Assembly (NCBI RefSeq): GCF_036429475.1
Contig: NZ_CP144125.1
Location: forward strand, 1,984,001-2,048,000
Length of the DNA: 64,000 nucleotides
Direction: 5' to 3'
Source of the DNA: Halalkalicoccus sp. CGA53
GTDB taxonomy: Archaea > Halobacteriota > Halobacteria > Halobacteriales > Halalkalicoccaceae
Shown here: piece after piece, positions 1-64,000 of the stretch
Layout of the letters: each line of letters begins with the position of its first letter
Numbering within the stretch: the stretch's first letter is position 1
The notes under the pieces: model-generated
Told to the model about the DNA's origin: nothing
The model's database searches: none
Seen by the model: only the letters and a program-made list of their open reading frames with translations
Translations under genes and position numbers: made by a program

Positions 1-161
1 TACTCGTAGGTGAGCCGCGAGAGCCCCTGCGTTCTCGCCTTCCGGTCGTGCCAGGTGGGCGTCTCGTCGTCCGGCGGGACGTTCGCCGGCAGCCCGCCGT
101 CGGTCTCGGGGGCCTCGCCCCCGTCGGTTCTGGCGTCGTCGGTGGTGTCTCTCTCGGTCAT
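1..161 (-). CDS. Cytochrome b C-terminal-type subunit of bc complex (5' part only)
   Basis: An ATG at 161-159 lies 2 nt after the stop of the cytochrome b6-like gene. It opens a frame that stays open to the window edge, about 53 codons. The visible part is a hydrophilic, acidic Asp/Thr/Gly-rich leader that begins MTERDTTDDART and has no membrane segment yet. In haloarchaeal bc-type complexes the next gene normally encodes the second half of cytochrome b (the subunit IV-like part) plus extra membrane helices. The call rests on this position and on the tight spacing, because no diagnostic residue is inside the window. The gene is cut by the window boundary, not broken. Confidence 0.6.
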   Translation of the reverse strand, partial: MTERDTTDDARTDGGEAPETDGGLPANVPPDDETPTWHDRKARTQGLSRLTYE

Positions 162-163
162 GA

Positions 164-970
164 TCAGTGTGGCTCCGCGATCCCCTGCATCCAGACGATC
201 CCCACGTGGATCGCGATCAGCGCGGTGACGACGAACGGCAGGATGAACACGTGGAGGATGTACATCCGCTGGATCGTCGGCTCTCCGAGGGTAAACCCGC
301 CGAAGACTAACTGGGCGGTCCACTCTCCGATCAGCGGGATCGACAGCGCCATCTCGACGCCGATCTGACCCGCCCAGTACGACAGCTGGCTCCAGGGCAG
401 CAGGTAGCCCGTGTAGCCGAAGACCATCGTCAGGCTGATCAGCACGATGCCGAGCAGCCAGTTCAGCTCCCGGGGCTCTTTGTACGCGCCCGTGAAGTAG
501 ACCCGCAGCATGTGCAAGAACACCGCCGCGGTCATGATCTGGGCGGACCAGCGGTGTAAGCTCCTGAGGAACGACCCGAAGTTCAGGTCGATCATGATCG
601 TCTGGGCGACGTGAGCGTAGGCGACGTAGGCGTACTCGGGGTGTTCGGCCGTCGACGGCGAGTAGTAGAAGCCGAGGATTCCCCCCGTAACCGCCGCGAC
701 GATGTAGGCGAGGATCGAGAAGAACCCGAGCGAGTAGAGCGGATACCAGTACCAGAACTTGTTGTCGAGGTTATACTGCTCGGTGTGGCTCTTGGGCATC
801 TGGAGGTTGATCTTGTAGTACATGTCCTCCATCAGCTCGAGGTAGTCGACGATCCGGAGCCGTTTGTCGAGGTACATCAGCCCGTAGAGATAGCCCTCCT
901 CGATCGGCGAGAGGTCGCGCTCGTCCATCCAGGCCCGGTTGTCGAGCTCGTCGCGTGGTTCGAGGCTCAT
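164..970 (-). CDS. Cytochrome b N-terminal (b6-like) subunit of bc complex
   Basis: A 268-residue integral membrane protein that would carry both b-type hemes of a quinol-oxidising bc-type complex. Helix B shows a His pair 14 residues apart in a segment starting LHRWSAQIM and ending LHML. The later helix shows a His pair 15 residues apart (YILHVF...AIH), the spacing of b6-type rather than mitochondrial cytochrome b. A charged N-terminal domain of about 70 residues precedes the first helix. The start at 970 is chosen because its ATG overlaps the Rieske stop (ATGA), implying translational coupling; the longer upstream frame lies inside the Rieske gene. The next gene starts 2 nt after this stop. 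Confidence 0.93.
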   Translation of the reverse strand: MSLEPRDELDNRAWMDERDLSPIEEGYLYGLMYLDKRLRIVDYLELMEDMYYKINLQMPKSHTEQYNLDNKFWYWYPLYSLGFFSILAYIVAAVTGGILGFYYSPSTAEHPEYAYVAYAHVAQTIMIDLNFGSFLRSLHRWSAQIMTAAVFLHMLRVYFTGAYKEPRELNWLLGIVLISLTMVFGYTGYLLPWSQLSYWAGQIGVEMALSIPLIGEWTAQLVFGGFTLGEPTIQRMYILHVFILPFVVTALIAIHVGIVWMQGIAEPH

Positions 971-1830
971 AGGTCGTCGTCCTCTCTGGGCAGTGAGACG
1001 AAGCTCTGTTCGAGGATCGTGAACGGGTCGTAGACCGACTGGTGACACTGGCAGTAGATCTCGTCACCGGTGCCGAACTGCATCGACTCGCGGGTCACCT
1101 TCCAGCCGGGGATACAGCAGAAGTGCGTACAGGTGTTGTAGACGGCGATGAACCCCTCGTCGGTGCTCGCCTCCATCCACTCGTCGTTCGCCGCGGCCTC
1201 CTCGATCCGCTCGCTCCTGATGATCAGGACCGGGATCGTATCGGCTGAGCCGACGTCGTCGCCCTCCGACCGCCAGCGGGCGTTCGCGGGCTTCCCGATA
1301 CCGGAGGTCCCGATGTCCTGCTCTGCCTCCCAGTCCATGTAGTCGTCGAAGTCGTCGACGTGGATCCGGTCGCCCGCCTCGACGTCCGACTGCTGCCACT
1401 CGTACTGGGTCAGATCGGAGTAGTGGAAGTAGTCGTCCTGGTCGGCCGTCGGCGCGAGGCCGGGAACCGTCTGGCCCCCACAGTAGTGGAACCACTCGGA
1501 GGAGTACTCGATGCCGCCGAGTTCCTCCTCGGCGATGACGACCGTCTCGCCCTCGACCTCAATCTCCTCGGTCTCGGGCCAGATACCCTCCAGATACCCC
1601 TCGTCGTCGACCCGGAGGGGGATCTGTGGCATCCCGTTCGGTGCGGGGCCGTCGACGAGCTCGGTGCCCATGAAGTTCCTGACACCGCCGCCGACGGGCG
1701 ACGGGGGCGTCGAGGTGTTCACGGCCGCGGCGCCCGAGGCGCCGAAGCCGGCGACGGCGGCCGCGCCGACGACTCCCTTCACGAACCGTCGGCGATCGGA
1801 TTCGACTGGATACTTGTCTTCGTCTGCCAT
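967..1830 (-). CDS. Rieske [2Fe-2S] protein of bc complex
   Basis: A 287-residue iron-sulfur subunit that takes electrons from quinol. Box I is CTHFCC (ligands about Cys234 and His236, disulfide Cys239) and box II is CQCH (ligands about Cys260 and His263, disulfide Cys262). The N-terminus has a twin-arginine-like motif (SDRRRFVKG) followed by a hydrophobic Ala/Gly stretch, so it is probably Tat-exported and membrane-anchored. The region of roughly 190 residues between anchor and box I is longer than in bacterial Rieske proteins and very acidic, as expected in high salt. The ATG at 1830 is 2 nt after the upstream stop. The next gene overlaps the stop by 4 nt. Confidence 0.95.
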   Translation of the reverse strand: MADEDKYPVESDRRRFVKGVVGAAAVAGFGASGAAAVNTSTPPSPVGGGVRNFMGTELVDGPAPNGMPQIPLRVDDEGYLEGIWPETEEIEVEGETVVIAEEELGGIEYSSEWFHYCGGQTVPGLAPTADQDDYFHYSDLTQYEWQQSDVEAGDRIHVDDFDDYMDWEAEQDIGTSGIGKPANARWRSEGDDVGSADTIPVLIIRSERIEEAAANDEWMEASTDEGFIAVYNTCTHFCCIPGWKVTRESMQFGTGDEIYCQCHQSVYDPFTILEQSFVSLPREDDDL

Positions 1831-1832
1831 GA

Positions 1833-2219
1833 TTACCTCTTGTGATACGGGTAGACCGCTCGCTTCACGTGCTCCCAGGCACCGTCCCAGTACTCCCCGC
1901 CGTCGGCCTGGTCCCCACGGACGTAGAGGTCCTCCCACTTCCGCCGTCGTTTCTTCACGATCATCACGTCCGGGAGGAACTCCTTCCGGTAGAGCACCAG
2001 GATGAACGCGAGGTTGATGAAGATCGCCGCGAGCAACAGTCCGAGGTAGATGTTCCCGGCCTGCGTGGTGCCCCACGCGCTCACGAGCCCGTAGGTGAAG
2101 ACGCCGACGAACACCACCTCGATGATCGTCAGGACGACGATCGCGATCGCGGCGACGGTCGACTCGCGTGCCGGCTCGTACCGGTGGATGTCGCCGTAGG
2201 AGCTTCCGGAGGAGCTCAT
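1833..2219 (-). CDS. Small two-helix membrane protein of the bc operon (DUF7318-like)
   Basis: A 128-residue protein with two hydrophobic segments at about residues 21-48 and 55-78, followed by a basic stretch (VKKRRRKWEDL) and an aromatic-rich tail. I recognise it as the small conserved protein that accompanies haloarchaeal bc-complex genes; the DUF7318 label is from memory. No catalytic or cofactor motif is visible. The ATG at 2219 overlaps the halocyanin stop by one base (TGATG), and the Rieske gene follows after 2 nt, so it is co-translated with the complex. An assembly or accessory-subunit role is inferred from position only. Confidence 0.8.
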   Translation of the reverse strand: MSSSGSSYGDIHRYEPARESTVAAIAIVVLTIIEVVFVGVFTYGLVSAWGTTQAGNIYLGLLLAAIFINLAFILVLYRKEFLPDVMIVKKRRRKWEDLYVRGDQADGGEYWDGAWEHVKRAVYPYHKR

Positions 2220-2851
2220 CAGTTACCCCCCTTCGCGTTCGGCGACTCGCCGTACTTGAGCGTGTAGAACGTGAAGATCAGCGAGACGACGATCGCGAGG
2301 ATCGCGCCGACGCCGACGTAGTGTTCGCGGATGTCCACGCCCATGTCCGTCGGCTCCATCGCGCCCGGTCCCTCTGCCGCCTCGACGGTGTCGATGTCGT
2401 CGCCGACGGCGACGCCACCGAACATGTTCTGGGCGTCGTGGGGAAGGCAGTGGTAGAACGTGATCCCGCCCTCCTCGAACGTGTGCTCGAAGGTGAAGCC
2501 GGCCTCGTCGGTCGTCTCGCTCTCGAAGTCGTGGTCTCCCTCGACCGTCTCGACGTTGTGAGCGCCGCCCTCGCCGGTCCACTCCCAGACGACCGTCGCT
2601 CCCTCGTCGATCCAGATCGCCGGCGGGGCGAACTGGAGCCCGTCGCCGGCACCGACGTCGACGACGACCTCGTCCTCCCCGCGGAGGTCCTCGGTCTCGC
2701 TGTAGTTCGGCGCGTCGGTCACCCCCTCCGGCCAGTCGGGCGCCTCCTCCTGGGCGGCGGCCGTCCCGGTGCCGGCCGTGAGCCCCGCGCCCGCGGCGGC
2801 GGCTCCACCGGCTACGCCGCCGCTTGCACGCATAAATTCCCGTCGGTTCAT
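2219..2851 (-). CDS. Halocyanin-like blue copper protein with C-terminal membrane anchor
   Basis: A 210-residue cupredoxin that would accept electrons from the bc complex at the outer membrane face. A Tat-like start (MNRREFMRASGG) leads into an Ala/Gly-rich signal. The copper site is complete: His98 (GGAHNVE), Cys135 and His138 (YHCLPH) and Met143 (QNM). A transmembrane helix near residues 178-197 anchors the C-terminus. That differs from many halocyanins, which are lipoprotein-anchored at the N-terminus. It sits between two uncharacterised membrane genes and overlaps the next one by one base. Function is firm as a copper electron carrier; the partner is inferred from the operon. Confidence 0.92.
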   Translation of the reverse strand: MNRREFMRASGGVAGGAAAAGAGLTAGTGTAAAQEEAPDWPEGVTDAPNYSETEDLRGEDEVVVDVGAGDGLQFAPPAIWIDEGATVVWEWTGEGGAHNVETVEGDHDFESETTDEAGFTFEHTFEEGGITFYHCLPHDAQNMFGGVAVGDDIDTVEAAEGPGAMEPTDMGVDIREHYVGVGAILAIVVSLIFTFYTLKYGESPNAKGGN

Positions 2852-2902
2852 ACACGAAAAGCTCAGGACCGTGCTCGCTTAAACCCACCGATGGGCGGGC
2901 AT

Positions 2903-3709
2903 TCACTCGCCCTCCTCGGGCTCCGAGACCGCCTCCATCGGCACCAGTTTACCCCCCTCTACCGGGACGAACTCGGGCCGCTCGGGCGAGTGGACGTGCG
3001 CCGCGCGCAGCCGGTCGCGGTACTCCACCGCGCGGAACCGATCGGAGAGACGGGCGTTCGCCACCGTGATGAAGAGAAAGAGACTGCCCACGAGGAAGAT
3101 CCCCCCGAGGACGAACGGGATCAGTCGCGTCCCGATCGCTCCCCCCGAGAAGACCGACGCGAGGATCATCCCCAGCCCGGAGAGCCCGAGCCCGAACGCG
3201 AGCACCTGGAGCATCTTGTTCCCCAGGTCGCCGGTCCCCTCGGGCACCTCCTCGGGGCTCGGCAGCTCCCAGTCCTCCGGTGGCTCCTCCACCTCGTAGT
3301 CGTCCATCGAACAGAGCGCGACGCTCGGCTTGACGTCCCGGACGACGGTTCCGGTTCCCTCGACCGCGCCGTCGGGATAGACGATCGCGTATCCCTCGTC
3401 CGAGTACGCGAGCAGGTGTGGCTCGTCCTCCTCGAGACGCTCGAGTACCGCGAAGACGTCGCGATAGGCGATCCGACGCTGCAGGTCGCGTTCGACCCGG
3501 TCGATCAGCTCCTCCCCCGTAATCCAGGAGTCGTGGTCGAACGCCGCCTCCCACCCTTCGAGGCCGAGCTTCTCCATCTCCCGGGGGCCGAACGACTCGA
3601 AGTCTCCCTCGGAGAGCTCCGCGCTCGCCGCTCGTTCGGCCTTCCCCCGGCGCTCTCCCCGCGCGGAGTCGGCGGCCTCGGACCCCGACGAGGGGTTGGC
3701 GTCGCTCAT
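2903..3709 (-). CDS. Uncharacterised two-helix protein at head of bc operon (DUF7319-like)
   Basis: A 268-residue protein, first gene of the operon. Residues 1-35 are low-complexity and charged. The region of about residues 40-130 looks like a folded soluble domain, with a helix-rich segment (GEELIDRVERDL) that could be winged-helix-like. Two hydrophobic helices lie at about residues 168-188 and 193-213, followed by a soluble tail. I know no function for the family; the DUF7319 name is from memory. A 51-nt gap separates it from halocyanin. Its conserved place beside Rieske and cytochrome b genes in haloarchaea suggests assembly or regulation of the complex, which is inference. Confidence 0.75.
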   Translation of the reverse strand: MSDANPSSGSEAADSARGERRGKAERAASAELSEGDFESFGPREMEKLGLEGWEAAFDHDSWITGEELIDRVERDLQRRIAYRDVFAVLERLEEDEPHLLAYSDEGYAIVYPDGAVEGTGTVVRDVKPSVALCSMDDYEVEEPPEDWELPSPEEVPEGTGDLGNKMLQVLAFGLGLSGLGMILASVFSGGAIGTRLIPFVLGGIFLVGSLFLFITVANARLSDRFRAVEYRDRLRAAHVHSPERPEFVPVEGGKLVPMEAVSEPEEGE

Positions 3710-3797
3710 CGCGCTCCCCTAGGGTCGGCAGCCTCAAACCAGTTGTGACACGGCCGGAGTCGGGCCGTTTAACGCCGATGGCTCCGTAGCTCGGGCG

Positions 3798-4280
3798 ATG
3801 ACGAGCGAGTTCTTCTGGGCGACGGCCGCCGTCGTCTGTGTGACCGCGAGCTTCCCCTTCTACCTCTACGGCGCGAAGATCGTCCTCGACGCCGAGACGG
3901 TCACCTGGACGGTGCTCACCCGTCACCTACGGTACATCGTCACCGGGCTCCTCCTCACCGGCGGGCCGGTCGTCCTCTGGATGGCCCCGCGGATGTTCGA
4001 CGAGCTGACCGGCTTCGCCGCGATGCACATCGTCGCCGGGCTCCAGGCGTACGCCTTCCTGCTGTTCGCGCTGACCGGTATCGTCCGGATCTTCCAGGCG
4101 AAACGTCGACACAACCTCTACCACGAGCCCGACCCCGCGGTCGAGATCGACGACCTCCACGAGAACATGTCCGCCTGGCGGTTTCGCCTGCGCGTCGGCG
4201 TCGCCGGCTACGTTCTCTGCTGGCTACTCGCCTACGTACTCGGGATGATCCGCTACGTGCTCCGGTATCCCGTCCTCTAG
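3798..4280 (+). CDS. Four-helix membrane protein beside bc operon (DUF7321-like)
   Basis: A 160-residue protein with four predicted helices at about residues 5-25, 46-66, 75-97 and 134-156. Cytoplasmic loops are rich in His, Arg and Glu (RIFQAKRRHNLYHEP). It is divergent from the bc operon, starting 88 nt from the operon's first ATG, so the two probably share a regulatory region. No enzymatic motif is visible. The DUF7321 association with bc loci is from memory. Its TAG stop shares a palindromic ctag with the stop of the convergent small acidic gene. Confidence 0.75.
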   Translation: MTSEFFWATAAVVCVTASFPFYLYGAKIVLDAETVTWTVLTRHLRYIVTGLLLTGGPVVLWMAPRMFDELTGFAAMHIVAGLQAYAFLLFALTGIVRIFQAKRRHNLYHEPDPAVEIDDLHENMSAWRFRLRVGVAGYVLCWLLAYVLGMIRYVLRYPVL

Positions 4281-4474
4281 CTGTTGAAGGGCTCCTCGTC
4301 GCGGTGGTTGTCGGGGTTCTCCTCCTCTCTGGCCGCCCGCTCTCGCTCCTCGGAGTGGCTGACGTCGGTGTCGTCCTCGCGAGCCTCGCGGGCGACCTCG
4401 CGCTCCTCGTCGGCCTCCTCCTCGTCTCCCTCGTGTGCCAGTTCGACGTCGCGTCCGTGGTCGTCGTCGGTCAT
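4277..4474 (-). CDS. Small acidic hypothetical protein
   Basis: A 65-residue, extremely hydrophilic protein made mostly of Glu, Asp, Arg and Ala, with no hydrophobic core; probably disordered or a single charged helix. The ATG at 4474 lies 115 nt from the divergent HTH gene at 4590. The intergenic segment carries a TATA-like cttatgta near 4508. The stop codon shares ctag (4277-4280) with the convergent membrane gene. Real coding is plausible because both flanking spaces fit and the frame ends exactly at the neighbour's stop, but I cannot name a family. Confidence 0.6.
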   Translation of the reverse strand: MTDDDHGRDVELAHEGDEEEADEEREVAREAREDDTDVSHSEERERAAREEENPDNHRDEEPFNS

Positions 4475-4589
4475 CGGATCGGGGTTCGAACCGAAGCCCG
4501 AAAGGCCTTATGTACGCACCCCACACCACCGATCGACGGCCCGCCGCGTCGAGACCGCGGGCGGGCACACCCAGGACGACGACAGGCAG

Positions 4590-4967
4590 ATGACGACACA
4601 CGACACCCACGCCGACCCGGAGACGAGCATCCGACCCGAAACAGCCGACGAACGGGAGTTCTTCGACGGGGCGTTCTCCGTCCTCGCGAACGGCCGACGC
4701 CGCCACGCGCTGTCGGTGCTCAGAGAGCACGGGACGGTCAGCCTCGCCGACCTCGCCGACGAGGTCGCCGTCCGCGAGCGCTCGCTCCCGCTCGCGGAGA
4801 TCCCGGCGGAGGCGGTCGCGGACCTCTACATGACGCTCTATCACCGACACGTCCCGCTGCTCGCCGAGGAGGGGTTCGTCGAGTACGACCAGGAGACGGA
4901 CACGGTCCGTGGGACCGAGAGCGTCCCCTCGATCGATCCGTATCTCGATACCGAGGGCGAGGACTGA
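4590..4967 (+). CDS. DUF7344-type winged-helix protein
   Basis: A 125-residue protein with the haloarchaeal DUF7344 pattern. A core near residues 24-60 (FSVLANGRRRHALSVLREHG, then LADLADEVAV) reads as helix-turn-helix. It is followed by a Tyr/His-rich helix (LYMTLYHRHVPLLAEEGFVEYD) that resembles the recognition and wing part of archaeal winged helices. Likely a DNA-binding regulator; the target is unknown. The ATG at 4590 is chosen because upstream sequence in frame is low-complexity antisense of the neighbour. Its TGA stop is the first base triplet of a 100-bp inverted-repeat element (4967-5066). The related gene at 33690 has the same element in the same place. Confidence 0.8.
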   Translation: MTTHDTHADPETSIRPETADEREFFDGAFSVLANGRRRHALSVLREHGTVSLADLADEVAVRERSLPLAEIPAEAVADLYMTLYHRHVPLLAEEGFVEYDQETDTVRGTESVPSIDPYLDTEGED

Positions 4968-5066
4968 TAGGGATCATCGTAGGAGTTCGTAGTTCCTCGA
5001 TTTCGAATCGAACGACACCGATGAGACGTGTGCCTGAGAGCTCCGGGTGGCTACGATGATCCCTAT
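4967..5066. repeat. 100-bp inverted-repeat element, copy 1
   Basis: The left end ATAGGGATCATCGTAG (4967-4982) and right end CTACGATGATCCCTAT (5051-5066) are perfect 16-bp inverted repeats around a 68-nt interior. The trinucleotide TGA sits immediately outside a 15-bp version of the ends on both sides, which could be a target duplication or simply conserved sequence. Copy 2 at 34127-34226 aligns without gaps. Counting by eye, 86 of 105 positions match over 4965-5069, with the right end perfectly conserved. Both copies begin at the stop codon of a DUF7344 gene. It could be a MITE, a bidirectional terminator or a structured RNA. Confidence 0.85.
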
Positions 5067-5242
5067 GAGAGGGATCGGCAGAGCTGTCCATCGTTTCGCG
5101 TCGCTGTGTCGGGGATCGAACGATATGGTGTGCTGCGTACAGCGCTCGTCCCTCGCAGGTCCCCACGCTCCCCTCTTCACGAGCGGTGCACGCTGCGGAA
5201 CGGCGATATAGTTCGAACGCCTAGTCGGTAGGCCGAAGAACG

Positions 5243-6046
5243 ATGCAAACGGTCGCCTCTGCGGACGGGACACCGATCGCCTACGAACGGACGGGAAGCG
5301 GACCACCGCTCGTGCTCGTCCACGGAATGGCCGGCAATCACGCGCGGTGGGAACTGTTCGAGGTCCGGTCCAAGTTGGCGAACCACGCGACGGTCTACGC
5401 GATGGACCGACGCGGTCACGGCGAGAGTGGCGACGCCGAGGAGTACGCTCTCGAGAGGGAGTTCGAGGACGTGGCCGCGGTCGTGGATTCGATCGACGAT
5501 CCGGTGACCCTCCTCGGGCATTCTCACGGCGGTCTCTGCGCTCTGGAGGCGGCTCTCCGAACCGACAACCTGCACACCCTCGTCGTGTACGAACCCGCAG
5601 GACCGTGGGAGATACCCCACCTCTACTCCGAGGAGGTGTACGAGGAGTTGAAAGCGCTGGTGGAGGACGGCGAGAACGAGCGAGCGCTCGTGCTATTTCT
5701 GCGCGGGGGCGTCGACCTTCCGGAGGCACAGATCGACGAACTCAGAACGGCGCCCAACTGGTCGGCCCGCGTGGACGAGGCACGGACGCTGGCTCGCGAG
5801 TACCGAGCGCCCGTGACCTACGCGTTCGAGCCCGAGCGGTTCGCGGACGTGACGACACCGACCGTACTGTTAGTCGGTAGCGAGAGCCCGGAATGGGTGA
5901 AGAACGCGACGGAGGCACTCGACGACGCGCTACCGAACAGCCGGATTTCGAGCCTGGAGGGGCACGGACATCTGGCGATGAACACCGCGCCGGAACTCTT
6001 CATCGACGAGGTGCTCACGATCGTACGAGAAGGCCACTGCGGGTGA
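5243..6046 (+). CDS. Alpha/beta-fold hydrolase
   Basis: A 267-residue cytoplasmic hydrolase of the esterase/haloalkane dehalogenase-like superfamily. It has the oxyanion motif VHGMAGN (residues 26-32), the nucleophile elbow GHSHGG with Ser94, and a C-terminal catalytic His in EGHGHLAMN (near 246). A short cap of about 60 residues follows the elbow. The catalytic acid position reads GSESPEW, so the usual Asp is not obvious; a Glu may serve. The substrate cannot be told from sequence. A TATA-like gatatagttc near 5205-5214 lies about 30 nt upstream. The gene stands alone, convergent with endonuclease III. Confidence 0.85.
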   Translation: MQTVASADGTPIAYERTGSGPPLVLVHGMAGNHARWELFEVRSKLANHATVYAMDRRGHGESGDAEEYALEREFEDVAAVVDSIDDPVTLLGHSHGGLCALEAALRTDNLHTLVVYEPAGPWEIPHLYSEEVYEELKALVEDGENERALVLFLRGGVDLPEAQIDELRTAPNWSARVDEARTLAREYRAPVTYAFEPERFADVTTPTVLLVGSESPEWVKNATEALDDALPNSRISSLEGHGHLAMNTAPELFIDEVLTIVREGHCG

Positions 6047-6171
6047 ACGGGGAGAAGGCGTGTCGCTGAAACGGACTCCTCCCGGAACCTGTCCCCTCCG
6101 TCCGTCAGTCCCGTCTCGATGGAGTTCCGACCGTCGCGGTAGAACGCGCGAGGACGTCCGCAGATCTCCGA

Positions 6172-6855
6172 TCACCACGGCTCGCCGCTCGCCAGATCCA
6201 CCTCGCCGTCGAGCCGCGACGACGGGCAGACGTCCTCCAGCACGCACGACCCGCAGTCCGGGCTCCGCGCGGAACAGACCGCCCGGCCGTGGCTGATACA
6301 GAGGTGGGTGAACTCCTTCCAGCGCTCGCGCGGGACGAGTTCCATCAGCTCCCGCTCGATCGCCTCGGGTGTCTCCCGTTCGGTCAGCCCGAGCCGACGC
6401 GAGAGCCGCATCACGTGCGTGTCGACGACCACGCCCTCGACCACCTCGTGGCCGTGCTGGAGGACGACGTTCGCGGTCTTTCGACCCACCCCGGGGAGGT
6501 CGGTGAGCTCGCCCATCGTCTTCGGCACCTCGCCGTCGTGTTCCTCGGCGATGATCGCACACGCCTCGCGGACGTACTCCGCCTTGTTGTTGTAGTAGGT
6601 GACGGAGCTGAGCGCCTCCGCCATCTCCGCCTGCGGGGCGTTCGCGTACTCCTCGGGTGTGCGGTAGGTCGCGAAGAGCTCCTCCGTGACCTCGTTCACC
6701 CGCTCGTCGGTACACTGTGCGGAGAGGATCACGGCGATCAGCAGTTCGAGTCGGTTCGAGAAGTCGAGGGAGATCGTCGAATCCGGGTACTCCTCCTCCA
6801 GGCGTTCGACCACGACCGCGATCTGTCCCTCACACGTGTCGAGCGGGCTTCCCAT
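6172..6855 (-). CDS. nth: Endonuclease III (DNA glycosylase/AP lyase)
   Basis: A 227-residue base-excision repair enzyme that removes oxidised pyrimidines and nicks at the abasic site. The helix-hairpin-helix LPGVGRKTANVV carries the catalytic Lys126; Asp145 lies in VVVDTH. The C-terminal [4Fe-4S] loop is complete: Cys194-x6-Cys201-x2-Cys204-x5-Cys210. Length fits the family. The ATG at 6855 is used because in-frame upstream sequence overlaps the neighbour's promoter and is Arg-rich, unlike the protein. It is divergent from the mevalonate-pathway gene that starts 94 nt away. Confidence 0.96.
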   Translation of the reverse strand: MGSPLDTCEGQIAVVVERLEEEYPDSTISLDFSNRLELLIAVILSAQCTDERVNEVTEELFATYRTPEEYANAPQAEMAEALSSVTYYNNKAEYVREACAIIAEEHDGEVPKTMGELTDLPGVGRKTANVVLQHGHEVVEGVVVDTHVMRLSRRLGLTERETPEAIERELMELVPRERWKEFTHLCISHGRAVCSARSPDCGSCVLEDVCPSSRLDGEVDLASGEPW

Positions 6856-6948
6856 GGGGGAGCCTTCGCTCGCGCGTGTTTGAGCGGTTCGGTTCGGCCG
6901 GGACCGGACAACGCAGTACTTATGCGAGCATCGGACGGGGGTCGACGT

Positions 6949-7920
6949 ATGAAGGCGACCGCGAAAGCCCACCCGATCCAGGGGCTCGCGAAGTACCACG
7001 GGATGCGCGACCCGGAGCTCAGACTGCCGTACCACGACAGCATCAGCGTCTGCACCGCGCCGAGTCACACGAAGACGACCGTCGAATTCGACGATTCCTT
7101 AGATCGGGACGAGTACGTCCTCGACGGCGAGCGCGTCGAGGGCCGGGGCGCCGAACGGATCGCCGTGGTGCTCGACCGGGTCCGCACGCTCGCGGACGTC
7201 GACACGCGCGTGCGCTTCGAGAGCGAGAACGACTTCCCCTCGAACGTCGGTTTCGGCTCCTCCTCCTCGGGCTTCGCCGCCCTCGCCCTCGCCGCGAGCG
7301 AGGCCGCCGGCCTCGACCTCTCGCTCCCGACGGTTTCCACCATCGCCCGACGTGGTTCTTCCTCGGCCGCACGGGCGGTCACCGGCGCGTTCAGCCAGCT
7401 CCACACCGGACTGAACGACGAGGACTGTCGCTCCGAGCGGATCGAGAGCGCTCTCGAGGAGGAGCTCCGGATCGTCGCCGGACTGGTCCCCGCGTACAAG
7501 GAAACGGAAGAAGCACACGAGGAGGCCGCCGACAGCCACATGTTCGGCGCGCGGATGGCCCACATGCACGGTCAGATCGCCGAACTCAGAGATGCGTTGA
7601 GAGAGGGCGACTTCGACCGGACGTTCTCGCTCGCCGAACACGACTCGCTCTCGCTCGCGGCGACGACGATGACCGGTCCCGCGGGCTGGGTCTACTGGCG
7701 GCCGGAGACCCTCGCGATCTTCGACGCGGTGAGAGAGCTCAGGGACGATGGCGTCCCCGCCTACTACTCGACCGACACCGGTGCGAGCGTCTACGTGAAC
7801 ACCCTGCCCGAGCACGTGGACCGGGTCGAGAAAGCAGTCTCGGACTGCGGCGTCGAGACCCACGTCTGGGAGGTGGGCGGTCCGGCCGAGCTGCTCGGAG
7901 AGGACGAGGCGCTCTTCTGA
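6949..7920 (+). CDS. mvaD: Phosphomevalonate decarboxylase
   Basis: A 323-residue GHMP-superfamily enzyme making isopentenyl phosphate in the haloarchaeal mevalonate route to ether lipids and carotenoids. The phosphate-binding motif is at residues 98-110 (SNVGFGSSSSGFA). A second Ser-rich motif (RRGSSSAARA) is near residue 135, and the catalytic Asp is in STDTGAS near residue 279. These follow the mevalonate 5-phosphate decarboxylase pattern described in haloarchaea rather than the diphosphomevalonate enzyme, though substrate choice is inferred from family. The ATG at 6949 is preferred over 6922: the cttatg stretch at the earlier ATG sits about 27 nt upstream like a TATA box, implying a leaderless transcript. 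Confidence 0.92.
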   Translation: MKATAKAHPIQGLAKYHGMRDPELRLPYHDSISVCTAPSHTKTTVEFDDSLDRDEYVLDGERVEGRGAERIAVVLDRVRTLADVDTRVRFESENDFPSNVGFGSSSSGFAALALAASEAAGLDLSLPTVSTIARRGSSSAARAVTGAFSQLHTGLNDEDCRSERIESALEEELRIVAGLVPAYKETEEAHEEAADSHMFGARMAHMHGQIAELRDALREGDFDRTFSLAEHDSLSLAATTMTGPAGWVYWRPETLAIFDAVRELRDDGVPAYYSTDTGASVYVNTLPEHVDRVEKAVSDCGVETHVWEVGGPAELLGEDEALF

Positions 7921-7969
7921 AAGCCCTCACGCGCGCTGGTATGTGCGCGTTCGCACTTTTACTGTCCAC

Positions 7970-8136
7970 CGGAAGAGCGGGGCTCTTCCGAGCCCTCGTT
8001 CGCTTCGCTCACGAGGACACCGAGCCCACAGGCGAGCCGTCGCGGTCACGACGGCTCGCCGAGTGGACCAGCCTTTCCCCTCCGGTTCGCGGCCGTCTCG
8101 AGACGGCCGCGAACCGGGACCGCCTGGACGTCCCGG
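7970..8136. other. Array of five stem-loops in the 313-nt gap after mvaD
   Basis: No gene fits in 7921-8233, but inverted repeats are packed together: a 9-bp stem (7970-7978 with 7982-7990, loop GGG); a 6-bp stem (7994-7999 with 8011-8016); a 12-bp stem (8031-8042 with 8049-8060); a perfect 36-bp palindrome (8082-8117, 18 bp per arm); and a 7-bp stem (8114-8120 with 8130-8136) that overlaps the foot of the palindrome, so the last two cannot form together. There is no strong T-tract. It may terminate mvaD transcription or regulate the flavoprotein gene starting at 8234. Confidence 0.7.
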
Positions 8137-8233
8137 AGACGAGAGCAATCGACTGCTCGGGACCTCGCTCGATCGTATCCACCGGTTTCTCGCGGACCGA
8201 CAGGGTATTGGCCGGTCGCTCCAACGGACGCGC

Positions 8234-9370
8234 ATGCGTGTTCTCGTCTGTGGCGCGGGCTACGCCGGCGTCACCCTCGCCCGACGGCTGGAGTCGCGGC
8301 TCCCCGACGACGCGGAGCTCGTGGTGATCGACGAACACCACTACCACCTCGTCCAGCACGAACTCCACCGGGTGATCCGGCGTCCTTCCCTCGCCACCGA
8401 CATCGCCGTCCGGCTCGACGGGCTGTTCGATCGCGCCGAAACGAGGGAGGGACGGGTCGAGCGGATCGACCGCGACCGGCGGGTGGTGGAGGTCGACGGC
8501 GAGGAACTGTCCTACGACTACGCGGCGATCTGTCTCGGGGCCGAGACCGCGACCTACGGCCTCCCGGGGGTCGCCGAACACGGCTTACCCCTGAAACGGC
8601 TGCCCGACGCCGAACGGATTCGGGAGGCGGTCCTCGGGGTTCGAGAGGGCGGGACGGTCGTCGTCGGCGGTGCGGGCCTCTCGGGCGTGCAGGTCGCGGG
8701 CGAACTCGCAGCGCTCTCGCGCGAAGCCGACCGCGAGTTCCGGGTCCTGCTCGCAGAGCGCGAGGCGGAGGTCGCACCGAACTTCCCGGAGAACTTCCGA
8801 GGGGCCGTTCGAAGCGAACTCGAAGCTCGTGACGTCGAGGTGCTGACCGACCGGAGACTCACGCGAGCGACCGGATCGAGCGTCGAGTTCGAGGGCCGGG
8901 CCCCGATCGGGTACGACGCCTTCGTCTGGACGGGCGGGATCCGCGGGACGGACGCACTGGGAGGTCGAAGACCGTTCGTTCGGGCCGACCTCCGCCTCGA
9001 CGACCGGACGTTCGTCGTCGGCGACGCCGCCCGTGTGGTGGACGCGGACGGACAGGCGGTTCCGGCGAGCGCACAGGCCGCCATCCGGGAGGCACGCGTC
9101 GTCGCCGACGGAATCGCCGCGCTGGTCGAGAGCAGCTCGGACGGCGTCTTCGCACCGCGGACCGAGCGCTACACGTTCGACTCGCTCGGCTGGCTGGTCA
9201 GCGTCGGCGACGGCGCGGTCGCACAGGTCGGCCCGACGGTGCTCACCGGTGGGGCAGCCCACGCGCTGAAAGCCAGCGTGGGTGTCGGCTACCTGTCGTC
9301 GATCGGCGCGCTCCGGACCGCAGCGGAGCTGGTCGACGAGGAGTTCGGAATCGCGACCGAAGAAGGGTGA
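8234..9370 (+). CDS. NADH dehydrogenase-like FAD oxidoreductase
   Basis: A 378-residue member of the type II NADH dehydrogenase/sulfide-quinone reductase-like flavoprotein group. The FAD dinucleotide fold GAGYAG is at residues 7-12; a second Rossmann motif (VVGGAGLSG) at about 141-149 should bind NAD(P)H; and the FAD-closing motif FVVGDAAR is near residue 257. No C-terminal transmembrane helix is visible, so membrane attachment would be peripheral. The ATG at 8234 gives the canonical N-terminal Rossmann start; the longer frame runs through the hairpin array. The exact acceptor (quinone or other) cannot be deduced. Stop precedes a convergent membrane gene by 1 nt. Confidence 0.88.
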   Translation: MRVLVCGAGYAGVTLARRLESRLPDDAELVVIDEHHYHLVQHELHRVIRRPSLATDIAVRLDGLFDRAETREGRVERIDRDRRVVEVDGEELSYDYAAICLGAETATYGLPGVAEHGLPLKRLPDAERIREAVLGVREGGTVVVGGAGLSGVQVAGELAALSREADREFRVLLAEREAEVAPNFPENFRGAVRSELEARDVEVLTDRRLTRATGSSVEFEGRAPIGYDAFVWTGGIRGTDALGGRRPFVRADLRLDDRTFVVGDAARVVDADGQAVPASAQAAIREARVVADGIAALVESSSDGVFAPRTERYTFDSLGWLVSVGDGAVAQVGPTVLTGGAAHALKASVGVGYLSSIGALRTAAELVDEEFGIATEEG

Positions 9371-9371
9371 T

Positions 9372-9716
9372 CTAGATGCCGGGGACGCCGAACGCGCCCA
9401 CACTGATGTTGAGCACCGTCGCGAGCGCGAAGACGATCACGAGCGCCGAGAGCCACGCGACGAAGCCGATGATCACGGAGTCGACCCAGCCGCCGGGGTA
9501 GCGCCAGTTGATCACGGCGATCCAGACGACGAGCGCGATGACGGGTCCGAGCAGGGGAATCCACGCCGTGACCGCCCACGCGATCGCCCCGATCAGCGCC
9601 GTGATCACCGCGTGGCTGTAATCCTCCACGTCGGCGATCACCCGGGCGCTGAGGTAGATCGCGAGACCTCCGACGAGCAACGCTACGACGAACGCGAGTA
9701 CCGATCCAACTACCAT
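9372..9716 (-). CDS. Four-helix hypothetical membrane protein
   Basis: A 114-residue protein made almost entirely of four hydrophobic helices (about residues 3-25, 37-53, 57-70 and 83-105) with few charged residues and no catalytic motif. It has a Gly/Pro turn (RYPGGWVDS) before the last helix. I do not recognise a named family. It ends 1 nt from the flavoprotein stop, convergent, so it is a separate transcript. Confidence 0.7.
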   Translation of the reverse strand: MVVGSVLAFVVALLVGGLAIYLSARVIADVEDYSHAVITALIGAIAWAVTAWIPLLGPVIALVVWIAVINWRYPGGWVDSVIIGFVAWLSALVIVFALATVLNISVGAFGVPGI

Positions 9717-9852
9717 ACCTCGATTTCGAGGCGCCGACGGTTATACACACGCCCGTCGCACGCAACGTCCGTCGTTCTCCGGAATCGACAGCTCCGATGC
9801 GCCGTAACGTGTCTTGCGAACGGTTATGCATCCGGGGGGAGAACGGCGCTCG

Positions 9853-10155
9853 ATGGGAGTCGAACGGGGGGAAACACGCGGCTCGACCGGTCGCTGGACG
9901 ACCACGATCGACCGCGCCGTCACACCCGACGACGACTGCACCGAGATCGCGGGACTGCTCCAGGAGCGGCGAGACCACGACCGGGAGACGAGGTCCGTCC
10001 GTCGAGCGATCCCGTGGGCTGCGCTCGCGCTCGTCGTCGCCGTTCCGCTGCTGCTCTACTCGGAACTCCTGACCCCGACGGGAAGCCGGAACTTCTTCGG
10101 GATGGCGATCGGCGCGGCGCTGATGGCCGTCGGCTGGTGGAGCTACGCCCGCTAG
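9853..10155 (+). CDS. Small two-helix hypothetical membrane protein
   Basis: A 100-residue protein with a polar N-terminal half containing charged heptad-like residues (IAGLLQERRDHDRETRS) and two helices at about residues 53-71 and 79-97. An in-frame ATG at 9826 would add 9 residues, but ggttatgca there sits about 27 nt upstream of 9853 like a TATA box, so I choose the later start. No family recognised. Its TAG stop shares ctag with the stop of the convergent nuclease-like gene. Confidence 0.65.
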   Translation: MGVERGETRGSTGRWTTTIDRAVTPDDDCTEIAGLLQERRDHDRETRSVRRAIPWAALALVVAVPLLLYSELLTPTGSRNFFGMAIGAALMAVGWWSYAR

Positions 10156-10733
10156 AGCGAACCGTCCTCTTTCTTGAACGAGCGCCAGAGCCGGCCGTTG
10201 ATCGCCCTGAGCTGCTCGCCGACCGCCTCCGAACTCCGCCGTCTGGGTGCGGGGCTCTCGAACTGCGTGACCGAGTTCGCGTCGAGCGAGAGCCGCTTCA
10301 TTCGGACCGCGGGTTCGGAGTCGCCGATCCGCCAGATCTCGAGCTGGACGAGGACGAACTCGATCGCGTCGGTGTTCGCGTCGAGCCACGCGAGCGCGTC
10401 CAGTTCGCGCTCGGAGAAAGAGGGTGCGATCCAGACGATCACCGAGGCACCGATCTCGGCCGCACCCGCGAGCGTCGCGAGCACGTCCAGGTCCTCGGTG
10501 ATACAGTCCTCGATCACGACCTGCTCGCCCGTGTTCACGCCGCGAGCGTGGACGTCGATCCCGTACGGGCCGACGCCGTCGGCTTCGATCACCTCGAGTT
10601 CGCGGTCGAGTAGCTCCTCGAGGTCCGACCGGCGGTCGTCGTAGATCTCGCCGACGAGCCAGGTGGTAAAGCCCTCCTCGTGGTCGTTCCAGTACGCGGA
10701 TACCTTCTCCGCCTGTAGTTCCCCGAAGCCCAT
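10152..10733 (-). CDS. DUF4268-like protein with PD-(D/E)XK-type nuclease fold
   Basis: A 193-residue cytoplasmic protein resembling DUF4268-type proteins. The core YGIDVHARG, then VVIEDCIT, then VIVWIAPSF, then LEIWRIGDSEP matches the order of the restriction-endonuclease-like fold in that family as I remember it (D-Xn-E-X-Q). Here the Asp and Glu are kept (about residues 58 and 74), but the position usually held by Gln/Lys reads Cys, so activity may be lost or altered. No methylase or restriction partner is adjacent. The N-terminus begins MGFGELQAEKVSAYW, with a clear gap upstream. Function is inferred from fold similarity only. Confidence 0.6.
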   Translation of the reverse strand: MGFGELQAEKVSAYWNDHEEGFTTWLVGEIYDDRRSDLEELLDRELEVIEADGVGPYGIDVHARGVNTGEQVVIEDCITEDLDVLATLAGAAEIGASVIVWIAPSFSERELDALAWLDANTDAIEFVLVQLEIWRIGDSEPAVRMKRLSLDANSVTQFESPAPRRRSSEAVGEQLRAINGRLWRSFKKEDGSL

Positions 10734-10852
10734 ACCCCCTCCGGGTCACCCCGGCTAATAACTCCCCGGACGTCCCGTTTTTTCGACGTGTTGAACCGTG
10801 ATAGAACTCGGATCGTCGGAGTTAAGAGCGAGAGTCCCAAACCCGGTACCGA

Positions 10853-10927
10853 GGGCGCTTAGCTCAGTCTGGACAGAGTGCTTGGCTTCGGACCAAGTTG
10901 CCGCGGGTTCAAATCCTGCAGCGCCCA
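10853..10927 (+). tRNA. tRNA-Arg (anticodon TCG)
   Basis: A full cloverleaf in 75 nt: acceptor GGGCGCT pairs with AGCGCCC; D-arm around GCTC...GAGT; anticodon stem CTTGG/CCAAG enclosing loop CTTCGGA with anticodon TCG; and T-arm with GGTTCAAAT. The discriminator is A and CCA is not encoded. No intron. It marks the left end of an AT-richer accessory stretch, a common situation for integrated DNA, but I found no second copy of its 3' end by eye. Confidence 0.95.
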
Positions 10928-11250
10928 TCATTCTTCGTGTCGGTTCGGATTCCACAGACGGCGTCCAGTCGTATTTAAACGACGGGGGGTTCGCGCGAGT
11001 GATTCCAACATGAATCATCTCGGGGGTCGCCGCCGCCACGCGGTTCACATGATACCAATCGCCGCTCTAGCGGAGATCGTTGATACGGATCGTCGGCTCA
11101 AACGGAGAACCACAATCAGTTGAGTGACCAGCTCTATAGCCAGTTCTCGATTCGGTGATCTGCGAGCAAAACCGCAAGAGAGCGCTCCATCAACAATGTG
11201 CTACAGAAGAGCGTGCGCACTAATTCAGCACCGAAGCCGTGGTAGCAACG
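10928..11250. other. Gap downstream of tRNA-Arg, possible 37-codon ORF
   Basis: No recognisable gene. A TATA-like tatttaaa at 10971-10978 precedes an ATG at 11010 that opens a 37-codon basic ORF ending at 11123. I cannot tell whether it is translated. The remainder has no clear repeats or homology that I can see. Confidence 0.4.
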
Positions 11251-11763
11251 CTACCTACAGACGTACTGGATCTCGTACGTTAGGTTTGGACCTTCTTGGA
11301 GCACGGTACCGGTCCCAGTGACGTCAACGGTGTTCGCTGCCTGGTTTATTACCCGAACCGATGCCTCGGTAATGGGAAAGCCAGGCTCAGGTACATGTCC
11401 ACGGCCTGAGACGGCCAGGGTGAGCGTTCCCTCGCCACAGTCACCTACCCGACCGGTGAACGTCATCGTGCCGTCGAAGACGACGCGACCGCTCTTGTGC
11501 ACCATTCCACTGGTATCCTGCACGAAGGTGCCTTCTAGGGTTCCGGTAGCTGTTCCTGTAAGAATGCGATCCTCGAAGCTGTTGCCGCCCACTTCACGGA
11601 TCGGAGTTACCTCTAAGCCCGTTATCGAGCCTTCCCCGGATCCTTGAACTGGCGGTCCCGGATTGTTCCCGTTCGCAGCGACTGCCGTGGGCGTACTCAG
11701 GATAGCTGCTGCGCCGCCCGCACGAAGTACTGCCCGTCGAGTTATTTCGGTCACGTTTACCAC
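11251..11763 (-). CDS. Secreted hypothetical protein with Tat-like signal
   Basis: A 170-residue protein with a Tat-like leader (TRRAVLRAGGAAAILS) and an AVAANG-like cleavage region near residue 30. The mature part is rich in Gly, Thr and Val with alternating hydrophobics (GTATGTLEGTFVQD, GRVVFDGTMTFTGRVG), which suggests an all-beta barrel of the kind seen in allene-oxide-cyclase-like or DUF3224-like proteins; that fold guess is inference. Two cysteines (VGDCGEG and the C-terminal YVCR) could pair. The start is GTG at 11763, with another in-frame GTG at 11754. It lies alone in the accessory stretch with wide gaps on both sides. Confidence 0.6.
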   Translation of the reverse strand: MVNVTEITRRAVLRAGGAAAILSTPTAVAANGNNPGPPVQGSGEGSITGLEVTPIREVGGNSFEDRILTGTATGTLEGTFVQDTSGMVHKSGRVVFDGTMTFTGRVGDCGEGTLTLAVSGRGHVPEPGFPITEASVRVINQAANTVDVTGTGTVLQEGPNLTYEIQYVCR

Positions 11764-12288
11764 CCCGTCCTCCCCGAAGAGGACTAAACCCGTAACAATG
11801 TTAATTGACTTATAGATTTTCTACGGCTGTCAAGTACATCGTAATTTCCCTTCGAAGAGGATTCGCTTCGGTCTCGTCCGTTCAGTCCAGAGAACGGAGA
11901 TGCGGATAGAGGCTATCGAGTCCGAACGGTGTACGTCGGACACCCCAAGCTGTTTCGGACTCGAGGAAGCACGGGGTTGGACCACCACAGATCTGGTGAC
12001 ACCCCACCGCCCGAAAACGTAACGTCCGCGTCGGTGCTCTCCGACGCTCTGTGAATCGACACAATCGATTATCTGATGTGTTGTGACCCATCGGGACGAC
12101 CGATTTCTCGTATCAAGGTGTGCACCACTGTCAGTGACTGCAGGAGTGTCAATCAGTGACTATATGATCAATTCACGCATTGTGTCTTGGTACCACTCAC
12201 CACTAACGGTGAAAGCAAACCTAGCTCCGTACGATACGGAACTGAAAGTGGAAGAAGCCGCTTTTACAGGCGTGGTGAGGGGATTACC
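11764..12288. other. Gene-free gap upstream of subtilase
   Basis: I see no gene in these 525 bases, which are AT-richer than the flanking core genome. The right end holds a TATA-like cttttaca at 12261-12268, about 25 nt upstream of the subtilase ATG, fitting a leaderless promoter. Confidence 0.5.
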
Positions 12289-13842
12289 ATGCCAAGGAAT
12301 TACGTAAGTAATGTAAGACGACGTGACATACTCAGAGCCTCAGCGGGAGGAATCCTCGCTGGTACGACGGGGGTGTCGGCGGTGTTCGGAGGAATCGTCG
12401 CTGCAACCGGTGGGGAACAGCGCTATATCGTAGCAGCGAATCGAAATGCTCGAAATCGGATCGGGAACGCGGGGTTCGACGTCACCCGAGCGCTCGCCGA
12501 CGAAACGGTGTTGATCGTGGTCGGACCAGAAGACGAGCAGGAAACCCTCGAAGCCATCAACGGCGTTCAGGACGTCACGCTGGACTTTAAGATAGAGCTT
12601 CAAGACACCGTCAACAGCGGTATCGAACACGACTTTGAATCGGTTGCGAGCGGTGATGAGGGCGGGGAACCACCGACGTTGTGGGACTTCCAGTGGGAGA
12701 AGCCACAGATAGGCGTCCCGGAGGCCCACGATATCGCGACGGGTGCAGGGACGAAAATCGCGATCATCGACACCGGGATTCAACCCGGACATCCCGATCT
12801 CGGGAATCTCAACGAAGACGAGAGTGTCGCGTTCATCGAAGGGGAGCGAATCGATGCAGGAGAGCCAGTCGACGTGTTCTTTAGCCACGGAACGATGGTG
12901 GCCGGAATCGCTGCTGCGCAAGGAAATGGGATACTCGGTACCGCCCCGGACGCGGAACTGGTGTCGATTCGCGTGTTTACGCCAGCAGGTACCACCACAT
13001 TTGTCGACATCCTGCTCGCAACGGAGTATGCTGCTGCAATCGGTGCCGACGTCGCGAACCTGAGCCTCGGAACGGTACCGTTACCGCCCCAGGTGAATGC
13101 AGGCGGTATCAGGGCGGCCGACGAGCGTGTCGCCAATCACGCCGTCAGGGACGGCACCGTCGTCGTGTACGCCGCGGGGAACTCCGCAACGAACTTGCAG
13201 CAGGGTGGGCAGGTAGTGTTCGGTGCCAGCATGGCCGGTACGGTTGCAGCGAGTGCGACGGGAGCAGACGAGCTACTGACGTTCTATTCGAATTACGGGA
13301 CGAATGTGATCGACGTCGCCGCACCCGGTGGTGGGATGGCAGATCCAGTCGAGAGTTACTGTGGGTACGCTGAATACATCGCTCAGTTCGAGCCGGTCGA
13401 TCCAGACTTCCCGGACGGCCCGTTCGCGGAGTTCATCGACCCGGAAGATCGGGAATTTCCGGGATCAGGGGTAGATACTGAAGTGTGCTTCGCGTTTCCC
13501 GACGAAGTGTTTCCGGTCCCGGTAGTCAACGAGAATTTCATCGCGGAGTGTTTCCCGTGTACGACCGGTGAATACCCGTTCCCGCTCAACGGAATTATTT
13601 CGACGATGTACATTCCGGAGTTGGATCTACACACGTATGAGTGGCAGGGTGGGACGTCTTTCGCGGCGCCGCACGTCGCAGGAGTCGTCGCCCTCGTCCG
13701 GGAACTCGAACCGGACATGAACGCACGGCGAGTCGTGAATGCGATCAAGCAGGGCGCCGAGGGAGCTACTGGCCGGAGCGATCCCGAACTCGGCGCCGGT
13801 CGAATTAATGCGCTGAATACCCTCATCCGCGTCGACGGGTAA
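12289..13842 (+). CDS. Exported subtilisin-like serine protease (S8 family)
   Basis: A 517-residue extracellular protease related to halolysins. A Tat motif (VRRRDILRASAGG) leads a hydrophobic signal; residues 45-105 resemble an inhibitor I9-type propeptide. The catalytic triad is complete: Asp161 (IAIIDTG), His200 (SHGTMVAG) and Ser457 (GGTSFAAPHVAG), with oxyanion Asn298 (AAGNSA). Between residues about 350 and 440 is an acidic, aromatic insertion with Cys358, Cys400, Cys421 and Cys424 that I do not recognise from standard halolysins; disulfides are possible. No C-terminal extension follows the catalytic core. The ATG at 12289 fits the Tat signal and the TATA box 25 nt upstream. Confidence 0.93.
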   Translation: MPRNYVSNVRRRDILRASAGGILAGTTGVSAVFGGIVAATGGEQRYIVAANRNARNRIGNAGFDVTRALADETVLIVVGPEDEQETLEAINGVQDVTLDFKIELQDTVNSGIEHDFESVASGDEGGEPPTLWDFQWEKPQIGVPEAHDIATGAGTKIAIIDTGIQPGHPDLGNLNEDESVAFIEGERIDAGEPVDVFFSHGTMVAGIAAAQGNGILGTAPDAELVSIRVFTPAGTTTFVDILLATEYAAAIGADVANLSLGTVPLPPQVNAGGIRAADERVANHAVRDGTVVVYAAGNSATNLQQGGQVVFGASMAGTVAASATGADELLTFYSNYGTNVIDVAAPGGGMADPVESYCGYAEYIAQFEPVDPDFPDGPFAEFIDPEDREFPGSGVDTEVCFAFPDEVFPVPVVNENFIAECFPCTTGEYPFPLNGIISTMYIPELDLHTYEWQGGTSFAAPHVAGVVALVRELEPDMNARRVVNAIKQGAEGATGRSDPELGAGRINALNTLIRVDG

Positions 13843-14992
13843 ATTACAACCGATCTACAATAATCTATATTGGGCTGTCTATATGAGAACCTACTCGGCA
13901 AGTATGCGGTTGTCCAACGCTTGATTCGTTCGTTGAAAATCGTAGCGAAGAGCGAAGCGACGGATCCAACGTCTCGCGCTTTTCCGACCTCCCCACTATG
14001 AGATATAAAAGCGGTCTGTACGCATCGCGAGCGTCTGAAACCACTTCTCGATCAGGTATCTCTCCGAGTAATCGAGCCGACCGCTCGATCCAAATCGGGA
14101 GAGGCCAGTCAGATAGCCCAAACCATCCGCTAGAACCACCGCCTCCGAGAGGTCGTGATTCTACGTCAGTCGATGCAGGAACGCCGTTCTCAGAACGCCG
14201 CACGATCCACTGGACTGCACGAGAACGGAGTTCTCGTGACCGACGGCGGGTTCGGACTGGCGGTCCGCTAGCCGATACGCCCACGACCGGACCGCTCCAT
14301 GCGAGCGATTGACGCCCATCTACTCGAGGATGGTGGGCGTCTCCCTAACCGAGAGACACACCGAGTGCAGGCCTACCCCGAAGACCCCTGTGAGTGTCGG
14401 GGGGTCGCTTGTTTTTCCAACTTCGAGAGAGTCGCGTCTAGCGTCTATTCGAGCAGACCTACGAGTTGCATAATCACCACTCGCCACGACCTGCTCGCTT
14501 CTCAAAACACCCTCACCTCGACAGTGCCGAGCGCAACGACCTCTCCTTGGACTGGTGTGCCGACGCAGTTCGAACGCTCTACTCACCTCACACCGAAGAC
14601 CTGCTCAAGACGATAGTGACCGACTCCGATCCAGCCGGTCCAACGAACGTCGAGGCATCGGTTCGGACCTGGGCGGACGGTGCAGCCGAGTATGCTGACT
14701 ACCTCGAAGCTGTGGGTCTCGATACAGGGACTACAGGGCGTTACACCGACTGTTCTCCGCGGGTGTCGATGCCGGGCGCGGTGACCACGATTGGACGTGC
14801 TTTGGCGACAGTATTTCGACCCATCCCGAAGTCTGACTGGACTACCGTCCGGTGCTGATCTGAAGATGTCAGTCTCGATCGAAGTGATGGGTTCCCACGC
14901 GTACCGACCGATCGACCGATGGCGAATCTGGTACGAACGAACGAGATTCACGGGGCCGATGGAACAGAGGATATTTTCGATGAGGAGAAGGA
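13843..14992. other. 1.15-kb gap without recognisable genes
   Basis: Open frames exist (minus strand 13865-14284 and 14320-14586; plus strand 14466-14858, the last starting at TTG), but none has a motif or composition I can tie to a family. Codon choice is unlike the core genes and they overlap one another on opposite strands. The stretch probably contains decayed genes of a former mobile or accessory insertion. I report no feature inside it. Confidence 0.5.
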
Positions 14993-15415
14993 TCACTCGT
15001 CTGAGACACCGAGCTGTGTGAGGTGGTCCTGGGCGTCGTAATAGCTCCGCTCTTCCTGGATTTGCCCGTCTTCGATCACCAGTTTCATCATCCCCCGTAC
15101 TTCGACGGTGTTTTGAGTTGGTGGGATACCAGCGAACTCCCCCTCGTGTGTGCCCGTCCAGGTCCATTCGATCATGACCACGTCGTCGCTGACGAGCATG
15201 TCGTCAGCCGTCACTCGCACGTCGGGAAACGCCGTCTTCACGTCACGAACGTCGTTTTCGAACGCGTCCCGTCCGTGCGCCCCTTCATCGGGCAGGAACG
15301 GATCATAGCGACTGACCGTCTCGGCGTAAACGTCGAGTTTCGATACGTCTCCACTATGGACGTCCATTGCGGCACGTGCGACCTCCTCTCCGTCTCGTGC
15401 TGTTTGCTCTGCCAT
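14993..15415 (-). CDS. SnoaL-like ester cyclase/nuclear transport factor 2-fold protein
   Basis: A 140-residue protein of the SnoaL/NTF2-like cone fold. Typical signs are the early segment Asp/Val-Tyr-Ala-Glu-Thr-Val around residue 30, the motif GRDAFENDVRDVKTAFPDVRVTADD, a TWTGTHEGEFAGIPPTQ loop and a terminal YYDAQDHLTQLG. Members act on small polyketide-like substrates or have unknown roles. Nothing nearby indicates a polyketide pathway. No signal peptide, so it is cytoplasmic. The ATG at 15415 is the first in frame. Confidence 0.85.
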   Translation of the reverse strand: MAEQTARDGEEVARAAMDVHSGDVSKLDVYAETVSRYDPFLPDEGAHGRDAFENDVRDVKTAFPDVRVTADDMLVSDDVVMIEWTWTGTHEGEFAGIPPTQNTVEVRGMMKLVIEDGQIQEERSYYDAQDHLTQLGVSDE

Positions 15416-15718
15416 GGTAGGGTTTCTCCTCTACTATGGGACACACCCACATAGACTCACCTCGTGCAACGCCTGCAGGGGTTGATCGAAGAGGTTCGAA
15501 CTACCGGGGAACGAGTGAACGATACGCGTCATCTATCCAGCGGAGACTCGACGAGCTACCGAACCGGTATCACGTTACGTCTGCTTCGTATAAACGAGCT
15601 CCTCCCCAGCCGACACGGGTTCTACAAACCACCTCGAAACCTGTCTTGCCTACCGATAATCCCTTCAAAAGAGCGATCTGCGATTTCTATCTGAAGACGA
15701 ATATCCCTCACCGCTCAA
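15416..15718. other. 303-nt gap, nothing recognised
   Basis: Between the SnoaL-like gene and the bactofilin-like gene I see only short overlapping frames with no motifs. Upstream of the SnoaL-like ATG the strand is AT-richer and may hold its promoter, but I cannot place a TATA box with confidence. Confidence 0.35.
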
Positions 15719-16795
15719 CTACGAAAGTTCGTCGGCGGGTGTCTCTCCGAGAGGGGCCGGGGCAGATGATGGTCGACTCCGGCGACGGTACTCGTAGAGT
15801 CCTGTCGCCAACGCACCCAATCCCAGGAGCAAGATCACGACGTTCAACAACCCACCAATGAACGGCACCTGCGAGAGAACCGCACCAACGAGCAATCCTC
15901 CGACCAGCGCCAGCCACAGGTTGTCCATCCCGGCCAGCGATAGTAGCCACGCACCGATCGCAAATCGGCCGTACACTACCCCGATCCATAGAAGAAACGC
16001 GAACGCTATCGCCCCACCGATGCTGAGCGGGATACCGATAACCGTCAGTGCGACCAGGACCAGCACTAGCGGGACGGCGATGAAGAGGCCGAGACCTACC
16101 AGCCCCGTTTTAACTGGCTCGGTCGATACGCGGTCAGCGACGTCTTCCGAGAAGCGCGGAAACAGCGCGAGCAACACCGCTCCGAGGAGGAGGTTGAGGA
16201 CGAACGCATACACGGTGAATACCCACGAAGCGAGCGGCTGAAGGTCAGGACCGATACTCACGCCAATCGTTCGGTCCCTGGTGATCTCCCCGGCAACAGC
16301 GTCGAGGTTTCCCTCGAGAGTGCCGTCGTAGGTCAGCGATCCGGCGATTTCGGCCTCGTCTCCGAGCTGGATCGTATCAGCACCAATCGTCACGTCACCA
16401 CCGATTGCACCATCGATGCGGATGGTACCTGCCCCGGCATCGAGGTCACCGCCGATAGTCGCACCTTCGTCGATGTGGATATCGCCAGCACCAGCGGCAA
16501 CATCCCCGTCGACAGCCCCGGTGATACGTAGATTTCCGGTAGCAGTGCTGACGTCACCTTCGACCGTTCCCTCGATGAGTACGTTTCCGGCGGCTCCCGA
16601 GACGTCACCGGTGACCGTCCCCTGAACGAGTATCGCTCCAGCGACGGCATTCACCTCCGAAACCGTCTCTCCCTCCTCAACGATAACGGTCCCACTGGCT
16701 CCGGTCTGTGCTGCTGCGATACCGGGAATCAGACCGAGGACGAGTGCACCGACGACAAGAAAAACGAGAACGTGTCTACTGATTGTGATTCTCAT
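15719..16795 (-). CDS. Bactofilin-like polymer-forming protein with membrane domain
   Basis: A 358-residue protein. A signal peptide or helix (residues 8-29) is followed by about 150 residues of short repeats in which Gly-Asp-Val/Ile/Leu recur every 15-18 residues (TGDVSGAAGNVLIEG and similar). That is the right-handed beta-helix signature of bactofilins (polymer-forming cytoskeletal proteins). The C-terminal half (about 190-340) has four or five transmembrane helices. The repeats would sit on the outside if the first helix is a signal. Usual bactofilins are soluble and cytoplasmic, so this is the membrane-fused form. Function, perhaps envelope organisation, is inferred. No operon partner. 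Confidence 0.8.
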   Translation of the reverse strand: MRITISRHVLVFLVVGALVLGLIPGIAAAQTGASGTVIVEEGETVSEVNAVAGAILVQGTVTGDVSGAAGNVLIEGTVEGDVSTATGNLRITGAVDGDVAAGAGDIHIDEGATIGGDLDAGAGTIRIDGAIGGDVTIGADTIQLGDEAEIAGSLTYDGTLEGNLDAVAGEITRDRTIGVSIGPDLQPLASWVFTVYAFVLNLLLGAVLLALFPRFSEDVADRVSTEPVKTGLVGLGLFIAVPLVLVLVALTVIGIPLSIGGAIAFAFLLWIGVVYGRFAIGAWLLSLAGMDNLWLALVGGLLVGAVLSQVPFIGGLLNVVILLLGLGALATGLYEYRRRSRPSSAPAPLGETPADELS

Positions 16796-17136
16796 GCTAG
16801 TTACACACCCTGCCCGATCATAACCATTTGCAGTTTACGTCCCTCTGCTATCAGCTGATACTATCGAAGAACACAGATCGGAACCACATACCGGCGATTG
16901 ATCGGGAGAAGAACTGAAACGATCAGATCCGAGGCGAGGGAAGCGTCGGTGAGGGGTGCCGAGAAGCCCATTGGAGTTGGCCGCTGCCTACCGATTCCGA
17001 AGGTGAACCGGCCTTTCGATGCAACGATCCGCTCGAGTAGATCACCGACCACCGAATGGTCCTCGTTCGTGAGATCGACCGGGCCCCAGCGTATAGTATA
17101 TCCCGTTGCATGTGGGAGAGATCAAGAACGGTCCAC
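16796..17136. other. Gap with promoter for the two-gene membrane operon
   Basis: No gene is visible. The right end contains gtatagtatatc at 17092-17103, a good archaeal TATA region 34-45 nt before the ATG at 17137. Confidence 0.45.
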
Positions 17137-17583
17137 ATGCTCCTGAACGTCACAACAGATAGACCCGCAGTTCGAGCGTCGGTTTTCAGTTTCCCACTCG
17201 GTCTCTGGATGATGATGGCCGTCGTTGCCATCTCGAACGGGGTAGTCAGGGAAACAGTGCTCATCCCTCGAGTCGGGGAGTATATCGGCCATCTCGTCAG
17301 TACTGCTATTCTGATAACGGCGATTCTCGTCCTATCGTACGCGTACTTCAGGAAATCGTCTATAAACTATACGCAGACAGAGCTGCTGCTCGTCGGTGTA
17401 CTGTGGGTCGTGCTGACTGTCGGGCTCGAGTTCCTCATCGGTCATCTCGAGGGAATACCGGTGAGCGAAACGCTCGCTCAGTATAACGTCTTCGCGGGTT
17501 ACGTGTGGATACTTGTCCCGCTGACCTTGCTCGTCGCTCCACTCCTCTTTGGCTCGTATCTCGCGGCCCGTCGAGACCCATGA
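17137..17583 (+). CDS. Four-helix hypothetical membrane protein
   Basis: A 148-residue protein with helices at about residues 15-35, 45-63, 76-93 and 115-137 and a conserved-looking core (LWVVLTVGLEFLIGHLEG) that recalls small bacterial membrane proteins of unknown function. An ATG at 17110 would add 9 residues but lies only about 10 nt from the TATA box, so I choose 17137. The stop overlaps the next ATG (ATGA), so the two are translationally coupled. Confidence 0.65.
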   Translation: MLLNVTTDRPAVRASVFSFPLGLWMMMAVVAISNGVVRETVLIPRVGEYIGHLVSTAILITAILVLSYAYFRKSSINYTQTELLLVGVLWVVLTVGLEFLIGHLEGIPVSETLAQYNVFAGYVWILVPLTLLVAPLLFGSYLAARRDP

Positions 17584-18425
17584 CCGTTTCACCGAATAGA
17601 TGGGAGATCGGTTCGACGGTACTGATCGTCGTCCTCTCTATCGTTTCGAGCCTTCTCGGTCTGTTCCGGGACGGACACTATGCCGATCCCACGGAAGTCC
17701 TTCTACGAGTCTACGCACAGGACGCGGTGCTCCTCGTGATCGGCGCCCCCGTGCTCACGGTGGGTCTATTGTTTGCAACGCGGGGATCGCTTCGTGGCAG
17801 AATCGTGTGGCTCGGCTCGCTCGCTTTCATGGCCTACATGTGGACCCACTACGCGTTCGTCGTCGCGTACAACGACTTCTTTCTCGGATACGTCGCACTG
17901 TTCGCGTTGTCGGTCTTCACCCTCCTCAGTGGGGTCGCAACGACGGACCCGAACCGGATCCACGGGGCATTACGTGGTGATCTCTCGACGACTCTCTACG
18001 GGGGGTTCCTCGCGGTTGCTGCGGTCGGACTCACGTCCATGTGGCTGTTCGATATCGTACCCGCACTCGTCACAGGGGAAACCCCATCGGCGATCGTACA
18101 GCTCGGAGCGGAGGCTGCTCATACGTACGTGATCGATCTCGGAATCCTCGTTCCCTGCCTCGCCATCACGGCGGTCTGGCTCCGGTGGGAGCGACCGTGG
18201 GGATACGTCTGTACCGGCGTGTTACTCGTATTCGCTGCCCTCGTCGCTCCGGCACTGACCGCGATCACGGTAGTCGATCTCCAAGAAGGGATCGTGATAT
18301 CGTTGCCAATACTGGTCGGAACGCTCGTCCCCCCTCTCATCGGTCTGGTGTTCGCAGGGACATACCTCCGAAAACTGTCTTTCGGTACTATTTCGACCAG
18401 TAAGGGACGTGGATCGAGGCCATGA
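17580..18425 (+). CDS. Multi-pass hypothetical membrane protein
   Basis: A 281-residue protein with about eight hydrophobic helices and few charges, lacking transporter signatures that I know. The ATG overlaps the previous stop by 4 nt, so the pair probably forms a complex or shares a role. Conserved-looking loop residues include MWTHYAFVVAYNDFFLGY. No signal or soluble domain. Function unknown. Confidence 0.7.
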   Translation: MTVSPNRWEIGSTVLIVVLSIVSSLLGLFRDGHYADPTEVLLRVYAQDAVLLVIGAPVLTVGLLFATRGSLRGRIVWLGSLAFMAYMWTHYAFVVAYNDFFLGYVALFALSVFTLLSGVATTDPNRIHGALRGDLSTTLYGGFLAVAAVGLTSMWLFDIVPALVTGETPSAIVQLGAEAAHTYVIDLGILVPCLAITAVWLRWERPWGYVCTGVLLVFAALVAPALTAITVVDLQEGIVISLPILVGTLVPPLIGLVFAGTYLRKLSFGTISTSKGRGSRP

Positions 18426-18564
18426 AGTCAATCCGCACGCGATGGGAGGTAGACTCGATATAGTCAACCCCGACATGCTGAACATTTTGCTAGAATGAAA
18501 GTTACGGACCGCGCGCGTTCGGTCATCGGTTAGGGTATCTACGCCTTTTCGTTGTTAGAATCCT

Positions 18565-20037
18565 CTAGTTGAAATCTTCCTGTACGCAAGCGGCTGCGTG
18601 CTTTCCGCTAATCAAGCAGATCGGAACTCCGACGCCGGGGTTGGTCGCCGATCCGGCGTAGTACAGCCCGTCGACGGCCTTCGAGCGGTGACCAGGACGG
18701 ACCGGGCCGGTCTGCCGCAGGGATTGGGCGAGTCCGAGCGAACCGTGTCGGGCGTTGAATCGACTTGCAAAATCGGAGACTGTCCGGGTGTGCTCGTAGA
18801 CGATATCTTCGGTGACGTCGACACCAGTCGAGGTCGCGAGATCGGTCAAAATCCGTTCCCAGTACCGCGTCCGTCTCTTCGGCGAATCCTCCGACCCGGC
18901 TGGAATCGCCGTCGAGATCGTCAGCGCTGACTGTCCCTCGGGAGCGGTCGTCGGATCGGTTCTGGAGACGTTGCAGACGTAGTAGACCGGGTCGGTCGGC
19001 CACGTGCACTCCTCGTAGAGCTGCCTGAAATGACCGTCCCACTCGACGGGCATCACGATGTTGTGGTGTTCGAGCTCCGGCAGCTCTCGGTCGATACCGA
19101 GGAACGTGATGAACGCCGATGGCCCGTACTCCCGTTTCTCCCAGTACTCAGGTGTGTACTGGCGTTCGTGTCCGGGGAGGAGCTCTAACTCGGTATGGGC
19201 GTAATCGGCATCGCTCACCACCGCGTCTGCTCGCCAGATCCTGTCGCCGGCGGCCACGAAAAATCCATCGCGACCTCGGGCTATCTCGGTGACTTCCACA
19301 TCCGTCTCGATCGCCACACCCAAGTCCGTGGCCAGGTCCGCGACGGCGTTCACGACACCGCCCATCCCACCTTCTGGATAGTACACCCCCTGGGTGAGAT
19401 CAATGTGACTCATCATGTGGTACAGCCGCGGCGTTTTTCGGGGGGATCCACCGAGAAACACCGCGGTGTACTGCACGATCTGTCGGAGCTTCTGCGAATC
19501 GAAGAACTTCCTCGTGTGCCCGTCGAGACTCCCCCACAGCTCCAGCCCAATCGGTCCCGCCTCCAGGACGTCCCGTCCGACCCAGTCGCGGAATCGTGGT
19601 CTGTCGGTATACACGAACGTCTCCATCGAAGCTTCGTAGGTCCGTTTTGCGGCGGTGAGATACTCGTTGAGGGCGTCACCAGCCCCCGGCTCGTACGCTT
19701 CGAACCGCCGACACAGCACGGTTCGGTCGGTCGTGATGTCGACGCTGTCGCCGTCTTTGAAGTAGACTCGATAACTCGGATCAAGCCGTTTCAGCGAGTA
19801 GTAATCCGCCGGTGACCGCCCGAAGTCCTTGAAAAACCGACCGATAACGTCCGGCATCATGTACCAGGTTGGCCCCGAATCGAACTGGAACCCCTCCGCG
19901 GAGAACTGTTCACCGAGACCGCCAAGCCGGTCGTTCTTCTCCAAGAGGGTTACGTCCGCACCACCCGAAGCGAGGTAACACGCCGCGGACATCCCACCGA
20001 ACCCGCCACCGACTACGGTAACAGAACGCTCCTCCAT
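18565..20037 (-). CDS. Phytoene desaturase (CrtI)-like FAD oxidoreductase
   Basis: A 490-residue flavin amine-oxidase-fold enzyme of the CrtI group. It has an N-terminal FAD motif (VVGGGFGGMSAACYLA), a CrtI-like GPTWYMMPDVI segment, and the C-terminal family signature YYAGSATNPGVGVPICLISG. CrtI enzymes desaturate or isomerise carotenoids. No phytoene synthase or other carotenoid gene is adjacent, so the substrate could be bacterioruberin-type intermediates or something unrelated. Length is normal and the protein looks intact. It lies in the accessory stretch between membrane genes, transcribed away from the next gene at 20245. Confidence 0.88.
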   Translation of the reverse strand: MEERSVTVVGGGFGGMSAACYLASGGADVTLLEKNDRLGGLGEQFSAEGFQFDSGPTWYMMPDVIGRFFKDFGRSPADYYSLKRLDPSYRVYFKDGDSVDITTDRTVLCRRFEAYEPGAGDALNEYLTAAKRTYEASMETFVYTDRPRFRDWVGRDVLEAGPIGLELWGSLDGHTRKFFDSQKLRQIVQYTAVFLGGSPRKTPRLYHMMSHIDLTQGVYYPEGGMGGVVNAVADLATDLGVAIETDVEVTEIARGRDGFFVAAGDRIWRADAVVSDADYAHTELELLPGHERQYTPEYWEKREYGPSAFITFLGIDRELPELEHHNIVMPVEWDGHFRQLYEECTWPTDPVYYVCNVSRTDPTTAPEGQSALTISTAIPAGSEDSPKRRTRYWERILTDLATSTGVDVTEDIVYEHTRTVSDFASRFNARHGSLGLAQSLRQTGPVRPGHRSKAVDGLYYAGSATNPGVGVPICLISGKHAAACVQEDFN

Positions 20038-20244
20038 TCACCGTTGTGGTAGCAACAGGCTCGGAAATAGTTTGTTGCTTTCGTCATCCGATAAATGACG
20101 TTTCGTAACCCGTGAACAGCTCGTGGGGTGGCCTTCGCTAGTTAGTTCCTCTCTATACATTGATAATCGTGGTCGTCGACCGGGTGCTATGCAGGGACGA
20201 AATGGGCTGTCCGTTCACAGCGAGTCCTCTGTTCGGAGCGAGCT

Positions 20245-20820
20245 GTGATCGAGCCTGAATTCTGGCGACTTCTCGCCACCATTTCCGCGACGATGATCGG
20301 ACTCGTCTTTCTCGGAACGATCTACTATCTCGAATCGGGATGGAGGGAGTACGATCTCTTCCGGGATCAGATGGAAACTATGACCATCCGGGGAGCGCAG
20401 CTCATCATCGCGTACTTTTCGACGGTGCTCGTTCTGTCACTCCTCCAAGAGCCGTTCGTTTCGAGGGGGGTAAGCCACCTCGCGTTCGTCGTACTTGTTA
20501 TCGGCGTGATCCTCGTCACCCGTTTTACGAACGAGGCGCTCCGTTCGTTCGAAAACGCTTCACCGACTGGGTGGAACTCGTTGCTATTCAAGTCGTCTCG
20601 AGTCCTGAACTGGGTCGCGTTCGCCGTCGTATTCCTGCTCCCACCGCTAGTCTTCCGCGATACGGGGACAGCGGGATCCGTTCTTCGTCACCTCACCCTA
20701 TCGGACATCGGCGTTGCGTGGATCGTGTTATTGGCCCTTCTCTTCGGATACTGGAACCTCGTCCAGTTCCTACTGCTACCGTACGATGTCCGCGAAATGG
20801 AACGGGGTGGTGAACAGTGA
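20245..20820 (+). CDS. Hypothetical membrane protein
   Basis: A 191-residue protein with about five helices (residues 8-27, 50-68, 78-97, 119-136 and 153-175). The start is GTG at 20245, giving MIEPEFWRLLATISATMIG; no ATG fits as well. The segment ISATMIGLVFLGTIYYLESGWREYDLFRDQ may be a conserved N-terminal signature, but I do not recognise the family. Isolated transcript, 207 nt from the divergent CrtI-like gene. Confidence 0.6.
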   Translation: MIEPEFWRLLATISATMIGLVFLGTIYYLESGWREYDLFRDQMETMTIRGAQLIIAYFSTVLVLSLLQEPFVSRGVSHLAFVVLVIGVILVTRFTNEALRSFENASPTGWNSLLFKSSRVLNWVAFAVVFLLPPLVFRDTGTAGSVLRHLTLSDIGVAWIVLLALLFGYWNLVQFLLLPYDVREMERGGEQ

Positions 20821-21002
20821 TCCGATCCCACTAGTGAGCGAACGAGGCACTCTATGCCGCTGAAAGAACGATCAAGCTCATTTCCCTCGAACTCGATGGA
20901 ATCTATGATTCTTCAGCAAGGTGGGGTGAATAGGGATGCTCGTTCCCGAAATAAGAGAACCTACAGCGGGGTTATGCTGAGAGGTAGTGATCTACAAGAC
21001 GT

Positions 21003-21390
21003 ATGAGAGTCGAGAATACGTGGATCGACGCAGCTATCGGTGCCGTCGTCAGTCCTCCTGTCGTTCACGGTGCTTTCTCCGCTTCTGGGAGGAGGTATCG
21101 CCGGCTTCCTCCGAAGCGGAACGCCACGTCGCGGAGCAAGAGCGAGAGCCATCTCGGGAGCGCTCGCCACAGCCTCCCTACGCTTCGTACTGGTTTCCGG
21201 TCTGGTATCCGTGACGGTAAGCGGGAGCGGCATGGTTCCTGGGGAAGTGGAACTCGTGATCGTCATCCCGATCATGCTCCCGATACTGGCACTCTGGTTC
21301 GTCGAACTGAGCGTCGTGAGTGGATACGTCGGGACGTACCTCCAGACAGAATCCAGCCCTGTGAGCAGGGACAGTCCGGTCCCCCGGTGA
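21003..21390 (+). pseudogene. DUF5518-like membrane protein, frameshifted
   Basis: Frame 1 from the ATG at 21003 encodes the usual opening (TWIDAAIGAVV). The next frame from about 21052 continues VLLSFTVLSPLLGGGIAGFLR and runs to 21390 with two more hydrophobic segments and a Gly-Tyr-Val-Gly-Thr-Tyr ending typical of the family as I recall it. Joining the frames needs removal of one base near 21048-21052, so one base is inserted relative to an intact gene. Either this is a genuine pseudogene or a sequencing error. DUF5518 proteins are small haloarchaeal membrane proteins of unknown role. Confidence 0.65.
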
Positions 21391-21418
21391 GAACGTACGA
21401 GGGACGACTACCGATCAC

Positions 21419-22312
21419 ATGATCACGAACTGGATTCGGACCCACCGTCTCGGCGCGTTCTTCTTGCTGACGTTCGCTATCTCCTGGAGCGTCAACGGGT
21501 TCGTTATTCTCGCCGGCATGGAGATGAGTTGGATCCGATGGATTCTGAGCGGGTTTCTCAGCGCGTCCGGACCTGCCATCGCCGCGGTGATCGTCGTTCA
21601 CGTCAGCGGTGACGATCTCCGCGGGTGGGCGCGAGGGATCGTCAGATGGCGTGTCCACCCGAAGTGGTACGCAGCAGCGATCGGTATTCCAGCCGCCGTC
21701 GGGGTGGGATCTGCCGTACTCGCCGACCTGATGGGCGGCCCGATCGATTTCAGTGCGTTCTCTCCGGCGCTTTTCACGCTGGCGTTCGGGATACTTCTCG
21801 GGACGTTCGTCGGCGGAGGACAGGAGGAGATCGGCTGGCGTGGCCTCGCGCAGCCCGAGTTACAACAGCGCTACAGTGCGTTTACCGCGGCGGTTGTTAT
21901 CGGCCTGGCCTGGGGAGCGTGGCACCTACCTCTGTTCTTCGATCCCTTCGCACCACACGCTCAGTGGCCGGTCGCCTCACAGGTAGCATACTTCGTCGGT
22001 ATTATCGGGTTCTCAGTGCTGCTGGCCTGGGTCTACAACGGCTCCGGTGGCAGCATCCTGCTCGCGATGATAATGCACGGGAGCATGAACTCGCTTCCGG
22101 GGGTGTTAGTCCCGCTCGATGTCGAACTCGTCATCGTCGATGAGATCGTGGACTGGGGAGCACTCCTCACGCTCAATCTCTCCAATACCGTGCTGACCTG
22201 GCTCTTTGCACTCGTCGTGATAGCAGCCGTCGGCACTAGCCTTCTTGCCCACCGAACAGATTCCTCGACTACTGCCGAAGCCGAAGGCGAAGCGTTACCG
22301 CGATCAGAATAG
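21419..22312 (+). CDS. CPBP family intramembrane metalloprotease
   Basis: A 297-residue polytopic protein of the CAAX protease/bacteriocin-processing (Abi) family. Motif 1 is QEEIGWRG (Glu136, Glu137, Arg141); motif 2 is WGAWHLP (His169); motif 3 is MIMHGSMN (His near 219). All zinc-ligand candidates are present, so it should be active as an intramembrane endopeptidase. About eight helices. Substrate unknown. The ATG at 21419 follows the broken DUF5518 gene by 28 nt and a small membrane gene follows after 39 nt. Confidence 0.9.
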   Translation: MITNWIRTHRLGAFFLLTFAISWSVNGFVILAGMEMSWIRWILSGFLSASGPAIAAVIVVHVSGDDLRGWARGIVRWRVHPKWYAAAIGIPAAVGVGSAVLADLMGGPIDFSAFSPALFTLAFGILLGTFVGGGQEEIGWRGLAQPELQQRYSAFTAAVVIGLAWGAWHLPLFFDPFAPHAQWPVASQVAYFVGIIGFSVLLAWVYNGSGGSILLAMIMHGSMNSLPGVLVPLDVELVIVDEIVDWGALLTLNLSNTVLTWLFALVVIAAVGTSLLAHRTDSSTTAEAEGEALPRSE

Positions 22313-22351
22313 CTCGGTAGAGTCACGTCGAACCCCGTCGTATGGTCGATC

Positions 22352-22747
22352 ATGACGCGACTGATCGTCGGTGGACTCGGTGTCCTCTCGGCACTATTTC
22401 CGTATCGAACGATCGAGCTCTTCGAAACCCTCGCGATCGACAATCCCGACGAGTGTTCGACGAGGCCGTGGCTCGGGACGGGGATCCGAGCGGAGGGTGT
22501 CGTAATCACAGTCGCGAGTTTGGTCGGTGGACGGGCGTTTGCTGGTATGATGACCCTCACGGGAGCGTTTGGTGCGCTCGTACTTCTCTTTCCGGACATC
22601 TATCGCAGAATCGCAAGCACTCTCGTCTACGAGCACCCCCGTGACGTAGAGTGGAACGAGGGGTTCACACCGGGAGTCCGGGTAATTGGACTGGGTTACG
22701 TCTTTCTCGCGGTCAACGAACTCAGAAAACACCGCACTGACGGGTGA
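22352..22747 (+). CDS. Small hypothetical membrane protein
   Basis: A 131-residue protein with helices near residues 4-20, 47-65, 66-82 and 108-123, and a conserved-looking motif in the N-terminal part (ALFPYRTIELFETLAIDNPDE, where a Pro-Tyr-Arg precedes a charged helix). It resembles a recurring haloarchaeal membrane family, but I cannot name it. It starts 39 nt after the CPBP protease and may be cotranscribed. Confidence 0.65.
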   Translation: MTRLIVGGLGVLSALFPYRTIELFETLAIDNPDECSTRPWLGTGIRAEGVVITVASLVGGRAFAGMMTLTGAFGALVLLFPDIYRRIASTLVYEHPRDVEWNEGFTPGVRVIGLGYVFLAVNELRKHRTDG

Positions 22748-22973
22748 AACGTTCCGACGTTCGCTACTCGAGTGGGTTCCGGTGGTGTCGTCGGTCGGGA
22801 TCCGAAGATGGGTCCTGAGGGACCGAACTCACGAGTCTATCGAGAGTAGTCGAGAGTGATCTACAACGGTCCGGTCACGCTCGTTTCTGGTGAGTGCTCG
22901 TGAGGATCGTTTTCAGATGACAGAGAGGCTTACAGCTGTAGTTTCATAAGAGGTACTGTCTTAGGTAGTGAGA

Positions 22974-23909
22974 ATGACGGGGGAAGTGACCGCGGATGGT
23001 GCCTTCGGACTGCTGTCCAACGAGATACGGGTCGGTATCTTACGGGCCGTCGCCAGCGCACAGAACGAGAAAATACGTGCCGGGATCGACGAGGGGCGAA
23101 CGGGTACCCTGGTCGCAGAGATGCCGTTTTCGGACATATACGAACGCGTCGAGGTCGATAACACCTCCAAATTCTCGTATCACCTCGGCGAACTCACTGG
23201 GACGTTTCTCCGGAAAGGTGAAAACGGGTACTCGTTTACACACGCCGGCGAGCAGATAATCCGGTTCATCGTTGCAGAGAATTACCTCCAGCCATTGGAT
23301 TTCGGGCCGCTTGAGACGAACGGATGCTGCCTGTACTGCGGGGAGTCCGCTCTCGAAGCGATGTTGCACGATCAGTTCTTCATGATTCAGTGCTCTGACT
23401 GTGAACGTCCCGTAACGGGATATATGATCACACCAGCTCAGACACGCTGTCGTACCGGAACTGACCTTCTCGAATCACTCAAGTACAAACAGGCTACGGA
23501 CTGTATGTTAGTACAACAGGGTGTTTGTCCGGCGTGTGCTGGGCGGGTCGACACTGAGGTAGCGATAGTAGAGGAGACAGGAATCTCGGCTTTAGACGGT
23601 AGTTTCGTCACGATTGATGAGTGTCAGCAGTGTTTACGTATTTATAGCGGCCTTTTGACGTACGCCGTCGCCTACCATCCGTCGTCGGTCGCGTTTCACT
23701 GGGACCACGGTATCGACCTCATGCAGACGGGGCTCTGGGAGTTCCATCATCACGTTCGCGAGGGACGGTGGACGTCAGAGCGAACCGAGACAGATTCCAC
23801 AGAATATCGGGTGATACTGCGACAGGGCTCCGCCGCACTTCGAGTCTCCCTTGACGAGACTGGAGAGGTGGTTCGAACCGAGCGCGTCCGCCGGCGGACC
23901 ATCGACTGA
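22974..23909 (+). CDS. Winged-helix regulator with zinc-binding C-terminal domain
   Basis: A 311-residue transcription-factor-like protein. Residues 8-95 form an ArsR-type winged helix (FGLLSNEIRVGILRAV, then TSKFSYHLGELTG), the N-terminal pattern of a common haloarchaeal regulator family (DUF7347/DUF7351 in my memory). The middle and C-terminal parts carry CCLYCGE with CSDC near 118-145, and CPAC with CQQC near 185-220, so two treble-clef-like zinc sites are likely. The start could be GTG at 22968, but the ATG at 22974 is simpler. A TATA-like ttcataag lies near 22943. Target genes are unknown. Confidence 0.8.
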   Translation: MTGEVTADGAFGLLSNEIRVGILRAVASAQNEKIRAGIDEGRTGTLVAEMPFSDIYERVEVDNTSKFSYHLGELTGTFLRKGENGYSFTHAGEQIIRFIVAENYLQPLDFGPLETNGCCLYCGESALEAMLHDQFFMIQCSDCERPVTGYMITPAQTRCRTGTDLLESLKYKQATDCMLVQQGVCPACAGRVDTEVAIVEETGISALDGSFVTIDECQQCLRIYSGLLTYAVAYHPSSVAFHWDHGIDLMQTGLWEFHHHVREGRWTSERTETDSTEYRVILRQGSAALRVSLDETGEVVRTERVRRRTID

Positions 23910-24122
23910 CCCACGATATCCGAAATCACTAACAAAAAGACCGTTGAGAGAATCGTACCCAAATCCACTTCAACCAGATACGTCGAGTGGTCAACTCGTA
24001 TATCGGGCCTGAGTGACTCAAACGTAGTTTTGCAAGGGCCCTGGTAGTATGTCAAATTCTAAATAATACTTATAGAGAGGTACCAACGACTCTGGGAGTA
24101 CGGAAAGCGGTGATCCGAACCC

Positions 24123-24824
24123 ATGAGCTCGAAAGAAGCAACTGACACGGCAGCGAATATACAGCAGACGTCCACTATTGGCACTCGAGAGAAAGGCCCC
24201 GAAGTGACCACGTCGATGTCGAGCGAAGACATTCAAGAATCCTATTCACGGTATGCAAAGTGGAGCGACCGATTCGATCGGCTCAATCGGCTGCTGACTG
24301 GCCGATATCGTCGCCGACGATTCTCCAACGCGAAGGGCCGCGTGCTCGATGTCGCCTGCGGCACCGGGACGAACTTCAGGTATCTGCCCGAGTCGGTCGA
24401 ACTCGTTGGCATCGACATTAGCGAGGAGATGGTAGGCTACGCGAGACAGGAACTGGACAGACTCGACAGAGAGGGGGCGCTCTTTCACATGGATGCCCAG
24501 TCACTCGAGTTCGAATCCGACAGCTTCGACACCGTGATTTCGTCGCTCTCGACCTGTACGTTTCCGGACCCGATAACCGCCCTCCAGGAGATGGAACGGG
24601 TCTGTAGCCCGACGGGTCGAATCTTACTCGTCGAACACGGTCGGAGCGACGTCGGCCTGATCGCACGGTATCAGGAGTGACGGGCCGATGCCCACTACGA
24701 GAAAGCCGGCTGTCGGATAACTCAGGAACCGCTGGAGGTCGTCCAGCGAGCAGGTCTATCCATCGACGCAGCCGAGACGGGACAGTTCGGCAGAATCACG
24801 TCCATCGTGGCCAGTCCGGAGTGA
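24123..24824 (+). pseudogene. Class I SAM methyltransferase with in-frame TGA
   Basis: The first 185 codons encode a UbiE-like methyltransferase: motif I DVACGTGTNFRY (near residue 76), motif II VELVGIDISEEMV, and a post-I LFHMDAQSLEF. TGA at 24678-24680 interrupts after RYQE. The frame then continues without break for 47 codons (RADAHYEKAGCRITQEPLEVV) to a second TGA at 24822-24824, which is the expected C-terminus of this family. In intact relatives I expect Trp at the stop position, so a single TGG to TGA change would explain it. The next gene starts 6 nt later, as if the long form were the original. Confidence 0.8.
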
Positions 24825-24830
24825 GAAACG

Positions 24831-25793
24831 ATGCGCACTCCTCTCGCTACGGCTGTGCGGTCGGTCGTCTGGGGACGAAGCCGGGACCGTATCCGTGCTG
24901 TGTGGCGGATAGTGGTCCCACTCCTGTCGGGTCTACTGACGTTCGTGGCTTCGTTTGTAATCGTCGACGCCGCGGGTGCGCCGATGGGAACGGTTCTGGT
25001 GGTCGCTTGGATAGCGACCGCACTCGTCGTTTTCGTCGTTGTTCGCGCTACTGCCCGACATCTCGATCAGCGTCCATTCGTGAAGTATGGATTTCGGATA
25101 TCTCGCGAATGGTGGGCCGATCTTATAGCGGGTATCGTACTTGGGAGCCTCACCATCGTGATGACGTTCCTCGTATCGTACCGGTTCGGATGGTTGATTC
25201 TCCCCGAAGGAGGGTTGATGATTGGCTCCGTATCTCCCGTGTGGCTCTCTGCGTTTTTTATTGGATTCATCGCTGTAGCGTTCTGGGAGGAGCTCGTCTT
25301 CCGTGGCGTCTTTATGATAAACGGGATCGAGGGTCTCACCGAACGAGGTCACTCTCGAGTGCCCGCTGCCCTGTTCGCACTGATCGGCAGTTCTGTCGTT
25401 TTCGCTCTTATCAACGTTCCCGGAGCGGTTTCGGAAGGTCACTCTGCGTGGTTTACCGCTCTCTGGACCTTATCGGCCGGATTGTTGTGGGGAGTTGCGT
25501 ACTTGCTGACCGGCGAGTTGGCATTGCCGATAGGGTTGCATCTCGGGTTCAACTACGTTTCGAGCAACGTCTTTGGTATTAATGGTGTGGCGGAACTAGA
25601 GGGCGTTCCTACGGTCTTTGTCGTAGAGAGTACCACAACCGGGCTCACAGCACCGATGAGTGGGATCCCGATCATCGTCTCGAACGTCTTCGGTATCGTG
25701 CTCGTGATTTGTTGGTGCTACTGGCGAGGTGGGAGTCTTACATTTTCTCTGGGTACTCTACAGCCTCGAACGGATTCTCAGCCAGCTCTCTGA
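24831..25793 (+). CDS. CPBP-type membrane protease lacking the second-motif His
   Basis: A 320-residue polytopic protein. Motif 1 is WEELVFRG (Glu153, Glu154, Arg158), and motif 3 has His237 (GLHLGFNY). Motif 2, normally F-x3-H, reads FALIN, so Asn195 replaces the expected metal-ligand His. It may be inactive or use an altered site. About eight helices. It starts 6 nt after the interrupted methyltransferase, so it is likely in the same operon. Start at ATG 24831. Confidence 0.82.
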   Translation: MRTPLATAVRSVVWGRSRDRIRAVWRIVVPLLSGLLTFVASFVIVDAAGAPMGTVLVVAWIATALVVFVVVRATARHLDQRPFVKYGFRISREWWADLIAGIVLGSLTIVMTFLVSYRFGWLILPEGGLMIGSVSPVWLSAFFIGFIAVAFWEELVFRGVFMINGIEGLTERGHSRVPAALFALIGSSVVFALINVPGAVSEGHSAWFTALWTLSAGLLWGVAYLLTGELALPIGLHLGFNYVSSNVFGINGVAELEGVPTVFVVESTTTGLTAPMSGIPIIVSNVFGIVLVICWCYWRGGSLTFSLGTLQPRTDSQPAL

Positions 25794-25805
25794 GTTACGT
25801 CTGTA

Positions 25806-26045
25806 TCAGTCTGCCCTGCTGGCAAACCACCGACCGAGAACAGCTATCCCGAGTAGATGCACAACGAGCCCACCGAGGAGAAACAACGTCCAAAATGGAT
25901 CGCCAGTGATACCAGCCACGACAGCCTTCACCGGCCAGTAGGTTGGCGGGATTGCAGCAGCAAATTGGAGCGGTTCTGATACCAACGCTACCACCACAGC
26001 AGGTCCGAGCACAATTAGATTCACCAGCTTGCTGAGTGTAATCCC
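25806..26045 (-). pseudogene. C-terminal remnant of an ABC-2 type exporter permease
   Basis: About 79 codons on the minus strand read GITLSKLVNLIVLGPAVV through IPPTYWPVKAVV and end FLLGGLVVHLLGIAVLGRWF. This matches my memory of the last two helices of fluoroquinolone-type ABC-2 permeases, including the PTYWP turn. Upstream codons in the same frame (to 26138) do not look like the family and no ATPase gene is adjacent. It is a truncated leftover. Confidence 0.6.
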
Positions 26046-26622
26046 CTCGTTTCTGTGTCGGGACCCGGACCGGGGAGCCACCGCCTCCAGGCAGGTGACG
26101 AAACTGAGGGGTTCCTCCGAGCAGACTGGTCGTGCCATCCGGGAAAGAATACTTCAGGTACGATGGTGGAAGTATGGACGGTGTAGGGTTCACTTTCTTC
26201 GAAACCCGGTGGAATAATACGACGAAGTTCGTTGGGCAGGTGGTCTCCGTGGCTACCGAAGGCCAGCACGAGCGGTGGTCTCTCACCACACGTCCAGGAG
26301 TCGATCACGGGACGGCCGCCCGAGACGGACCGGTGAATCTCTATATACCTCGTTTGTATCAGGTTGTGTGTCGGTCATGGAACGGCTCACCCCATTGCCT
26401 GTGTTGCACGGTCACATGGATTCACCCAGCGATGAATTTGCACGGTCTGACACGGAGCAACAGGCTACGGCTCGGTCAGCAGTGGGAACACTCGCGTTCT
26501 GGTGCTCATACCGTTTTTAAGTGACTACCGGTCCCGTCGGTACGCCTTCGCGAGATAGCGTGTGATAGTACGACGTTTCGAAATTCGGAGTTCGGGTCGA
26601 GACCGAGGTATCGGGGCGTGGG
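26046..26622. other. Gap upstream of the permease remnant, one possible small ORF
   Basis: No gene recognised. A TATA-like ctatatac at 26340-26347 precedes an ATG at 26377 opening a 47-codon ORF that stops at 26520. Its sequence matches nothing I know. The rest is probably decayed remains of the insertion that left the permease fragment. Confidence 0.35.
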
Positions 26623-27042
26623 TCATTCACTACCGTCGGTGGGTGCTATCGGTTCGAGGTCGTGGCGCTCGGTCCAGACACCGAGATACCAGAAGACCGG
26701 CGCCAGGTCCCTCGCTTTCTCCGTCGCGTCGTACTCGACGCGAGGTGGAATCTCGTTGTACGCCGTCCGGGTCAGTAATCCGACGTCGGTCAGTTCCTCG
26801 AGTCGGTTCGAAAGCGTGTTCGGCGCGATGTCGACGACCGCTTCGATCTCTCCGAACCGAAACGGCCCCTCGCCGGTCGCGAACTGGTGGAGGATCACGA
26901 TGGTGTGTTTCTTCCCGAGCAGGTTCAGCAGCCTCGACATCGTCCGATTGTCCTTCTCCGCTCGTTCCGAGCCGGGCGGTCTCGGCGTCTCGTTCGAGAG
27001 AATCGTCTCGATGAACTCCTCGGCGTGCGATGGCTCGACCAT
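26623..27042 (-). CDS. HxlR-family winged-helix transcriptional regulator
   Basis: A 139-residue DNA-binding protein. The HxlR core spans residues 35-120: LLGKKHTIVILHQF, then FRFGEIEAVVDIAPNTLSNRLEELTDVGLL, then a wing with PPRVEYDATEKARDLAPVF. HxlR proteins act as dimers on divergent promoters and often sense reactive electrophiles. It is divergent from a DUF6069-like membrane gene (127 nt between ATGs), with two inverted repeats in the gap. A TATA-like agctatac on the minus strand lies about 22-29 nt before its ATG. Confidence 0.9.
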   Translation of the reverse strand: MVEPSHAEEFIETILSNETPRPPGSERAEKDNRTMSRLLNLLGKKHTIVILHQFATGEGPFRFGEIEAVVDIAPNTLSNRLEELTDVGLLTRTAYNEIPPRVEYDATEKARDLAPVFWYLGVWTERHDLEPIAPTDGSE

Positions 27043-27063
27043 ACCGACTCTTCTCTCTGAAGT

Positions 27064-27163
27064 CGTATAGCTTGTTCCTTCGAACTCCCTAAGTAGCCTA
27101 GGGAGAGCTGAGTTGCTTCATAACTCCTAACTTAATAGTATATCACTTCAGGTGCTGTAGCAC
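27064..27163. promoter_or_regulatory. Divergent promoter region with two candidate operators
   Basis: Between the HxlR gene and the gene at 27169 are: a minus-strand TATA (27064-27071), an inverted repeat CTCCCTA-n7-TAGGGAG (27085-27105), a plus-strand TATA-like tagtatat (27136-27143), and a second palindrome GTGCTGTAGCAC (27152-27163) lying over the expected start of the plus-strand transcript. Both palindromes suit a dimeric winged-helix repressor. Binding is inferred. Confidence 0.6.
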
Positions 27164-27168
27164 TGGAT

Positions 27169-27633
27169 ATGGCATTCAGACACGCCACGATCAACACCGA
27201 GAAACCCAACGCAGTCCGAGCGTCTCGACTCGTCAAGTACGGCCTGCTCGCGCTCGTCGGCGCGAGCGGAGTGAATCTCCTCGTCCTCACCCTCGGATTA
27301 ACACTACTCGAGTACCCCTCCGAATTCGTCGGAGGCACATTCGGACCGCTCGCCGCCGGGCCGGTGATCATCAATTCAGCCGTAGCTGCAATCGGAGCGA
27401 CCGTCGTCTACGGACTCATCACCCGATACGCGGTCCGTCCGAATCGCACGTTCGTGATCATCGCAGGGGTCGTGCTTGTGTTGTCGTTCGCGATGTTCCT
27501 CGCACCCGATATCGCCGGTGCGCCTCTAAATGTCTTCGTCACGCTCGGATTAATGCACGTCACCGCCGCAGTGGTCATCGTCGGAGTGCTACTCCGGGCC
27601 CACCATCAGAGCCAGTATCTCAGTAGCCGGTAG
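27169..27633 (+). CDS. DUF6069-like four-helix membrane protein
   Basis: A 154-residue protein with four helices at about residues 24-46, 60-82, 91-112 and 117-140 and a Gly/Pro-rich linker between helices 1 and 2. The arrangement resembles the DUF6069 family as I recall it. Function unknown. Because it faces an HxlR regulator across shared operators, it is probably that regulator's target. The ATG at 27169 sits about 30 nt from a TATA box, so the transcript is likely leaderless or nearly so. Confidence 0.7.
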   Translation: MAFRHATINTEKPNAVRASRLVKYGLLALVGASGVNLLVLTLGLTLLEYPSEFVGGTFGPLAAGPVIINSAVAAIGATVVYGLITRYAVRPNRTFVIIAGVVLVLSFAMFLAPDIAGAPLNVFVTLGLMHVTAAVVIVGVLLRAHHQSQYLSSR

Positions 27634-27738
27634 AGTAGCCTGACAGATGGAAGTACCAACTCTGAGGATCATCACTCTGTAAGAACGTCTCGGTTCGCGA
27701 CCCTCCCGATATATCAGTGAGAGGAGCGTGAGACACCC

Positions 27739-28218
27739 ATGGTCGACTGTTTACTCAACCACGTTGCCATCGACGTGGACGACCTCGAAGAAGCCGTAGC
27801 GTTTTACACCGATCTCTTCGAGATGGAACGAGTGCCGACGCCTGATTTCGGTACTCCCTATGCGTGGCTCGAGTTCGGCGGTCAACAGCTCCACCTCATC
27901 GAACGAGGGGGAGGGGACCAGAGACCGAAGCACCAGCACTTCGCGTTGATCGTCGACGATTTCGAGACGGTGTGGAACCGCGCCGAAGACCGAGGTGCCA
28001 TCGATGAAGACACTGGCTACGTACGGGCACTCCCGAACGGCGTCGTACAGTGTTATATTCGGGACCCGAGTGGGAATCGCGTCGAGTTCATGTGGCCCGA
28101 TGTCGAAACCCTCCCGGATACCATCGCGACCCACGTCGACCACGTCGAGGCTGAAGCGCCGACGGAGGAGCCTGCTGGCGCCACCATCGCTCCAAACGTC
28201 ACCGTTTATGAGGATTGA
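27739..28218 (+). CDS. VOC-family (glyoxalase/dioxygenase-like) protein
   Basis: A 159-residue vicinal-oxygen-chelate protein. The first beta-alpha-beta-beta-beta unit has LNHVAIDVDDLEEAVAFYTD (His8 as a metal ligand candidate) and a Glu in QQLHLIERGG; the second unit shows HQHFALIVDDF and ends CYIRDPSGNRVEFM with a ligand-type Glu. One VOC domain only, so it should dimerise. The last 30 residues are an acidic tail. Substrate unknown; the family includes glyoxalase I, fosfomycin resistance and ring-cleaving dioxygenases. Confidence 0.88.
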   Translation: MVDCLLNHVAIDVDDLEEAVAFYTDLFEMERVPTPDFGTPYAWLEFGGQQLHLIERGGGDQRPKHQHFALIVDDFETVWNRAEDRGAIDEDTGYVRALPNGVVQCYIRDPSGNRVEFMWPDVETLPDTIATHVDHVEAEAPTEEPAGATIAPNVTVYED

Positions 28219-28256
28219 TCTCTCCCTGATGGAAGTGCGGTCTAGTGGACTGATCG

Positions 28257-28736
28257 TCAGGGGATCCCGATGTTTTGACGGCGGCGATACAGGTAATAGA
28301 GCGCGACGATGATTCCAATCACGGGTGCCGCGACGAAGTTGAGGATACCGAGGATCCCGTAGAGAACCGGATCCGGCTCCCACGATAGTTCCGAGTCCGC
28401 GATCCACTTCGCATCCAGATACAGCGCAATCGGGAGTAACACGGTGAGAACGAGTCCCAGCAGCGCGTAGACGGCTACCCCGACCATGAGGAGGACCATC
28501 GCGAACGCGAAGACGGGTGCGATCATCTGCGGTTCTGCCTCCGCTGGTCCCGCGACGATCACTACGGGAGCGAACAGCAACACCGCCGCGATCACGAGCG
28601 GAATCGAGAGCAGCGTGTAGATCGGGTACGCAACGATCCAGTACCACCATCTCGAACCCTCCTCAGGGACGGAGACGACGGGGTCTCGGTTTTCGGCGTG
28701 AACCGTTCCGGTCGTATCCTCGTTTGACTCGTCCAT
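28257..28736 (-). CDS. Hypothetical membrane protein
   Basis: A 159-residue protein with a short acidic N-terminus, then four helices (about residues 33-57, 70-92, 95-113 and 122-147) and a basic end (LYYLYRRRQN). The start is taken as the ATG at 28736 because it opens the acidic leader; an earlier in-frame ATG at 28757 adds seven residues. The organisation recalls haloarchaeal SHOCT-like or DUF4870-like small membrane proteins, but I cannot confirm either. Confidence 0.65.
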   Translation of the reverse strand: MDESNEDTTGTVHAENRDPVVSVPEEGSRWWYWIVAYPIYTLLSIPLVIAAVLLFAPVVIVAGPAEAEPQMIAPVFAFAMVLLMVGVAVYALLGLVLTVLLPIALYLDAKWIADSELSWEPDPVLYGILGILNFVAAPVIGIIVALYYLYRRRQNIGIP

Positions 28737-28864
28737 ACCCTTTCTTTCTCTGTCCACTACAATAGACTGGGATGGTCTTCCCTCTCTCGACCGCTAATAG
28801 TTCGAACGTCTGAGGGGAGAATCGTCGAGTTCGGTAATCGTCTCGGATCGTGATCTGAGAGGGG

Positions 28865-29686
28865 TTAGACCGTCGAAGCGCCGTCTTCGGTCTCGAGCGA
28901 TCGCGCCCGAACACCGTATTCGGCGACGGCGACGAAACAGATCGCCCATAGGACCGCAAGCGATCCGCCGATCACACCGAAGTTCACGCCCTGAACGGGG
29001 TCGGGGAACATCGCCGACGCGACGCCGACGAACGCCACCAGAATCGCGACGGCGTAGACGAGCGCTCGCCACCCGACGGGTCGGAAGCTCGCGACGATCG
29101 CTCCGAGACCGATAGTCAGTGCACCCCCGGCCATCATCAGGTAGTGCTCGAAGACCACGTGATCGTCCGCGAGCGTCATGTGAAGGTTCATCTGGAGTGC
29201 GGCGAACGCGATCAGTGGAACCGCAGCCACCGCGCCGAGCGCCAGCATCCGAGCGTCGAGCGTCTCACGCGACGGCCGGAACGACCGCAGTCCGGGGTGC
29301 AACAGGCCGATGATCACGAGCGGGATCGCGAAGATCGCCAGTTCGGCGAGCGCCGAAGCCCCTTCGCCGATGACACTCACGACTAGCAGGGAGGCGACCG
29401 CTACCGCCGCGAACAGGTACGCACCGATGCGTTCGGCGGGCCGGTACAACTGGAGCGCGATAGAGACGACGAGTAACGTCAGTAAGCCCCCGATCATCAC
29501 GTGGTGAACGCGGTGGGTGAAGACCTCGTATCCGGGCGTCCATGCGAGGTAAGCGAACCGCATCGGCTCGTTCAGCGCGAACAGGAGGAACGCGAGGAAC
29601 GCGGCCGTCACTGCGTAGAACAACGGCTTTCGGCCGAGAGCAGCCGTCCATCGCGTCCGTGCCCGGACCGCCGAGGCAGTGCTCAT
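28865..29686 (-). CDS. Eight-helix hypothetical membrane protein
   Basis: A 273-residue protein with about eight evenly spaced helices. Helix-linked histidines (HRVHHVMIGG near 58; NLHMTLADDHVVFEHYLMMAGG near 170-190) could bind heme or metal, but I know no family with this exact pattern. Its ATG overlaps the stop of the SRPBCC gene by 4 nt, so the two are coupled and probably work together. Confidence 0.65.
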   Translation of the reverse strand: MSTASAVRARTRWTAALGRKPLFYAVTAAFLAFLLFALNEPMRFAYLAWTPGYEVFTHRVHHVMIGGLLTLLVVSIALQLYRPAERIGAYLFAAVAVASLLVVSVIGEGASALAELAIFAIPLVIIGLLHPGLRSFRPSRETLDARMLALGAVAAVPLIAFAALQMNLHMTLADDHVVFEHYLMMAGGALTIGLGAIVASFRPVGWRALVYAVAILVAFVGVASAMFPDPVQGVNFGVIGGSLAVLWAICFVAVAEYGVRARSLETEDGASTV

Positions 29687-30165
29687 GCCGATAGCTCCAT
29701 TCCAGTGTCAGTCCCACCCTCGGACTTCGAGAGTTCTGCCTCGATGAGCTCTTTGGAGGTTTGAAGCGACTGTCTGAACTGGCGTTTGTTATAGCGCTTG
29801 GCGACCGGCTCGATTACTCTCTCTAGTAACGAATCGCCGAAACGGTAGTCACACCGCTGGACGACCCGAGTGCCGGTATCGGTCTCCGAGTAGTGATAGT
29901 GCATCTCACCGGTCATGCTGGGGCTCTCGAAGGTGGTGATCGTGTGAGCGTTCGGCTCGATGACTCGAAATACCATCTCGGTGTCGACGGACGTCCCCAG
30001 CATTCTATAGATAGCGTCCATCCGGACGCCGTCGTCAGTCTCCTCGAGTATCTCGATCTCCGTCAAACTCGGGGTGGCTCGTCGCCAGTTTTTCGGGTCG
30101 GTCCCCCATTCGAAGACCCGGTCGATCGGGGCTGCGATCTCGACGCTGTGCTCGAAAGTCGGCAT
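29683..30165 (-). CDS. SRPBCC (START/polyketide cyclase-like) protein
   Basis: A 160-residue ligand-binding protein with the SRPBCC fold: N-terminal strand FEHSVEIAAPIDRVFEWGTDPKNW, a central beta-sheet (HTITTFESPSMTGEMHYHYS) and a long C-terminal helix. These proteins bind hydrophobic ligands. It is the first gene of a two-gene operon with the eight-helix membrane protein. The bound ligand cannot be told. Confidence 0.85.
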   Translation of the reverse strand: MPTFEHSVEIAAPIDRVFEWGTDPKNWRRATPSLTEIEILEETDDGVRMDAIYRMLGTSVDTEMVFRVIEPNAHTITTFESPSMTGEMHYHYSETDTGTRVVQRCDYRFGDSLLERVIEPVAKRYNKRQFRQSLQTSKELIEAELSKSEGGTDTGMELSA

Positions 30166-30288
30166 GTGTTTTCACTCCGTCGTCAAACCGGACACCGCAT
30201 CCTTCGTTAAGGAAAATACTGCGAGACGGTCTGTTGACAGCCGTACTAATAGTCTCCAGGGAATATAAATCTCGCGTGGCACACGAGA

Positions 30289-30549
30289 ATGGCCGCCGAC
30301 GAATGCAAATTCCCTTCAGACGGCGTAACGGTCTGTCCGGTCACGAGCGCTAGCTGAAGCGATCAACGGGAAACGGTTTTAGCGGGGTTGGAGTCCGACT
30401 ACTACGAAATCCCTCGTGAGATCCGACCGAGCGAACTGGCCGACGAGTTCGGGATCAGTCAGCAAGCGCTCTCGAAACGGTTCCGGCGAACGCACCGGGC
30501 GTTAGCGGAGAACGCGTTCACGGTTACCCCACCGGAGAACCAGAACTGA
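30289..30549 (+). pseudogene. Remnant of an HTH_10 (Bat-type) regulator
   Basis: In one frame, an ATG at 30289 (26-28 nt after a TATA-like aatataaa) gives 22 codons, then TGA (30355-30357), then 63 more codons to TGA at 30547-30549. The second part reads DQRETVLAGLESDYYEIPRE, then LADEFGISQQALSKRFRRTHR, the C-terminal helix-turn-helix of bacterioopsin-activator-like regulators. The several hundred residues that normally precede it are missing, so this is an internal-deletion remnant plus a stop. The first 22 codons may be its original N-terminus. Confidence 0.75.
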
Positions 30550-30589
30550 GTCTCGGAAGTGATAGAGCGCTACGTGCGGGGAGCGTGAA

Positions 30590-30793
30590 TCAGTCGTCTC
30601 TACCCGGAGGGGTGATCTCGAAGGGGTCCTCGGATTCAGCGGTTAGATTTACGAACCTCGTGCCTCCGCACGGGCATTCCGACTCGAGGCCGATGATTCG
30701 AACGTTACCATCGGGCCAGAGGCGAGCGGCATAGGCGGAGCCACAATCGATACATTCGGCTGCTATTCGCCGTGCGTTTTCTTTCCCCACCAT
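30590..30793 (-). CDS. Small zinc-finger-like protein
   Basis: A 67-residue protein with two CxxC-type pairs: CIDC near residue 15 and CPCG near 41, spaced like a zinc ribbon (treble clef). The ATG at 30793 opens right before GKENARRIAAEC. Such mini-zinc proteins are common in haloarchaea and mostly uncharacterised. Nothing adjacent points to its job. Confidence 0.65.
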   Translation of the reverse strand: MVGKENARRIAAECIDCGSAYAARLWPDGNVRIIGLESECPCGGTRFVNLTAESEDPFEITPPGRDD

Positions 30794-31063
30794 CGGTACC
30801 ACGATGGGGTACGTGTGAGCATATGGGTTACTATTCTGCCAGTACGTCGGTGTGATCACCCTAGCCCGACCGCTCGGGAGCGGGAGCGATACAAGGGCGT
30901 GCCTCCGGCTGTCTCCGAAGGAGCTCCGGGGACATCCCTTCGGCACGTGAGGTAGCAACGGACGGATTGATACATCTCACCGAAAACATTCAGTTACTTC
31001 TCGAATCAGATCGAAACCGGATCACGAATCGATCATCACCCGACCGATCGCGTCCGAGAATCG

Positions 31064-33100
31064 TTATTCTGGTAGTTGTTCGTTATCGCCGAAAAGCATC
31101 GCCAGGAGTGTTCGTTCTGCAGTTCGGAGATGGCGGTTGAACGTCGGCCCCGTAATGCCGAGCATCTCGGCGACTTCTTCGCCGGTCACGGTTCTCGGCC
31201 ATTCGAAGTAGCCCGCGAAGAAGGCGGTTTCGACAGCCGCACGCTGCTTGTTTGTGAGCCGATCCGTGAGCTCTGAAGTGATTTCGAGAGCGGTTCTCGC
31301 CTCTCGAACCTTACTCCGTTGAGCGACCAACTCGGTCTCGGGATACACGTCGTTTACCGCGTCGAGCACCTCTCTCGGATTCGTCGCTGGTGGGAGGTCG
31401 GCGACGACACGTGTCTCGTCCACGGTCGTCTGCACGCTCCGTATTCGACCTCCATGCGCTGTTATGGTTTCGGTGAGTGATGGTCCCACGACGGTCAGCC
31501 TGAAAAGGAGTCCTCTTCCCCGATCGACTCCGTCGTCGAGAAGCGCCACGTCCTCTACTGCCGGAAACCGTGTGATCGAATCCGTGAACTGCTCTTCAGA
31601 CAGCCCGAAGACGGTCATGAACTGGAAGAGTCGGCCGTCGTCGATCGGCACCGTTCGTTCGACCGAGAGAAGTGTCTCTGTATCGTCCTCCCCTCTCGTA
31701 TCGGGAGTCGCTTCCTTCGTCAGCCGTCGAGCGATCTCTTCGTTCCGAAATTCGAGTTCGATCACGGAGTCGGATACGAGTGCTTTTCGTTGTTCGGCAG
31801 CGTGAACTGCGTGGCCGATCACAGCGCCGAGATGCGCCACTGAATCCCGTTCTTGTTTGCTGAACGCGTTCGTCCGGGCCGTGTAGATATTCAAGACGCC
31901 GTAGAGGACGTCGTTGTGGAGGATCGGAATCGCGGCTGATGCGTCGAATCCACGCTCCATGGCTTGCTCCCGCCAAGGCTCGTACGTCGGGTCCGTCTCT
32001 ATGTCGTGTTGAAACTGCGGCTGCCGTGTCCGAACCGCCGTTCCCGTCGGTCCTCGCCCGTGTGGATCATCCCGGTCGATAGACAGACGACTCTCCTCGA
32101 GATACGACGTTTCATCACCGGCCATACAGTTCGGCCTCACCTCGTCGCTCGCTCGTTCCACCTCGCCGATCCAGGCGAACACGTAGGAATCGGTCTCCAC
32201 CAGCCGATCGCAGACCTGCCGTTCGATCTCCTCCCGCGAGGATGCGTCGATGGCTGCGTGTGTGATCTCCTGAATCACCCTGTTGAGATGGTTGATCGCG
32301 GCGAGCTGATCGCGCTGGTACTCGAGTTGCTGTTCGTACCGCTTGCGTTCGGTGATATCGATGAAATACTCCGTTACGCCGGTTTCCGAGGGGTACACTC
32401 GGACGAGGAACCAGGAATCGACCGGGGAGAAATACTCCTCGTACACGACCGGTTCCTGTGTCTGGACGGCCCGTCGATACTGATCTTCGAACGGTGTCCC
32501 GATCGCATCGGGAAACTGCTCCCAGATCACCGACCCGACCAACTCCTCCACAGGGCACTCTAAGAGCTCTTCTGCCGTTTCGTTTGCATAGGTTACGCGT
32601 GCTGCTCTATCGAATTCGAGGATCGCGTCAGTGATACGGCTATACACGTCTTCGGGGCACTCCCCGAAACGGTGTCCCCGAACGCTCTCGGACCCTGTCT
32701 CGGACGAATCGTCGAACTGAACGCTTATTCGCAGTTCGTCGTACTCCACGACCGGTCGTTTGGCACGCCCCTCTCGGACGAACGAGAGTACACGGAGGGC
32801 CTCGAAACGCTGTAATTCAGTGTGAACGTTCTTGATATCGCGGTCGACGAGCCGAGCAGTCTCGCTGATACTCGGTGGCTCCTCACGGCGAATCACGTCG
32901 ATCAGTTCGAGTGTCTGTGGGGTAAACGTTCGATAGAGCTCTCCGACGTCCGGGAACACCAGGACGTCGATCTCACCCTCGGAGGTAGTCTCGTCACTCG
33001 TCCGTACAGCTACTGGCTCGCTCTGGTCGTACCGCGTTCGTTCACTCCCGGTTACCGTGGCGACGAGCAGTGAACTAGGAGGGGTTCGGTTCAAGGACAT
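31064..33100 (-). CDS. Bat-like regulator with N-terminal HTH, PAS, GAF, BAT and HTH_10
   Basis: A 678-residue soluble regulator. Domains in order: an N-terminal winged-helix segment about 45-130 (DVGELYRTFTPQTLELIDVI, then SISETARLVDRDIKNVHTELQRFE), like the haloarchaeal HVO_A0114-type HTH; PAS about 155-255 (ILEFDRAARVTYANETAEELL); GAF about 275-430; the BAT output region about 435-600; and HTH_10 about 615-668 (LTNKQRAAVETAFFAGYFEWPR, EVAEMLGITGPTFNRHLRTAE). Members sense redox or small ligands through PAS/GAF and bind DNA through HTH_10. Two DNA-binding ends in one chain is unusual. Target unknown. ATG at 33100. Confidence 0.88.
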   Translation of the reverse strand: MSLNRTPPSSLLVATVTGSERTRYDQSEPVAVRTSDETTSEGEIDVLVFPDVGELYRTFTPQTLELIDVIRREEPPSISETARLVDRDIKNVHTELQRFEALRVLSFVREGRAKRPVVEYDELRISVQFDDSSETGSESVRGHRFGECPEDVYSRITDAILEFDRAARVTYANETAEELLECPVEELVGSVIWEQFPDAIGTPFEDQYRRAVQTQEPVVYEEYFSPVDSWFLVRVYPSETGVTEYFIDITERKRYEQQLEYQRDQLAAINHLNRVIQEITHAAIDASSREEIERQVCDRLVETDSYVFAWIGEVERASDEVRPNCMAGDETSYLEESRLSIDRDDPHGRGPTGTAVRTRQPQFQHDIETDPTYEPWREQAMERGFDASAAIPILHNDVLYGVLNIYTARTNAFSKQERDSVAHLGAVIGHAVHAAEQRKALVSDSVIELEFRNEEIARRLTKEATPDTRGEDDTETLLSVERTVPIDDGRLFQFMTVFGLSEEQFTDSITRFPAVEDVALLDDGVDRGRGLLFRLTVVGPSLTETITAHGGRIRSVQTTVDETRVVADLPPATNPREVLDAVNDVYPETELVAQRSKVREARTALEITSELTDRLTNKQRAAVETAFFAGYFEWPRTVTGEEVAEMLGITGPTFNRHLRTAERTLLAMLFGDNEQLPE

Positions 33101-33689
33101 GGCTGTGCTCGTAACCCACTCACCGAGTGCGGCGGTGTTTCATGTGAATCTATCACACGGTATGGGGCGGTAGATACGGATAAGTGCTGCGCATAGGGTT
33201 CGCCCGACCTCCTCCGAGTAGACCGTGGAGTGGCTGACCTCGACAGAACCCTTGGTTACAGGACCAGTGATCACCCACGAATTCACGATTGTTCGTCACA
33301 TCGGTCCGGAGATCGTGGGTGTGGCGTTTACGTCCGATACATAGTGGACCGTGACTATTTGTCACCAACGAACTGTGTATCGATCTACACAGTCATTTCT
33401 CGATACTCGTAGATGATTTTATCGAATAAATTTATTATTCCTTCTGTGATTTACAGCGTACTATCGTCCTGCTACCGTCGGTACACAACGGTCGTAGCCG
33501 AGTTCGTTTTCCCGTTACCCCCTCATTCGTGAACTGGCGACGCTGTCTGTGGGACAACGAGGTGGTCGGTGTGCCAAAATCAGTCGGCAGACGCCGAGGG
33601 TGCCTCTGACACCCCTTGGAGAGGACCGAAATGAAAGGTGAACGCACCACGAGCGTAGTCACGGTGACGGTACGAATCACGGTAGTACA
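33101..33689. other. Gene-free AT-rich gap
   Basis: No gene or clear repeat in 589 bases. The centre (33410-33445) is the most AT-rich piece of this part of the window and includes attttatcgaataaattta, possibly a promoter or a decayed insertion site. Confidence 0.4.
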
Positions 33690-34124
33690 ATGAACACGGA
33701 CTCGTCTGACGAGAAGTGGATGCAGGGGGATCGGGAGACGATTAGCCACGTCGATACGATCGTAGAAGCTGAAGACGCCGTCTTCGGCGGTGTCTCCGAT
33801 CACACGCTCGCTTTCGGTGCTCTTGCGTCTCGGTCTTGCAGATATACGATCTACTATTTCTTGTCGACGTCCGAATCGAGTGCCTCGCTCTCGAAGTTGG
33901 TTACAGGTATTCAGACACTCGCAGGCCAGCAGAGCGAACGACAGGTGAGAGCCGACGACGAAACGCTCGAAACGCTCCTTCTCGAGAAAATCATCCCACA
34001 GCTCGAACGGCTCGGTGTGATCGAATACGACGCCCGAAGTGAGACGGTACGATATTATCGCCGGCCGTTCATCGAAGAGTACGCGGAACACGCGGCGTTC
34101 CAGGAGCTATCGACCCACGAGTAG
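33690..34124 (+). CDS. DUF7344-type winged-helix protein, second copy
   Basis: A 144-residue relative of the protein at 4590. Shared features are the segment LAFGALASRSCRYTIYYFL followed by a polar hinge, then LLEKIIPQLERLGVIEYD (compare HVPLLAEEGFVEYD) and a tail with FIEEYAEHAA. Likely DNA-binding. It is more AT-rich in codon choice than core genes. It ends with TAG immediately followed by TGA, and the TGA is the leading edge of the 100-bp inverted-repeat element, exactly as at the other locus. Regulator target unknown. Confidence 0.75.
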   Translation: MNTDSSDEKWMQGDRETISHVDTIVEAEDAVFGGVSDHTLAFGALASRSCRYTIYYFLSTSESSASLSKLVTGIQTLAGQQSERQVRADDETLETLLLEKIIPQLERLGVIEYDARSETVRYYRRPFIEEYAEHAAFQELSTHE

Positions 34125-34126
34125 TG

Positions 34127-34226
34127 ATAGGGATCATCGGTGAAGTTCGTACTTCTCCGACTTCGAACCGAGCGACATCGGTGACACGTGTACCCGAGAG
34201 ATTCAGTTGACTACGATGATCCCTAT
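34127..34226. repeat. 100-bp inverted-repeat element, copy 2
   Basis: The right end CTACGATGATCCCTAT (34211-34226) is identical to copy 1. The left end has the first 13 of 16 bases (ATAGGGATCATCG), so this copy is slightly eroded. The interior aligns to copy 1 without gaps at an offset of 29160 bp, with most differences at scattered single bases, many of them transitions. Flanking TGA triplets are again present. It starts 3 nt after the TAG of the DUF7344 gene. Its right half overlaps the end of a minus-strand ORF (34203-34562). Confidence 0.85.
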
Positions 34227-34562
34227 GAGGAGCCCTGCGTTTGATTCGAGCGTCTGCGTACCTGTACCGGATAGTGTACTGCTTCGACACGCAGTGGAGA
34301 TCGGTGCAGAAGTCCCCCGTAGCCCATCGACGTCCCACCCCTCGGGTAGGCTCTCCACGGTCGATAACGTTAGCACTTTCCGTGCACCGTCGGCCGCATC
34401 GACGGTCGTCCGTGCGAGGGTAGCCCCCCCCGAAGTGATCGCACGGTACACGTACTCGATACCCTCGTCTTCGACGAGGTCGATCCTCTCGGCCCCCTCG
34501 TTGGAACTCGGTTCGTCCTCCGGCGGGACACACCGTAATGTGTGGAACTGGACACTCCCCAC
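34203..34562 (-). CDS. Hypothetical protein ending inside the repeat element
   Basis: A 119-codon frame from GTG at 34562. The middle segment is acidic and well-behaved (AERIDLVEDEGIEYVYRA, then LARTTVDAADGARKVLTL, then VESLPEGWDVDGL), unlike most shadow frames. The last nine residues before the stop come from the inverted-repeat end. I recognise no family. It may be a real small haloarchaeal protein whose end was replaced by the element, or a chance frame. Confidence 0.4.
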   Translation of the reverse strand: MGSVQFHTLRCVPPEDEPSSNEGAERIDLVEDEGIEYVYRAITSGGATLARTTVDAADGARKVLTLSTVESLPEGWDVDGLRGTSAPISTACRSSTLSGTGTQTLESNAGLLIGIIVVN

Positions 34563-34599
34563 CGTTACTACCAATATACTGGCATAAAGTGCAGAAACG

Positions 34600-35472
34600 C
34601 TACAGATCGGCTCGATAGAACCGGGAGTAGCCGACGACGAGCGGGACGACGAGCCAGAAGCCGAGGACGACGATGCCGACCTCCGGAGAGAGGAGGAACG
34701 AGCCTGACTCCGCGGATGCGCCGTCGAGACCGGCGCCGTTCTGGGCCGGGTCCGCACCGATCGCGTCCGCGAGGTCCGGGAGCAGAGCAACGACGGTCGA
34801 GAAGTACGCCGACGAGGGAGAGACCTGCATGACGGTGAAGACCCACTCGGGCATCTCGGTGGGGAGCGAGAACCCCTCGACCACGAAGACGACCGCCATC
34901 GGAACCACGTCCCACAGCAGCTCGAAGACGACGAAGAAGCCGAGTGCGAGCGTCGTCGCCCGTGTCGTCGAGCCAGTTGTCGCGGAGAGTCCGACGACGA
35001 TCCCCGCGTAGATGGCCGCGAAGACGAGCGTGATCAGCACGAAGGCCAGTACCGACCCGATCTCGAACGTTCCGAGCAGTACGGAGCCGAACCCGAGGCC
35101 GACCAGGAGACCGACGCCCAGACCAAACACGAGAACCGCCGCCCGACCGAGGAGCTTCCCGACGAAGACGTCCAAGCGGGTGGTCGGCAACGAAAGCAGT
35201 AGCTTGATGCTCCCGAGTTCGCGTTCGCCCGCCAGCGATTTGTAACAGACCACGATCGCAGCCAGCGGAACGAACAGCCCGGTGAGCCCGACGGTGAAGA
35301 AGATCAGACCGGCGAACGTCGCACCGCCGGGTTCACCGAACATCTCCGGCACTTCGACGTACGCGAACGTCGAGGCGACCGAGAGCACCACGAAGACGCC
35401 GACGAGCGCCCACAGCGCTCGCGACTGGACCGCATCACGGAAGTCCTTCTTCGCGACCGCGATCCAGGTCAC
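34600..35472 (-). CDS. ABC-2 type transporter permease
   Basis: A 290-residue permease with six helices: one near 20-38, then the typical ABC-2 block (FVPLAAIVVCYKSLAGERELGSIKLLLSLPTTRLDVFVGKLLGR), where GERE and the SLP turn are family marks. The loop before the last helix is long and acidic. It overlaps the ATPase gene by 4 nt (ATGA), so they form one exporter. Substrate unknown; haloarchaeal pairs like this belong to the NosY/CcmA-like group. Confidence 0.9.
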   Translation of the reverse strand: MTWIAVAKKDFRDAVQSRALWALVGVFVVLSVASTFAYVEVPEMFGEPGGATFAGLIFFTVGLTGLFVPLAAIVVCYKSLAGERELGSIKLLLSLPTTRLDVFVGKLLGRAAVLVFGLGVGLLVGLGFGSVLLGTFEIGSVLAFVLITLVFAAIYAGIVVGLSATTGSTTRATTLALGFFVVFELLWDVVPMAVVFVVEGFSLPTEMPEWVFTVMQVSPSSAYFSTVVALLPDLADAIGADPAQNGAGLDGASAESGSFLLSPEVGIVVLGFWLVVPLVVGYSRFYRADL

Positions 35473-36389
35473 GGCCGTCCCTCCTGCTCCTCGTTCGTAT
35501 ACCGAACGAACAGGTCCTCGAGGGACGATTTTACCACCGAGAAGTCCTGGATCGGCGCCACCTCGGCGTCGATGGCGTGCAGGACGGCGAACTTCGAGAC
35601 CCCATCGACCGTGACGCGGAGCCGCCCGTCCTGTAACGAGGCGGCTCCAACCCCGTCCAGACGGGACACTCGGTCGGCGATCCCGTCGCCGAGGTCCGAT
35701 AGATAGACGAACAGCGTTTCCCCGGTCTCCGTCGAGTCTCGAAGGCCGTCGATCGTGTCGACGGCAACGAGCTGTCCCCGGTCGATGATCGCGACGCGAT
35801 CACAGACCGCTTCGACCTGTTCCATGACGTGACTGGAGAAGAAGACGGTCGTCCCACGGTCGTTCTCCGCTCGGATTATCTCTCGCATCTCGCGGGCACC
35901 GTTCGGGTCGAGCCCCGTCGAGGGCTCATCGAGCACCAGGAGGTCCGGCTTCCCCACGAGAGCCATCGCGAGAACGAGGCGCTGGCGCATCCCCTTCGAG
36001 TACCCACCCGCCTTTCGGTCGGCGGCGTCGGCGATCCTGACGCGTTCGAGTAGCGCCATCGGATCCTCGTCGCTGTCTTTCATCTCGATCGCGAACTCGA
36101 GGTGCCGTTTGCCCGTCAGTCGGTCGTAGACGTGATACGCGTCGGGGAGGACGCCGGTCCGTTGCCGAACCGCTTGTCCCTCCGTCTGCGCGTCGTGACC
36201 GAGTACGGTGACGGTCCCCTCGGTCGGCCGGATGAAGTCCAACAGGACGTCGATCGTCGTCGATTTCCCCGCGCCGTTCGGTCCGAGGAAGCCGAAGATC
36301 TCGCCCTCCTCGACGACGAGGTCGAGTCCGTCGACGGCGACGACGTCGTCGAACCGTTTCGTCAGGTTCTCGATCTCGATCGCACCCAT
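35469..36389 (-). CDS. ABC transporter ATP-binding protein
   Basis: A 306-residue ATPase. Walker A is GPNGAGKST (about residues 36-44), the signature is YSKGMRQR, Walker B is LLVLDEPSTGLDP, and the switch His is in FFSSHVMEQ. The last 90 residues form the C-terminal extension common in drug and antibiotic exporters (CcmA/DrrA-like). It is the first gene of the two-gene operon with the permease; promoter lies in the gap up to 36586. Confidence 0.95.
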   Translation of the reverse strand: MGAIEIENLTKRFDDVVAVDGLDLVVEEGEIFGFLGPNGAGKSTTIDVLLDFIRPTEGTVTVLGHDAQTEGQAVRQRTGVLPDAYHVYDRLTGKRHLEFAIEMKDSDEDPMALLERVRIADAADRKAGGYSKGMRQRLVLAMALVGKPDLLVLDEPSTGLDPNGAREMREIIRAENDRGTTVFFSSHVMEQVEAVCDRVAIIDRGQLVAVDTIDGLRDSTETGETLFVYLSDLGDGIADRVSRLDGVGAASLQDGRLRVTVDGVSKFAVLHAIDAEVAPIQDFSVVKSSLEDLFVRYTNEEQEGRP

Positions 36390-36586
36390 TCACCTGTCTC
36401 CGATCTCTGTTGTTACGATTCTCATGTGCTGTGGTGATCGTCGTACGTCGTCGTCCCCACGATCATAACACATCCGCTATCGGCGGAAGAGATCCGGCCG
36501 ACTACCACTCCGACCGAGCGATCAGTCGAGCCGGATCGGAACGTCGATCACTCGGTCCGGAGTTCGTAGAGTGAGTGAGATGGAGT

Positions 36587-37153
36587 TCAGCCGAGGAGGT
36601 ACCTGGTTTTCGGGTAGCGCTCGACGAGCGGCTGGCCCCCAACGTCGATCCCCTCGATGTATCGGTCGAGCCCGAGGATCCGCCCCGCGCCGAACGCCGC
36701 GACCGCGAGGAACACCACGAGGTAGACCAGGTTCGAGTTCACGAACCCCAGCGGCCCCGCGACGTCCCAACTCCCCAGGTAGAACATCGCCATCTGCAGC
36801 GCCCCGCCGAGCGCCGCCAGTCGGACGAACGCCCCTGTAATGAGGGCGATCCCGATCAGCACCTGCGTCACCGGGACGACGACGTTCACCACCTCCATCA
36901 GCATCGTGCTCGCGGCCATCGCCGCGTAGATCCCCGCGACGGGACCCTCCGAACCCATGAGGTAGCCCGCCGCGTCGAAGGACTCGCCCGAGACGAACGC
37001 GACCTTCCCGAGGCCAGCCCCGAGAAACGCCCCGCCCATGACGAGCCGCAACGCGACGACGAACCACGCGGAAAGCGCGTGTGGCGTTCCGGTGAGCGTG
37101 AGCCCGCCGATCCTGCTCTCGAGTCTGTTCTCAGTCGGTGTGGATATGGACAT
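36587..37153 (-). CDS. DoxX-family membrane protein
   Basis: A 188-residue four-helix protein. Family marks are LRLVMGGAFLGAGLGKV in helix 1 and the central VVPVTQVLIGIALITGAFVRLAALGGALQMAMFYLG. The C-terminus has a short amphipathic segment after helix 4. DoxX proteins include the small subunit of a thiosulfate:quinone oxidoreductase, but most members are of unknown function. No DoxD or quinone partner gene is adjacent. Single-gene transcript divergent from the SDR at 37355. Confidence 0.88.
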   Translation of the reverse strand: MSISTPTENRLESRIGGLTLTGTPHALSAWFVVALRLVMGGAFLGAGLGKVAFVSGESFDAAGYLMGSEGPVAGIYAAMAASTMLMEVVNVVVPVTQVLIGIALITGAFVRLAALGGALQMAMFYLGSWDVAGPLGFVNSNLVYLVVFLAVAAFGAGRILGLDRYIEGIDVGGQPLVERYPKTRYLLG

Positions 37154-37354
37154 GACCGGTCTCTCCTTACAACTACTGATACACCCACCGAGTACTTAGA
37201 CCACGGAGCGGATTCCCAAACCCTGAGAAACGGCGACCGATACGGGGGTGGGTCCGATCTACGCGCGACTGCTCGCTTCGTTCGGCCCGACTCGGCATCC
37301 CCATCGAGGCGGTGTCGGGCGCCGATTTATTACCGCGCAGTCCCAGGAGAACGT

Positions 37355-38269
37355 ATGGTCTCCGATCGTGCGGAAGTCGGTGCGGGTGTCGAGAACGTCG
37401 ACCTCTCCGGACGGACGGTGCTGGTGACGGGCGCGACCGGCGGGATCGGCCGCGAGACGGCACTGGCGCTCGGCAGGCTCGGCGCACGTGTGTTAATCCA
37501 CGGCCGGAGCGAGGTGCGGGGACGAGAGGTCCTCTCGGAGCTCTCGCCGCTCGGGGCCGACCCCGCGCTCTTCCTCGCGGACTTCGCCTCCCAAGAGGCG
37601 GTCCACGCGCTCGCGGCCGAGGTCGAGGACCGCGTCGACCGCCTCGACGTGCTGGTGAACAACGCTGGCGGGCTGTTCACCGACGGCGAACTCACCGAGG
37701 ACGGGATCGAGTACACGTTCGCGGTGAACCACCTCGCCCCGTTCGTGCTCACGGCCGGGCTCTACCCGCTGCTCTGCGAGAGCGAGGGGCGGGTCGTGGT
37801 CGTCTCCTCGGAGGCCCACCGCGGCGTGCGTCTCGACTTCGACTCGCTCCGCTCGGTGGAAGGGTACAGCGGCTGGCGCGCCTACGCCCAGTCGAAGCTC
37901 GCGAACGTGCTGTTCGCGCGCGAACTCGCCGTGCGGGGGGACGAGGACGGCGTGAGCGCGAACGGCCTCCACCCGGGTATGGTGCCCGGGAGCGGTTTCG
38001 GGCGGGACCTCCCGGCCCCGATCCGCGCGGGGATGGACGCGCTCTCCGGCCCGCTGGCGGCGCTCCCGGGGCCGTTCGTCGACAGCGTCGTCGAGGGCGC
38101 TGAGACCTCCGTCTACCTCGCCGCCTCCCCGGAGGTCGAGGGCGTCTCCGGCAGGTACTTCGTGGACTGCGAGGAGAGACGGCCTTCGCGGGCGGCCCGC
38201 GGCGAGCGGTCACGAGAGCGTCTCTGGACGGTGAGCGAGGAGCTGACTGACACGACGTTCGCGGGGTGA
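37355..38269 (+). CDS. Short-chain dehydrogenase/reductase
   Basis: A 304-residue NAD(P)-dependent oxidoreductase. The cofactor motif TGATGGIG is at about residues 27-34, NNAG near 105, the catalytic Ser in VVVSSEAH near 150, and YAQSK near 180. The long form with a C-terminal extension resembles retinol-dehydrogenase-like and WW-domain oxidoreductase-type SDRs. The ATG at 37355 follows a TATA-like tttatta about 27 nt upstream. The C-terminal 25 residues are Arg/Glu-rich. Substrate unknown. Confidence 0.92.
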   Translation: MVSDRAEVGAGVENVDLSGRTVLVTGATGGIGRETALALGRLGARVLIHGRSEVRGREVLSELSPLGADPALFLADFASQEAVHALAAEVEDRVDRLDVLVNNAGGLFTDGELTEDGIEYTFAVNHLAPFVLTAGLYPLLCESEGRVVVVSSEAHRGVRLDFDSLRSVEGYSGWRAYAQSKLANVLFARELAVRGDEDGVSANGLHPGMVPGSGFGRDLPAPIRAGMDALSGPLAALPGPFVDSVVEGAETSVYLAASPEVEGVSGRYFVDCEERRPSRAARGERSRERLWTVSEELTDTTFAG

Positions 38270-38368
38270 GACCGACGACCTGCCGCCAGCGGAACGGGTT
38301 TACCCGGGTCGATCGAAGGGACGACGACTCGAGAGAGGGATCCGCCCATCGCAGGACGCCTCAGACGG

Positions 38369-39247
38369 TTGATCGGTCGGTTCGAGAACGTCCTCCTCGT
38401 CGCCGTGGCGGTGGCGGCCGGGGTGGCCGGGCCGAGCGTCGGCGCCGCGCTGGAGCCGCTGGTCACGCCGCTGGTGGTCTTCCTCGTCTACACCTCGCTC
38501 CGGGGGCTGCGCCCCGCCGAAGTCGAGGTCCGATCCTACGGGCTACTCGTCGCCCTCTCGCTCTGTCTCTCCTACGTCGTCCTCCCGGCCGGTGGGATCG
38601 GGCTCGCGCGTCTCGTCCTCGACGGCGGCGCGCTCGTCGGCTTCGCGATCGCGCTCTCGGTCCCGACGACCGCCGGCAGCGCCATCGTCTGGACGCGTTT
38701 CTCCGGCGGCGACGTCCAGCTCGCGACGACTACCTCGATCGCCTCGCTCCTGTTCGGGCCGGTCGCGACGCCGATCGTCCTCGCCGCGCTCGTCGGGACG
38801 GGTGCGGGGGTTCCAGCGACCGCGGTCCTCGTCGACCTCGCGGTGATCGTCGTCGGTGGCGTCCTGCTCGCCGTCGTGATCCCGTCCGACACCTTCTCCG
38901 CGAGAACCGTAGACGGGGCGACGACGTTCGCCATCCTGCTCCTGATCTACACGAGCGTCGCGGCCGTCGATCCCGCGGGCGTCGCGGTCCGGGACCTCCT
39001 CGGGATCGTCGGCGTCTCCGTCTTCCTGCTCTGTTTCGGGCTGGCGCTCACCCTTATCTGCAAGCGGGCGTTCGGCCTCGACCGCCCGCGGGCGCTCTCG
39101 CTCTTCTTCACGAGCAGCCTGAAGAACCTCGGCATCGCGCTGCTCGTCGCTCTCGCCTTCGCCGACCCGCTTGTCGTCCTCGCGATCATCACCTACTACG
39201 TCCTCCAGCAGCTTTCGGGGGCGGTCCTCGCCGACGTCGTCCCGTGA
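38369..39247 (+). CDS. Bile acid:Na+ symporter (BASS)-like transporter
   Basis: A 292-residue membrane protein with nine or ten helices in the BASS arrangement: helices with VFLVYTSLRGLRPAEVE, a SVPTTAGSAIVWTRFSGGD motif that parallels the sodium-site region, and a late FTSSLKNLGIALLVALAF motif comparable to the second crossover. The best start available is TTG at 38369; the frame is open further upstream but has no ATG, so the start is uncertain. Transported solute unknown (bile acids are unlikely; organic anions such as pyruvate or precursors are usual). Confidence 0.8.
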   Translation: MIGRFENVLLVAVAVAAGVAGPSVGAALEPLVTPLVVFLVYTSLRGLRPAEVEVRSYGLLVALSLCLSYVVLPAGGIGLARLVLDGGALVGFAIALSVPTTAGSAIVWTRFSGGDVQLATTTSIASLLFGPVATPIVLAALVGTGAGVPATAVLVDLAVIVVGGVLLAVVIPSDTFSARTVDGATTFAILLLIYTSVAAVDPAGVAVRDLLGIVGVSVFLLCFGLALTLICKRAFGLDRPRALSLFFTSSLKNLGIALLVALAFADPLVVLAIITYYVLQQLSGAVLADVVP

Positions 39248-39293
39248 GGGCGTGGACCGAACACTTCCGCTCGGGCCCACGAGACGCTCACGC

Positions 39294-39550
39294 GTGACGT
39301 CCATCGCGGAACTCGCGCTCACCGATCCCCCGCTGTTCGTCCCGACGTTCGAGGCCGTCCCGAGACCGAGTGCACGGTGGAAGACGTCCACTACGTCACC
39401 GACGGCTCGGGGGAGACGCGTGTCGTCGTCTTCTGGTGGGCCGCCGGTTGTCGGTTCTCCGGATACGAGCCGGTGGACCGCTTCGGTACCTCCACGCGAC
39501 AGGCGGGCGGAGGATGTGCCCGTTCGGGTGCTCGGGCGACCGATCGGTGA
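39294..39550 (+). pseudogene. 5' remnant of an HTH_10-type regulator, frameshifted
   Basis: GTG at 39294 opens TSIAELALTDPPLFVPTFEAVP. A one-base deletion in the C-run at about 39359-39361 shifts the frame; the following frame reads ETECTVEDVHYVTDG, then VVVFWWAAGC, and meets TGA at 39548. This N-terminal pattern is that of Bat-like regulators as I know them. The rest of the gene, including the HTH_10 domain, is absent. It ends 4 nt before the Lhr stop on the opposite strand. Confidence 0.55.
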
Positions 39551-39554
39551 CGGC

Positions 39555-42416
39555 TCAGTCCCAGAACGCCTTCGTCCGGGCGTACTCGCGTTCGAGCGCG
39601 AGGATGTCCCTGTAGAAGTCGTCCTCGTCCTCGCGATGCCTGTTGATGATCCGTGCGGCGTTTCGCGGCCCGACGCCCCGTGCCGCGAGCGCGATCACCG
39701 CCTTCTTCCCGTGGCCCTGCACGAGGCTCGCCGCGCGGTAGGCCCGCTGGGTCTGTTTCTCCTGCTCGTCGTCCTTCTCGTCGGCCCTGACGGCCGCCAC
39801 GACCTCCTCGGCCCACGGGTTGAGTGCCGCGATCCGGGTCGAGCCACACCGTGGACACTCGGGCTGCTCTGTGACCCGGCGCACCTCCTGGATCCGATCC
39901 CACTCCCGGCAGGCGAGACAGGCGAGCAGCACCCTGTCGCCCTGTAAGCGTTCACGAACCGTCTCGACCACGCTCGCGTCGGCGTTCTCGGGCGAGAGCA
40001 GTTCCGTTCCGGTCGATGCGCCCGATAAACCGATCGGCGTCCGCTCGCCGACGCGTTCGAGACCGACCTCTCCCGCTCGTAACCGGCGGAGTACCGCGAC
40101 GGCGTCCGGCACCGAGAGGTCCTCGTGGAACGTCTCGCGAAGCGCCTCCTCGTACGCCGGCGAGTCCGAGAGCGCGGCGATCAACCGGCTCGCGGAGATA
40201 CGCTGGCTGGAGCCACGACCGCGCCAGTCGGCGAGCGCGCCGAACTTCGTCGCGATCTGTGAGAGCCGAAACCCGAGCGAGTCGGAGTTCTTGAGCGCGA
40301 GTTCGAGGATCGCCTCGACGTGCTCGGGGTCCACCCCATCCAGTTCGTCGGCGACCGCCCATGCGTCGATCCCCGATGGAACGGTGAGCGTGATCCGGTA
40401 GGGGTCGACGTCGAGACCGATCGAGGAGCCCGTCCGCTGGCCGAGCAGGGCCGAAAGTGTCCGTCCCAGGGTCTCGTTCGTCGTATGACCGAACGCCGCG
40501 TTCACCACCACCTCCTCGCCCGTCCCCTCCACGACGATCCGGTCGTCCGTCGGGACCGGGTATCCGCCCTCGACCTGCTCCGCGACCGGCGCGAGCGCCT
40601 CTCCCATCGTGTGCGCGTCGGTCGGGAACCGCCGGGCGAACTCGTGGGCGACCGACTCCAGTTCGCCTCCCGCCTCGAACTGTGCGGCGGCGATCCGTCT
40701 GAGGGAGCCGACGCGCTCGGCGACCGTCTGCGGGACGGGGATCTCCTGGCCCACCCAGGAGGGGATCTCGCCGCCGGGGTCCTCGAGCGGGCTCACTCTG
40801 ACCTTCTCCTCCTCCTCGTCGATCTCGACGATCCGCCAGAGCTTGCCACGCTGGATGAACGTCTCGCCGGGCGAGGCGAACGTGATGACGAACCGTTCGT
40901 CGAGCGTTCCGACCGCCCTCCCGGAGGCGACGTCGCGCACCTCGAACGTCGCCTCGTCGGGAATCATCGAGAGGTTCGCGTAGACGTACTGCCAGGTGCC
41001 GCCGGACTTCTCGATCGAGTCCTCTGCCTCGTCCAGCCAGACGATCCGGTTTCGCCCGAGTTCGCGCACCACCCCCCGGAACGTCTCCTTCTCGATCCCG
41101 GAGAAGGGCGCGGCGCGGGTGAGTACCTCGTAGGCGTAGATCGCACGGACCTCGCCCTCCGCCATCACCAGCCCGGCGATCTGGTTCGCGAGCGTGTCGA
41201 GACTCCCCTCGTGGATCTCGGCGTTCTCGACCTCGCCGTTCCGGGCGCCGTCGACGATCGCGACCGCCTCCAGCGCGTCGTCCGGGGTCGTCGCGATCAC
41301 GGTCCCCACCGAGACCTCGCCCTCCCGGTGGCCCGCCCGGCCGACGCGTTGGAGCAGCCGCGAGACCTCCCGCGGGCTCGCGTACTGGACGACGTGGTCC
41401 ACCCGACCCACGTCGATACCGAGCTCCATCGAGGAGGTACAGAGCAGCGCGTCGATCTCGCCGGCCTTGAACGCCTCCTCGGTCTCGATCCGCGCCTCCC
41501 GCGAGAGCGAGCCGTGATGCACCCCAATCTCGGTCCCTAACTCGGACTCGAGCAGCCTGAACCGGGAACCGAGCGCCTCCGCGGTCTGTCGGGTGTTGAC
41601 GAATATCAGCGTCGAGGCGTTCTCGCGGACGATCTCGGCGATGGCTCGCACGTGACTCGCGAGTTCGGGATCGGTCGCGAGTTCGCCAGCCAGCCGTTCG
41701 TCCTCCTCCCCGACCTCGGGAGTGAGGACCGAAACGTCGATCCGGCTGCCGACGTCGACCTCGCAGATCGTACAGCCGCGGCCGCCGGTGAGGAACTCGC
41801 CCACCGACTCGGGATCGCCGACGGTCGCCGAGAGGCCGATTCGCTGGAACTCGCCCGCGAGCTCGACCAGGCGTTCGAGACCGACGGCGAGCTGTGCGCC
41901 GCGTTTCGACGCGGCCAGCTCGTGGACCTCGTCGACGACGACGTGCGAGACGTCGGTGAGCGCCCGCCGGAGCTTCGAGCCGGTGAACATCGCCTGGAGC
42001 GTCTCGGGCGTCGTGACGAGGACGTCCGGCGGATCCTCGGCCTGTTTCTGCCGCCGGTAGTTCGTCGTGTCGCCGTGACGGACGTCGATCTCGATGTCTA
42101 GTACAGAGCCCCACCACTCGAGGCGTTCGCGCATGTCGCGGTTGAGCGCTCGAAGTGGCGTGATGTAGAGCGCGCTGATCCCGAACGGGACCTCCTCCCG
42201 TTCGGCGATGGCGTCGAACACCGGCAGCATGGCCGTCTCGGTCTTCCCCGACCCGGTGGGGGCGATCACGAGCGCGTGTTCGCCCGCGGTGAGCGGTCCG
42301 AGCGCGATCCGCTGGGGTTCGGTGGGGGTCGAAAAGCCGCGATCCGAGAGCGCCGCCCGGATCGATGGGCCGAGCGTGGCGAAGGCGTCGACCCCGGTCC
42401 CCGCGCTCGCCGTCAT
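39555..42416 (-). CDS. lhr: Lhr-type DEAD/DEAH superfamily 2 helicase
   Basis: A 953-residue ATP-dependent helicase. Walker A APTGSGKTE is at about residues 52-60, the DEVH box (VVVDEVHE) near 150, SATVG near 195, and motif VI (LLQRVGRAGHREG) near 355. A long C-terminal domain carries the Lhr-core winged-helix region and ends with a zinc-binding-like pair, CLAC then CPRC. Archaeal Lhr proteins unwind forks and hybrids in repair and recombination. The ATG at 42416 is chosen over the longer upstream frame, which lies in the divergent promoter region. Confidence 0.92.
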   Translation of the reverse strand: MTASAGTGVDAFATLGPSIRAALSDRGFSTPTEPQRIALGPLTAGEHALVIAPTGSGKTETAMLPVFDAIAEREEVPFGISALYITPLRALNRDMRERLEWWGSVLDIEIDVRHGDTTNYRRQKQAEDPPDVLVTTPETLQAMFTGSKLRRALTDVSHVVVDEVHELAASKRGAQLAVGLERLVELAGEFQRIGLSATVGDPESVGEFLTGGRGCTICEVDVGSRIDVSVLTPEVGEEDERLAGELATDPELASHVRAIAEIVRENASTLIFVNTRQTAEALGSRFRLLESELGTEIGVHHGSLSREARIETEEAFKAGEIDALLCTSSMELGIDVGRVDHVVQYASPREVSRLLQRVGRAGHREGEVSVGTVIATTPDDALEAVAIVDGARNGEVENAEIHEGSLDTLANQIAGLVMAEGEVRAIYAYEVLTRAAPFSGIEKETFRGVVRELGRNRIVWLDEAEDSIEKSGGTWQYVYANLSMIPDEATFEVRDVASGRAVGTLDERFVITFASPGETFIQRGKLWRIVEIDEEEEKVRVSPLEDPGGEIPSWVGQEIPVPQTVAERVGSLRRIAAAQFEAGGELESVAHEFARRFPTDAHTMGEALAPVAEQVEGGYPVPTDDRIVVEGTGEEVVVNAAFGHTTNETLGRTLSALLGQRTGSSIGLDVDPYRITLTVPSGIDAWAVADELDGVDPEHVEAILELALKNSDSLGFRLSQIATKFGALADWRGRGSSQRISASRLIAALSDSPAYEEALRETFHEDLSVPDAVAVLRRLRAGEVGLERVGERTPIGLSGASTGTELLSPENADASVVETVRERLQGDRVLLACLACREWDRIQEVRRVTEQPECPRCGSTRIAALNPWAEEVVAAVRADEKDDEQEKQTQRAYRAASLVQGHGKKAVIALAARGVGPRNAARIINRHREDEDDFYRDILALEREYARTKAFWD

Positions 42417-42588
42417 TGTCGGTACGTGGGATCGGCGGACGAAAAGCGCGTTGCTTGCCGCCGTACGGACGGCTGGCGACCCGTCTCGTAGGTCCCCTGG
42501 CACCGACGACCGGTCAACGCGCCCGCACGAGAACGCACGCGCAGGCCCTGGGTTTAGCGTCCGGAGAGACCGAGAGCGAGGGAACCGA

Positions 42589-43515
42589 ATGAAACGGGAA
42601 AAGCGCTCTCTCGACAAGTTCGTCGCCGAACACGACGGGAGCGACGGGGATGGAGCCACCTCGATCGAGGCGGCGATCGACGGCGAGTTCGTCGAGACCG
42701 ACGAGACGACCGCACTCAGGGATCGGATCGACCGCTGGCTCTCGGTACCGCGTCCGGTCCACCTCGTCGGGCCGACCGGCTGTGGGAAGACCGCGCTCGC
42801 GCTCTCGGTCGCGACCGAACGCGACCGGCCGACCGTCTGGATCGACGGCGACGAGGGCCTCGACACCGCCTCGCTCGTCGGCACGCACGCCGGGAAAGAA
42901 CAGTACACCGAACGGGACAACTACGTCTCGGGTGTGCTCAAGAAGAAGTCGATCGTCCGGGACCGCTGGGTGGACAACCCGCTCTCGGTGGCCGTGCGTT
43001 CGGGCGCGACGCTCGTCTACAACGAGTTCTCCCGTACCAAGCCCGCCGCCCACAACCCGCTGCTCTCCGTGCTCGAGGAGGGCGTCCTCGAACGAGCGGG
43101 CGTGACCGGCGAGGACCGACTGATCGAGGTCGACCCGGAGTTCCGCGTGATCTTCACCTCGAACTCCGCGGAGTACGCGGGCGTCCACCGGCCGCAGGAC
43201 GCGCTGCTCGACCGGCTCGTCGGCATCCACCTCGACTACTACGGGCGGGAGACCGAACGGAAGATCGTCGGCAGCCGGGTTTCGGACCTCGACGACGAGA
43301 CGATAGACCGGGTCGTCGACCTGATCCGCGACCTGCGCGAGGAGGTCGAGTTCCACGTCGGCACCCGGAGCGCGGTGATGCTCGCGGAGGGGCTTCGGAT
43401 CTTCCCCGAGGACCGACCGATCGCGGAGACCTGTATCGAGGTGCTGGGGTCGAAGGCCGCGACGGCGGAGGAGGCCGCAGAGCTTCGGGAGACGATCGAG
43501 GGGCTCGTCGACTAG
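42589..43515 (+). CDS. GvpN-like AAA+ ATPase
   Basis: A 308-residue MoxR-type AAA+ ATPase. Walker A GPTGCGKT is at residues 61-68, the Walker B region reads LVYNEFSR (Asp of the usual DEF replaced by Asn), sensor-like TSNSAEYAGVHRPQDALLDR follows, and the terminal lid is helical. The EYAGVH...QDALLDR segment is characteristic of GvpN, the gas-vesicle ATPase. No gvp genes are present in this window, so it is a stand-alone homologue with an altered Walker B. It is divergent from lhr and convergent with the rpe gene (shared ctag stops). Confidence 0.82.
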   Translation: MKREKRSLDKFVAEHDGSDGDGATSIEAAIDGEFVETDETTALRDRIDRWLSVPRPVHLVGPTGCGKTALALSVATERDRPTVWIDGDEGLDTASLVGTHAGKEQYTERDNYVSGVLKKKSIVRDRWVDNPLSVAVRSGATLVYNEFSRTKPAAHNPLLSVLEEGVLERAGVTGEDRLIEVDPEFRVIFTSNSAEYAGVHRPQDALLDRLVGIHLDYYGRETERKIVGSRVSDLDDETIDRVVDLIRDLREEVEFHVGTRSAVMLAEGLRIFPEDRPIAETCIEVLGSKAATAEEAAELRETIEGLVD

Positions 43516-44288
43516 AGCCGATCGTAGGGGCCGAGTCGCGTTCCGTCGAGTAAGTACGCCTCGCCCCCGGCGAGCCCCTCGGGGAGGAACGGACAGAGGA
43601 ACTCCGAGCCGACGTTCACCCACGTCCCGCCGACGAGGTCGTTGAACGCCGGGAGGACCACGAGATCCGGGTCCCTCCAGCGCTCGAGGTCGATCCGCTC
43701 CGCGAACGGTTCGTACCGGAGGTCCCCTCTGAGCCACGCCGGTTCGATCCGCCGCCCGCCGACCTCGTCGACGAGCCGGACGTGTGGGTGTTCGTGGCCG
43801 ATGCAGAGCACCTCGCTCTCGAGGAGCTCCGTCGATGGCCAGCTGTGGCCGTGCGCGAAACCCACGTCCCCGAGACGAACCCCGTCGCCGTCGCTCACGT
43901 CGATCCGTCCCACGGAGCCGACCGCGGCGTGTTCGCGCGCGTCCTCGATCACCGTCTCGATCTCGCCGTCGTGGTTCCCCTTCACCACCGTGATCGGCAC
44001 CGAGACGGACTCGAAGAGCACCTCGAGTTCGCCGCGTTCGGCGCCGCCCGGCCCGCCGATCGAGTGCATCAGGTCGCCGAGGACCACCAGTCGATCGGCG
44101 TCGGTTCCGGCGAGCAGGTCGAGCGTCCGCCTCCGACGTGACTCCGCTCGGCTGGGCACCTCGACGCCGCGCTCGTAGCGGAGCGCGGCCTCGTAGCCGG
44201 CGTGGTAGTCGGCGATCACCAGCGCGCGTTCGGTACCGAGGTCACAGGTCGCCGCGGGGTGGTTCGGGACCGGTTCGACCCGAGCCAT
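43512..44288 (-). CDS. rpe: Metallophosphoesterase of the rpa1 operon (Rpe)
   Basis: A 258-residue calcineurin-like phosphoesterase. Motifs in order: D-x-H in IADYHAGY, GDLMH, GNHDGE, then AHGHSW and GHEHPHV. It starts exactly after the RPAP stop (0 nt between). In Haloferax the RPA1 operon contains the same three genes (rpa1, rpap1, rpe), which supports the name. Substrate unknown; linkage to a DNA-binding complex suggests a nucleic-acid phosphoester. Confidence 0.9.
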   Translation of the reverse strand: MARVEPVPNHPAATCDLGTERALVIADYHAGYEAALRYERGVEVPSRAESRRRRTLDLLAGTDADRLVVLGDLMHSIGGPGGAERGELEVLFESVSVPITVVKGNHDGEIETVIEDAREHAAVGSVGRIDVSDGDGVRLGDVGFAHGHSWPSTELLESEVLCIGHEHPHVRLVDEVGGRRIEPAWLRGDLRYEPFAERIDLERWRDPDLVVLPAFNDLVGGTWVNVGSEFLCPFLPEGLAGGEAYLLDGTRLGPYDRL

Positions 44289-45998
44289 TCAGATCGGCTT
44301 CAGGACGCCGTCCCGGGGCTCGTAACACCGCCCGCTCATCAGCGCGTCCGTGATCGCGTCCTCCACCGTCTCGGGTGTGACGCCGTGTTCCTCGGCGACG
44401 CGGGAGACGATCGCCTCCCGTTCGGCACCGTCGCCGTCGGAGAGCGCTCGCATCGCGTCCATCGCCTCGTTCTCGACGTTCACCGCCGCCTCGCTCTCGT
44501 CCCCGTCCCCCTCGTCGGGGCCGCCTCCGGTTTCCGTCGCCTCGTCGTCGTCCACCGCCGGCTCCGGTTCGGGCACGTCGATGTCCGCCTCGCCGGGGTC
44601 GTCCACCTCGCTCCCGGTCTCGAACTCGGTGCCGAACTCGGATTCGACTTCCTCGCGCTCTTCGTCGCTCATCTCGTACATCCCGACGTCCTCCGCCCCG
44701 CTCGGCTCGAAGTCGTCGAGGTCGTCGTCCGTATCGGGCACTTCGGCGGGCGTTTCCCCCGGATCCGTCGCCGGTTCGGACGGGTCCGAATCCACCTCCG
44801 CCTCCGTGGAGGTCTCCTCCCCGTCGCGTCCTACGGGGTCGTCGGTCCCCGCCGGTACGGACTCCGGTGCCACGTCGGTTCCCGCTCGCGCCGTCGAGTC
44901 GGTTCCGGTCGACTCCGTCACGGCACCTTCACCAGCCGACCATCCCGAAGGCTCCGCGGGTTCGGCGGCATCGCTCGGATCGGAGGTCTCCGCCTCGACC
45001 GTGTCCGGTTCGACCCGCTCCGGGGATGGGTCACCCGGCTCCCCGACCGGTTCCGGTTCGTCGGAGCCGCGTTCGGGGGCGGTGTCGGGCTCGGAGAGCT
45101 GGTCGGACACCTGCGTGACCTCCGACTCGGGAGCGGCCTCCGACGAGGCACCGTCGGACGGTGTGTCATCGGAGCCCTGTTCCGCTGGCGTCTCCGCACC
45201 ACCGCTCACCTCGGAGACCGATCCGGGCTCGCCCGCGCTCTGGACGGGCGTGGCCGCATCCACCTCCGGCGACCGGAGTGCGCCGAGATCGACGGAACCA
45301 CCCTCGTCCGGTGCGAGCGACGGTCTTTCGACCTCGTCCACCTCGCCGGCGACGAGCCGTGCGGCGTCGAGCGCCGCCTCGCGCATCGACGCGAGGTACG
45401 GGGGCGTCGTCCCGTAGTGGTCGTGAGCGAGCGCGAGACCCGCCGCCCGGGTGGTCTCCATCCCGTCGGCTTCGAGTGCCCGTCTCGCTTCCGCCGGGCT
45501 CCCCGCCGATTCGAGACGCTCGTACGCCTCCGCGAACGCGCTCACCCTCCCGATCGTGTGCTCGGCGGCCGCGACGGTCCACCGGTCCCTGGTCTCGGCG
45601 TCGACTTCCGTGACGCTCTCCGGGCGGATCGAGGTGTAGACCCGATCCGAGTCCTCCGGCGAGAACGTGTTCGCCTTCCCCGTGATCGCGACGAACATCG
45701 GTGGGGTGGCACGGTCGAAGAACGCCATCGCCTCCGGCTGGTACTGGCCGGCGTAGACGACGAACGCGCCGGTCGGGTCGACCACCCGCGCCCGGAGCAC
45801 CTCGTCGGTCACCGACTCGACCTCGGTGAGCACGCCGACGACGAACAGCCGGTTCACCCGCGCGCCCGTCGGCGTGACGACGTACTTCGGGGCGCGTTCC
45901 TCCTCGGAGTCGGCGTACTCCAGTTCGCTGTCCTCGAACTCGGCGGCGAACAGCCGGTGGGCGACCTCGCGCTGGCCCGGCCCGGAATCAACGCTCAC
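44289..45998 (-). CDS. rpap1: RPA-associated protein (RPAP1)
   Basis: A 569-residue partner of the single-strand DNA-binding protein. Residues about 20-120 look like an OB fold (PKYVVTPTGARVNRLFVVGVLTEVESV, then VVDPTGAFVVYAGQYQPEAMAFF). The middle, about 235-500, is an extraordinarily long acidic Ser/Thr/Pro/Glu-rich linker. The last 60 residues read like a winged helix (MRALSDGDGAEREAIVSRVA, then VEDAITDALMSGRCYEP). The start is GTG at 45998, overlapping the RPA stop by 3 bases, and coupling supports it. The disordered linker is longer than I expect for the family. Confidence 0.9.
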   Translation of the reverse strand: MSVDSGPGQREVAHRLFAAEFEDSELEYADSEEERAPKYVVTPTGARVNRLFVVGVLTEVESVTDEVLRARVVDPTGAFVVYAGQYQPEAMAFFDRATPPMFVAITGKANTFSPEDSDRVYTSIRPESVTEVDAETRDRWTVAAAEHTIGRVSAFAEAYERLESAGSPAEARRALEADGMETTRAAGLALAHDHYGTTPPYLASMREAALDAARLVAGEVDEVERPSLAPDEGGSVDLGALRSPEVDAATPVQSAGEPGSVSEVSGGAETPAEQGSDDTPSDGASSEAAPESEVTQVSDQLSEPDTAPERGSDEPEPVGEPGDPSPERVEPDTVEAETSDPSDAAEPAEPSGWSAGEGAVTESTGTDSTARAGTDVAPESVPAGTDDPVGRDGEETSTEAEVDSDPSEPATDPGETPAEVPDTDDDLDDFEPSGAEDVGMYEMSDEEREEVESEFGTEFETGSEVDDPGEADIDVPEPEPAVDDDEATETGGGPDEGDGDESEAAVNVENEAMDAMRALSDGDGAEREAIVSRVAEEHGVTPETVEDAITDALMSGRCYEPRDGVLKPI

Positions 45999-47266
45999 GC
46001 ACCCACCTCCGCGAGCAGCGCGCGGGCGCGCGCCTCGGGGGAGTCGTCGACCGCCTCGAACTCGCTCGTGTCGAGGTTCGCGCCGTACTCGTCGACGCTC
46101 AGCGACCCGCGCACCCGGTACTCGCGGCCGACGACCTCCTCGCGGATCGAGTCCGCGACGACCTCCTGGTCCATCACCTCGCGGGCCTGTGCCTTCGCGT
46201 CCTCGACGTCGCCGCCGTAGACCTCGTTCGTCAGCTCGGTGCCGAGGATCGCCGTCACGGAACCCGTGCCGTCGTCGAGGATCGCCTTCACGCGGAGGTC
46301 GTCGACCCCCTCGACCGCGCCGTGGCTGCGACACTGCCCTTTCTGGATCATCCGATTGCACTCCGGACAGCGCTGGATCAGCCCCGAGCCGTCCCGAACG
46401 GAGACGACGGTTCCGAGGAGTTCGACGTCGAACGCACCACCTCCAGCGACCGCCTCCCCGACGCCCTTCCGTGGGGCGCTCTCGGCCGTCTCCACCTCCC
46501 GGTCGAGGGCGCTCACCTCGGTGAACTCCGAACAGTTGATCGACGGCACCCCCCTGAACTCCCTGACGTAGACGTTCTCGAAGCGGAGCGAGGCGCCCTC
46601 CTCGATCTCGGCTCTCGGCTCCCAGTCTGTGAAGGGTAGTCTCGTGCTCTCGTCGCCGAGGACGCCCGAGAGGATCTCGGTCTCGCCGTCTCTGCCGTCG
46701 ATGGTGCGCTCTTCGACCTCGATCACCCGCGCCTCGACGGCGAGGCCCCGATCGCCCGGTTCGACGTCCGCGAGCGCACTCTCGCCGCCGACCTCGTAGG
46801 GCACCGCCAGTTCCTCGTTCTTCGTCGCGACCGTCGTCGATTCCCCGAGGTTCAGCTCCGGGGAGCCGTCCCACTCCCGAACCGACGCGTTGCCGATACT
46901 GACGGTATCGCCCGGCGAGAGCCCGAACTCCTCCCAGGCGGTGAAGTCGATCGAACCGGTGGAATCGGCGAGCGTTCCTTCGGTGATCACGTGGTCCGAT
47001 CCCTGGTAGCGGATCGACCGCTTCCCGGCGGTGAGGATGCGCGCCTCGACGGTCACGCTCGCGTCCCCGGTGGTGATCTCGCCGATCGACTTCGCGGTCG
47101 GTTCGGGACCCCCTCCCGACCCGCCGCCGTACTTCCGGCGGAGGCTCTGGACCGCCTCGTCGATCGGGACGCTGTACGCGACCAGGTTCTCCAGGTCGGC
47201 TCTGACCTCCTCTTTGTCGACACCGAGGTCGGAGGCGAGAGCCTCGGCGCGTTCTTCGACGCTCAT
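45995..47266 (-). CDS. rpa1: Replication protein A, RPA1 type (ssDNA-binding)
   Basis: A 423-residue single-strand DNA-binding protein acting in replication and repair. It has an N-terminal helical segment, then three OB-fold repeats with recurring TVEARILTAGKRSIRYQGSD-like strands, and a C-terminal zinc finger (CPECNRMIQKGQCRSH, ligands C-x2-C-x8-C-x2-H). Length and gene order match haloarchaeal RPA1 rather than RPA2 or RPA3. The ATG at 47266 is used; the in-frame GTG one codon upstream is possible. It heads a three-gene operon. Confidence 0.93.
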   Translation of the reverse strand: MSVEERAEALASDLGVDKEEVRADLENLVAYSVPIDEAVQSLRRKYGGGSGGGPEPTAKSIGEITTGDASVTVEARILTAGKRSIRYQGSDHVITEGTLADSTGSIDFTAWEEFGLSPGDTVSIGNASVREWDGSPELNLGESTTVATKNEELAVPYEVGGESALADVEPGDRGLAVEARVIEVEERTIDGRDGETEILSGVLGDESTRLPFTDWEPRAEIEEGASLRFENVYVREFRGVPSINCSEFTEVSALDREVETAESAPRKGVGEAVAGGGAFDVELLGTVVSVRDGSGLIQRCPECNRMIQKGQCRSHGAVEGVDDLRVKAILDDGTGSVTAILGTELTNEVYGGDVEDAKAQAREVMDQEVVADSIREEVVGREYRVRGSLSVDEYGANLDTSEFEAVDDSPEARARALLAEVGA

Positions 47267-47349
47267 CACGCCCCCTTTGCCGGGACGGGGTAAAAAGGGT
47301 CGCCCGGGGGATTCGAAAGTGGTTTTTTCCGCTCTCGCCCCTCCCCGAT

Positions 47350-48018
47350 ATGCACGTCGTCGTCAACGCCGCGACGAGCGCCGACGGGAAGCTCTCGACG
47401 GGCGAGCGCCGCCAGGTTCGGATCAGCGGCCCCGAGGATTTCGCCCGCGTCGAGAGGCTCCGCGCCGAGAGCGACGCCGTGATGGTCGGCGTCGGCACCG
47501 TCCTCGCGGACGACCCACGCCTCGGCCTCGACGAACCGAAACTGAGAGCGGAACGCGAGTCCCGCGGCGATCCCCCCGAGCCGGCCAGAGTCGTCGCCGA
47601 CTCCCGCGCACGAATCCCAGCCGACGCGAGAATTCTGGACGGGAGTGCGACGACCTACCTCCTGGTGAGCGAGGGCGCTCCGGAGGAACGCCTCGCCGAA
47701 CTCGATAGAGAGACAGTTCGGATCGTCCGCGCAGGAGGGGAACGTGTCGATCTTCGAGCCGCCCTCGCGGCGCTCGAAGCGGACGGCGTTCGGCGGGTGA
47801 TGGTCGAAGGCGGCGGCGAACTACTCTTCTCGCTCTTTTCCGAGGACCTCGTCGACGAGCTCTCGCTCTACCTCGGCTCGCTCGTCATCGGCGGGCGCGA
47901 CGCGCCGACGCTCGCCGACGGCGAGGGATTTCTCGATGAAGCCGAGTTCCCGGATCTCGCGCTCCGCGAGGTCTCCCGGGTCGACGACGGCGTGTTGCTC
48001 CGCTACGACGTCGAGTAG
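47350..48018 (+). CDS. arfC: 2,5-diamino-6-ribosylamino-pyrimidinone 5'-phosphate reductase
   Basis: A 222-residue RibD-C-type reductase for riboflavin (and archaeal deazaflavin) precursors. Family marks are VVVNAATSADGKLST at the start, SDAVMVGVGTVLADDP in the NADPH region, and VMVEGGGELLFSLF near residue 155, all in normal order. Archaea use the reductase alone, without the deaminase domain, which fits. It is divergent from the RPA operon with 83 nt between ATGs. The ATG at 47350 is the only sensible start. Confidence 0.92.
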   Translation: MHVVVNAATSADGKLSTGERRQVRISGPEDFARVERLRAESDAVMVGVGTVLADDPRLGLDEPKLRAERESRGDPPEPARVVADSRARIPADARILDGSATTYLLVSEGAPEERLAELDRETVRIVRAGGERVDLRAALAALEADGVRRVMVEGGGELLFSLFSEDLVDELSLYLGSLVIGGRDAPTLADGEGFLDEAEFPDLALREVSRVDDGVLLRYDVE

Positions 48019-48039
48019 AGGGTGCGTGAACCGACGAGA

Positions 48040-48963
48040 TCACTTCCGTTCGAGCCGGCTCAGCCCCTGCCAGATCGCGTCGACCAGCAGCTCCTCGCCC
48101 TCGCCGTCGGCGTCGTCCCAGCCGCGGGCGATGGCGTCCTCCAGGACGTCGAGGTCGTGGTTCTCGAAGTTGTTCACCCCGCGAAAACCCTCCAGCGCCT
48201 CGCGCTCGTCCTCGCCGAACTCGGTCGAAGACCCCTCGTAGTGGCCGAGGTCGGCGAGCACCGCCGTTACCGCCTCCGCACGGTCGCCCTCCAGCGATCG
48301 GGTCTCCTCCGGTGGCTCGCGCGCCAGCAGCGTCACGTCGTAGATCTTGAACACCCGTTCGAGTTCGTCGATCGGTTTCGGGGAATCGTCGACGCGGACG
48401 TCGATCCAGCGGTCGTTTTTGCCGTCGTACCCGCCACCCTCCCTCGCGACGTAGAGCGCCGCCGACTGCTCGCCCCGGGAGTCACCGCCGGCCTCGTTGC
48501 CCGCGTGGAGCGCCGCGATCAGTCGCTCGGGCAGGCCCCCTTCGCTTTCCTCGAACGTCTCGGCCATCGCTTCGAGCGTCTCCCGGTTCTCCAGGATGTT
48601 CCCCTGGACGGTGTAGTTCTCGCCCTGGACGTCGCCGGCGTAGTCGAGACACTCCTCGCCCGTGAACGCCGCGACCGACCCGTCGGCACCGACGATCCCG
48701 ACCTGCCGACTCGCTCGCTCTTCGTCCTCGCTCGTGAGCCGCTCGACGACCGCCTCGGCGTCGTGGCCGTCGCGGAGCAAGTCGAGGCCGTCGGGCCCGT
48801 AGGCGACGTTCGCGTAGCTCTGGGTGGCGACCGCGCCGGCGTCGCTCGCGACGAACGGCACGACCGCGCCGACGGCGACGAACTTCGACTGGACGGCGAC
48901 GCCGGCCGTCTCGGTGTCGGGGTCCCTGGCCGCGATCGAGAACGTGGATGGACGGACACGCAT
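48040..48963 (-). CDS. DUF1028 family protein (Ntn-hydrolase-like)
   Basis: A 307-residue protein matching DUF1028: opening TFSIAARDPDTETAGVAVQSKFVAVGAVVPF, then GAVATQSYANVAYGP, then GEECLDYAGDVQGENYTVQGNIL, and a late DLRVDDSP-like region. The family resembles Ntn hydrolases with an N-terminal Thr or Ser nucleophile, and has a putative peptidoglycan-type C-terminal domain in bacteria. Enzymatic role unknown. Convergent with arfC. Confidence 0.88.
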   Translation of the reverse strand: MRVRPSTFSIAARDPDTETAGVAVQSKFVAVGAVVPFVASDAGAVATQSYANVAYGPDGLDLLRDGHDAEAVVERLTSEDEERASRQVGIVGADGSVAAFTGEECLDYAGDVQGENYTVQGNILENRETLEAMAETFEESEGGLPERLIAALHAGNEAGGDSRGEQSAALYVAREGGGYDGKNDRWIDVRVDDSPKPIDELERVFKIYDVTLLAREPPEETRSLEGDRAEAVTAVLADLGHYEGSSTEFGEDEREALEGFRGVNNFENHDLDVLEDAIARGWDDADGEGEELLVDAIWQGLSRLERK

Positions 48964-49058
48964 ACGGGCTCTCGTGACCCTGGAGGCCTAACTGTTCAGT
49001 TCGAGGCAGCCCGGTCGCGATCACCGACGTTTTCTCCTCCCGCTTCGAGGAGCCACCG

Positions 49059-49844
49059 ATGAGGGCACACGCCCCGGGGAGCGTGACCGGACTGTTCGCA
49101 CCCGCGACCGACGAGGTCGGTCGCTCGCGCGGGGCGAGCGTCGCCATCGAGGACGGCGTCGTCGTGGATCTCACGCCCGAGGACGGGACCAGGGTCACCG
49201 TCGAGGGCGAGCCAGCGCCGTTCGAGCCGGTCGAGCGGGTCCTCTCGCTGCTCGAGGTGACCGCACGGGTGGACGTGCTCCCCGAGGTCCCGCTGGGTTG
49301 TGGCTTCGGCGCGAGCGGGGCGGCGACTCTCGCGACGGCGCTCGCGGCGAACGCAGAGTTCGACCTCGGCCACGAACGGGAGTCGCTCGTCGACGCGGCT
49401 CACCGCGCCGAGCGCGCCGCCGGGACCGGACAGGGCGACGTCTACGTCCAGGACCGGGGCGGACTGCTCTGGAGCGCGAACGGGGAGGTGAACCGACGCG
49501 AGGTCGACGAGGAGGTCGAGTACGCGAGCGCGGGCGGGATGAGCACGAAAGCGATGCTGGCGGATCGGGAGTTCACGCGTCTCGCGAGCGAGGTCGGGAA
49601 GGAACACCTCGACCGGCTCCCCGACCCGCCGACGCTTCGGGCGTTCGCCGAGCGCTCGCGCGCCTACCTGACCGAGGTGGGAATCGCGACACCGTTCGTC
49701 GAGCGAGAGCTCGAGCGGGTCGATCGGGACGGCGGCGTCGGGAGCATGGCGCTGTTCGGCGAGACGGTCTTCGCGGTCGGCGTCGACGGCGTCCTCTCGA
49801 ACCGATCCGCGGTCGCGAACGAGGGCGCGCGACCGCTCGAGTGA
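49059..49844 (+). CDS. Pantoate kinase (archaeal CoA pathway)
   Basis: A 261-residue GHMP-superfamily kinase that phosphorylates pantoate in archaeal coenzyme A synthesis. The start shows the typical APGSVTGLFAPAT, the ATP-phosphate loop is PLGCGFGASGAATLATALA (about 84-102), and the C-terminal motif is GSMALFGETVFAV. The family is COG1829. Phosphopantothenate synthetase is not in the window. The ATG at 49059 is used; upstream is the divergent DUF1028 gene. Confidence 0.88.
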   Translation: MRAHAPGSVTGLFAPATDEVGRSRGASVAIEDGVVVDLTPEDGTRVTVEGEPAPFEPVERVLSLLEVTARVDVLPEVPLGCGFGASGAATLATALAANAEFDLGHERESLVDAAHRAERAAGTGQGDVYVQDRGGLLWSANGEVNRREVDEEVEYASAGGMSTKAMLADREFTRLASEVGKEHLDRLPDPPTLRAFAERSRAYLTEVGIATPFVERELERVDRDGGVGSMALFGETVFAVGVDGVLSNRSAVANEGARPLE

Positions 49845-49923
49845 CGGCTCCTCCCGACCGTCGTTCGGACGGCCAACACGACCGAATACCACGCGGTTAT
49901 ACGTGTCGGCCGGAAACGACCGG

Positions 49924-51270
49924 ATGATGGCAACGACGACGCGGAACCCGGAACTCACCGATGTGGGGGGGTTCCTCAGGCGCCTGGGGCCGACCTGGCT
50001 CGCGGGGGCGATCGCGGCCGGACCGGCGACGATGGCGAGCCTGCTCACCGCGGGCGCGAGCTTCGGCTACGCGCTGCTCTGGGTCGTGATCCTCTCGGCC
50101 GTCTTCGGCGCGCTCGGCCAGCACCTCGCCGCGCGGCTCGGCCTGTTCACCGAGGAGGGGATCGTCACGACGGTCGAAGAGCACCTGGGAGAACGCTGGG
50201 CGTGGGTGCTCGTCGCGGACGTGGTGCTCGCCGCGGGCCTCGCACAGTTGATCATCATGAAGACCGCCGCGGACACGAGCGCGGCGATCGCGGGCAGTAT
50301 GGGACTCGCGACGCTCGCCGACCCGCGGATCTGGGGGGTCACCTGGGCGGTGATCCTCGCGGTCGGCCTCGCCGGCGGCGGCTACCGATTCGCCGAGATC
50401 GGCGCGAAACTGCTCGTCTCCGTAGTAGTGCTCGCCTTCCTCGCGACGGCGCTCGTCGTCCCGATCAGTCCGGCGGAGGCCGCCGGCGGTCTCGTTCCCG
50501 CGATCCCCTCGGGCGTCGGCGGCGCGCTCGTCGCCGCCGGCATCATGGGCGGGGCGGTCCACATCACACTGCTGACGATGCAGAGCTACACGATGCGAGC
50601 CCGTGACTGGACGAGAGAGGACAGGGACCTCGCCGCGTTCGACATCGGCACGTCGATGCTCGTGGCGTTCGGGATCTACAGCCTCGCGATCTTCCTCGTC
50701 GCCGCGAGCGTTCTCGAGGGGACGGTCGATCCTGCGGCCCTGACCGAGATCCAGGCCGCCGAGGCGCTCGGCCCGCTCGTCGGTGAGTACGCCACCTGGC
50801 TCTTCCTCTTCGGGTTGCTCGGCGCCGCCGTCTCGACGCTCGGGGGCAACACGGTCGTCCCGCCCTATCTGCTCGCCGACAAGCTCGACTGGGAGCTGTC
50901 GATCGAGGACGCCAGGTATCGGGGACTGCTCGCGGGCGTCGCGCTGCTCTCGGCGCTCGGCGGGTTCATCGAGGGTGCGGTCTTACCGTTACTGGTGCTC
51001 GTCCTCGCGTTCGGCCTCGTCGGGACGCCGTTCGCGCTCGTCGTTATCCTGGTGTTGCTGAACGACCGAGACGTCGTGCCCGAGGGGAACCCGCTCTGGG
51101 CGAACGCCGGCGGCGTCGTCCTCGTCGGGGTCGCGAGCGTGGTCGCCGGTTCGTTCGTCGCCGACGAACTCGCGACGGTCACCGAACCGCTCTCGGCGCT
51201 CGTCGTCGCCTTCGCGGCAGCGATGGCGCTCGCGACGCTCGCGCTCGTCGCCCGCGCGGTCGTTCGCTGA
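49924..51270 (+). CDS. Nramp-type divalent metal transporter-like protein
   Basis: A 448-residue membrane protein with eleven or twelve helices in the Nramp/LeuT-fold order. Helix 1 reads AGPATMASLLTAGASFGYALLW: the position of the canonical Asp-Pro-Gly-Asn metal motif is Gly-Pro-Ala-Thr. Helix 6 reads GGAVHITLLTMQS, without the usual Met-Pro-His. Metal-ligand Asp and Asn are therefore missing, so it may carry another ion or substrate. The ATG at 49924 (second ATG 49927) follows a TATA-like ttatac about 25 nt upstream. Confidence 0.8.
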   Translation: MMATTTRNPELTDVGGFLRRLGPTWLAGAIAAGPATMASLLTAGASFGYALLWVVILSAVFGALGQHLAARLGLFTEEGIVTTVEEHLGERWAWVLVADVVLAAGLAQLIIMKTAADTSAAIAGSMGLATLADPRIWGVTWAVILAVGLAGGGYRFAEIGAKLLVSVVVLAFLATALVVPISPAEAAGGLVPAIPSGVGGALVAAGIMGGAVHITLLTMQSYTMRARDWTREDRDLAAFDIGTSMLVAFGIYSLAIFLVAASVLEGTVDPAALTEIQAAEALGPLVGEYATWLFLFGLLGAAVSTLGGNTVVPPYLLADKLDWELSIEDARYRGLLAGVALLSALGGFIEGAVLPLLVLVLAFGLVGTPFALVVILVLLNDRDVVPEGNPLWANAGGVVLVGVASVVAGSFVADELATVTEPLSALVVAFAAAMALATLALVARAVVR

Positions 51271-51351
51271 GGCCGGTCTCGCCGTCTCGCGTACCGACGC
51301 ACACAGAGCCCATAGAGGCATAAGGGAGGCGCGTCTACCGCCTCTCAGTCG

Positions 51352-52479
51352 ATGACGTCGTACACGGAGGTCGTTCGGGTCGTCCAGGAAGAGCTCTTCC
51401 CGTCGGTCGAGTCGATGCTGCTCGTGACGCTGCTGTTGATCGCCTCGGTCTTCCTCGCGGCCTGGGCGATCCGGGGGCTCGAACGCCCGCTGGAACGCCG
51501 CGTCGGCGACGGGCTCTCGGAGGCGATCCAGGCCTCGCTCCTGACGCTCTGGATCGCGCTCGTCACGATCGCGCTCACGGTCGTCTGGAACGTCACGGTG
51601 ATCCTCGATCTGCTCGTCGACGCGATCCTCATCAACCGGGCGTACGCCGTCCTCTACCTCGTCACCGCGGCGATCCTCGTCACGACCTACCTGCTGATCA
51701 GGCTCGTCAACCGGTCGATCGACGAACTCGACGACGCGGGCGCGATCACCCGCCACCAGAGCGAGGTCGCCTACCACGTCGCCGACGCGGGGATCTTCCT
51801 CGCCGGGATCGGGCTGATCCTCACGATCTGGGGGGTGAACCTGACGAACCTGATCCTCGGTGCGGGCGTGCTCTCGGCCGTCCTCGGCCTCGCCGCCCAG
51901 AAGACGTTCTCCGCGATGATCGCCGGCTTCGTCCTGCTGTTCGCCCGGCCGTTCGTCGTCGGCGACTGGATCGCCGTCCACAGCGACGGCGGGGAACGGA
52001 CCGGGGTCGTCGAGGACGTCACGATCCTCAACACGAAGGTCCAGACCTTTCGCGACCAGCACGTGCTGATCCCGAACGACGAGGTGACGAGTAACCAGCT
52101 GATCAACTACTCTAGGAACGACCGCCTCCGGATCGACATCGAGGTCGGCGTCGACTACGAGAGCGACCTCGAACGGGCGCAAGCGGCGCTCAGAGAGGGT
52201 CTCGCCGACGTCGACCTCGCCCAGGAGACGCCCTCGCCGCAGGTCGTCACCAAGCGGTTCGACGACTCGGCGATCGTCATCGAACTCCGATTCTGGATCG
52301 AAAACCCCTCGATGCGCCGGTCGTGGAAGGCGCGAACCGAGGCGATGGAGGGGATAAAGGAGTCGTTCGATCGGGAGGGGATCGTCATCCCGTTCTCACA
52401 GCACGTCCACTCCTTCAGGAACGGAGAGCAGCTGCTCGACGGAGATACGGCGAAAGAAACGAGTTCGGAGGTAAACTGA
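51352..52479 (+). CDS. mscS: MscS-family mechanosensitive channel
   Basis: A 375-residue channel relieving osmotic pressure. Four helices in the first 190 residues end in the pore-lining ILGAGVLSAVLGLAAQKTFSAMIAGF, followed by the beta domain FARPFVVGDWI and the middle-domain VVEDVTILNTKVQTFRDQHVLIPN. The C-terminal alpha/beta vestibule is complete. An 81-nt gap follows the metal-transporter gene. A short region in the N-terminal helices replaces the long loop of some haloarchaeal MscS. Confidence 0.93.
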   Translation: MTSYTEVVRVVQEELFPSVESMLLVTLLLIASVFLAAWAIRGLERPLERRVGDGLSEAIQASLLTLWIALVTIALTVVWNVTVILDLLVDAILINRAYAVLYLVTAAILVTTYLLIRLVNRSIDELDDAGAITRHQSEVAYHVADAGIFLAGIGLILTIWGVNLTNLILGAGVLSAVLGLAAQKTFSAMIAGFVLLFARPFVVGDWIAVHSDGGERTGVVEDVTILNTKVQTFRDQHVLIPNDEVTSNQLINYSRNDRLRIDIEVGVDYESDLERAQAALREGLADVDLAQETPSPQVVTKRFDDSAIVIELRFWIENPSMRRSWKARTEAMEGIKESFDREGIVIPFSQHVHSFRNGEQLLDGDTAKETSSEVN

Positions 52480-52485
52480 GCCGTC

Positions 52486-53295
52486 TTACATCCGGGCCTG
52501 GCCGGGTTCGATGTTGTCGACGGTGAGTGCGACGTCGAACGCGGGATCGTCGGCCACGTAGCCGATCGCCCACGCCGAGTAGACGGTTCCAGCCTCCAGC
52601 TCCACGGGCACGCCGAGCACCGCATCGTCGCGGTCGCCCGCCGCGTAGATGCAGAGGCGGTACTCGCCCTCGGGGACGTCGACGTAGCCGCCCTCGCCGA
52701 ACGGTACGTCCTCGAACAGTGCGTCACCGGTCGCGGCGACCGTGATGTCGACGTTCGGGGCGTCCGGCGACGCGTGGAACGCGCGGACGCGCGCTTCGCC
52801 CTCGGCGGGGTCGGAGTTGTCGTCCTCGAGGACGACGACCTCGAACTCCTGGTTCTCGCCCTCGAGTTCGCCGATCGCCGCGATGGTGAACTCGCCCTCG
52901 GGCACGTCGACCTCCTCGTCGAACACCGACGTCTCGGGGTCGCCCGTCGCGGTCACCTCGATCTGGTAGCTGTCGGCCGGGAGCTCGAGGTAGCCGGTGA
53001 CCTGCCCGAACGGCAGGCCCTCGATCACGAGGTCGCCGTCGACGTAGACGTCGACGTCCGGTGCGTCCGGCGAGAGGTGCGCGACGCTCACCAGCGCGTC
53101 GCCGCCCTCGTCGGCCCCGTCGTCCTCCATATCCTCCTCTTCCTCGTCGTCCATCTCCTCTTCTTCTTCCTCCTCCATCTCCTCGTCGTCATCGTCGTGG
53201 CTGTCCGCGGCCGCGTAGCCGCCCGCGAGTCCGACCACCGCGACGCCGCTGCCGATCTGTACGAATCGCCGTCTGGATAGGATGCCTTGCATCAT
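52486..53295 (-). CDS. Exported DUF4397 protein with acidic linker
   Basis: A 269-residue protein. A Tat motif (LSRRRFVQIGSG) precedes the signal, then an extremely acidic Asp/Glu/Met linker (about residues 38-65), then two DUF4397 beta-domains with repeated VSVAHLSPDAPDVDVYVDG and VRAFHASPDAPNVDITV. The family is a surface or secreted beta-sandwich of unknown role. The start could be 53295 or 53292 (adjacent ATGs). Convergent with the MscS gene after 6 nt. Confidence 0.88.
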   Translation of the reverse strand: MMQGILSRRRFVQIGSGVAVVGLAGGYAAADSHDDDDEEMEEEEEEEMDDEEEEDMEDDGADEGGDALVSVAHLSPDAPDVDVYVDGDLVIEGLPFGQVTGYLELPADSYQIEVTATGDPETSVFDEEVDVPEGEFTIAAIGELEGENQEFEVVVLEDDNSDPAEGEARVRAFHASPDAPNVDITVAATGDALFEDVPFGEGGYVDVPEGEYRLCIYAAGDRDDAVLGVPVELEAGTVYSAWAIGYVADDPAFDVALTVDNIEPGQARM

Positions 53296-53358
53296 GAGTA
53301 TGTGCAACCTATAGTTGGTTCGACACGGTAGTGAACGCTGTACCCGACTAGTAGGGTA

Positions 53359-55011
53359 TCAGCGATCGAGGAACTCGGAGACGAGCTTTCGTTCGGCCGC
53401 GCGGAGGTGCTGGTGGAACGTGGACCGGCCGATCCCCATCGACGCCGCGATGTCGTCGCCGGAGGTGGTCCTGTTCGCGTCGTAGTAGCCGCTCAGGAAC
53501 GCCCGCTGGAGCGCCATCAGCTGTCTGTCGGTCAGCCGCTCCTCGAGCGTGTCCCGGTGTTCCTCCCTGGTCCGTGGCGGACGCTCGCGCTCGTGGTAGG
53601 CGACGAGATCGGCCCGATCGTAGGCGCCGGTGAGCCACGCGGCGATCGATCGGGGCGATCCCGGCACCGTCTCGACGGTGATGGTGGCCTCGCCCCCCGC
53701 GATCTCGATCGAGAGCGTCCGCGCACCCCGGTCGGCGAGCGCCTCGACGATCGAGGGCGAGGCGACGCGGAACTCGACGAGGCTCGTCTCGTCCTGCTCG
53801 GTCTGGAGCGTCGCCTCCAGGTCGTCCCTGTCGCGGGCGAAGGCAAGCACGCGCTCTGGGGGGATCCCCTCGACGGTGAAAAAGAGCGACTGCGTGCCGT
53901 CGGTTCCGGGCACCGAACCCTCGTACTGGAGACGACAGTCCGCTTCGGTCGAGAGCGCGACGAAGGGGAGCGCGTCGTCGGCCAGCACGAACTCGAGTTC
54001 GATCACGTTGTCGGCGGCGAGCACGCGGGCGTTCGCGGCCGCACTGAGCGTACCCGCGAGCGCACGCCCGATCGATTCGACGATCACCGCCTCCCGGTCG
54101 TCGAACGTCCCCTCCTCGTCGTCGTAGAGGACGAGGACGCCGTGTTCGAGGTCGGCGTGGACGAGCGGGACGACCGCGAGCGAGGAGAACGATCCGTCGG
54201 GTGCCGAGAACTCCGGATCTGCCCGTTCGAGGAACAGCCGTTCGCCGTCCGTGAGCGCGCGAGCGACCGGGTGATCGGGGTCGTCGACCCCGTCCGGTTT
54301 CTCCGATCCGGACCACGCCCGGGGATCGATCGCCCCGGTCCGCGCGTCCCGCTCGCCGATCCAGGCGGTCGCGTACGCGTCCGAGGCGGTGAGTCGTTCG
54401 CAGACGGCGCGCTCGACGTCCTCGCGTTCGGTCGCCCGGACGAGTATCCCCGTCACGTCGCCGAGGAGCCCACTGACACGGTCGAGCAGGTACGAGAGCG
54501 CCTCGCGCTCGCGAGAGACCTCCTCGACCCGGCGCTCGACCTCGGCCTCGGCCTCCTTCCGGGCGGTGACGTCGCTCTGGAAGCCGACGAAGTGGGTCAG
54601 TTCGTCCTCCCCGTCGAACAGCGGTGCGATCTCGACCCGGTTCCAGAACGGCTCGCCCCCCTTTCGGTAGTTGCGGAGTTCGACCGTGACCCCGTGGCCC
54701 GCCGCGATGGCCTCGCGCATCGCTCTGACCTTCCCGGGGTCGCTCTCCTCGCCCTGAAGGAACCGGCAGTTCGTCCCGAGCACCTCCTCTCTGGGGTAGC
54801 CAGTGATCCGCTCGAAGGCGTCGTTGACGTAGACAAGCGGGTTGTCCGGCTCGCGCGCGTCGGCGATCGTGACGCCGACCGGCGCGCGCTCGACCGCCCG
54901 CTCGACGACCGACGGGGAGTCCGTCGCGGAATCGATAATCGTCTCGACGTCGATCGACCCCTCCGCGAGTCGGTCGACGACCGACTCCGCGTCGGACTCC
55001 CCCTCACTCAT
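53359..55011 (-). CDS. Bat-type regulator with LOV sensor, GAF and HTH_10
   Basis: A 550-residue regulator like bacterioopsin activator Bat. Residues 40-150 are a LOV-type PAS domain: GTNCRFLQG with Cys82 where the flavin adduct forms, conserved Asn113 and Asn124 (LRNYRKGG, PFWNRVEI) and Gln145 (FVGFQSD). Next come a GAF-like region (about 185-335), the BAT output domain (about 340-485) and HTH_10 (about 495-548, LTDRQLMALQRAFLSGYYDANR). LOV architecture predicts FMN binding and blue-light response. No rhodopsin gene is in the window. Confidence 0.92.
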   Translation of the reverse strand: MSEGESDAESVVDRLAEGSIDVETIIDSATDSPSVVERAVERAPVGVTIADAREPDNPLVYVNDAFERITGYPREEVLGTNCRFLQGEESDPGKVRAMREAIAAGHGVTVELRNYRKGGEPFWNRVEIAPLFDGEDELTHFVGFQSDVTARKEAEAEVERRVEEVSREREALSYLLDRVSGLLGDVTGILVRATEREDVERAVCERLTASDAYATAWIGERDARTGAIDPRAWSGSEKPDGVDDPDHPVARALTDGERLFLERADPEFSAPDGSFSSLAVVPLVHADLEHGVLVLYDDEEGTFDDREAVIVESIGRALAGTLSAAANARVLAADNVIELEFVLADDALPFVALSTEADCRLQYEGSVPGTDGTQSLFFTVEGIPPERVLAFARDRDDLEATLQTEQDETSLVEFRVASPSIVEALADRGARTLSIEIAGGEATITVETVPGSPRSIAAWLTGAYDRADLVAYHERERPPRTREEHRDTLEERLTDRQLMALQRAFLSGYYDANRTTSGDDIAASMGIGRSTFHQHLRAAERKLVSEFLDR

Positions 55012-55079
55012 ACGGGATCTGACGGGTCGGACGACTTTGTTATGCGGAGGCTACACCCCATAGCGAGTCGGTACTCCGC

Positions 55080-56393
55080 TCAGTCGTCGGACTCCGCCAG
55101 CGCGGGCTCCGGGCTCTCGCCGACCGCGCGGTCGAGGTCGTCGAGGTACTCGTCGGCGTCGATCGCCGCCTTACAGCCCATCCCGCCCGCCGTGATCGCC
55201 TGCTGGTAGTGGAAGTCGACGACGTCGCCCGCGGCGAATATCCCCTCGACGTCGGTCCTCGTCTGGCCGCCGCCGGTGCCGTCGCGGGCTTTAATATACC
55301 CTTCAGAATCCATCTCGACGCCGGTGCCCTCCAGGAAGTCGGTGTTCGGCGTGTGGCCGATCGCGACGAAGAAGGCCGCGACGTCGAGGTCGAACTCCTC
55401 GGTCGCCGGATCGTCGGGCTTCGCCGTCGGGTGGCCGTCCGGGTGGCGGACGAGACTCACCGACTCGACGCCGGCCTCGGGCGAGCCGTGGATCTCCGTC
55501 ACCTCGCTGTTCAGGACGAGTTCGATCTCGCCGGCCTCGACCTTCTCCTCGATGCGGTCGACCCAGTAGCCCTCCGCGCGGAACTCCTCCCTGCGGTGGA
55601 CGAGGTAGACCTTCTCCGCGAACTTCGTGAGGAAGCTCGCCTCCTCGCAGGCGGCGTCGCCCCCGCCGACGACCACCATCTCCTCGTCCCGGAAGAAGGC
55701 CCCGTCACAGGTCGCACAGGTCGAGACGCCGTAGCCCATCAGCTCGTCCTCGCCCGGCACGCCCAGCGTGCGGGCGCTCGCCCCGCTCGCGACGACGAGC
55801 GCGTCGGTCGTGTAGATCGTCCCGTCGCGCAACTCGACGCGGAACGGCCGCGAGGAGGCGTCGACGTTCTCGATCACGCCGTGTTCCACCTCGGCCCCGA
55901 AGCGTTTCGCCTGTCGCTTCATCCGGTCGATCAACTCGGGTCCGCTGATCCCCTCCGGGAAGCCCGGGTAGTTCGCCACGTCGGTGGTGAGGGTGAGCTG
56001 GCCGCCGGGCTCGCCGCCCTCGATCACGAGCGGGTCGTTGTTCGCTCTTCCTGCATAAATCGCGGCGGTGAGCCCCGAGATACCGCTTCCCGCGACGATC
56101 ATCCGTCGGTGCTCGCCACCGCCGCTCTCGATCCCGAGGAGGGCGTCCAGTTCGCCCGACTCGTCGAGTTCGGCGAGTTCGTCGTAGCCGCCGATCAGCT
56201 CGTCGTCGACGAAGATCTCGGGGACAGTCTTCCTGCCGTCGGCGCGCTCGGCCATCGCCTCCTTCGCCTCCTCGTCGCCCGTCACGTCGAGGAGCTCGTA
56301 CTCGACGCCCTTCGCGTCGAGCAGCTCTTTCGCACGCTCGCAGTACGGACACTCATCGGCGGTGTAGACCTCGACGTGTGGCGTCTCGCTCAT
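55080..56393 (-). CDS. Glutaredoxin-thioredoxin reductase fusion
   Basis: A 437-residue disulfide enzyme. Residues 1-85 are a glutaredoxin with CPYC (Cys15, Cys18) and the cis-Pro TVPEIFVDD; about residues 97-420 are a thioredoxin reductase with FAD motif GSGISGLTAAIY, the redox pair CATC (Cys226, Cys229) and NADPH motif GGGDAACEEA. A single start at 56393 and one unbroken frame cover both. The reductase could reduce its own glutaredoxin directly. Acceptor partners are unknown. Confidence 0.9.
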   Translation of the reverse strand: MSETPHVEVYTADECPYCERAKELLDAKGVEYELLDVTGDEEAKEAMAERADGRKTVPEIFVDDELIGGYDELAELDESGELDALLGIESGGGEHRRMIVAGSGISGLTAAIYAGRANNDPLVIEGGEPGGQLTLTTDVANYPGFPEGISGPELIDRMKRQAKRFGAEVEHGVIENVDASSRPFRVELRDGTIYTTDALVVASGASARTLGVPGEDELMGYGVSTCATCDGAFFRDEEMVVVGGGDAACEEASFLTKFAEKVYLVHRREEFRAEGYWVDRIEEKVEAGEIELVLNSEVTEIHGSPEAGVESVSLVRHPDGHPTAKPDDPATEEFDLDVAAFFVAIGHTPNTDFLEGTGVEMDSEGYIKARDGTGGGQTRTDVEGIFAAGDVVDFHYQQAITAGGMGCKAAIDADEYLDDLDRAVGESPEPALAESDD

Positions 56394-56479
56394 GTGAGCT
56401 ATTGCTTCGGCCCGGACATTTAGCTTGCGTTCTCCGCGGTCACCGGTAGGTTTAGGGTGGCGGGACCGACGCCTCAGCT

Positions 56480-56752
56480 ATGGCCGCCGACCTCGACGAG
56501 AAGACCGGGCGGTACGGACGCCTCCTGGCGGAAGCGCTCTCGGTGGCCGAACCGGCCAGCGGACGGGAGGAGGAGGCCGCCGAGTGTCTCGAAATGGCGA
56601 GGTCGTACCTCGAGGACGGCGGACACTTCCGGGAGGCGGGCGATCCGGTGAACGCGCTCGCGGCCTTCTCCTACGGCCACGGCTGGCTCGACGCCGGCGC
56701 TCGCCTCGGAGTACTCGACGTCCCCACGGGCAGCGAGCTATTCACGAACTGA
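56480..56752 (+). CDS. DUF357 family protein
   Basis: A 90-residue archaeal protein of the DUF357 family: helix KTGRYGRLLAEALSVAEPAS, a central CLEMARSYLEDGGHF, then DPVNALAAFSYGHGWLDAGARLG. It resembles a small helical bundle, role unknown. It is divergent from the fusion gene and starts at the ATG at 56480. Confidence 0.85.
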   Translation: MAADLDEKTGRYGRLLAEALSVAEPASGREEEAAECLEMARSYLEDGGHFREAGDPVNALAAFSYGHGWLDAGARLGVLDVPTGSELFTN

Positions 56753-57127
56753 TACGGTAGCTGTCCGAGCGTTCAGGTGCTCGCTGGGAGAGCGGTGGAC
56801 GATTGAGGTCGCTCCGGTACGTTGCTGACCGGCACACGCGAGGGTCGGAAACCGCGGCCGGTTCCGTGCGATCGAGGAGGCACTCACCGTCGACGAGGTG
56901 CCTCGAACGGGCCGACCCGTTCGTCGTCAGCTGACACGACCGGCCGAAACCGATAGACTGCGCCAGCGCCGATCTGTCCATCGCGCAGTTTGTTCACGAA
57001 CTATAACCCGAAATGAACAGAAAGCTTTAAGAGGGTTTCGGTCTTACCTGTAGTTAGGAAGCATCGCCTCCGGGATCTTTGAGCACCATTCTCCCCGGAC
57101 AATCGTACCGCTGACGAGACACCTGAA
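56753..57127. other. Gap with promoter for tfb
   Basis: No gene found in 375 bases. A likely TATA region (gctttaagag, 57023-57032) lies about 100 nt upstream of the tfb ATG, implying a 5' leader of roughly 70 nt, unusual for a haloarchaeal gene but the clearest site here. Confidence 0.5.
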
Positions 57128-58114
57128 ATGAACGAAACACTGAGAACCCGTACTGACGAGTCGCGCACCGACGAACGAACGACAGAGGAGGAGGAGACGA
57201 ACTGCCCGGAGTGTGGCGGGAGACTCGTCTCCGACAGCGAACACGCCGAGACGGTCTGTGCCGACTGTGGGCTGGTCGTCGAGTCGGACGAGATCGACCG
57301 CGGCCCCGAGTGGCGCGCGTTCGACGCGAGCGAACGCGACCAGAAGTCCCGCGTCGGCGCCCCGACGACGAACATGATGCACGACCGTGGACTCTCGACG
57401 AACATCGGCTGGCAGGACAAAGACGCCTACGGCAACTCGCTCTCGAACCGCCAGCGCCAGAAGATGCAGCGCCTCCGCACCTGGAACGAGCGCTTTCGAA
57501 CCCGGGACTCGAAGGAGCGCAACCTGAAGCAGGCGCTCGGCGAGATCGACCGGATGGCGAGCGCACTCGGCCTCCCGGAGAACGTCCGCGAGACCGCGTC
57601 GGTGATCTACCGCCGCGCGCTCGAGGAGGACCTCCTCCCCGGACGGTCGATCGAGGGCGTCGCCACCGCGGCGCTGTACGCCGCTGCCCGGCAGGCGGGC
57701 ACTCCGCGCTCGCTCGACGAGATTGAGGCCGTCTCCCGGATCGACCGGATGGAGCTGACCCGGACCTACCGCTACGTGGTCCGCCAGCTCGGCCTCGAGG
57801 TGAAACCCGCCGACCCAGAGAGCTACGTCCCGCGCTTTGCGAGCGAGCTCGACCTCTCCGACGAGGCCGAACACCGCGCCCGCGAACTGCTGCGCGACGC
57901 GAAACAGGCCGGCGTCCACTCGGGCAAGAGCCCGGTCGGTCTCGCGGCCGCGTCGGTCTACGCCGCCGCGCTGCTCACCAACGAGAAGGTCACCCAGGCC
58001 GAGGTGAGCGACGTCGCGAACATCTCCGAGGTGACGATCAGAAACCGGTACAAGGAGCTGCTCGAGGCCGACGAGGCCGACGCCGGCTCGGCCGTCGCGA
58101 GCGCGACGAACTGA
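57128..58114 (+). CDS. tfb: Transcription initiation factor IIB (TFB)
   Basis: A 328-residue basal factor that bridges TBP-DNA and RNA polymerase. The N-terminal zinc ribbon has Cys26, Cys29, Cys44 and Cys47. A B-finger/linker (RGPEWRAFDASERDQKSRVGAP) follows, then two cyclin-like repeats (the first around LPENVRETASVIYRRALEE, the second around SDEAEHRARELLRDAKQAG) with a C-terminal VTIRNRYKELLE helix. Haloarchaea encode several TFB paralogues; which one this is cannot be told here. Confidence 0.96.
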   Translation: MNETLRTRTDESRTDERTTEEEETNCPECGGRLVSDSEHAETVCADCGLVVESDEIDRGPEWRAFDASERDQKSRVGAPTTNMMHDRGLSTNIGWQDKDAYGNSLSNRQRQKMQRLRTWNERFRTRDSKERNLKQALGEIDRMASALGLPENVRETASVIYRRALEEDLLPGRSIEGVATAALYAAARQAGTPRSLDEIEAVSRIDRMELTRTYRYVVRQLGLEVKPADPESYVPRFASELDLSDEAEHRARELLRDAKQAGVHSGKSPVGLAAASVYAAALLTNEKVTQAEVSDVANISEVTIRNRYKELLEADEADAGSAVASATN

Positions 58115-58277
58115 GCTCCGGCGATCGGTCTCTCCGTCTCGTCTCCGGTATGGCGATATTTTTAGCGGGTAATTCATTCTTAGTGACTACCTAGAACGCG
58201 GTCGAGACGGCTCAGTGAGCGTGTTAACGCGACTCAGGATACTACTATATCCCCTGACCCGTTATGGACGAGTGCTC

Positions 58278-58511
58278 ATGAAGAAGCAGGAGCTCATCCA
58301 CCTTCACGGCCTGCTCGCAGAGGTATCGAACTACTACGAGGACAGGAGCGGATCAATCGACCTCTCCGCGTACGAGGAGCTTAGCGTACGGCCGACATCG
58401 ATTCACAAGTCGAAAACGGAGCACAAGCGCGCCGTGTTCGCGCTCGCCTCCGGCATCACCAGCGACGTCGAGACGGCCGAGACCGAAGCCGTCGCGCCGC
58501 GAGCCGACTGA
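58278..58511 (+). CDS. UPF0058 family protein
   Basis: A 77-residue protein with the conserved UPF0058 opening MKKQELIHLHGLLAEV and HKSKTEHKRAVFALAS near residue 45. His and Glu residues are candidate metal ligands. Role unknown in archaea. The start at 58278 follows a TATA-like actatatc (58242-58249). A five-codon ORF (58264-58281, MDECS) overlaps the start ATG by ATGA and could couple translation. Confidence 0.88.
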   Translation: MKKQELIHLHGLLAEVSNYYEDRSGSIDLSAYEELSVRPTSIHKSKTEHKRAVFALASGITSDVETAETEAVAPRAD

Positions 58512-58556
58512 GGATACTTCCCGACCTCGAACCCGGTCCCGTGAGCGGCGCGGCGG

Positions 58557-59045
58557 TCACTCGAGGAGGTCTTCGAACTCGGGGAGGATGTCCCCGTTCT
58601 CGTCGTCCGATCGATCCGAATTTCCGTCCGCTCCCGATCCGTCGCTCGCCGTCTCGGTTTCCCCCGTCTCGCTTCCGTCGTCGTCCTCGTCTCCCTCGTC
58701 GTCCTCGTCGGTCTCGAGCACGACGACGTCGAGGACTTCGAGGGGGATGTTCTCGAGGCGCTGGCCGATCTCCTTTCTCGCGATTCGCGAGGCGTGTTCC
58801 TCGCGTTCGACGTTGAACACCGTCATCTCCAGTTCGAGCGCGACAAGTGCCTCGTCCGCGACGATGAACGCCGGCTCCAGCTGCTCGCCGCTCGGCGAGG
58901 TCCGCTCACCCATCGAGATCTCGACGTAGTTGAGGTCGGGGTTGAGCATCGCACCCGTCTTCGAGATCGCGATCCGCACGGCCTCGTCCGCCGTCTTGAC
59001 GTCGTACACCGGAACGGCGGCCTCGACGACAACTCTGCAGTCCAT
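58557..59045 (-). CDS. DUF555 family protein
   Basis: A 162-residue archaeal protein. The first 110 residues match DUF555 (MDCRVVVEAAVPVYDVKTAD, then EEHASRIARKEIGQRLENIP). The last 50 residues are a purely acidic Asp/Gly/Ser tail (DEGDEDDDGSETGE) that is probably disordered. The ATG at 59045 is the canonical family start; the longer frame upstream is rejected. Function unknown. Confidence 0.9.
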   Translation of the reverse strand: MDCRVVVEAAVPVYDVKTADEAVRIAISKTGAMLNPDLNYVEISMGERTSPSGEQLEPAFIVADEALVALELEMTVFNVEREEHASRIARKEIGQRLENIPLEVLDVVVLETDEDDEGDEDDDGSETGETETASDGSGADGNSDRSDDENGDILPEFEDLLE

Positions 59046-59176
59046 CGTGGCGTACCCATCGCCCGCCATCCGTATGAATGTTCCCCGGGTATCAGGACGC
59101 CCTCGACCGTCCCCTTCGCCCGAATCCAACCGCCGAGTCGAAACGAACAACCTCCCCCCCTCCCCAGTCGCACACG

Positions 59177-60082
59177 ATGGAACACGGCCTGATCCCGGGC
59201 GAGGAGCTCGCCGGCGGGATCGACCTCCTCTCGACGATCGAGAGCGGGCAGACCTACTGCTGGCGTCGCGCGGACGGTCGAACGTACGAGAGCGACGAAC
59301 GCGGCGGGTGGTACACCACCGTCGTCGACGGGGAGGTACTCCGGGTACGCCAGATCGACGATGGACTCAAGTGGGAGGCGACGACCGACCCGGTCGACCG
59401 ACTCACCCACCTGCTCCGACTCGACGACGACCTCGACGCCATCGTCGCGGCGACGCCCGACGACCCGCTGATAGACGAGGCCTACCGGGTTCACAAGGGG
59501 CTCAGGCTCGTCCGCGACCCGCCGTTTCGGTGTCTGATCTCGTTCATCTGCTCGGCACAGATGCAGGTGCCGAGGATCCACCGGATGCAGGTCGCGCTCT
59601 CGGAGACGTTCGGTGAACCCCTGGAGATCGAAGGGGAGACGTATCACGCGTTTCCGACCCCCGATCGGCTCGCGCGGGCGAGCGAGGAGGAGTTACGAGG
59701 CCTCAGTCTCGGTTACCGTGCGCCGTACGTGAAGGCCACCGCGGAGATGGTCGCCGCGGGCGAGGCCCACCCGGAGGAGGCGCTCGGATCCGAGTATGAG
59801 GCGGCCAGGGAGTCGCTCACCCGGTTCGTCGGCGTCGGCGAGAAGGTCGCCGACTGCGTGTTGCTCTTCTCGCTGGGCTACCTTCAGGCAGTCCCCCTCG
59901 ATACCTGGATCAGGAGCGCGATCGCGGAGTACTATCCCGAATGCGATCGGGGGAACTACCGGGACACCTCGCGGGCGATCCGCGAGCGGTTCGGCGGCGA
60001 GTACGCGGGGTACGCCCAGACGTACGTCTTCCATTTTCTCAGAACAGGTGGAAGACGGCCTGAACGGCCCGAAAACGACTGA
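59177..60082 (+). CDS. ogg: 8-oxoguanine DNA glycosylase (OGG-like)
   Basis: A 301-residue HhH-GPD glycosylase removing oxidised guanine. Marks: the SGQTYCWRR start (compare GQxFRW in OGG1), LISFICSAQMQVPRIHRM near 120, the helix-hairpin-helix FVGVGEKVADCVLLF with catalytic Lys223, and Asp242 in PLDTWI. Archaeal OGG subfamily. It is the last core gene before the mini-gene cassette. Its stop is followed by a small hairpin at 60083. Confidence 0.9.
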   Translation: MEHGLIPGEELAGGIDLLSTIESGQTYCWRRADGRTYESDERGGWYTTVVDGEVLRVRQIDDGLKWEATTDPVDRLTHLLRLDDDLDAIVAATPDDPLIDEAYRVHKGLRLVRDPPFRCLISFICSAQMQVPRIHRMQVALSETFGEPLEIEGETYHAFPTPDRLARASEEELRGLSLGYRAPYVKATAEMVAAGEAHPEEALGSEYEAARESLTRFVGVGEKVADCVLLFSLGYLQAVPLDTWIRSAIAEYYPECDRGNYRDTSRAIRERFGGEYAGYAQTYVFHFLRTGGRRPERPEND

Positions 60083-60097
60083 TTTACCCGAGGTAAA
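60083..60097. other. 15-nt inverted repeat at element boundary
   Basis: TTTACCCGAGGTAAA lies directly after the ogg stop codon: arms of six bases (TTTACC, GGTAAA) around CGA. It is the last core-like sequence before the change in gene style at 60137. It may be the ogg terminator or part of the element's attachment site. No integrase is in the window. Confidence 0.4.
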
Positions 60098-60136
60098 CCC
60101 TCGCGACACTCCGCGATCTTCGGGAGGTGCGTCGGC

Positions 60137-60331
60137 GTGACGGAGATCTCCACCGCCGAGCGCACGGACCTGCTGCTCGACTACCTCCTCGAGGAGTACG
60201 CGGAGCTCCGTGAGGCCGAGGAGAACGCAGCGGCGGCGGGTGCGCTCGCGCTCGCGACCGATCGCCTCCAGGAGGCTCGGGAGGAGGTCGTCGCCTACGA
60301 ACGGATCAGCGACCGGGAGGGGTCGGCGTGA
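60137..60331 (+). CDS. Mini-gene 1 of the element: helical hypothetical protein
   Basis: A 64-residue, highly charged, Ala/Glu-rich protein, likely two helices (LLLDYLLEEYAELREAEENA and LATDRLQEAREEVVAYERIS). The start is GTG at 60137 with a strong Shine-Dalgarno, GGAGGTG at 60123-60129, 7 nt upstream. The stop overlaps the next start (GTGA). First visible gene of the coupled train. Confidence 0.7.
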   Translation: MTEISTAERTDLLLDYLLEEYAELREAEENAAAAGALALATDRLQEAREEVVAYERISDREGSA

Positions 60332-60450
60332 GCTCGCGAAGCCGATCCGGTGGGGTCGGGAAGTGGTCCCGATGCGACGGGTGCGACGAGCTCCTCCTGC
60401 CCGATGCGCAGTGCGACAACCCGATTTGCCCGGAGCGTGGTTCGCGATGA
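60328..60450 (+). CDS. Mini-gene 2: 40-residue zinc-finger-like protein
   Basis: A 40-codon frame opened by GTG at 60328 that overlaps the previous stop by 4 nt. It carries two Cys pairs, CDGC and CDNPIC, spaced 13 residues apart, plausible for one zinc site. The stop overlaps the next ATG (ATGA). Too short to name. Confidence 0.6.
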   Translation: MSSRSRSGGVGKWSRCDGCDELLLPDAQCDNPICPERGSR

Positions 60451-60596
60451 GCGCCGAGCGCTACGCCCGGACGATCCCGACCTGTCCCGCGTGCGGTCGG
60501 GTCCTCTCTACAGGCGATCGGGACGGTGCTGTGTTCGAGTGTTCACGATCACGCTGCCGGCGCCGGTCGCCGGTCCAGGAGGTCTACGATGTCTGA
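60447..60596 (+). CDS. Mini-gene 3: 49-residue zinc-finger protein
   Basis: A 49-residue protein with CPAC near residue 13 and CSRSRC near 32, a zinc ribbon with a short hairpin (RVLSTGDRDGAVFEC) between. It overlaps its neighbours by 4 and 8 nt. Confidence 0.65.
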   Translation: MSAERYARTIPTCPACGRVLSTGDRDGAVFECSRSRCRRRSPVQEVYDV

Positions 60597-60987
60597 GGCC
60601 GTCGAGCGGAAGGCCGAGGTCACGAAGCGCCGAGTCGGAGCGCTGCTCGGTCGCCGGCGTCAGAACCTCGATCGAGACAGCCACATCACCGACTACGACC
60701 GGATTGAGGATGGTCACAAGGTCGACAAGCGCACGGCCCCTGGTCCTCGAGATCAGACGAACAAGGTCGACCGTGATCTCACCGCGCTCTACGGCGCCGC
60801 TCCGAGCACGACGACCGACCCGGACCTGCTGGTCGTCTCCGCGCGGATCGCCGCGGAGAAGGGGCCGACCGACAACCCACACGTCCCGGCGACCGATCAG
60901 GTCCTCGACGACGCCCTCGAGCGGATGGAACGCGAGGGTCTCACGCCGGCGTGGGAGCTCGTCGACGGCGAGGGAGGTCAGGGTTAA
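60589..60987 (+). CDS. Mini-gene 4: 132-residue hypothetical protein
   Basis: A basic-to-acidic protein, 132 residues. The N-terminal half is Arg/Lys-rich (TKRRVGALLGRRRQNLDRD); the second half has LLVVSARIAAEKGPTDNPHV and a helical end (LDDALERMEREGLTPAWELV). The start ATG lies inside the previous gene's last codons. It resembles a phage or plasmid DNA-interacting protein; no family recognised. Confidence 0.65.
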   Translation: MSEAVERKAEVTKRRVGALLGRRRQNLDRDSHITDYDRIEDGHKVDKRTAPGPRDQTNKVDRDLTALYGAAPSTTTDPDLLVVSARIAAEKGPTDNPHVPATDQVLDDALERMEREGLTPAWELVDGEGGQG

Positions 60988-61580
60988 TGGCGGGTCCGCA
61001 CATCCAGCCTCACCAGCCCGTCGCCGACGACAAGGAGCGGCGGATCCGAGCGCTCGAGGCGCGGATGGATGGGTTCAGCCGCAAGTTCGACCTTCTCGTC
61101 GAGACGATCCTCGGCGACCCGGACGAGCTCGGTGCGTACGAACCCGACGAGGTCCGCGACATGCTCCAGCGCCTCCAGGACGTCGAGGAGGACCTCGAGG
61201 AGATCGGCCAGAAGGTCGCGATCGTCAGCCGCGACGGTGGCGCAGACACGCCGGATGCGAGGGCTCAACGACTCCGCCAGGTTCTCTACAACAACGCGAA
61301 GGGGAACCACGGAGTCGCCCGTCTCACACGCGACGAGGCGAACGGGGCGCTCGGAGGAGGGTACCACAAAGGCTCAGTTCTCGACGCGATGAAGCGAGCC
61401 GCCGATGGGAGAGAGGCCGATATCGACGGTGCATCCCGACTCAACCCGTTGGACGGTGTGACCTTTACCACAGGCAGCGGAAAGGGCTCTCCAAGCCGTG
61501 TAGAGATCGATCTGACCGATCTGACGGGTGCGGAGATTCGTCAGAATCTGACGACGGAAATAGAGGGTAAGGGGGTCTGA
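60987..61580 (+). CDS. Mini-gene 5: 197-residue coiled-coil protein
   Basis: A 197-residue protein. Residues 12-85 form a long charged coiled-coil (IRALEARMDGFSRKFDLLVE, then VRDMLQRLQDVEEDLEEIGQ). A compact conserved-looking core follows (VLYNNAKGNHGVARLTRDEA, then GGGYHKGSVLDAMKRAADG), which has the feel of a winged-helix reader, and the tail is polar. The ATG at 60987 shares one base with the previous stop. This kind of protein occurs in haloarchaeal proviruses and plasmids near replication genes, from memory. It could be the candidate binder of the palindromes just downstream. Confidence 0.6.
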   Translation: MAGPHIQPHQPVADDKERRIRALEARMDGFSRKFDLLVETILGDPDELGAYEPDEVRDMLQRLQDVEEDLEEIGQKVAIVSRDGGADTPDARAQRLRQVLYNNAKGNHGVARLTRDEANGALGGGYHKGSVLDAMKRAADGREADIDGASRLNPLDGVTFTTGSGKGSPSRVEIDLTDLTGAEIRQNLTTEIEGKGV

Positions 61581-61752
61581 GATGGGTTATTTCCACCGAG
61601 GACTTCCACCTCCCCAAACACGTTCTAATAACCGCAGTAGTTGTAGTATTAATGTAAAGGTATCGTTAGCCGAGGGTACGTCGTCTCGAACGGCGTTCGA
61701 CGGCGTTCTCTCGGGGTCTGACGGCGTCAAAATGCGTCGTCAGATTCTGACG
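61539..61752. promoter_or_regulatory. Paired CGTCAGA-N-TCTGACG palindromes and TCTGAC repeats
   Basis: Two 15-bp palindromes, CGTCAGAATCTGACG (61539-61553, inside the end of mini-gene 5) and CGTCAGATTCTGACG (61738-61752, in the intergenic gap), differ only in the centre base. Extra TCTGAC copies lie at 61511, 61520 and 61717. The gap 61581-61779 has no gene. This looks like an operator or iteron set for an element-encoded protein. Confidence 0.6.
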
Positions 61753-61779
61753 GAAAATGGGGCGGGACACACTCGACGG

Positions 61780-62091
61780 ATGACATCACAAACGGACGAC
61801 GGCGAGATCAGACGAGAACTCGCAAAGATCACAAACGAGCGGCAGGCTGGGCGGATCCTCGATTACTATCAGGACCATCTTCTCCGACTGGATCATCCGA
61901 GCGGTCGGACGATCTACGTCGGTGTTGCGAACGGATCGTTCCGAGCAGTCTTCTTCGGCACGGGCAACGGCTACGGCCACACACAGGAGATGCAGGGCCC
62001 CCATCTCGCACAATACGCCCATGACGAGGAGTGGTCGATCTCGGTCGATCCCGAGCCGTCGAAACGGGTCCGGGAGGCGATGGACGCATGA
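61780..62091 (+). CDS. Mini-gene 6: 103-residue hypothetical protein
   Basis: A 103-residue protein with a helical start (DGEIRRELAKITNERQAGRI) and a Gly-rich beta-region (TIYVGVANGSFRAVFFGTGN). The ATG at 61780 lies just beyond the palindrome region, so this gene probably begins a second transcript of the element. The stop overlaps the next ATG. Not recognised. Confidence 0.65.
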   Translation: MTSQTDDGEIRRELAKITNERQAGRILDYYQDHLLRLDHPSGRTIYVGVANGSFRAVFFGTGNGYGHTQEMQGPHLAQYAHDEEWSISVDPEPSKRVREAMDA

Positions 62092-62243
62092 ACTCTATCG
62101 GGGCCAAAGTATGCACGTCTCGTGGGAGCTGGTTCCCGTGGATCGACTACGCATCAAACGGTCACGCACGTCATCTGGACGTGTTCATCCCGCTCCCGTT
62201 TGACCGAGATCTCTGGATCTACTACTCGAGAGGGATCCGATGA
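62088..62243 (+). CDS. Mini-gene 7: 51-residue hypothetical protein
   Basis: A 51-residue protein opened by an ATG overlapping the previous stop (ATGA). Aromatic-rich (SWFPWIDYA, LWIYYSRG) and may bind the membrane or a partner. The last codons overlap the next gene's start. Confidence 0.55.
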   Translation: MNSIGAKVCTSRGSWFPWIDYASNGHARHLDVFIPLPFDRDLWIYYSRGIR

Positions 62244-62458
62244 CCGCCGACTCGAACGACGTCGCGGCCTGTCCACACTGCGACGGTACACACTGGAACG
62301 CGCGCACGAAGATTCCGAGCTCCGAACCCCGGTATCGGTGTCACGACTGCGGGGAGACGTTCGACGAGATCCGATACCGGCCACCGAGGGACGGCAACCG
62401 ATCGGTCTCGGGGCTGGCGAAGGTCCTCCTCGATCTCGGAAAGGAGGCCGACCGATGA
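62240..62458 (+). CDS. Mini-gene 8: zinc-ribbon protein
   Basis: A 72-residue protein with a zinc ribbon: CPHC near residue 11 and CHDC near 34, with RYRCHDCGETF as the second knuckle. Transcription-factor-like ribbons of this size are common in archaeal viruses. ATGA overlap at both ends. Confidence 0.7.
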   Translation: MTADSNDVAACPHCDGTHWNARTKIPSSEPRYRCHDCGETFDEIRYRPPRDGNRSVSGLAKVLLDLGKEADR

Positions 62459-62610
62459 ACATCTCAGAGGAACGTGTGGTAGAGGTCCTAATATGGGCCA
62501 CAGTGGTAATCGTCGCGTGGTCAGCGAGCATAGAGCTCGCGACGTTCTTTTTAGCGGTGATGATTCTCTCCCTTGTTTTGGCTCAGACGCGCCGTGAGGT
62601 GGAAACGTGA
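62455..62610 (+). CDS. Mini-gene 9: 51-residue membrane protein
   Basis: A 51-residue protein with one or two hydrophobic helices spanning residues 8-44 (VVEVLIWATVVIVAWSA, then ATFFLAVMILSLVLA), charged ends. It could be a small virion or holin-like membrane protein, but that is speculation. The stop overlaps the next GTG. Confidence 0.55.
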   Translation: MNISEERVVEVLIWATVVIVAWSASIELATFFLAVMILSLVLAQTRREVET

Positions 62611-62795
62611 CTGCGAGAGACGTCCTGATCCGCCACGGCTCGGTCGAGATCGTCCTCCGCGATCACTACTGGTTCAAAGGCCGAGCCGTCGATCGCATCG
62701 GACCCTACGCCGGGCACGACGAACTGCTCCAGCGGATCGGTGAACGTCGCGAGCTCGAGCTCCAGCACGTCTACTCGGTAGGTGATGCTCGATGA
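62607..62795 (+). CDS. Mini-gene 10: 62-residue hypothetical protein
   Basis: A 62-residue soluble protein starting at GTG 62607, overlapping the previous stop. Content is Arg/His/Leu-rich (VLIRHGSVEIVLRDHYWFKG, then LLQRIGERRELELQHVY). No motif known. Confidence 0.55.
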   Translation: MTARDVLIRHGSVEIVLRDHYWFKGRAVDRIGPYAGHDELLQRIGERRELELQHVYSVGDAR

Positions 62796-62920
62796 GCTAT
62801 CCCTGCCCGTACTGCGAGCGCGAGTTAGACAGCTGGTTCTTTTTCGAGCGCCACAAACGCAAGCTCTGTCCGGAGCGCCCGAGCGCCCCGGCACGGAACG
62901 GAGCCGAGAATGATGAGTGA
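62792..62920 (+). CDS. Mini-gene 11: 42-residue C2HC zinc-finger protein
   Basis: A 42-residue protein whose start overlaps the previous stop. A single finger: CPYC near residue 5, then a helix (WFFFERHKRKLC) supplying His and Cys. It overlaps the next gene's N-terminus by 11 nt. Confidence 0.65.
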   Translation: MSYPCPYCERELDSWFFFERHKRKLCPERPSAPARNGAENDE

Positions 62921-63155
62921 CTCCCCGCTCACCGACCGCGTCGCCCTCAAGGAGCTCACGAACGGCTCGACGCTCGTGTTCTACATCATCAAGTGGTACG
63001 GCCCGATCACCCCCTCGGAGATCGCCGAACGGGCCGGGATGAGTCGGGAGACGGTCTACTCCCGCGCGAACGAACTGAAGCGGCAGAATCTCATCACGTC
63101 CCGACACGGCCATACCTCCGACGCGCGCGAAGTAGTGTACGATATAGTGAGCTAA
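62910..63155 (+). CDS. Mini-gene 12: winged-helix DNA-binding protein
   Basis: An 81-residue MarR-like winged helix: LKELTNGSTLVFYIIKWYG, then TPSEIAERAGMSRETVYSRANELKRQNLI, then SRHGHTSDAREVVYDIV. Recognition helix around RETVYSRANELKRQ. ATG at 62910 (or 62913). Likely the repressor or activator of the element's own genes; its binding site is not shown by sequence alone. Confidence 0.8.
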   Translation: MMSDSPLTDRVALKELTNGSTLVFYIIKWYGPITPSEIAERAGMSRETVYSRANELKRQNLITSRHGHTSDAREVVYDIVS

Positions 63156-63338
63156 CGCTGTTATTTACGTTCTGGGACACGTCCTGCTGCCCGAGGGCAC
63201 AGTGTAGCCCTTACAGAAGTCAGAGGCACCCGCCCTGACGCGATCCCCACCACCCCAACCCTCGGCCCAACCCCAACACCACCCACCCTTTCCGTACACG
63301 CTCGGAGCCCCGGATCCGGGGTTTCCCTATTCATAGCC
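63156..63338. other. C-tract and 14-bp palindrome in an intergenic gap
   Basis: No gene fits. Between 63245 and 63288 are seven runs of three or four C (minus strand G-runs), a G-quadruplex-forming pattern. A perfect palindrome CCCCGGATCCGGGG (63308-63321) follows. The gap leads to a new ATG at 63339, so these may be regulatory for the last gene cluster. Confidence 0.5.
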
Positions 63339-63932
63339 ATGAGCATCTCGAACCCGAACTCCCAGTCAGACCGACCGGAGCGTAGCCCACCAGCACCGAC
63401 GGACCCGTACGTTTCCATACCCGAGGCCCCCTCGCGCGTTTTTACGGCCCTCATCGACGACAACCACCGTGTGTGCTCGCGGTGTTACCTCCGGATTCGA
63501 CGCACCCACGAGTTCCCCTGGGAGGTCGGTCGCAAACACTCCGATTACGTCCGCTACATCTACGAGGATCGCCCGGATCACGACCACGACGTGACCGAGG
63601 TCGGGTTCTACGAGCAGCCGACGCTTCCAGGACGGTGTCCGAAGGACTATCCGCCGCCGAAGACGGGCGCGGCGAACGAGCTGCGCGGCTCACGTCACTG
63701 TGCCTGCTGTGGCGAGTTCGACGCCGAACGGGATCAACCGACACGCTCGACCCGCGAGGCCGTCGACGTCGCGGCGAACATCTCACAGACGCTCGAGGAG
63801 TACGAGATCTCCCATGACTGGGTACTCCTCCTCGAGCTCACGAAGCGGCTCAAGCGCTCTCCCGTCACCTCCGGCGACGATCATGCAACGTTCGAGCGTG
63901 CGGTCGCGAAGGCGATCGAGCGCGTCCGATGA
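63339..63932 (+). CDS. Mini-gene 13: cysteine-rich 197-residue protein
   Basis: A 197-residue protein. Two zinc-type groups: CSRC near residue 46 and the CACCG-containing loop near residue 120 (HCACCGEF). Between them is an acidic/aromatic stretch (YVRYIYEDRPDHDHDVTEVGF). The C-terminus is a helix (TLEEYEISHDWVLLLELTKRLKRS) that looks like a small effector domain. The ATG at 63339 is preceded by the palindrome region. Function unknown; probably a viral or plasmid nucleic-acid-binding protein. Confidence 0.7.
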   Translation: MSISNPNSQSDRPERSPPAPTDPYVSIPEAPSRVFTALIDDNHRVCSRCYLRIRRTHEFPWEVGRKHSDYVRYIYEDRPDHDHDVTEVGFYEQPTLPGRCPKDYPPPKTGAANELRGSRHCACCGEFDAERDQPTRSTREAVDVAANISQTLEEYEISHDWVLLLELTKRLKRSPVTSGDDHATFERAVAKAIERVR

Positions 63933-63939
63933 GCCCGGC

Positions 63940-64000
63940 ATGAGCTGGACGTGCGCGGGCTGCGAGCGTCAGATCCCGTTCGATCCGTCGGGCGATGAGC
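63940..64000 (+). CDS. Partial zinc-finger-like gene at window edge
   Basis: An ATG at 63940 opens a frame with CAGC in its first ten codons and runs off the window. The short stretch shows a zinc-ribbon start (WTCAGCERQIPFDPSG). It is the start of another small gene of the same train. Confidence 0.6.
   Translation, partial: MSWTCAGCERQIPFDPSGDE

Follow-up and report, generated by a model that had tools for sequence, protein, structure and literature searches.

Archaeal LOV proteins have been surveyed before, and in the part of that survey drawn on here 167 of them were counted, 30% of the halobacterial ones having a fused HTH, in one arrangement Bat-like; none of the archaeal LOV-HTH proteins had been investigated and no targets were named there (Losi et al. 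2014, PMC4844311). The regulator described here, LOV-Bat, shares with these proteins the reactive-Cys LOV domain, the GAF domain, the C-terminal HTH and the haloarchaeal origin, and its class is thus already known, Bat-like LOV-HTH proteins of Halobacteria having been reported in 2014 (PMC4844311). According to the portions of the respective papers used here, Bat of Halobacterium salinarum, the bop activator, lacks the LOV Cys (PMC4844311) and binds upstream activator sequences (UAS) of several genes, among them bat, brp and crtB1 (PMC1885257); such sites are located 5' of bop and also close to brp and crtB1 (PMC1447603). The PAS-GAF-HTH architecture is common to both regulators, as a bop-UAS-like DNA element may be, but the H. 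salinarum protein is without the Cys and serves bop, brp and crtB1, whereas LOV-Bat has the Cys and its candidate site precedes a DUF4397 gene. BAT-LOV* of Halorubrum hochstenium, as described in the sections consulted, likewise belongs to the Bat family and has a LOV-like flavin domain, but carries Pro in place of the Cys and an extra receiver domain (Yee et al. 2015, PMC4682037). A haloarchaeal LOV domain with the Cys, ALovD-1 from Lake Diamante, does photocycle, and has in common with LOV-Bat the FWN followed by R that is reported for group A; it comes from a histidine kinase and was studied as an isolated domain, whereas the LOV domain described here is part of a Bat regulator (Valle et al. 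2025, PMC12202551, in the part drawn on). EL222 of Erythrobacter litoralis is comparable in principle, as a LOV domain controls the HTH of the same chain (PMC4844311, in part).

The window, the 64,000-nucleotide stretch of the Halalkalicoccus sp. CGA53 genome analysed here, contains the following regulator features:

53359..55011, minus strand: LOV-Bat, a one-component regulator of 550 aa with the order LOV-GAF-BAT-HTH_10 (Pfam, translation and family homologues)
54532..54906, minus strand: LOV (PAS) domain, residues 36-160, with the Cys82 codon at 54766-54768 and with N114, N124 and Q145 (Pfam, PDB matches and model)
53380..53535, minus strand: HTH_10 DNA-binding domain, residues 493-544, with the conserved RSTFHQHLRAAERKL (Pfam and alignments)

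The reading frame is open from its ATG startcodon, and the Pfam matches to PAS_9 (46-150), GAF_2 (194-319), BAT (334-486) and HTH_10 (493-544) are all above the cut-off, giving the sensor domain, GAF, BAT (PF15915) and HTH_10 (PF04967) that define a Bat/HTH_10 regulator. The PAS fold has the GXNCRFLQ motif, the two flavin-binding Asn and the signalling Gln of LOV photoreceptors, and the first-pass annotation had claimed this full set, C82, N114, N124 and Q145 being found in the translation exactly where it placed them. A PDB sequence search matched 156 solved sequences, and among the 60 of these that were listed many are named as blue-light receptors, phototropins or constructs thereof and others just as 'sensory box' or 'histidine kinase'; the top two matches (1.7e-36 and 1.9e-36) have entry titles that identify them as LOV structures. 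A model computed from ten family sequences reaches pLDDT 75-93 in most of LOV, GAF and BAT and is mostly below 50 in the HTH, and its LOV part superposes on 9vf7_A, a LOV structure, with 1.4 A over 137 columns (TM by target 0.92). Homologues with 51-83% identity are present in all nine other genomes of the family, and the adduct Cys is found in 10/10 family genomes (own included) and in 52/54 rows of a larger tree, the rows of which were gathered by likeness to LOV-Bat (L095, and L193, which is on the same contig as L081, were left out). From sequence and model LOV-Bat is thus probably a blue-light sensor with a predicted flavin adduct at Cys82, and both back the earlier description, in which a LOV-type Bat away from any rhodopsin locus was predicted to form an adduct.

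The presence of C82 rules out a Cys-less BAT-LOV* identity. EL222 is a short LOV-HTH protein in which a single LOV is joined to a LuxR-type HTH, without GAF or BAT, and an EL222-type identity was ruled out by the finding of GAF, BAT and HTH_10. Phage records gave only partial matches to LOV-Bat, covering at most 21% of the protein in five records. In the neighbourhood of the gene, 68 bp upstream and on the same strand, lies a glutaredoxin-thioredoxin reductase fusion (55080-56393, minus strand), an arrangement confined to the window genus among the loci examined. The own genome has 33 BAT-domain matches, 32 of them above the cut-off, and a second intact LOV-Bat with the sequence GRNCRFLQG in an open frame of 706 residues (L007, G000:C2:981276-984731).

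The 3' end of the LOV-Bat gene is followed by a short spacer and the next gene, for which we list:

53342..53357, no strand assigned: proposed LOV-Bat operator, a bop-UAS-like palindrome reading ACCCTACTAGTCGGGT on the minus strand (comparison)
53330..53336, minus strand: GTTCACT, a block of weak conservation on the downstream side of the palindrome (spacer alignment)
52486..53295, minus strand: proposed target, a DUF4397 protein with a Tat-type SRRRF signal, an acidic linker and two DUF4397 stretches (Pfam and by eye)

The 16-bp palindrome ACCNNACTAGTNNGGT starts one base past the LOV-Bat stop codon and 46 nt before the DUF4397 ATG, which was set at 53293-53295 by comparison with L062 (in the 90-nt upstream count the window spacing was entered as 49 nt, from the second ATG). 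Exact copies occur once per genome in 9/10 family genomes, three of these only 61-71% complete, and always directly after LOV-Bat, where a first-order model built from the window expects 0.09 per genome; CTAG is rare in the window (32 vs 213 expected by base composition). In a spacer alignment of nine loci (window, L062, L063, L051-L055 and L057, with the L063 contig stopping right after the DUF4397 startcodon) 14/16 columns are invariant in the palindrome vs 14/77 elsewhere, and the GTTCACT block is possibly, with low confidence, a core-promoter element. In the tenth family genome (G007) a single deletion removed the HTH of the regulator, the palindrome and DUF4397, while one clear and two weak DUF4397 homologues are retained elsewhere. 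A reversed control pattern gave one exact match in the own genome and none in the other nine family genomes, and at up to one mismatch the own genome has four other palindrome sites and four control sites in total; as the control equals the sites, these own-genome counts say little by themselves, and it is position and conservation that carry the case. The conservation, position, co-loss and spacing of the palindrome all emerge from comparison of sequences, which supports 53342-53357 as a candidate LOV-Bat operator. The bop UAS is said, in work of Baliga and DasSarma from 1999, to be ACCcnactagTTnG at -52 to -39, from which the palindrome presumably differs at one capital position; the element, found upstream of DUF4397 and of the rhodopsins of relatives, is a putative match to the published UAS.

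The DUF4397 gene adjoins LOV-Bat in 8/10 family genomes, the remaining two being G009, where the contig ends just past the DUF4397 startcodon, and G007, where the gene was lost; the 90 nt upstream of DUF4397 contain the exact palindrome in 8/8 cases. The Tat-type SRRRF signal was called by eye and export is thus predicted. A function could not be taken from structure, as the model is poor (mean pLDDT 57) and the best Foldseek matches are extracellular domains of PepT1/PepT2, and the sequence search found no solved relative of the protein; the model is rich in strands and may comprise two beta-sandwich domains. We conclude from these comparisons that the principal target of LOV-Bat is probably the DUF4397 protein, with predicted export and putative binding of the regulator at its promoter. 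The first-pass annotation had left the regulon as unknown, and this is no longer wholly so, since the conserved bop-UAS-like palindrome singles out the neighbouring DUF4397 gene as one proposed target.

We expanded the search to LOV-Bat relatives, taking the best 80 of 299 loci, of which 34 (L062-L095) were studied as LOV-Bat loci and 45 (L097-L141) served as unsorted controls, mostly matching over the LOV part only, with L096 used for neighbours only (L062 and L063 are on the same contigs as L058 and L059). The 33 other loci (32 LOV-Bat loci and the remnant L142, 520 kb) contain 7 exact sites, 17 at up to one and 30 at up to two mismatches, compared with 0, 0 and 8 in the 45 control loci (648 kb). 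The site counts are not independent, as a large share of the loci compared come from close kin. For LOV-Bat-linked rhodopsins, the 90 nt upstream contain a site in 13/26 at up to one, 18/26 at up to two and 23/26 at up to three mismatches, and 22 of the 23 sites end 36-43 nt before the start, the other one being at 59 by start choice; the three linked rhodopsins without a site within 90 nt at up to three mismatches are L075, L077 and L090. At up to two mismatches, control promoters of 90 nt had no sites (crtY 0/22, brp 0/20, arfC 0/7, TrxR 0/3), with a single brp site at up to three. In the same 90-nt test crtB had a site in 1/10; the palindrome on the crtB side is located at or after the LOV-Bat stop and at irregular distances of about 74 to 360 nt before crtB, with up to one mismatch in L067, L073, L081 (same contig as L193), L095, L189, L191 and L192, and with two in L190 and L199.

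Across 116 genomes of the order the exact palindrome was found in 16 genomes at 18 places, against six exact sites in six genomes for the reversed control. Ten of the 18 lie no more than 100 nt from where a homologue of LOV-Bat (P0001) has its 3' end; six of these ten come from the window family, and for the one in G116 the homologue aligns only past most of the LOV part. Another is the promoter of the G035 rhodopsin, and the remaining seven comprise one before a rhodopsin in trans, one before a peroxiredoxin-like ORF and five without explanation. In L207 (G055:C25:182775) about 42 nt separate the palindrome from a downstream rhodopsin gene of which the 5' part reads in another frame, and in L208 (G116:C1:970743) an ORF judged by eye to be peroxiredoxin-like has an exact palindrome 36 nt upstream. 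In L195 (G116) the palindrome is 39 bases past a Bat stop and before a gene of the methyl-accepting chemotaxis type, and that Bat aligns with the window protein only from the end of the LOV region onward. Exact palindromes lacking a neighbouring P0001 homologue were found at G048:C1:455687, G086:C2:1217561 and G013:C2:102910, with no clear target, and twice in G114, with no clear target at the one on C7.

Searches with Bac_rhodopsin and with the rhodopsin of a congener gave no match in the own genome, which comprises 4.04 Mb in two contigs, and its sole Brp match is about 1.7 Mb away, in line with the earlier remark that bop and brp are absent from the window; LOV-Bat is accordingly not a bacterio-opsin activator in the strict sense of rhodopsin linkage or action in its own genome. 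Family searches found rhodopsin in 2/10 family genomes, both congeners, in which it adjoins a different LOV-Bat that is about 40% identical to that of the window and also has the Cys; in L060, where the contig is long enough, crtY and brp come after rhodopsin and LOV-Bat. The own genome retains a remnant of such a locus (L142, G000:C2:3714000-3733900, about 9500-12700), where crtY and brp are open and conserved and rhodopsin is missing: compared to L060, about 3.9 kb is gone (rhodopsin and the LOV Cys part of Bat) and another 0.5 kb is missing within Bat, which is truncated to part of PAS and HTH_10, while the crtY-side palindrome is retained. The Bats of rhodopsin loci (L060 10538-12190, L066-L094) have the LOV Cys in all but L090 (Pro), in a set gathered by likeness to a Cys-bearing protein and not by the Cys motif; the comparison left out L001, L002 and L005 (other Bat paralogues), L095 (shifted frame), and L064 and L065 (same contigs as L053 and L057). 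Since many relatives with the same Cys are at rhodopsin loci, the LOV Cys is not special to Bats away from rhodopsin.

In the tree used for target labels (54 rows; as for the Cys count, with L195, which has no LOV, also left out and L007 added) the DUF4397-linked rows and G007 form one clade (bootstrap 100, SH-aLRT 99). The three target labels need 3 changes vs a shuffled mean of 15.5, with 0/200 shuffles as low, although near-copies cluster the labels. Rhodopsin-linked rows (26 of 43 labelled, counting the weak matches L075 and L077) are scattered across the tree, which suggests rhodopsin as the older partner, and the window lineage was probably rewired from rhodopsin to DUF4397, a direction that we infer because several deep branches are below 60% bootstrap. 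Many rows share the HTH text R(S/A)T(F/Y)HQHLRAA. The STFHEHLR rows (L069, L088, L197, L198, L200 and L202) have no site at up to one mismatch, an element with two mismatches lying 21 bases ahead of the stop in three of the six, and 17/40 other loci outside the window family are likewise without a site in the stretch scanned; the HTH text was given little weight as a predictor of the site, as the STFHEHLR rows are one clade and many STFHQHLR rows also lack it.

Other explanations were weighed against this reading. LOV-Bat could sense redox state or oxygen, with flavin reduction or the cysteines of GAF and BAT signalling and the light chemistry incidental: the Cys-less Halorubrum BAT-LOV* binds flavin and changes shape upon chemical reduction (Yee et al. 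2015, PMC4682037, in the part drawn on), H. salinarum Bat acts, in the source material used, at low oxygen and light, all ten family sequences have both C204 and C359, which makes redox sensing possible, and the glutaredoxin-thioredoxin reductase gene is adjacent. We nevertheless regard this as improbable, as the retention of the adduct Cys in the family and the larger tree is what selection for a photocycle would give, and a Cys-bearing archaeal LOV domain does photocycle (Valle et al. 2025, PMC12202551, in part). The position of the palindrome one base past a stop codon and its near self-complementarity would also suit a terminator or processing hairpin of LOV-Bat, or the operator of another regulator, the LOV-Bat regulon then being unrelated. 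Against this, the palindrome in L057, where the spacer is longer, keeps a constant distance to the DUF4397 start and not to the LOV-Bat stop; in L072, L087, L093 and L196 it is found ahead of rhodopsin, some 1.7-2.8 kb away from the stop codon of LOV-Bat; in G055 it stands before a rhodopsin in a 5 kb stretch that gave no LOV-Bat match; the spacing of 36-43 nt holds for nearly all rhodopsin starts having a site; and a scan with a bacterial-type consensus, which says little for an archaeon, found no terminator-like site. This makes such a role very unlikely.

It is doubtful, though less so, that LOV-Bat serves several targets, namely DUF4397 together with crtY-brp of the decayed rhodopsin locus via TCCTGACTAGTTCGGT and weak sites elsewhere. 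The 1-mismatch site TCCTGACTAGTTCGGT is indeed retained upstream of crtY in the own genome, where the local LOV-Bat is truncated, but that truncated Bat keeps an HTH_10 match above the cut-off and might itself use the crtY site, and the other 1-mismatch sites are at background. Two neighbours were set aside. A reductase that we take to be arfC-like and of the riboflavin pathway is at 47350-48018 (plus strand) in the window, 5.3 kb off on the other side and strand, and a riboflavin link is not needed; similar reductases (L051-L053 and L055-L057) are encoded on the strand of LOV-Bat in 6/7 genomes of the sister genus, starting 2.5-3.2 kb ahead of its stop codon. The thioredoxin reductase-glutaredoxin gene was rejected as a target, having no palindrome in its 90 nt and being a neighbour in the window genus only, among the loci examined.

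We therefore favour, with fair confidence, LOV-Bat as a blue-light one-component regulator that would act via the palindrome on DUF4397, and that was probably rewired from rhodopsin. Blue light absorbed by the LOV flavin would lead to a thioadduct with Cys82, as the sequence suggests, and the signal would pass via a coiled linker, GAF and BAT to HTH_10, which, probably as a dimer, may bind the palindrome after its own stop codon and so control the adjacent gene for the Tat-exported two-domain DUF4397 protein, most likely by activation given the UAS-like position of the palindrome. In many relatives the same type of regulator and site may operate at the rhodopsin promoter, and in some probably at phytoene synthase. 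More tentatively, and somewhat short of evenly balanced because the crtB spacing is irregular, LOV-Bat and the palindrome may form a portable haloarchaeal blue-light switch, coupled variously to rhodopsin, phytoene synthase and DUF4397, and here kept after the loss of rhodopsin with nearly a single target.

Among the papers covered by the literature search we found none that names a gene under the control of an archaeal LOV transcription factor. With a single regulator, a 16-bp site and one neighbouring gene, the present case offers a candidate light-controlled target that is directly testable. As many rhodopsin-locus Bats have an intact LOV Cys, unlike H. salinarum Bat, blue light itself may switch on rhodopsin in those relatives, and LOV-Bat with its site, if working, would be a natural blue-light expression tool for high-salt archaea.
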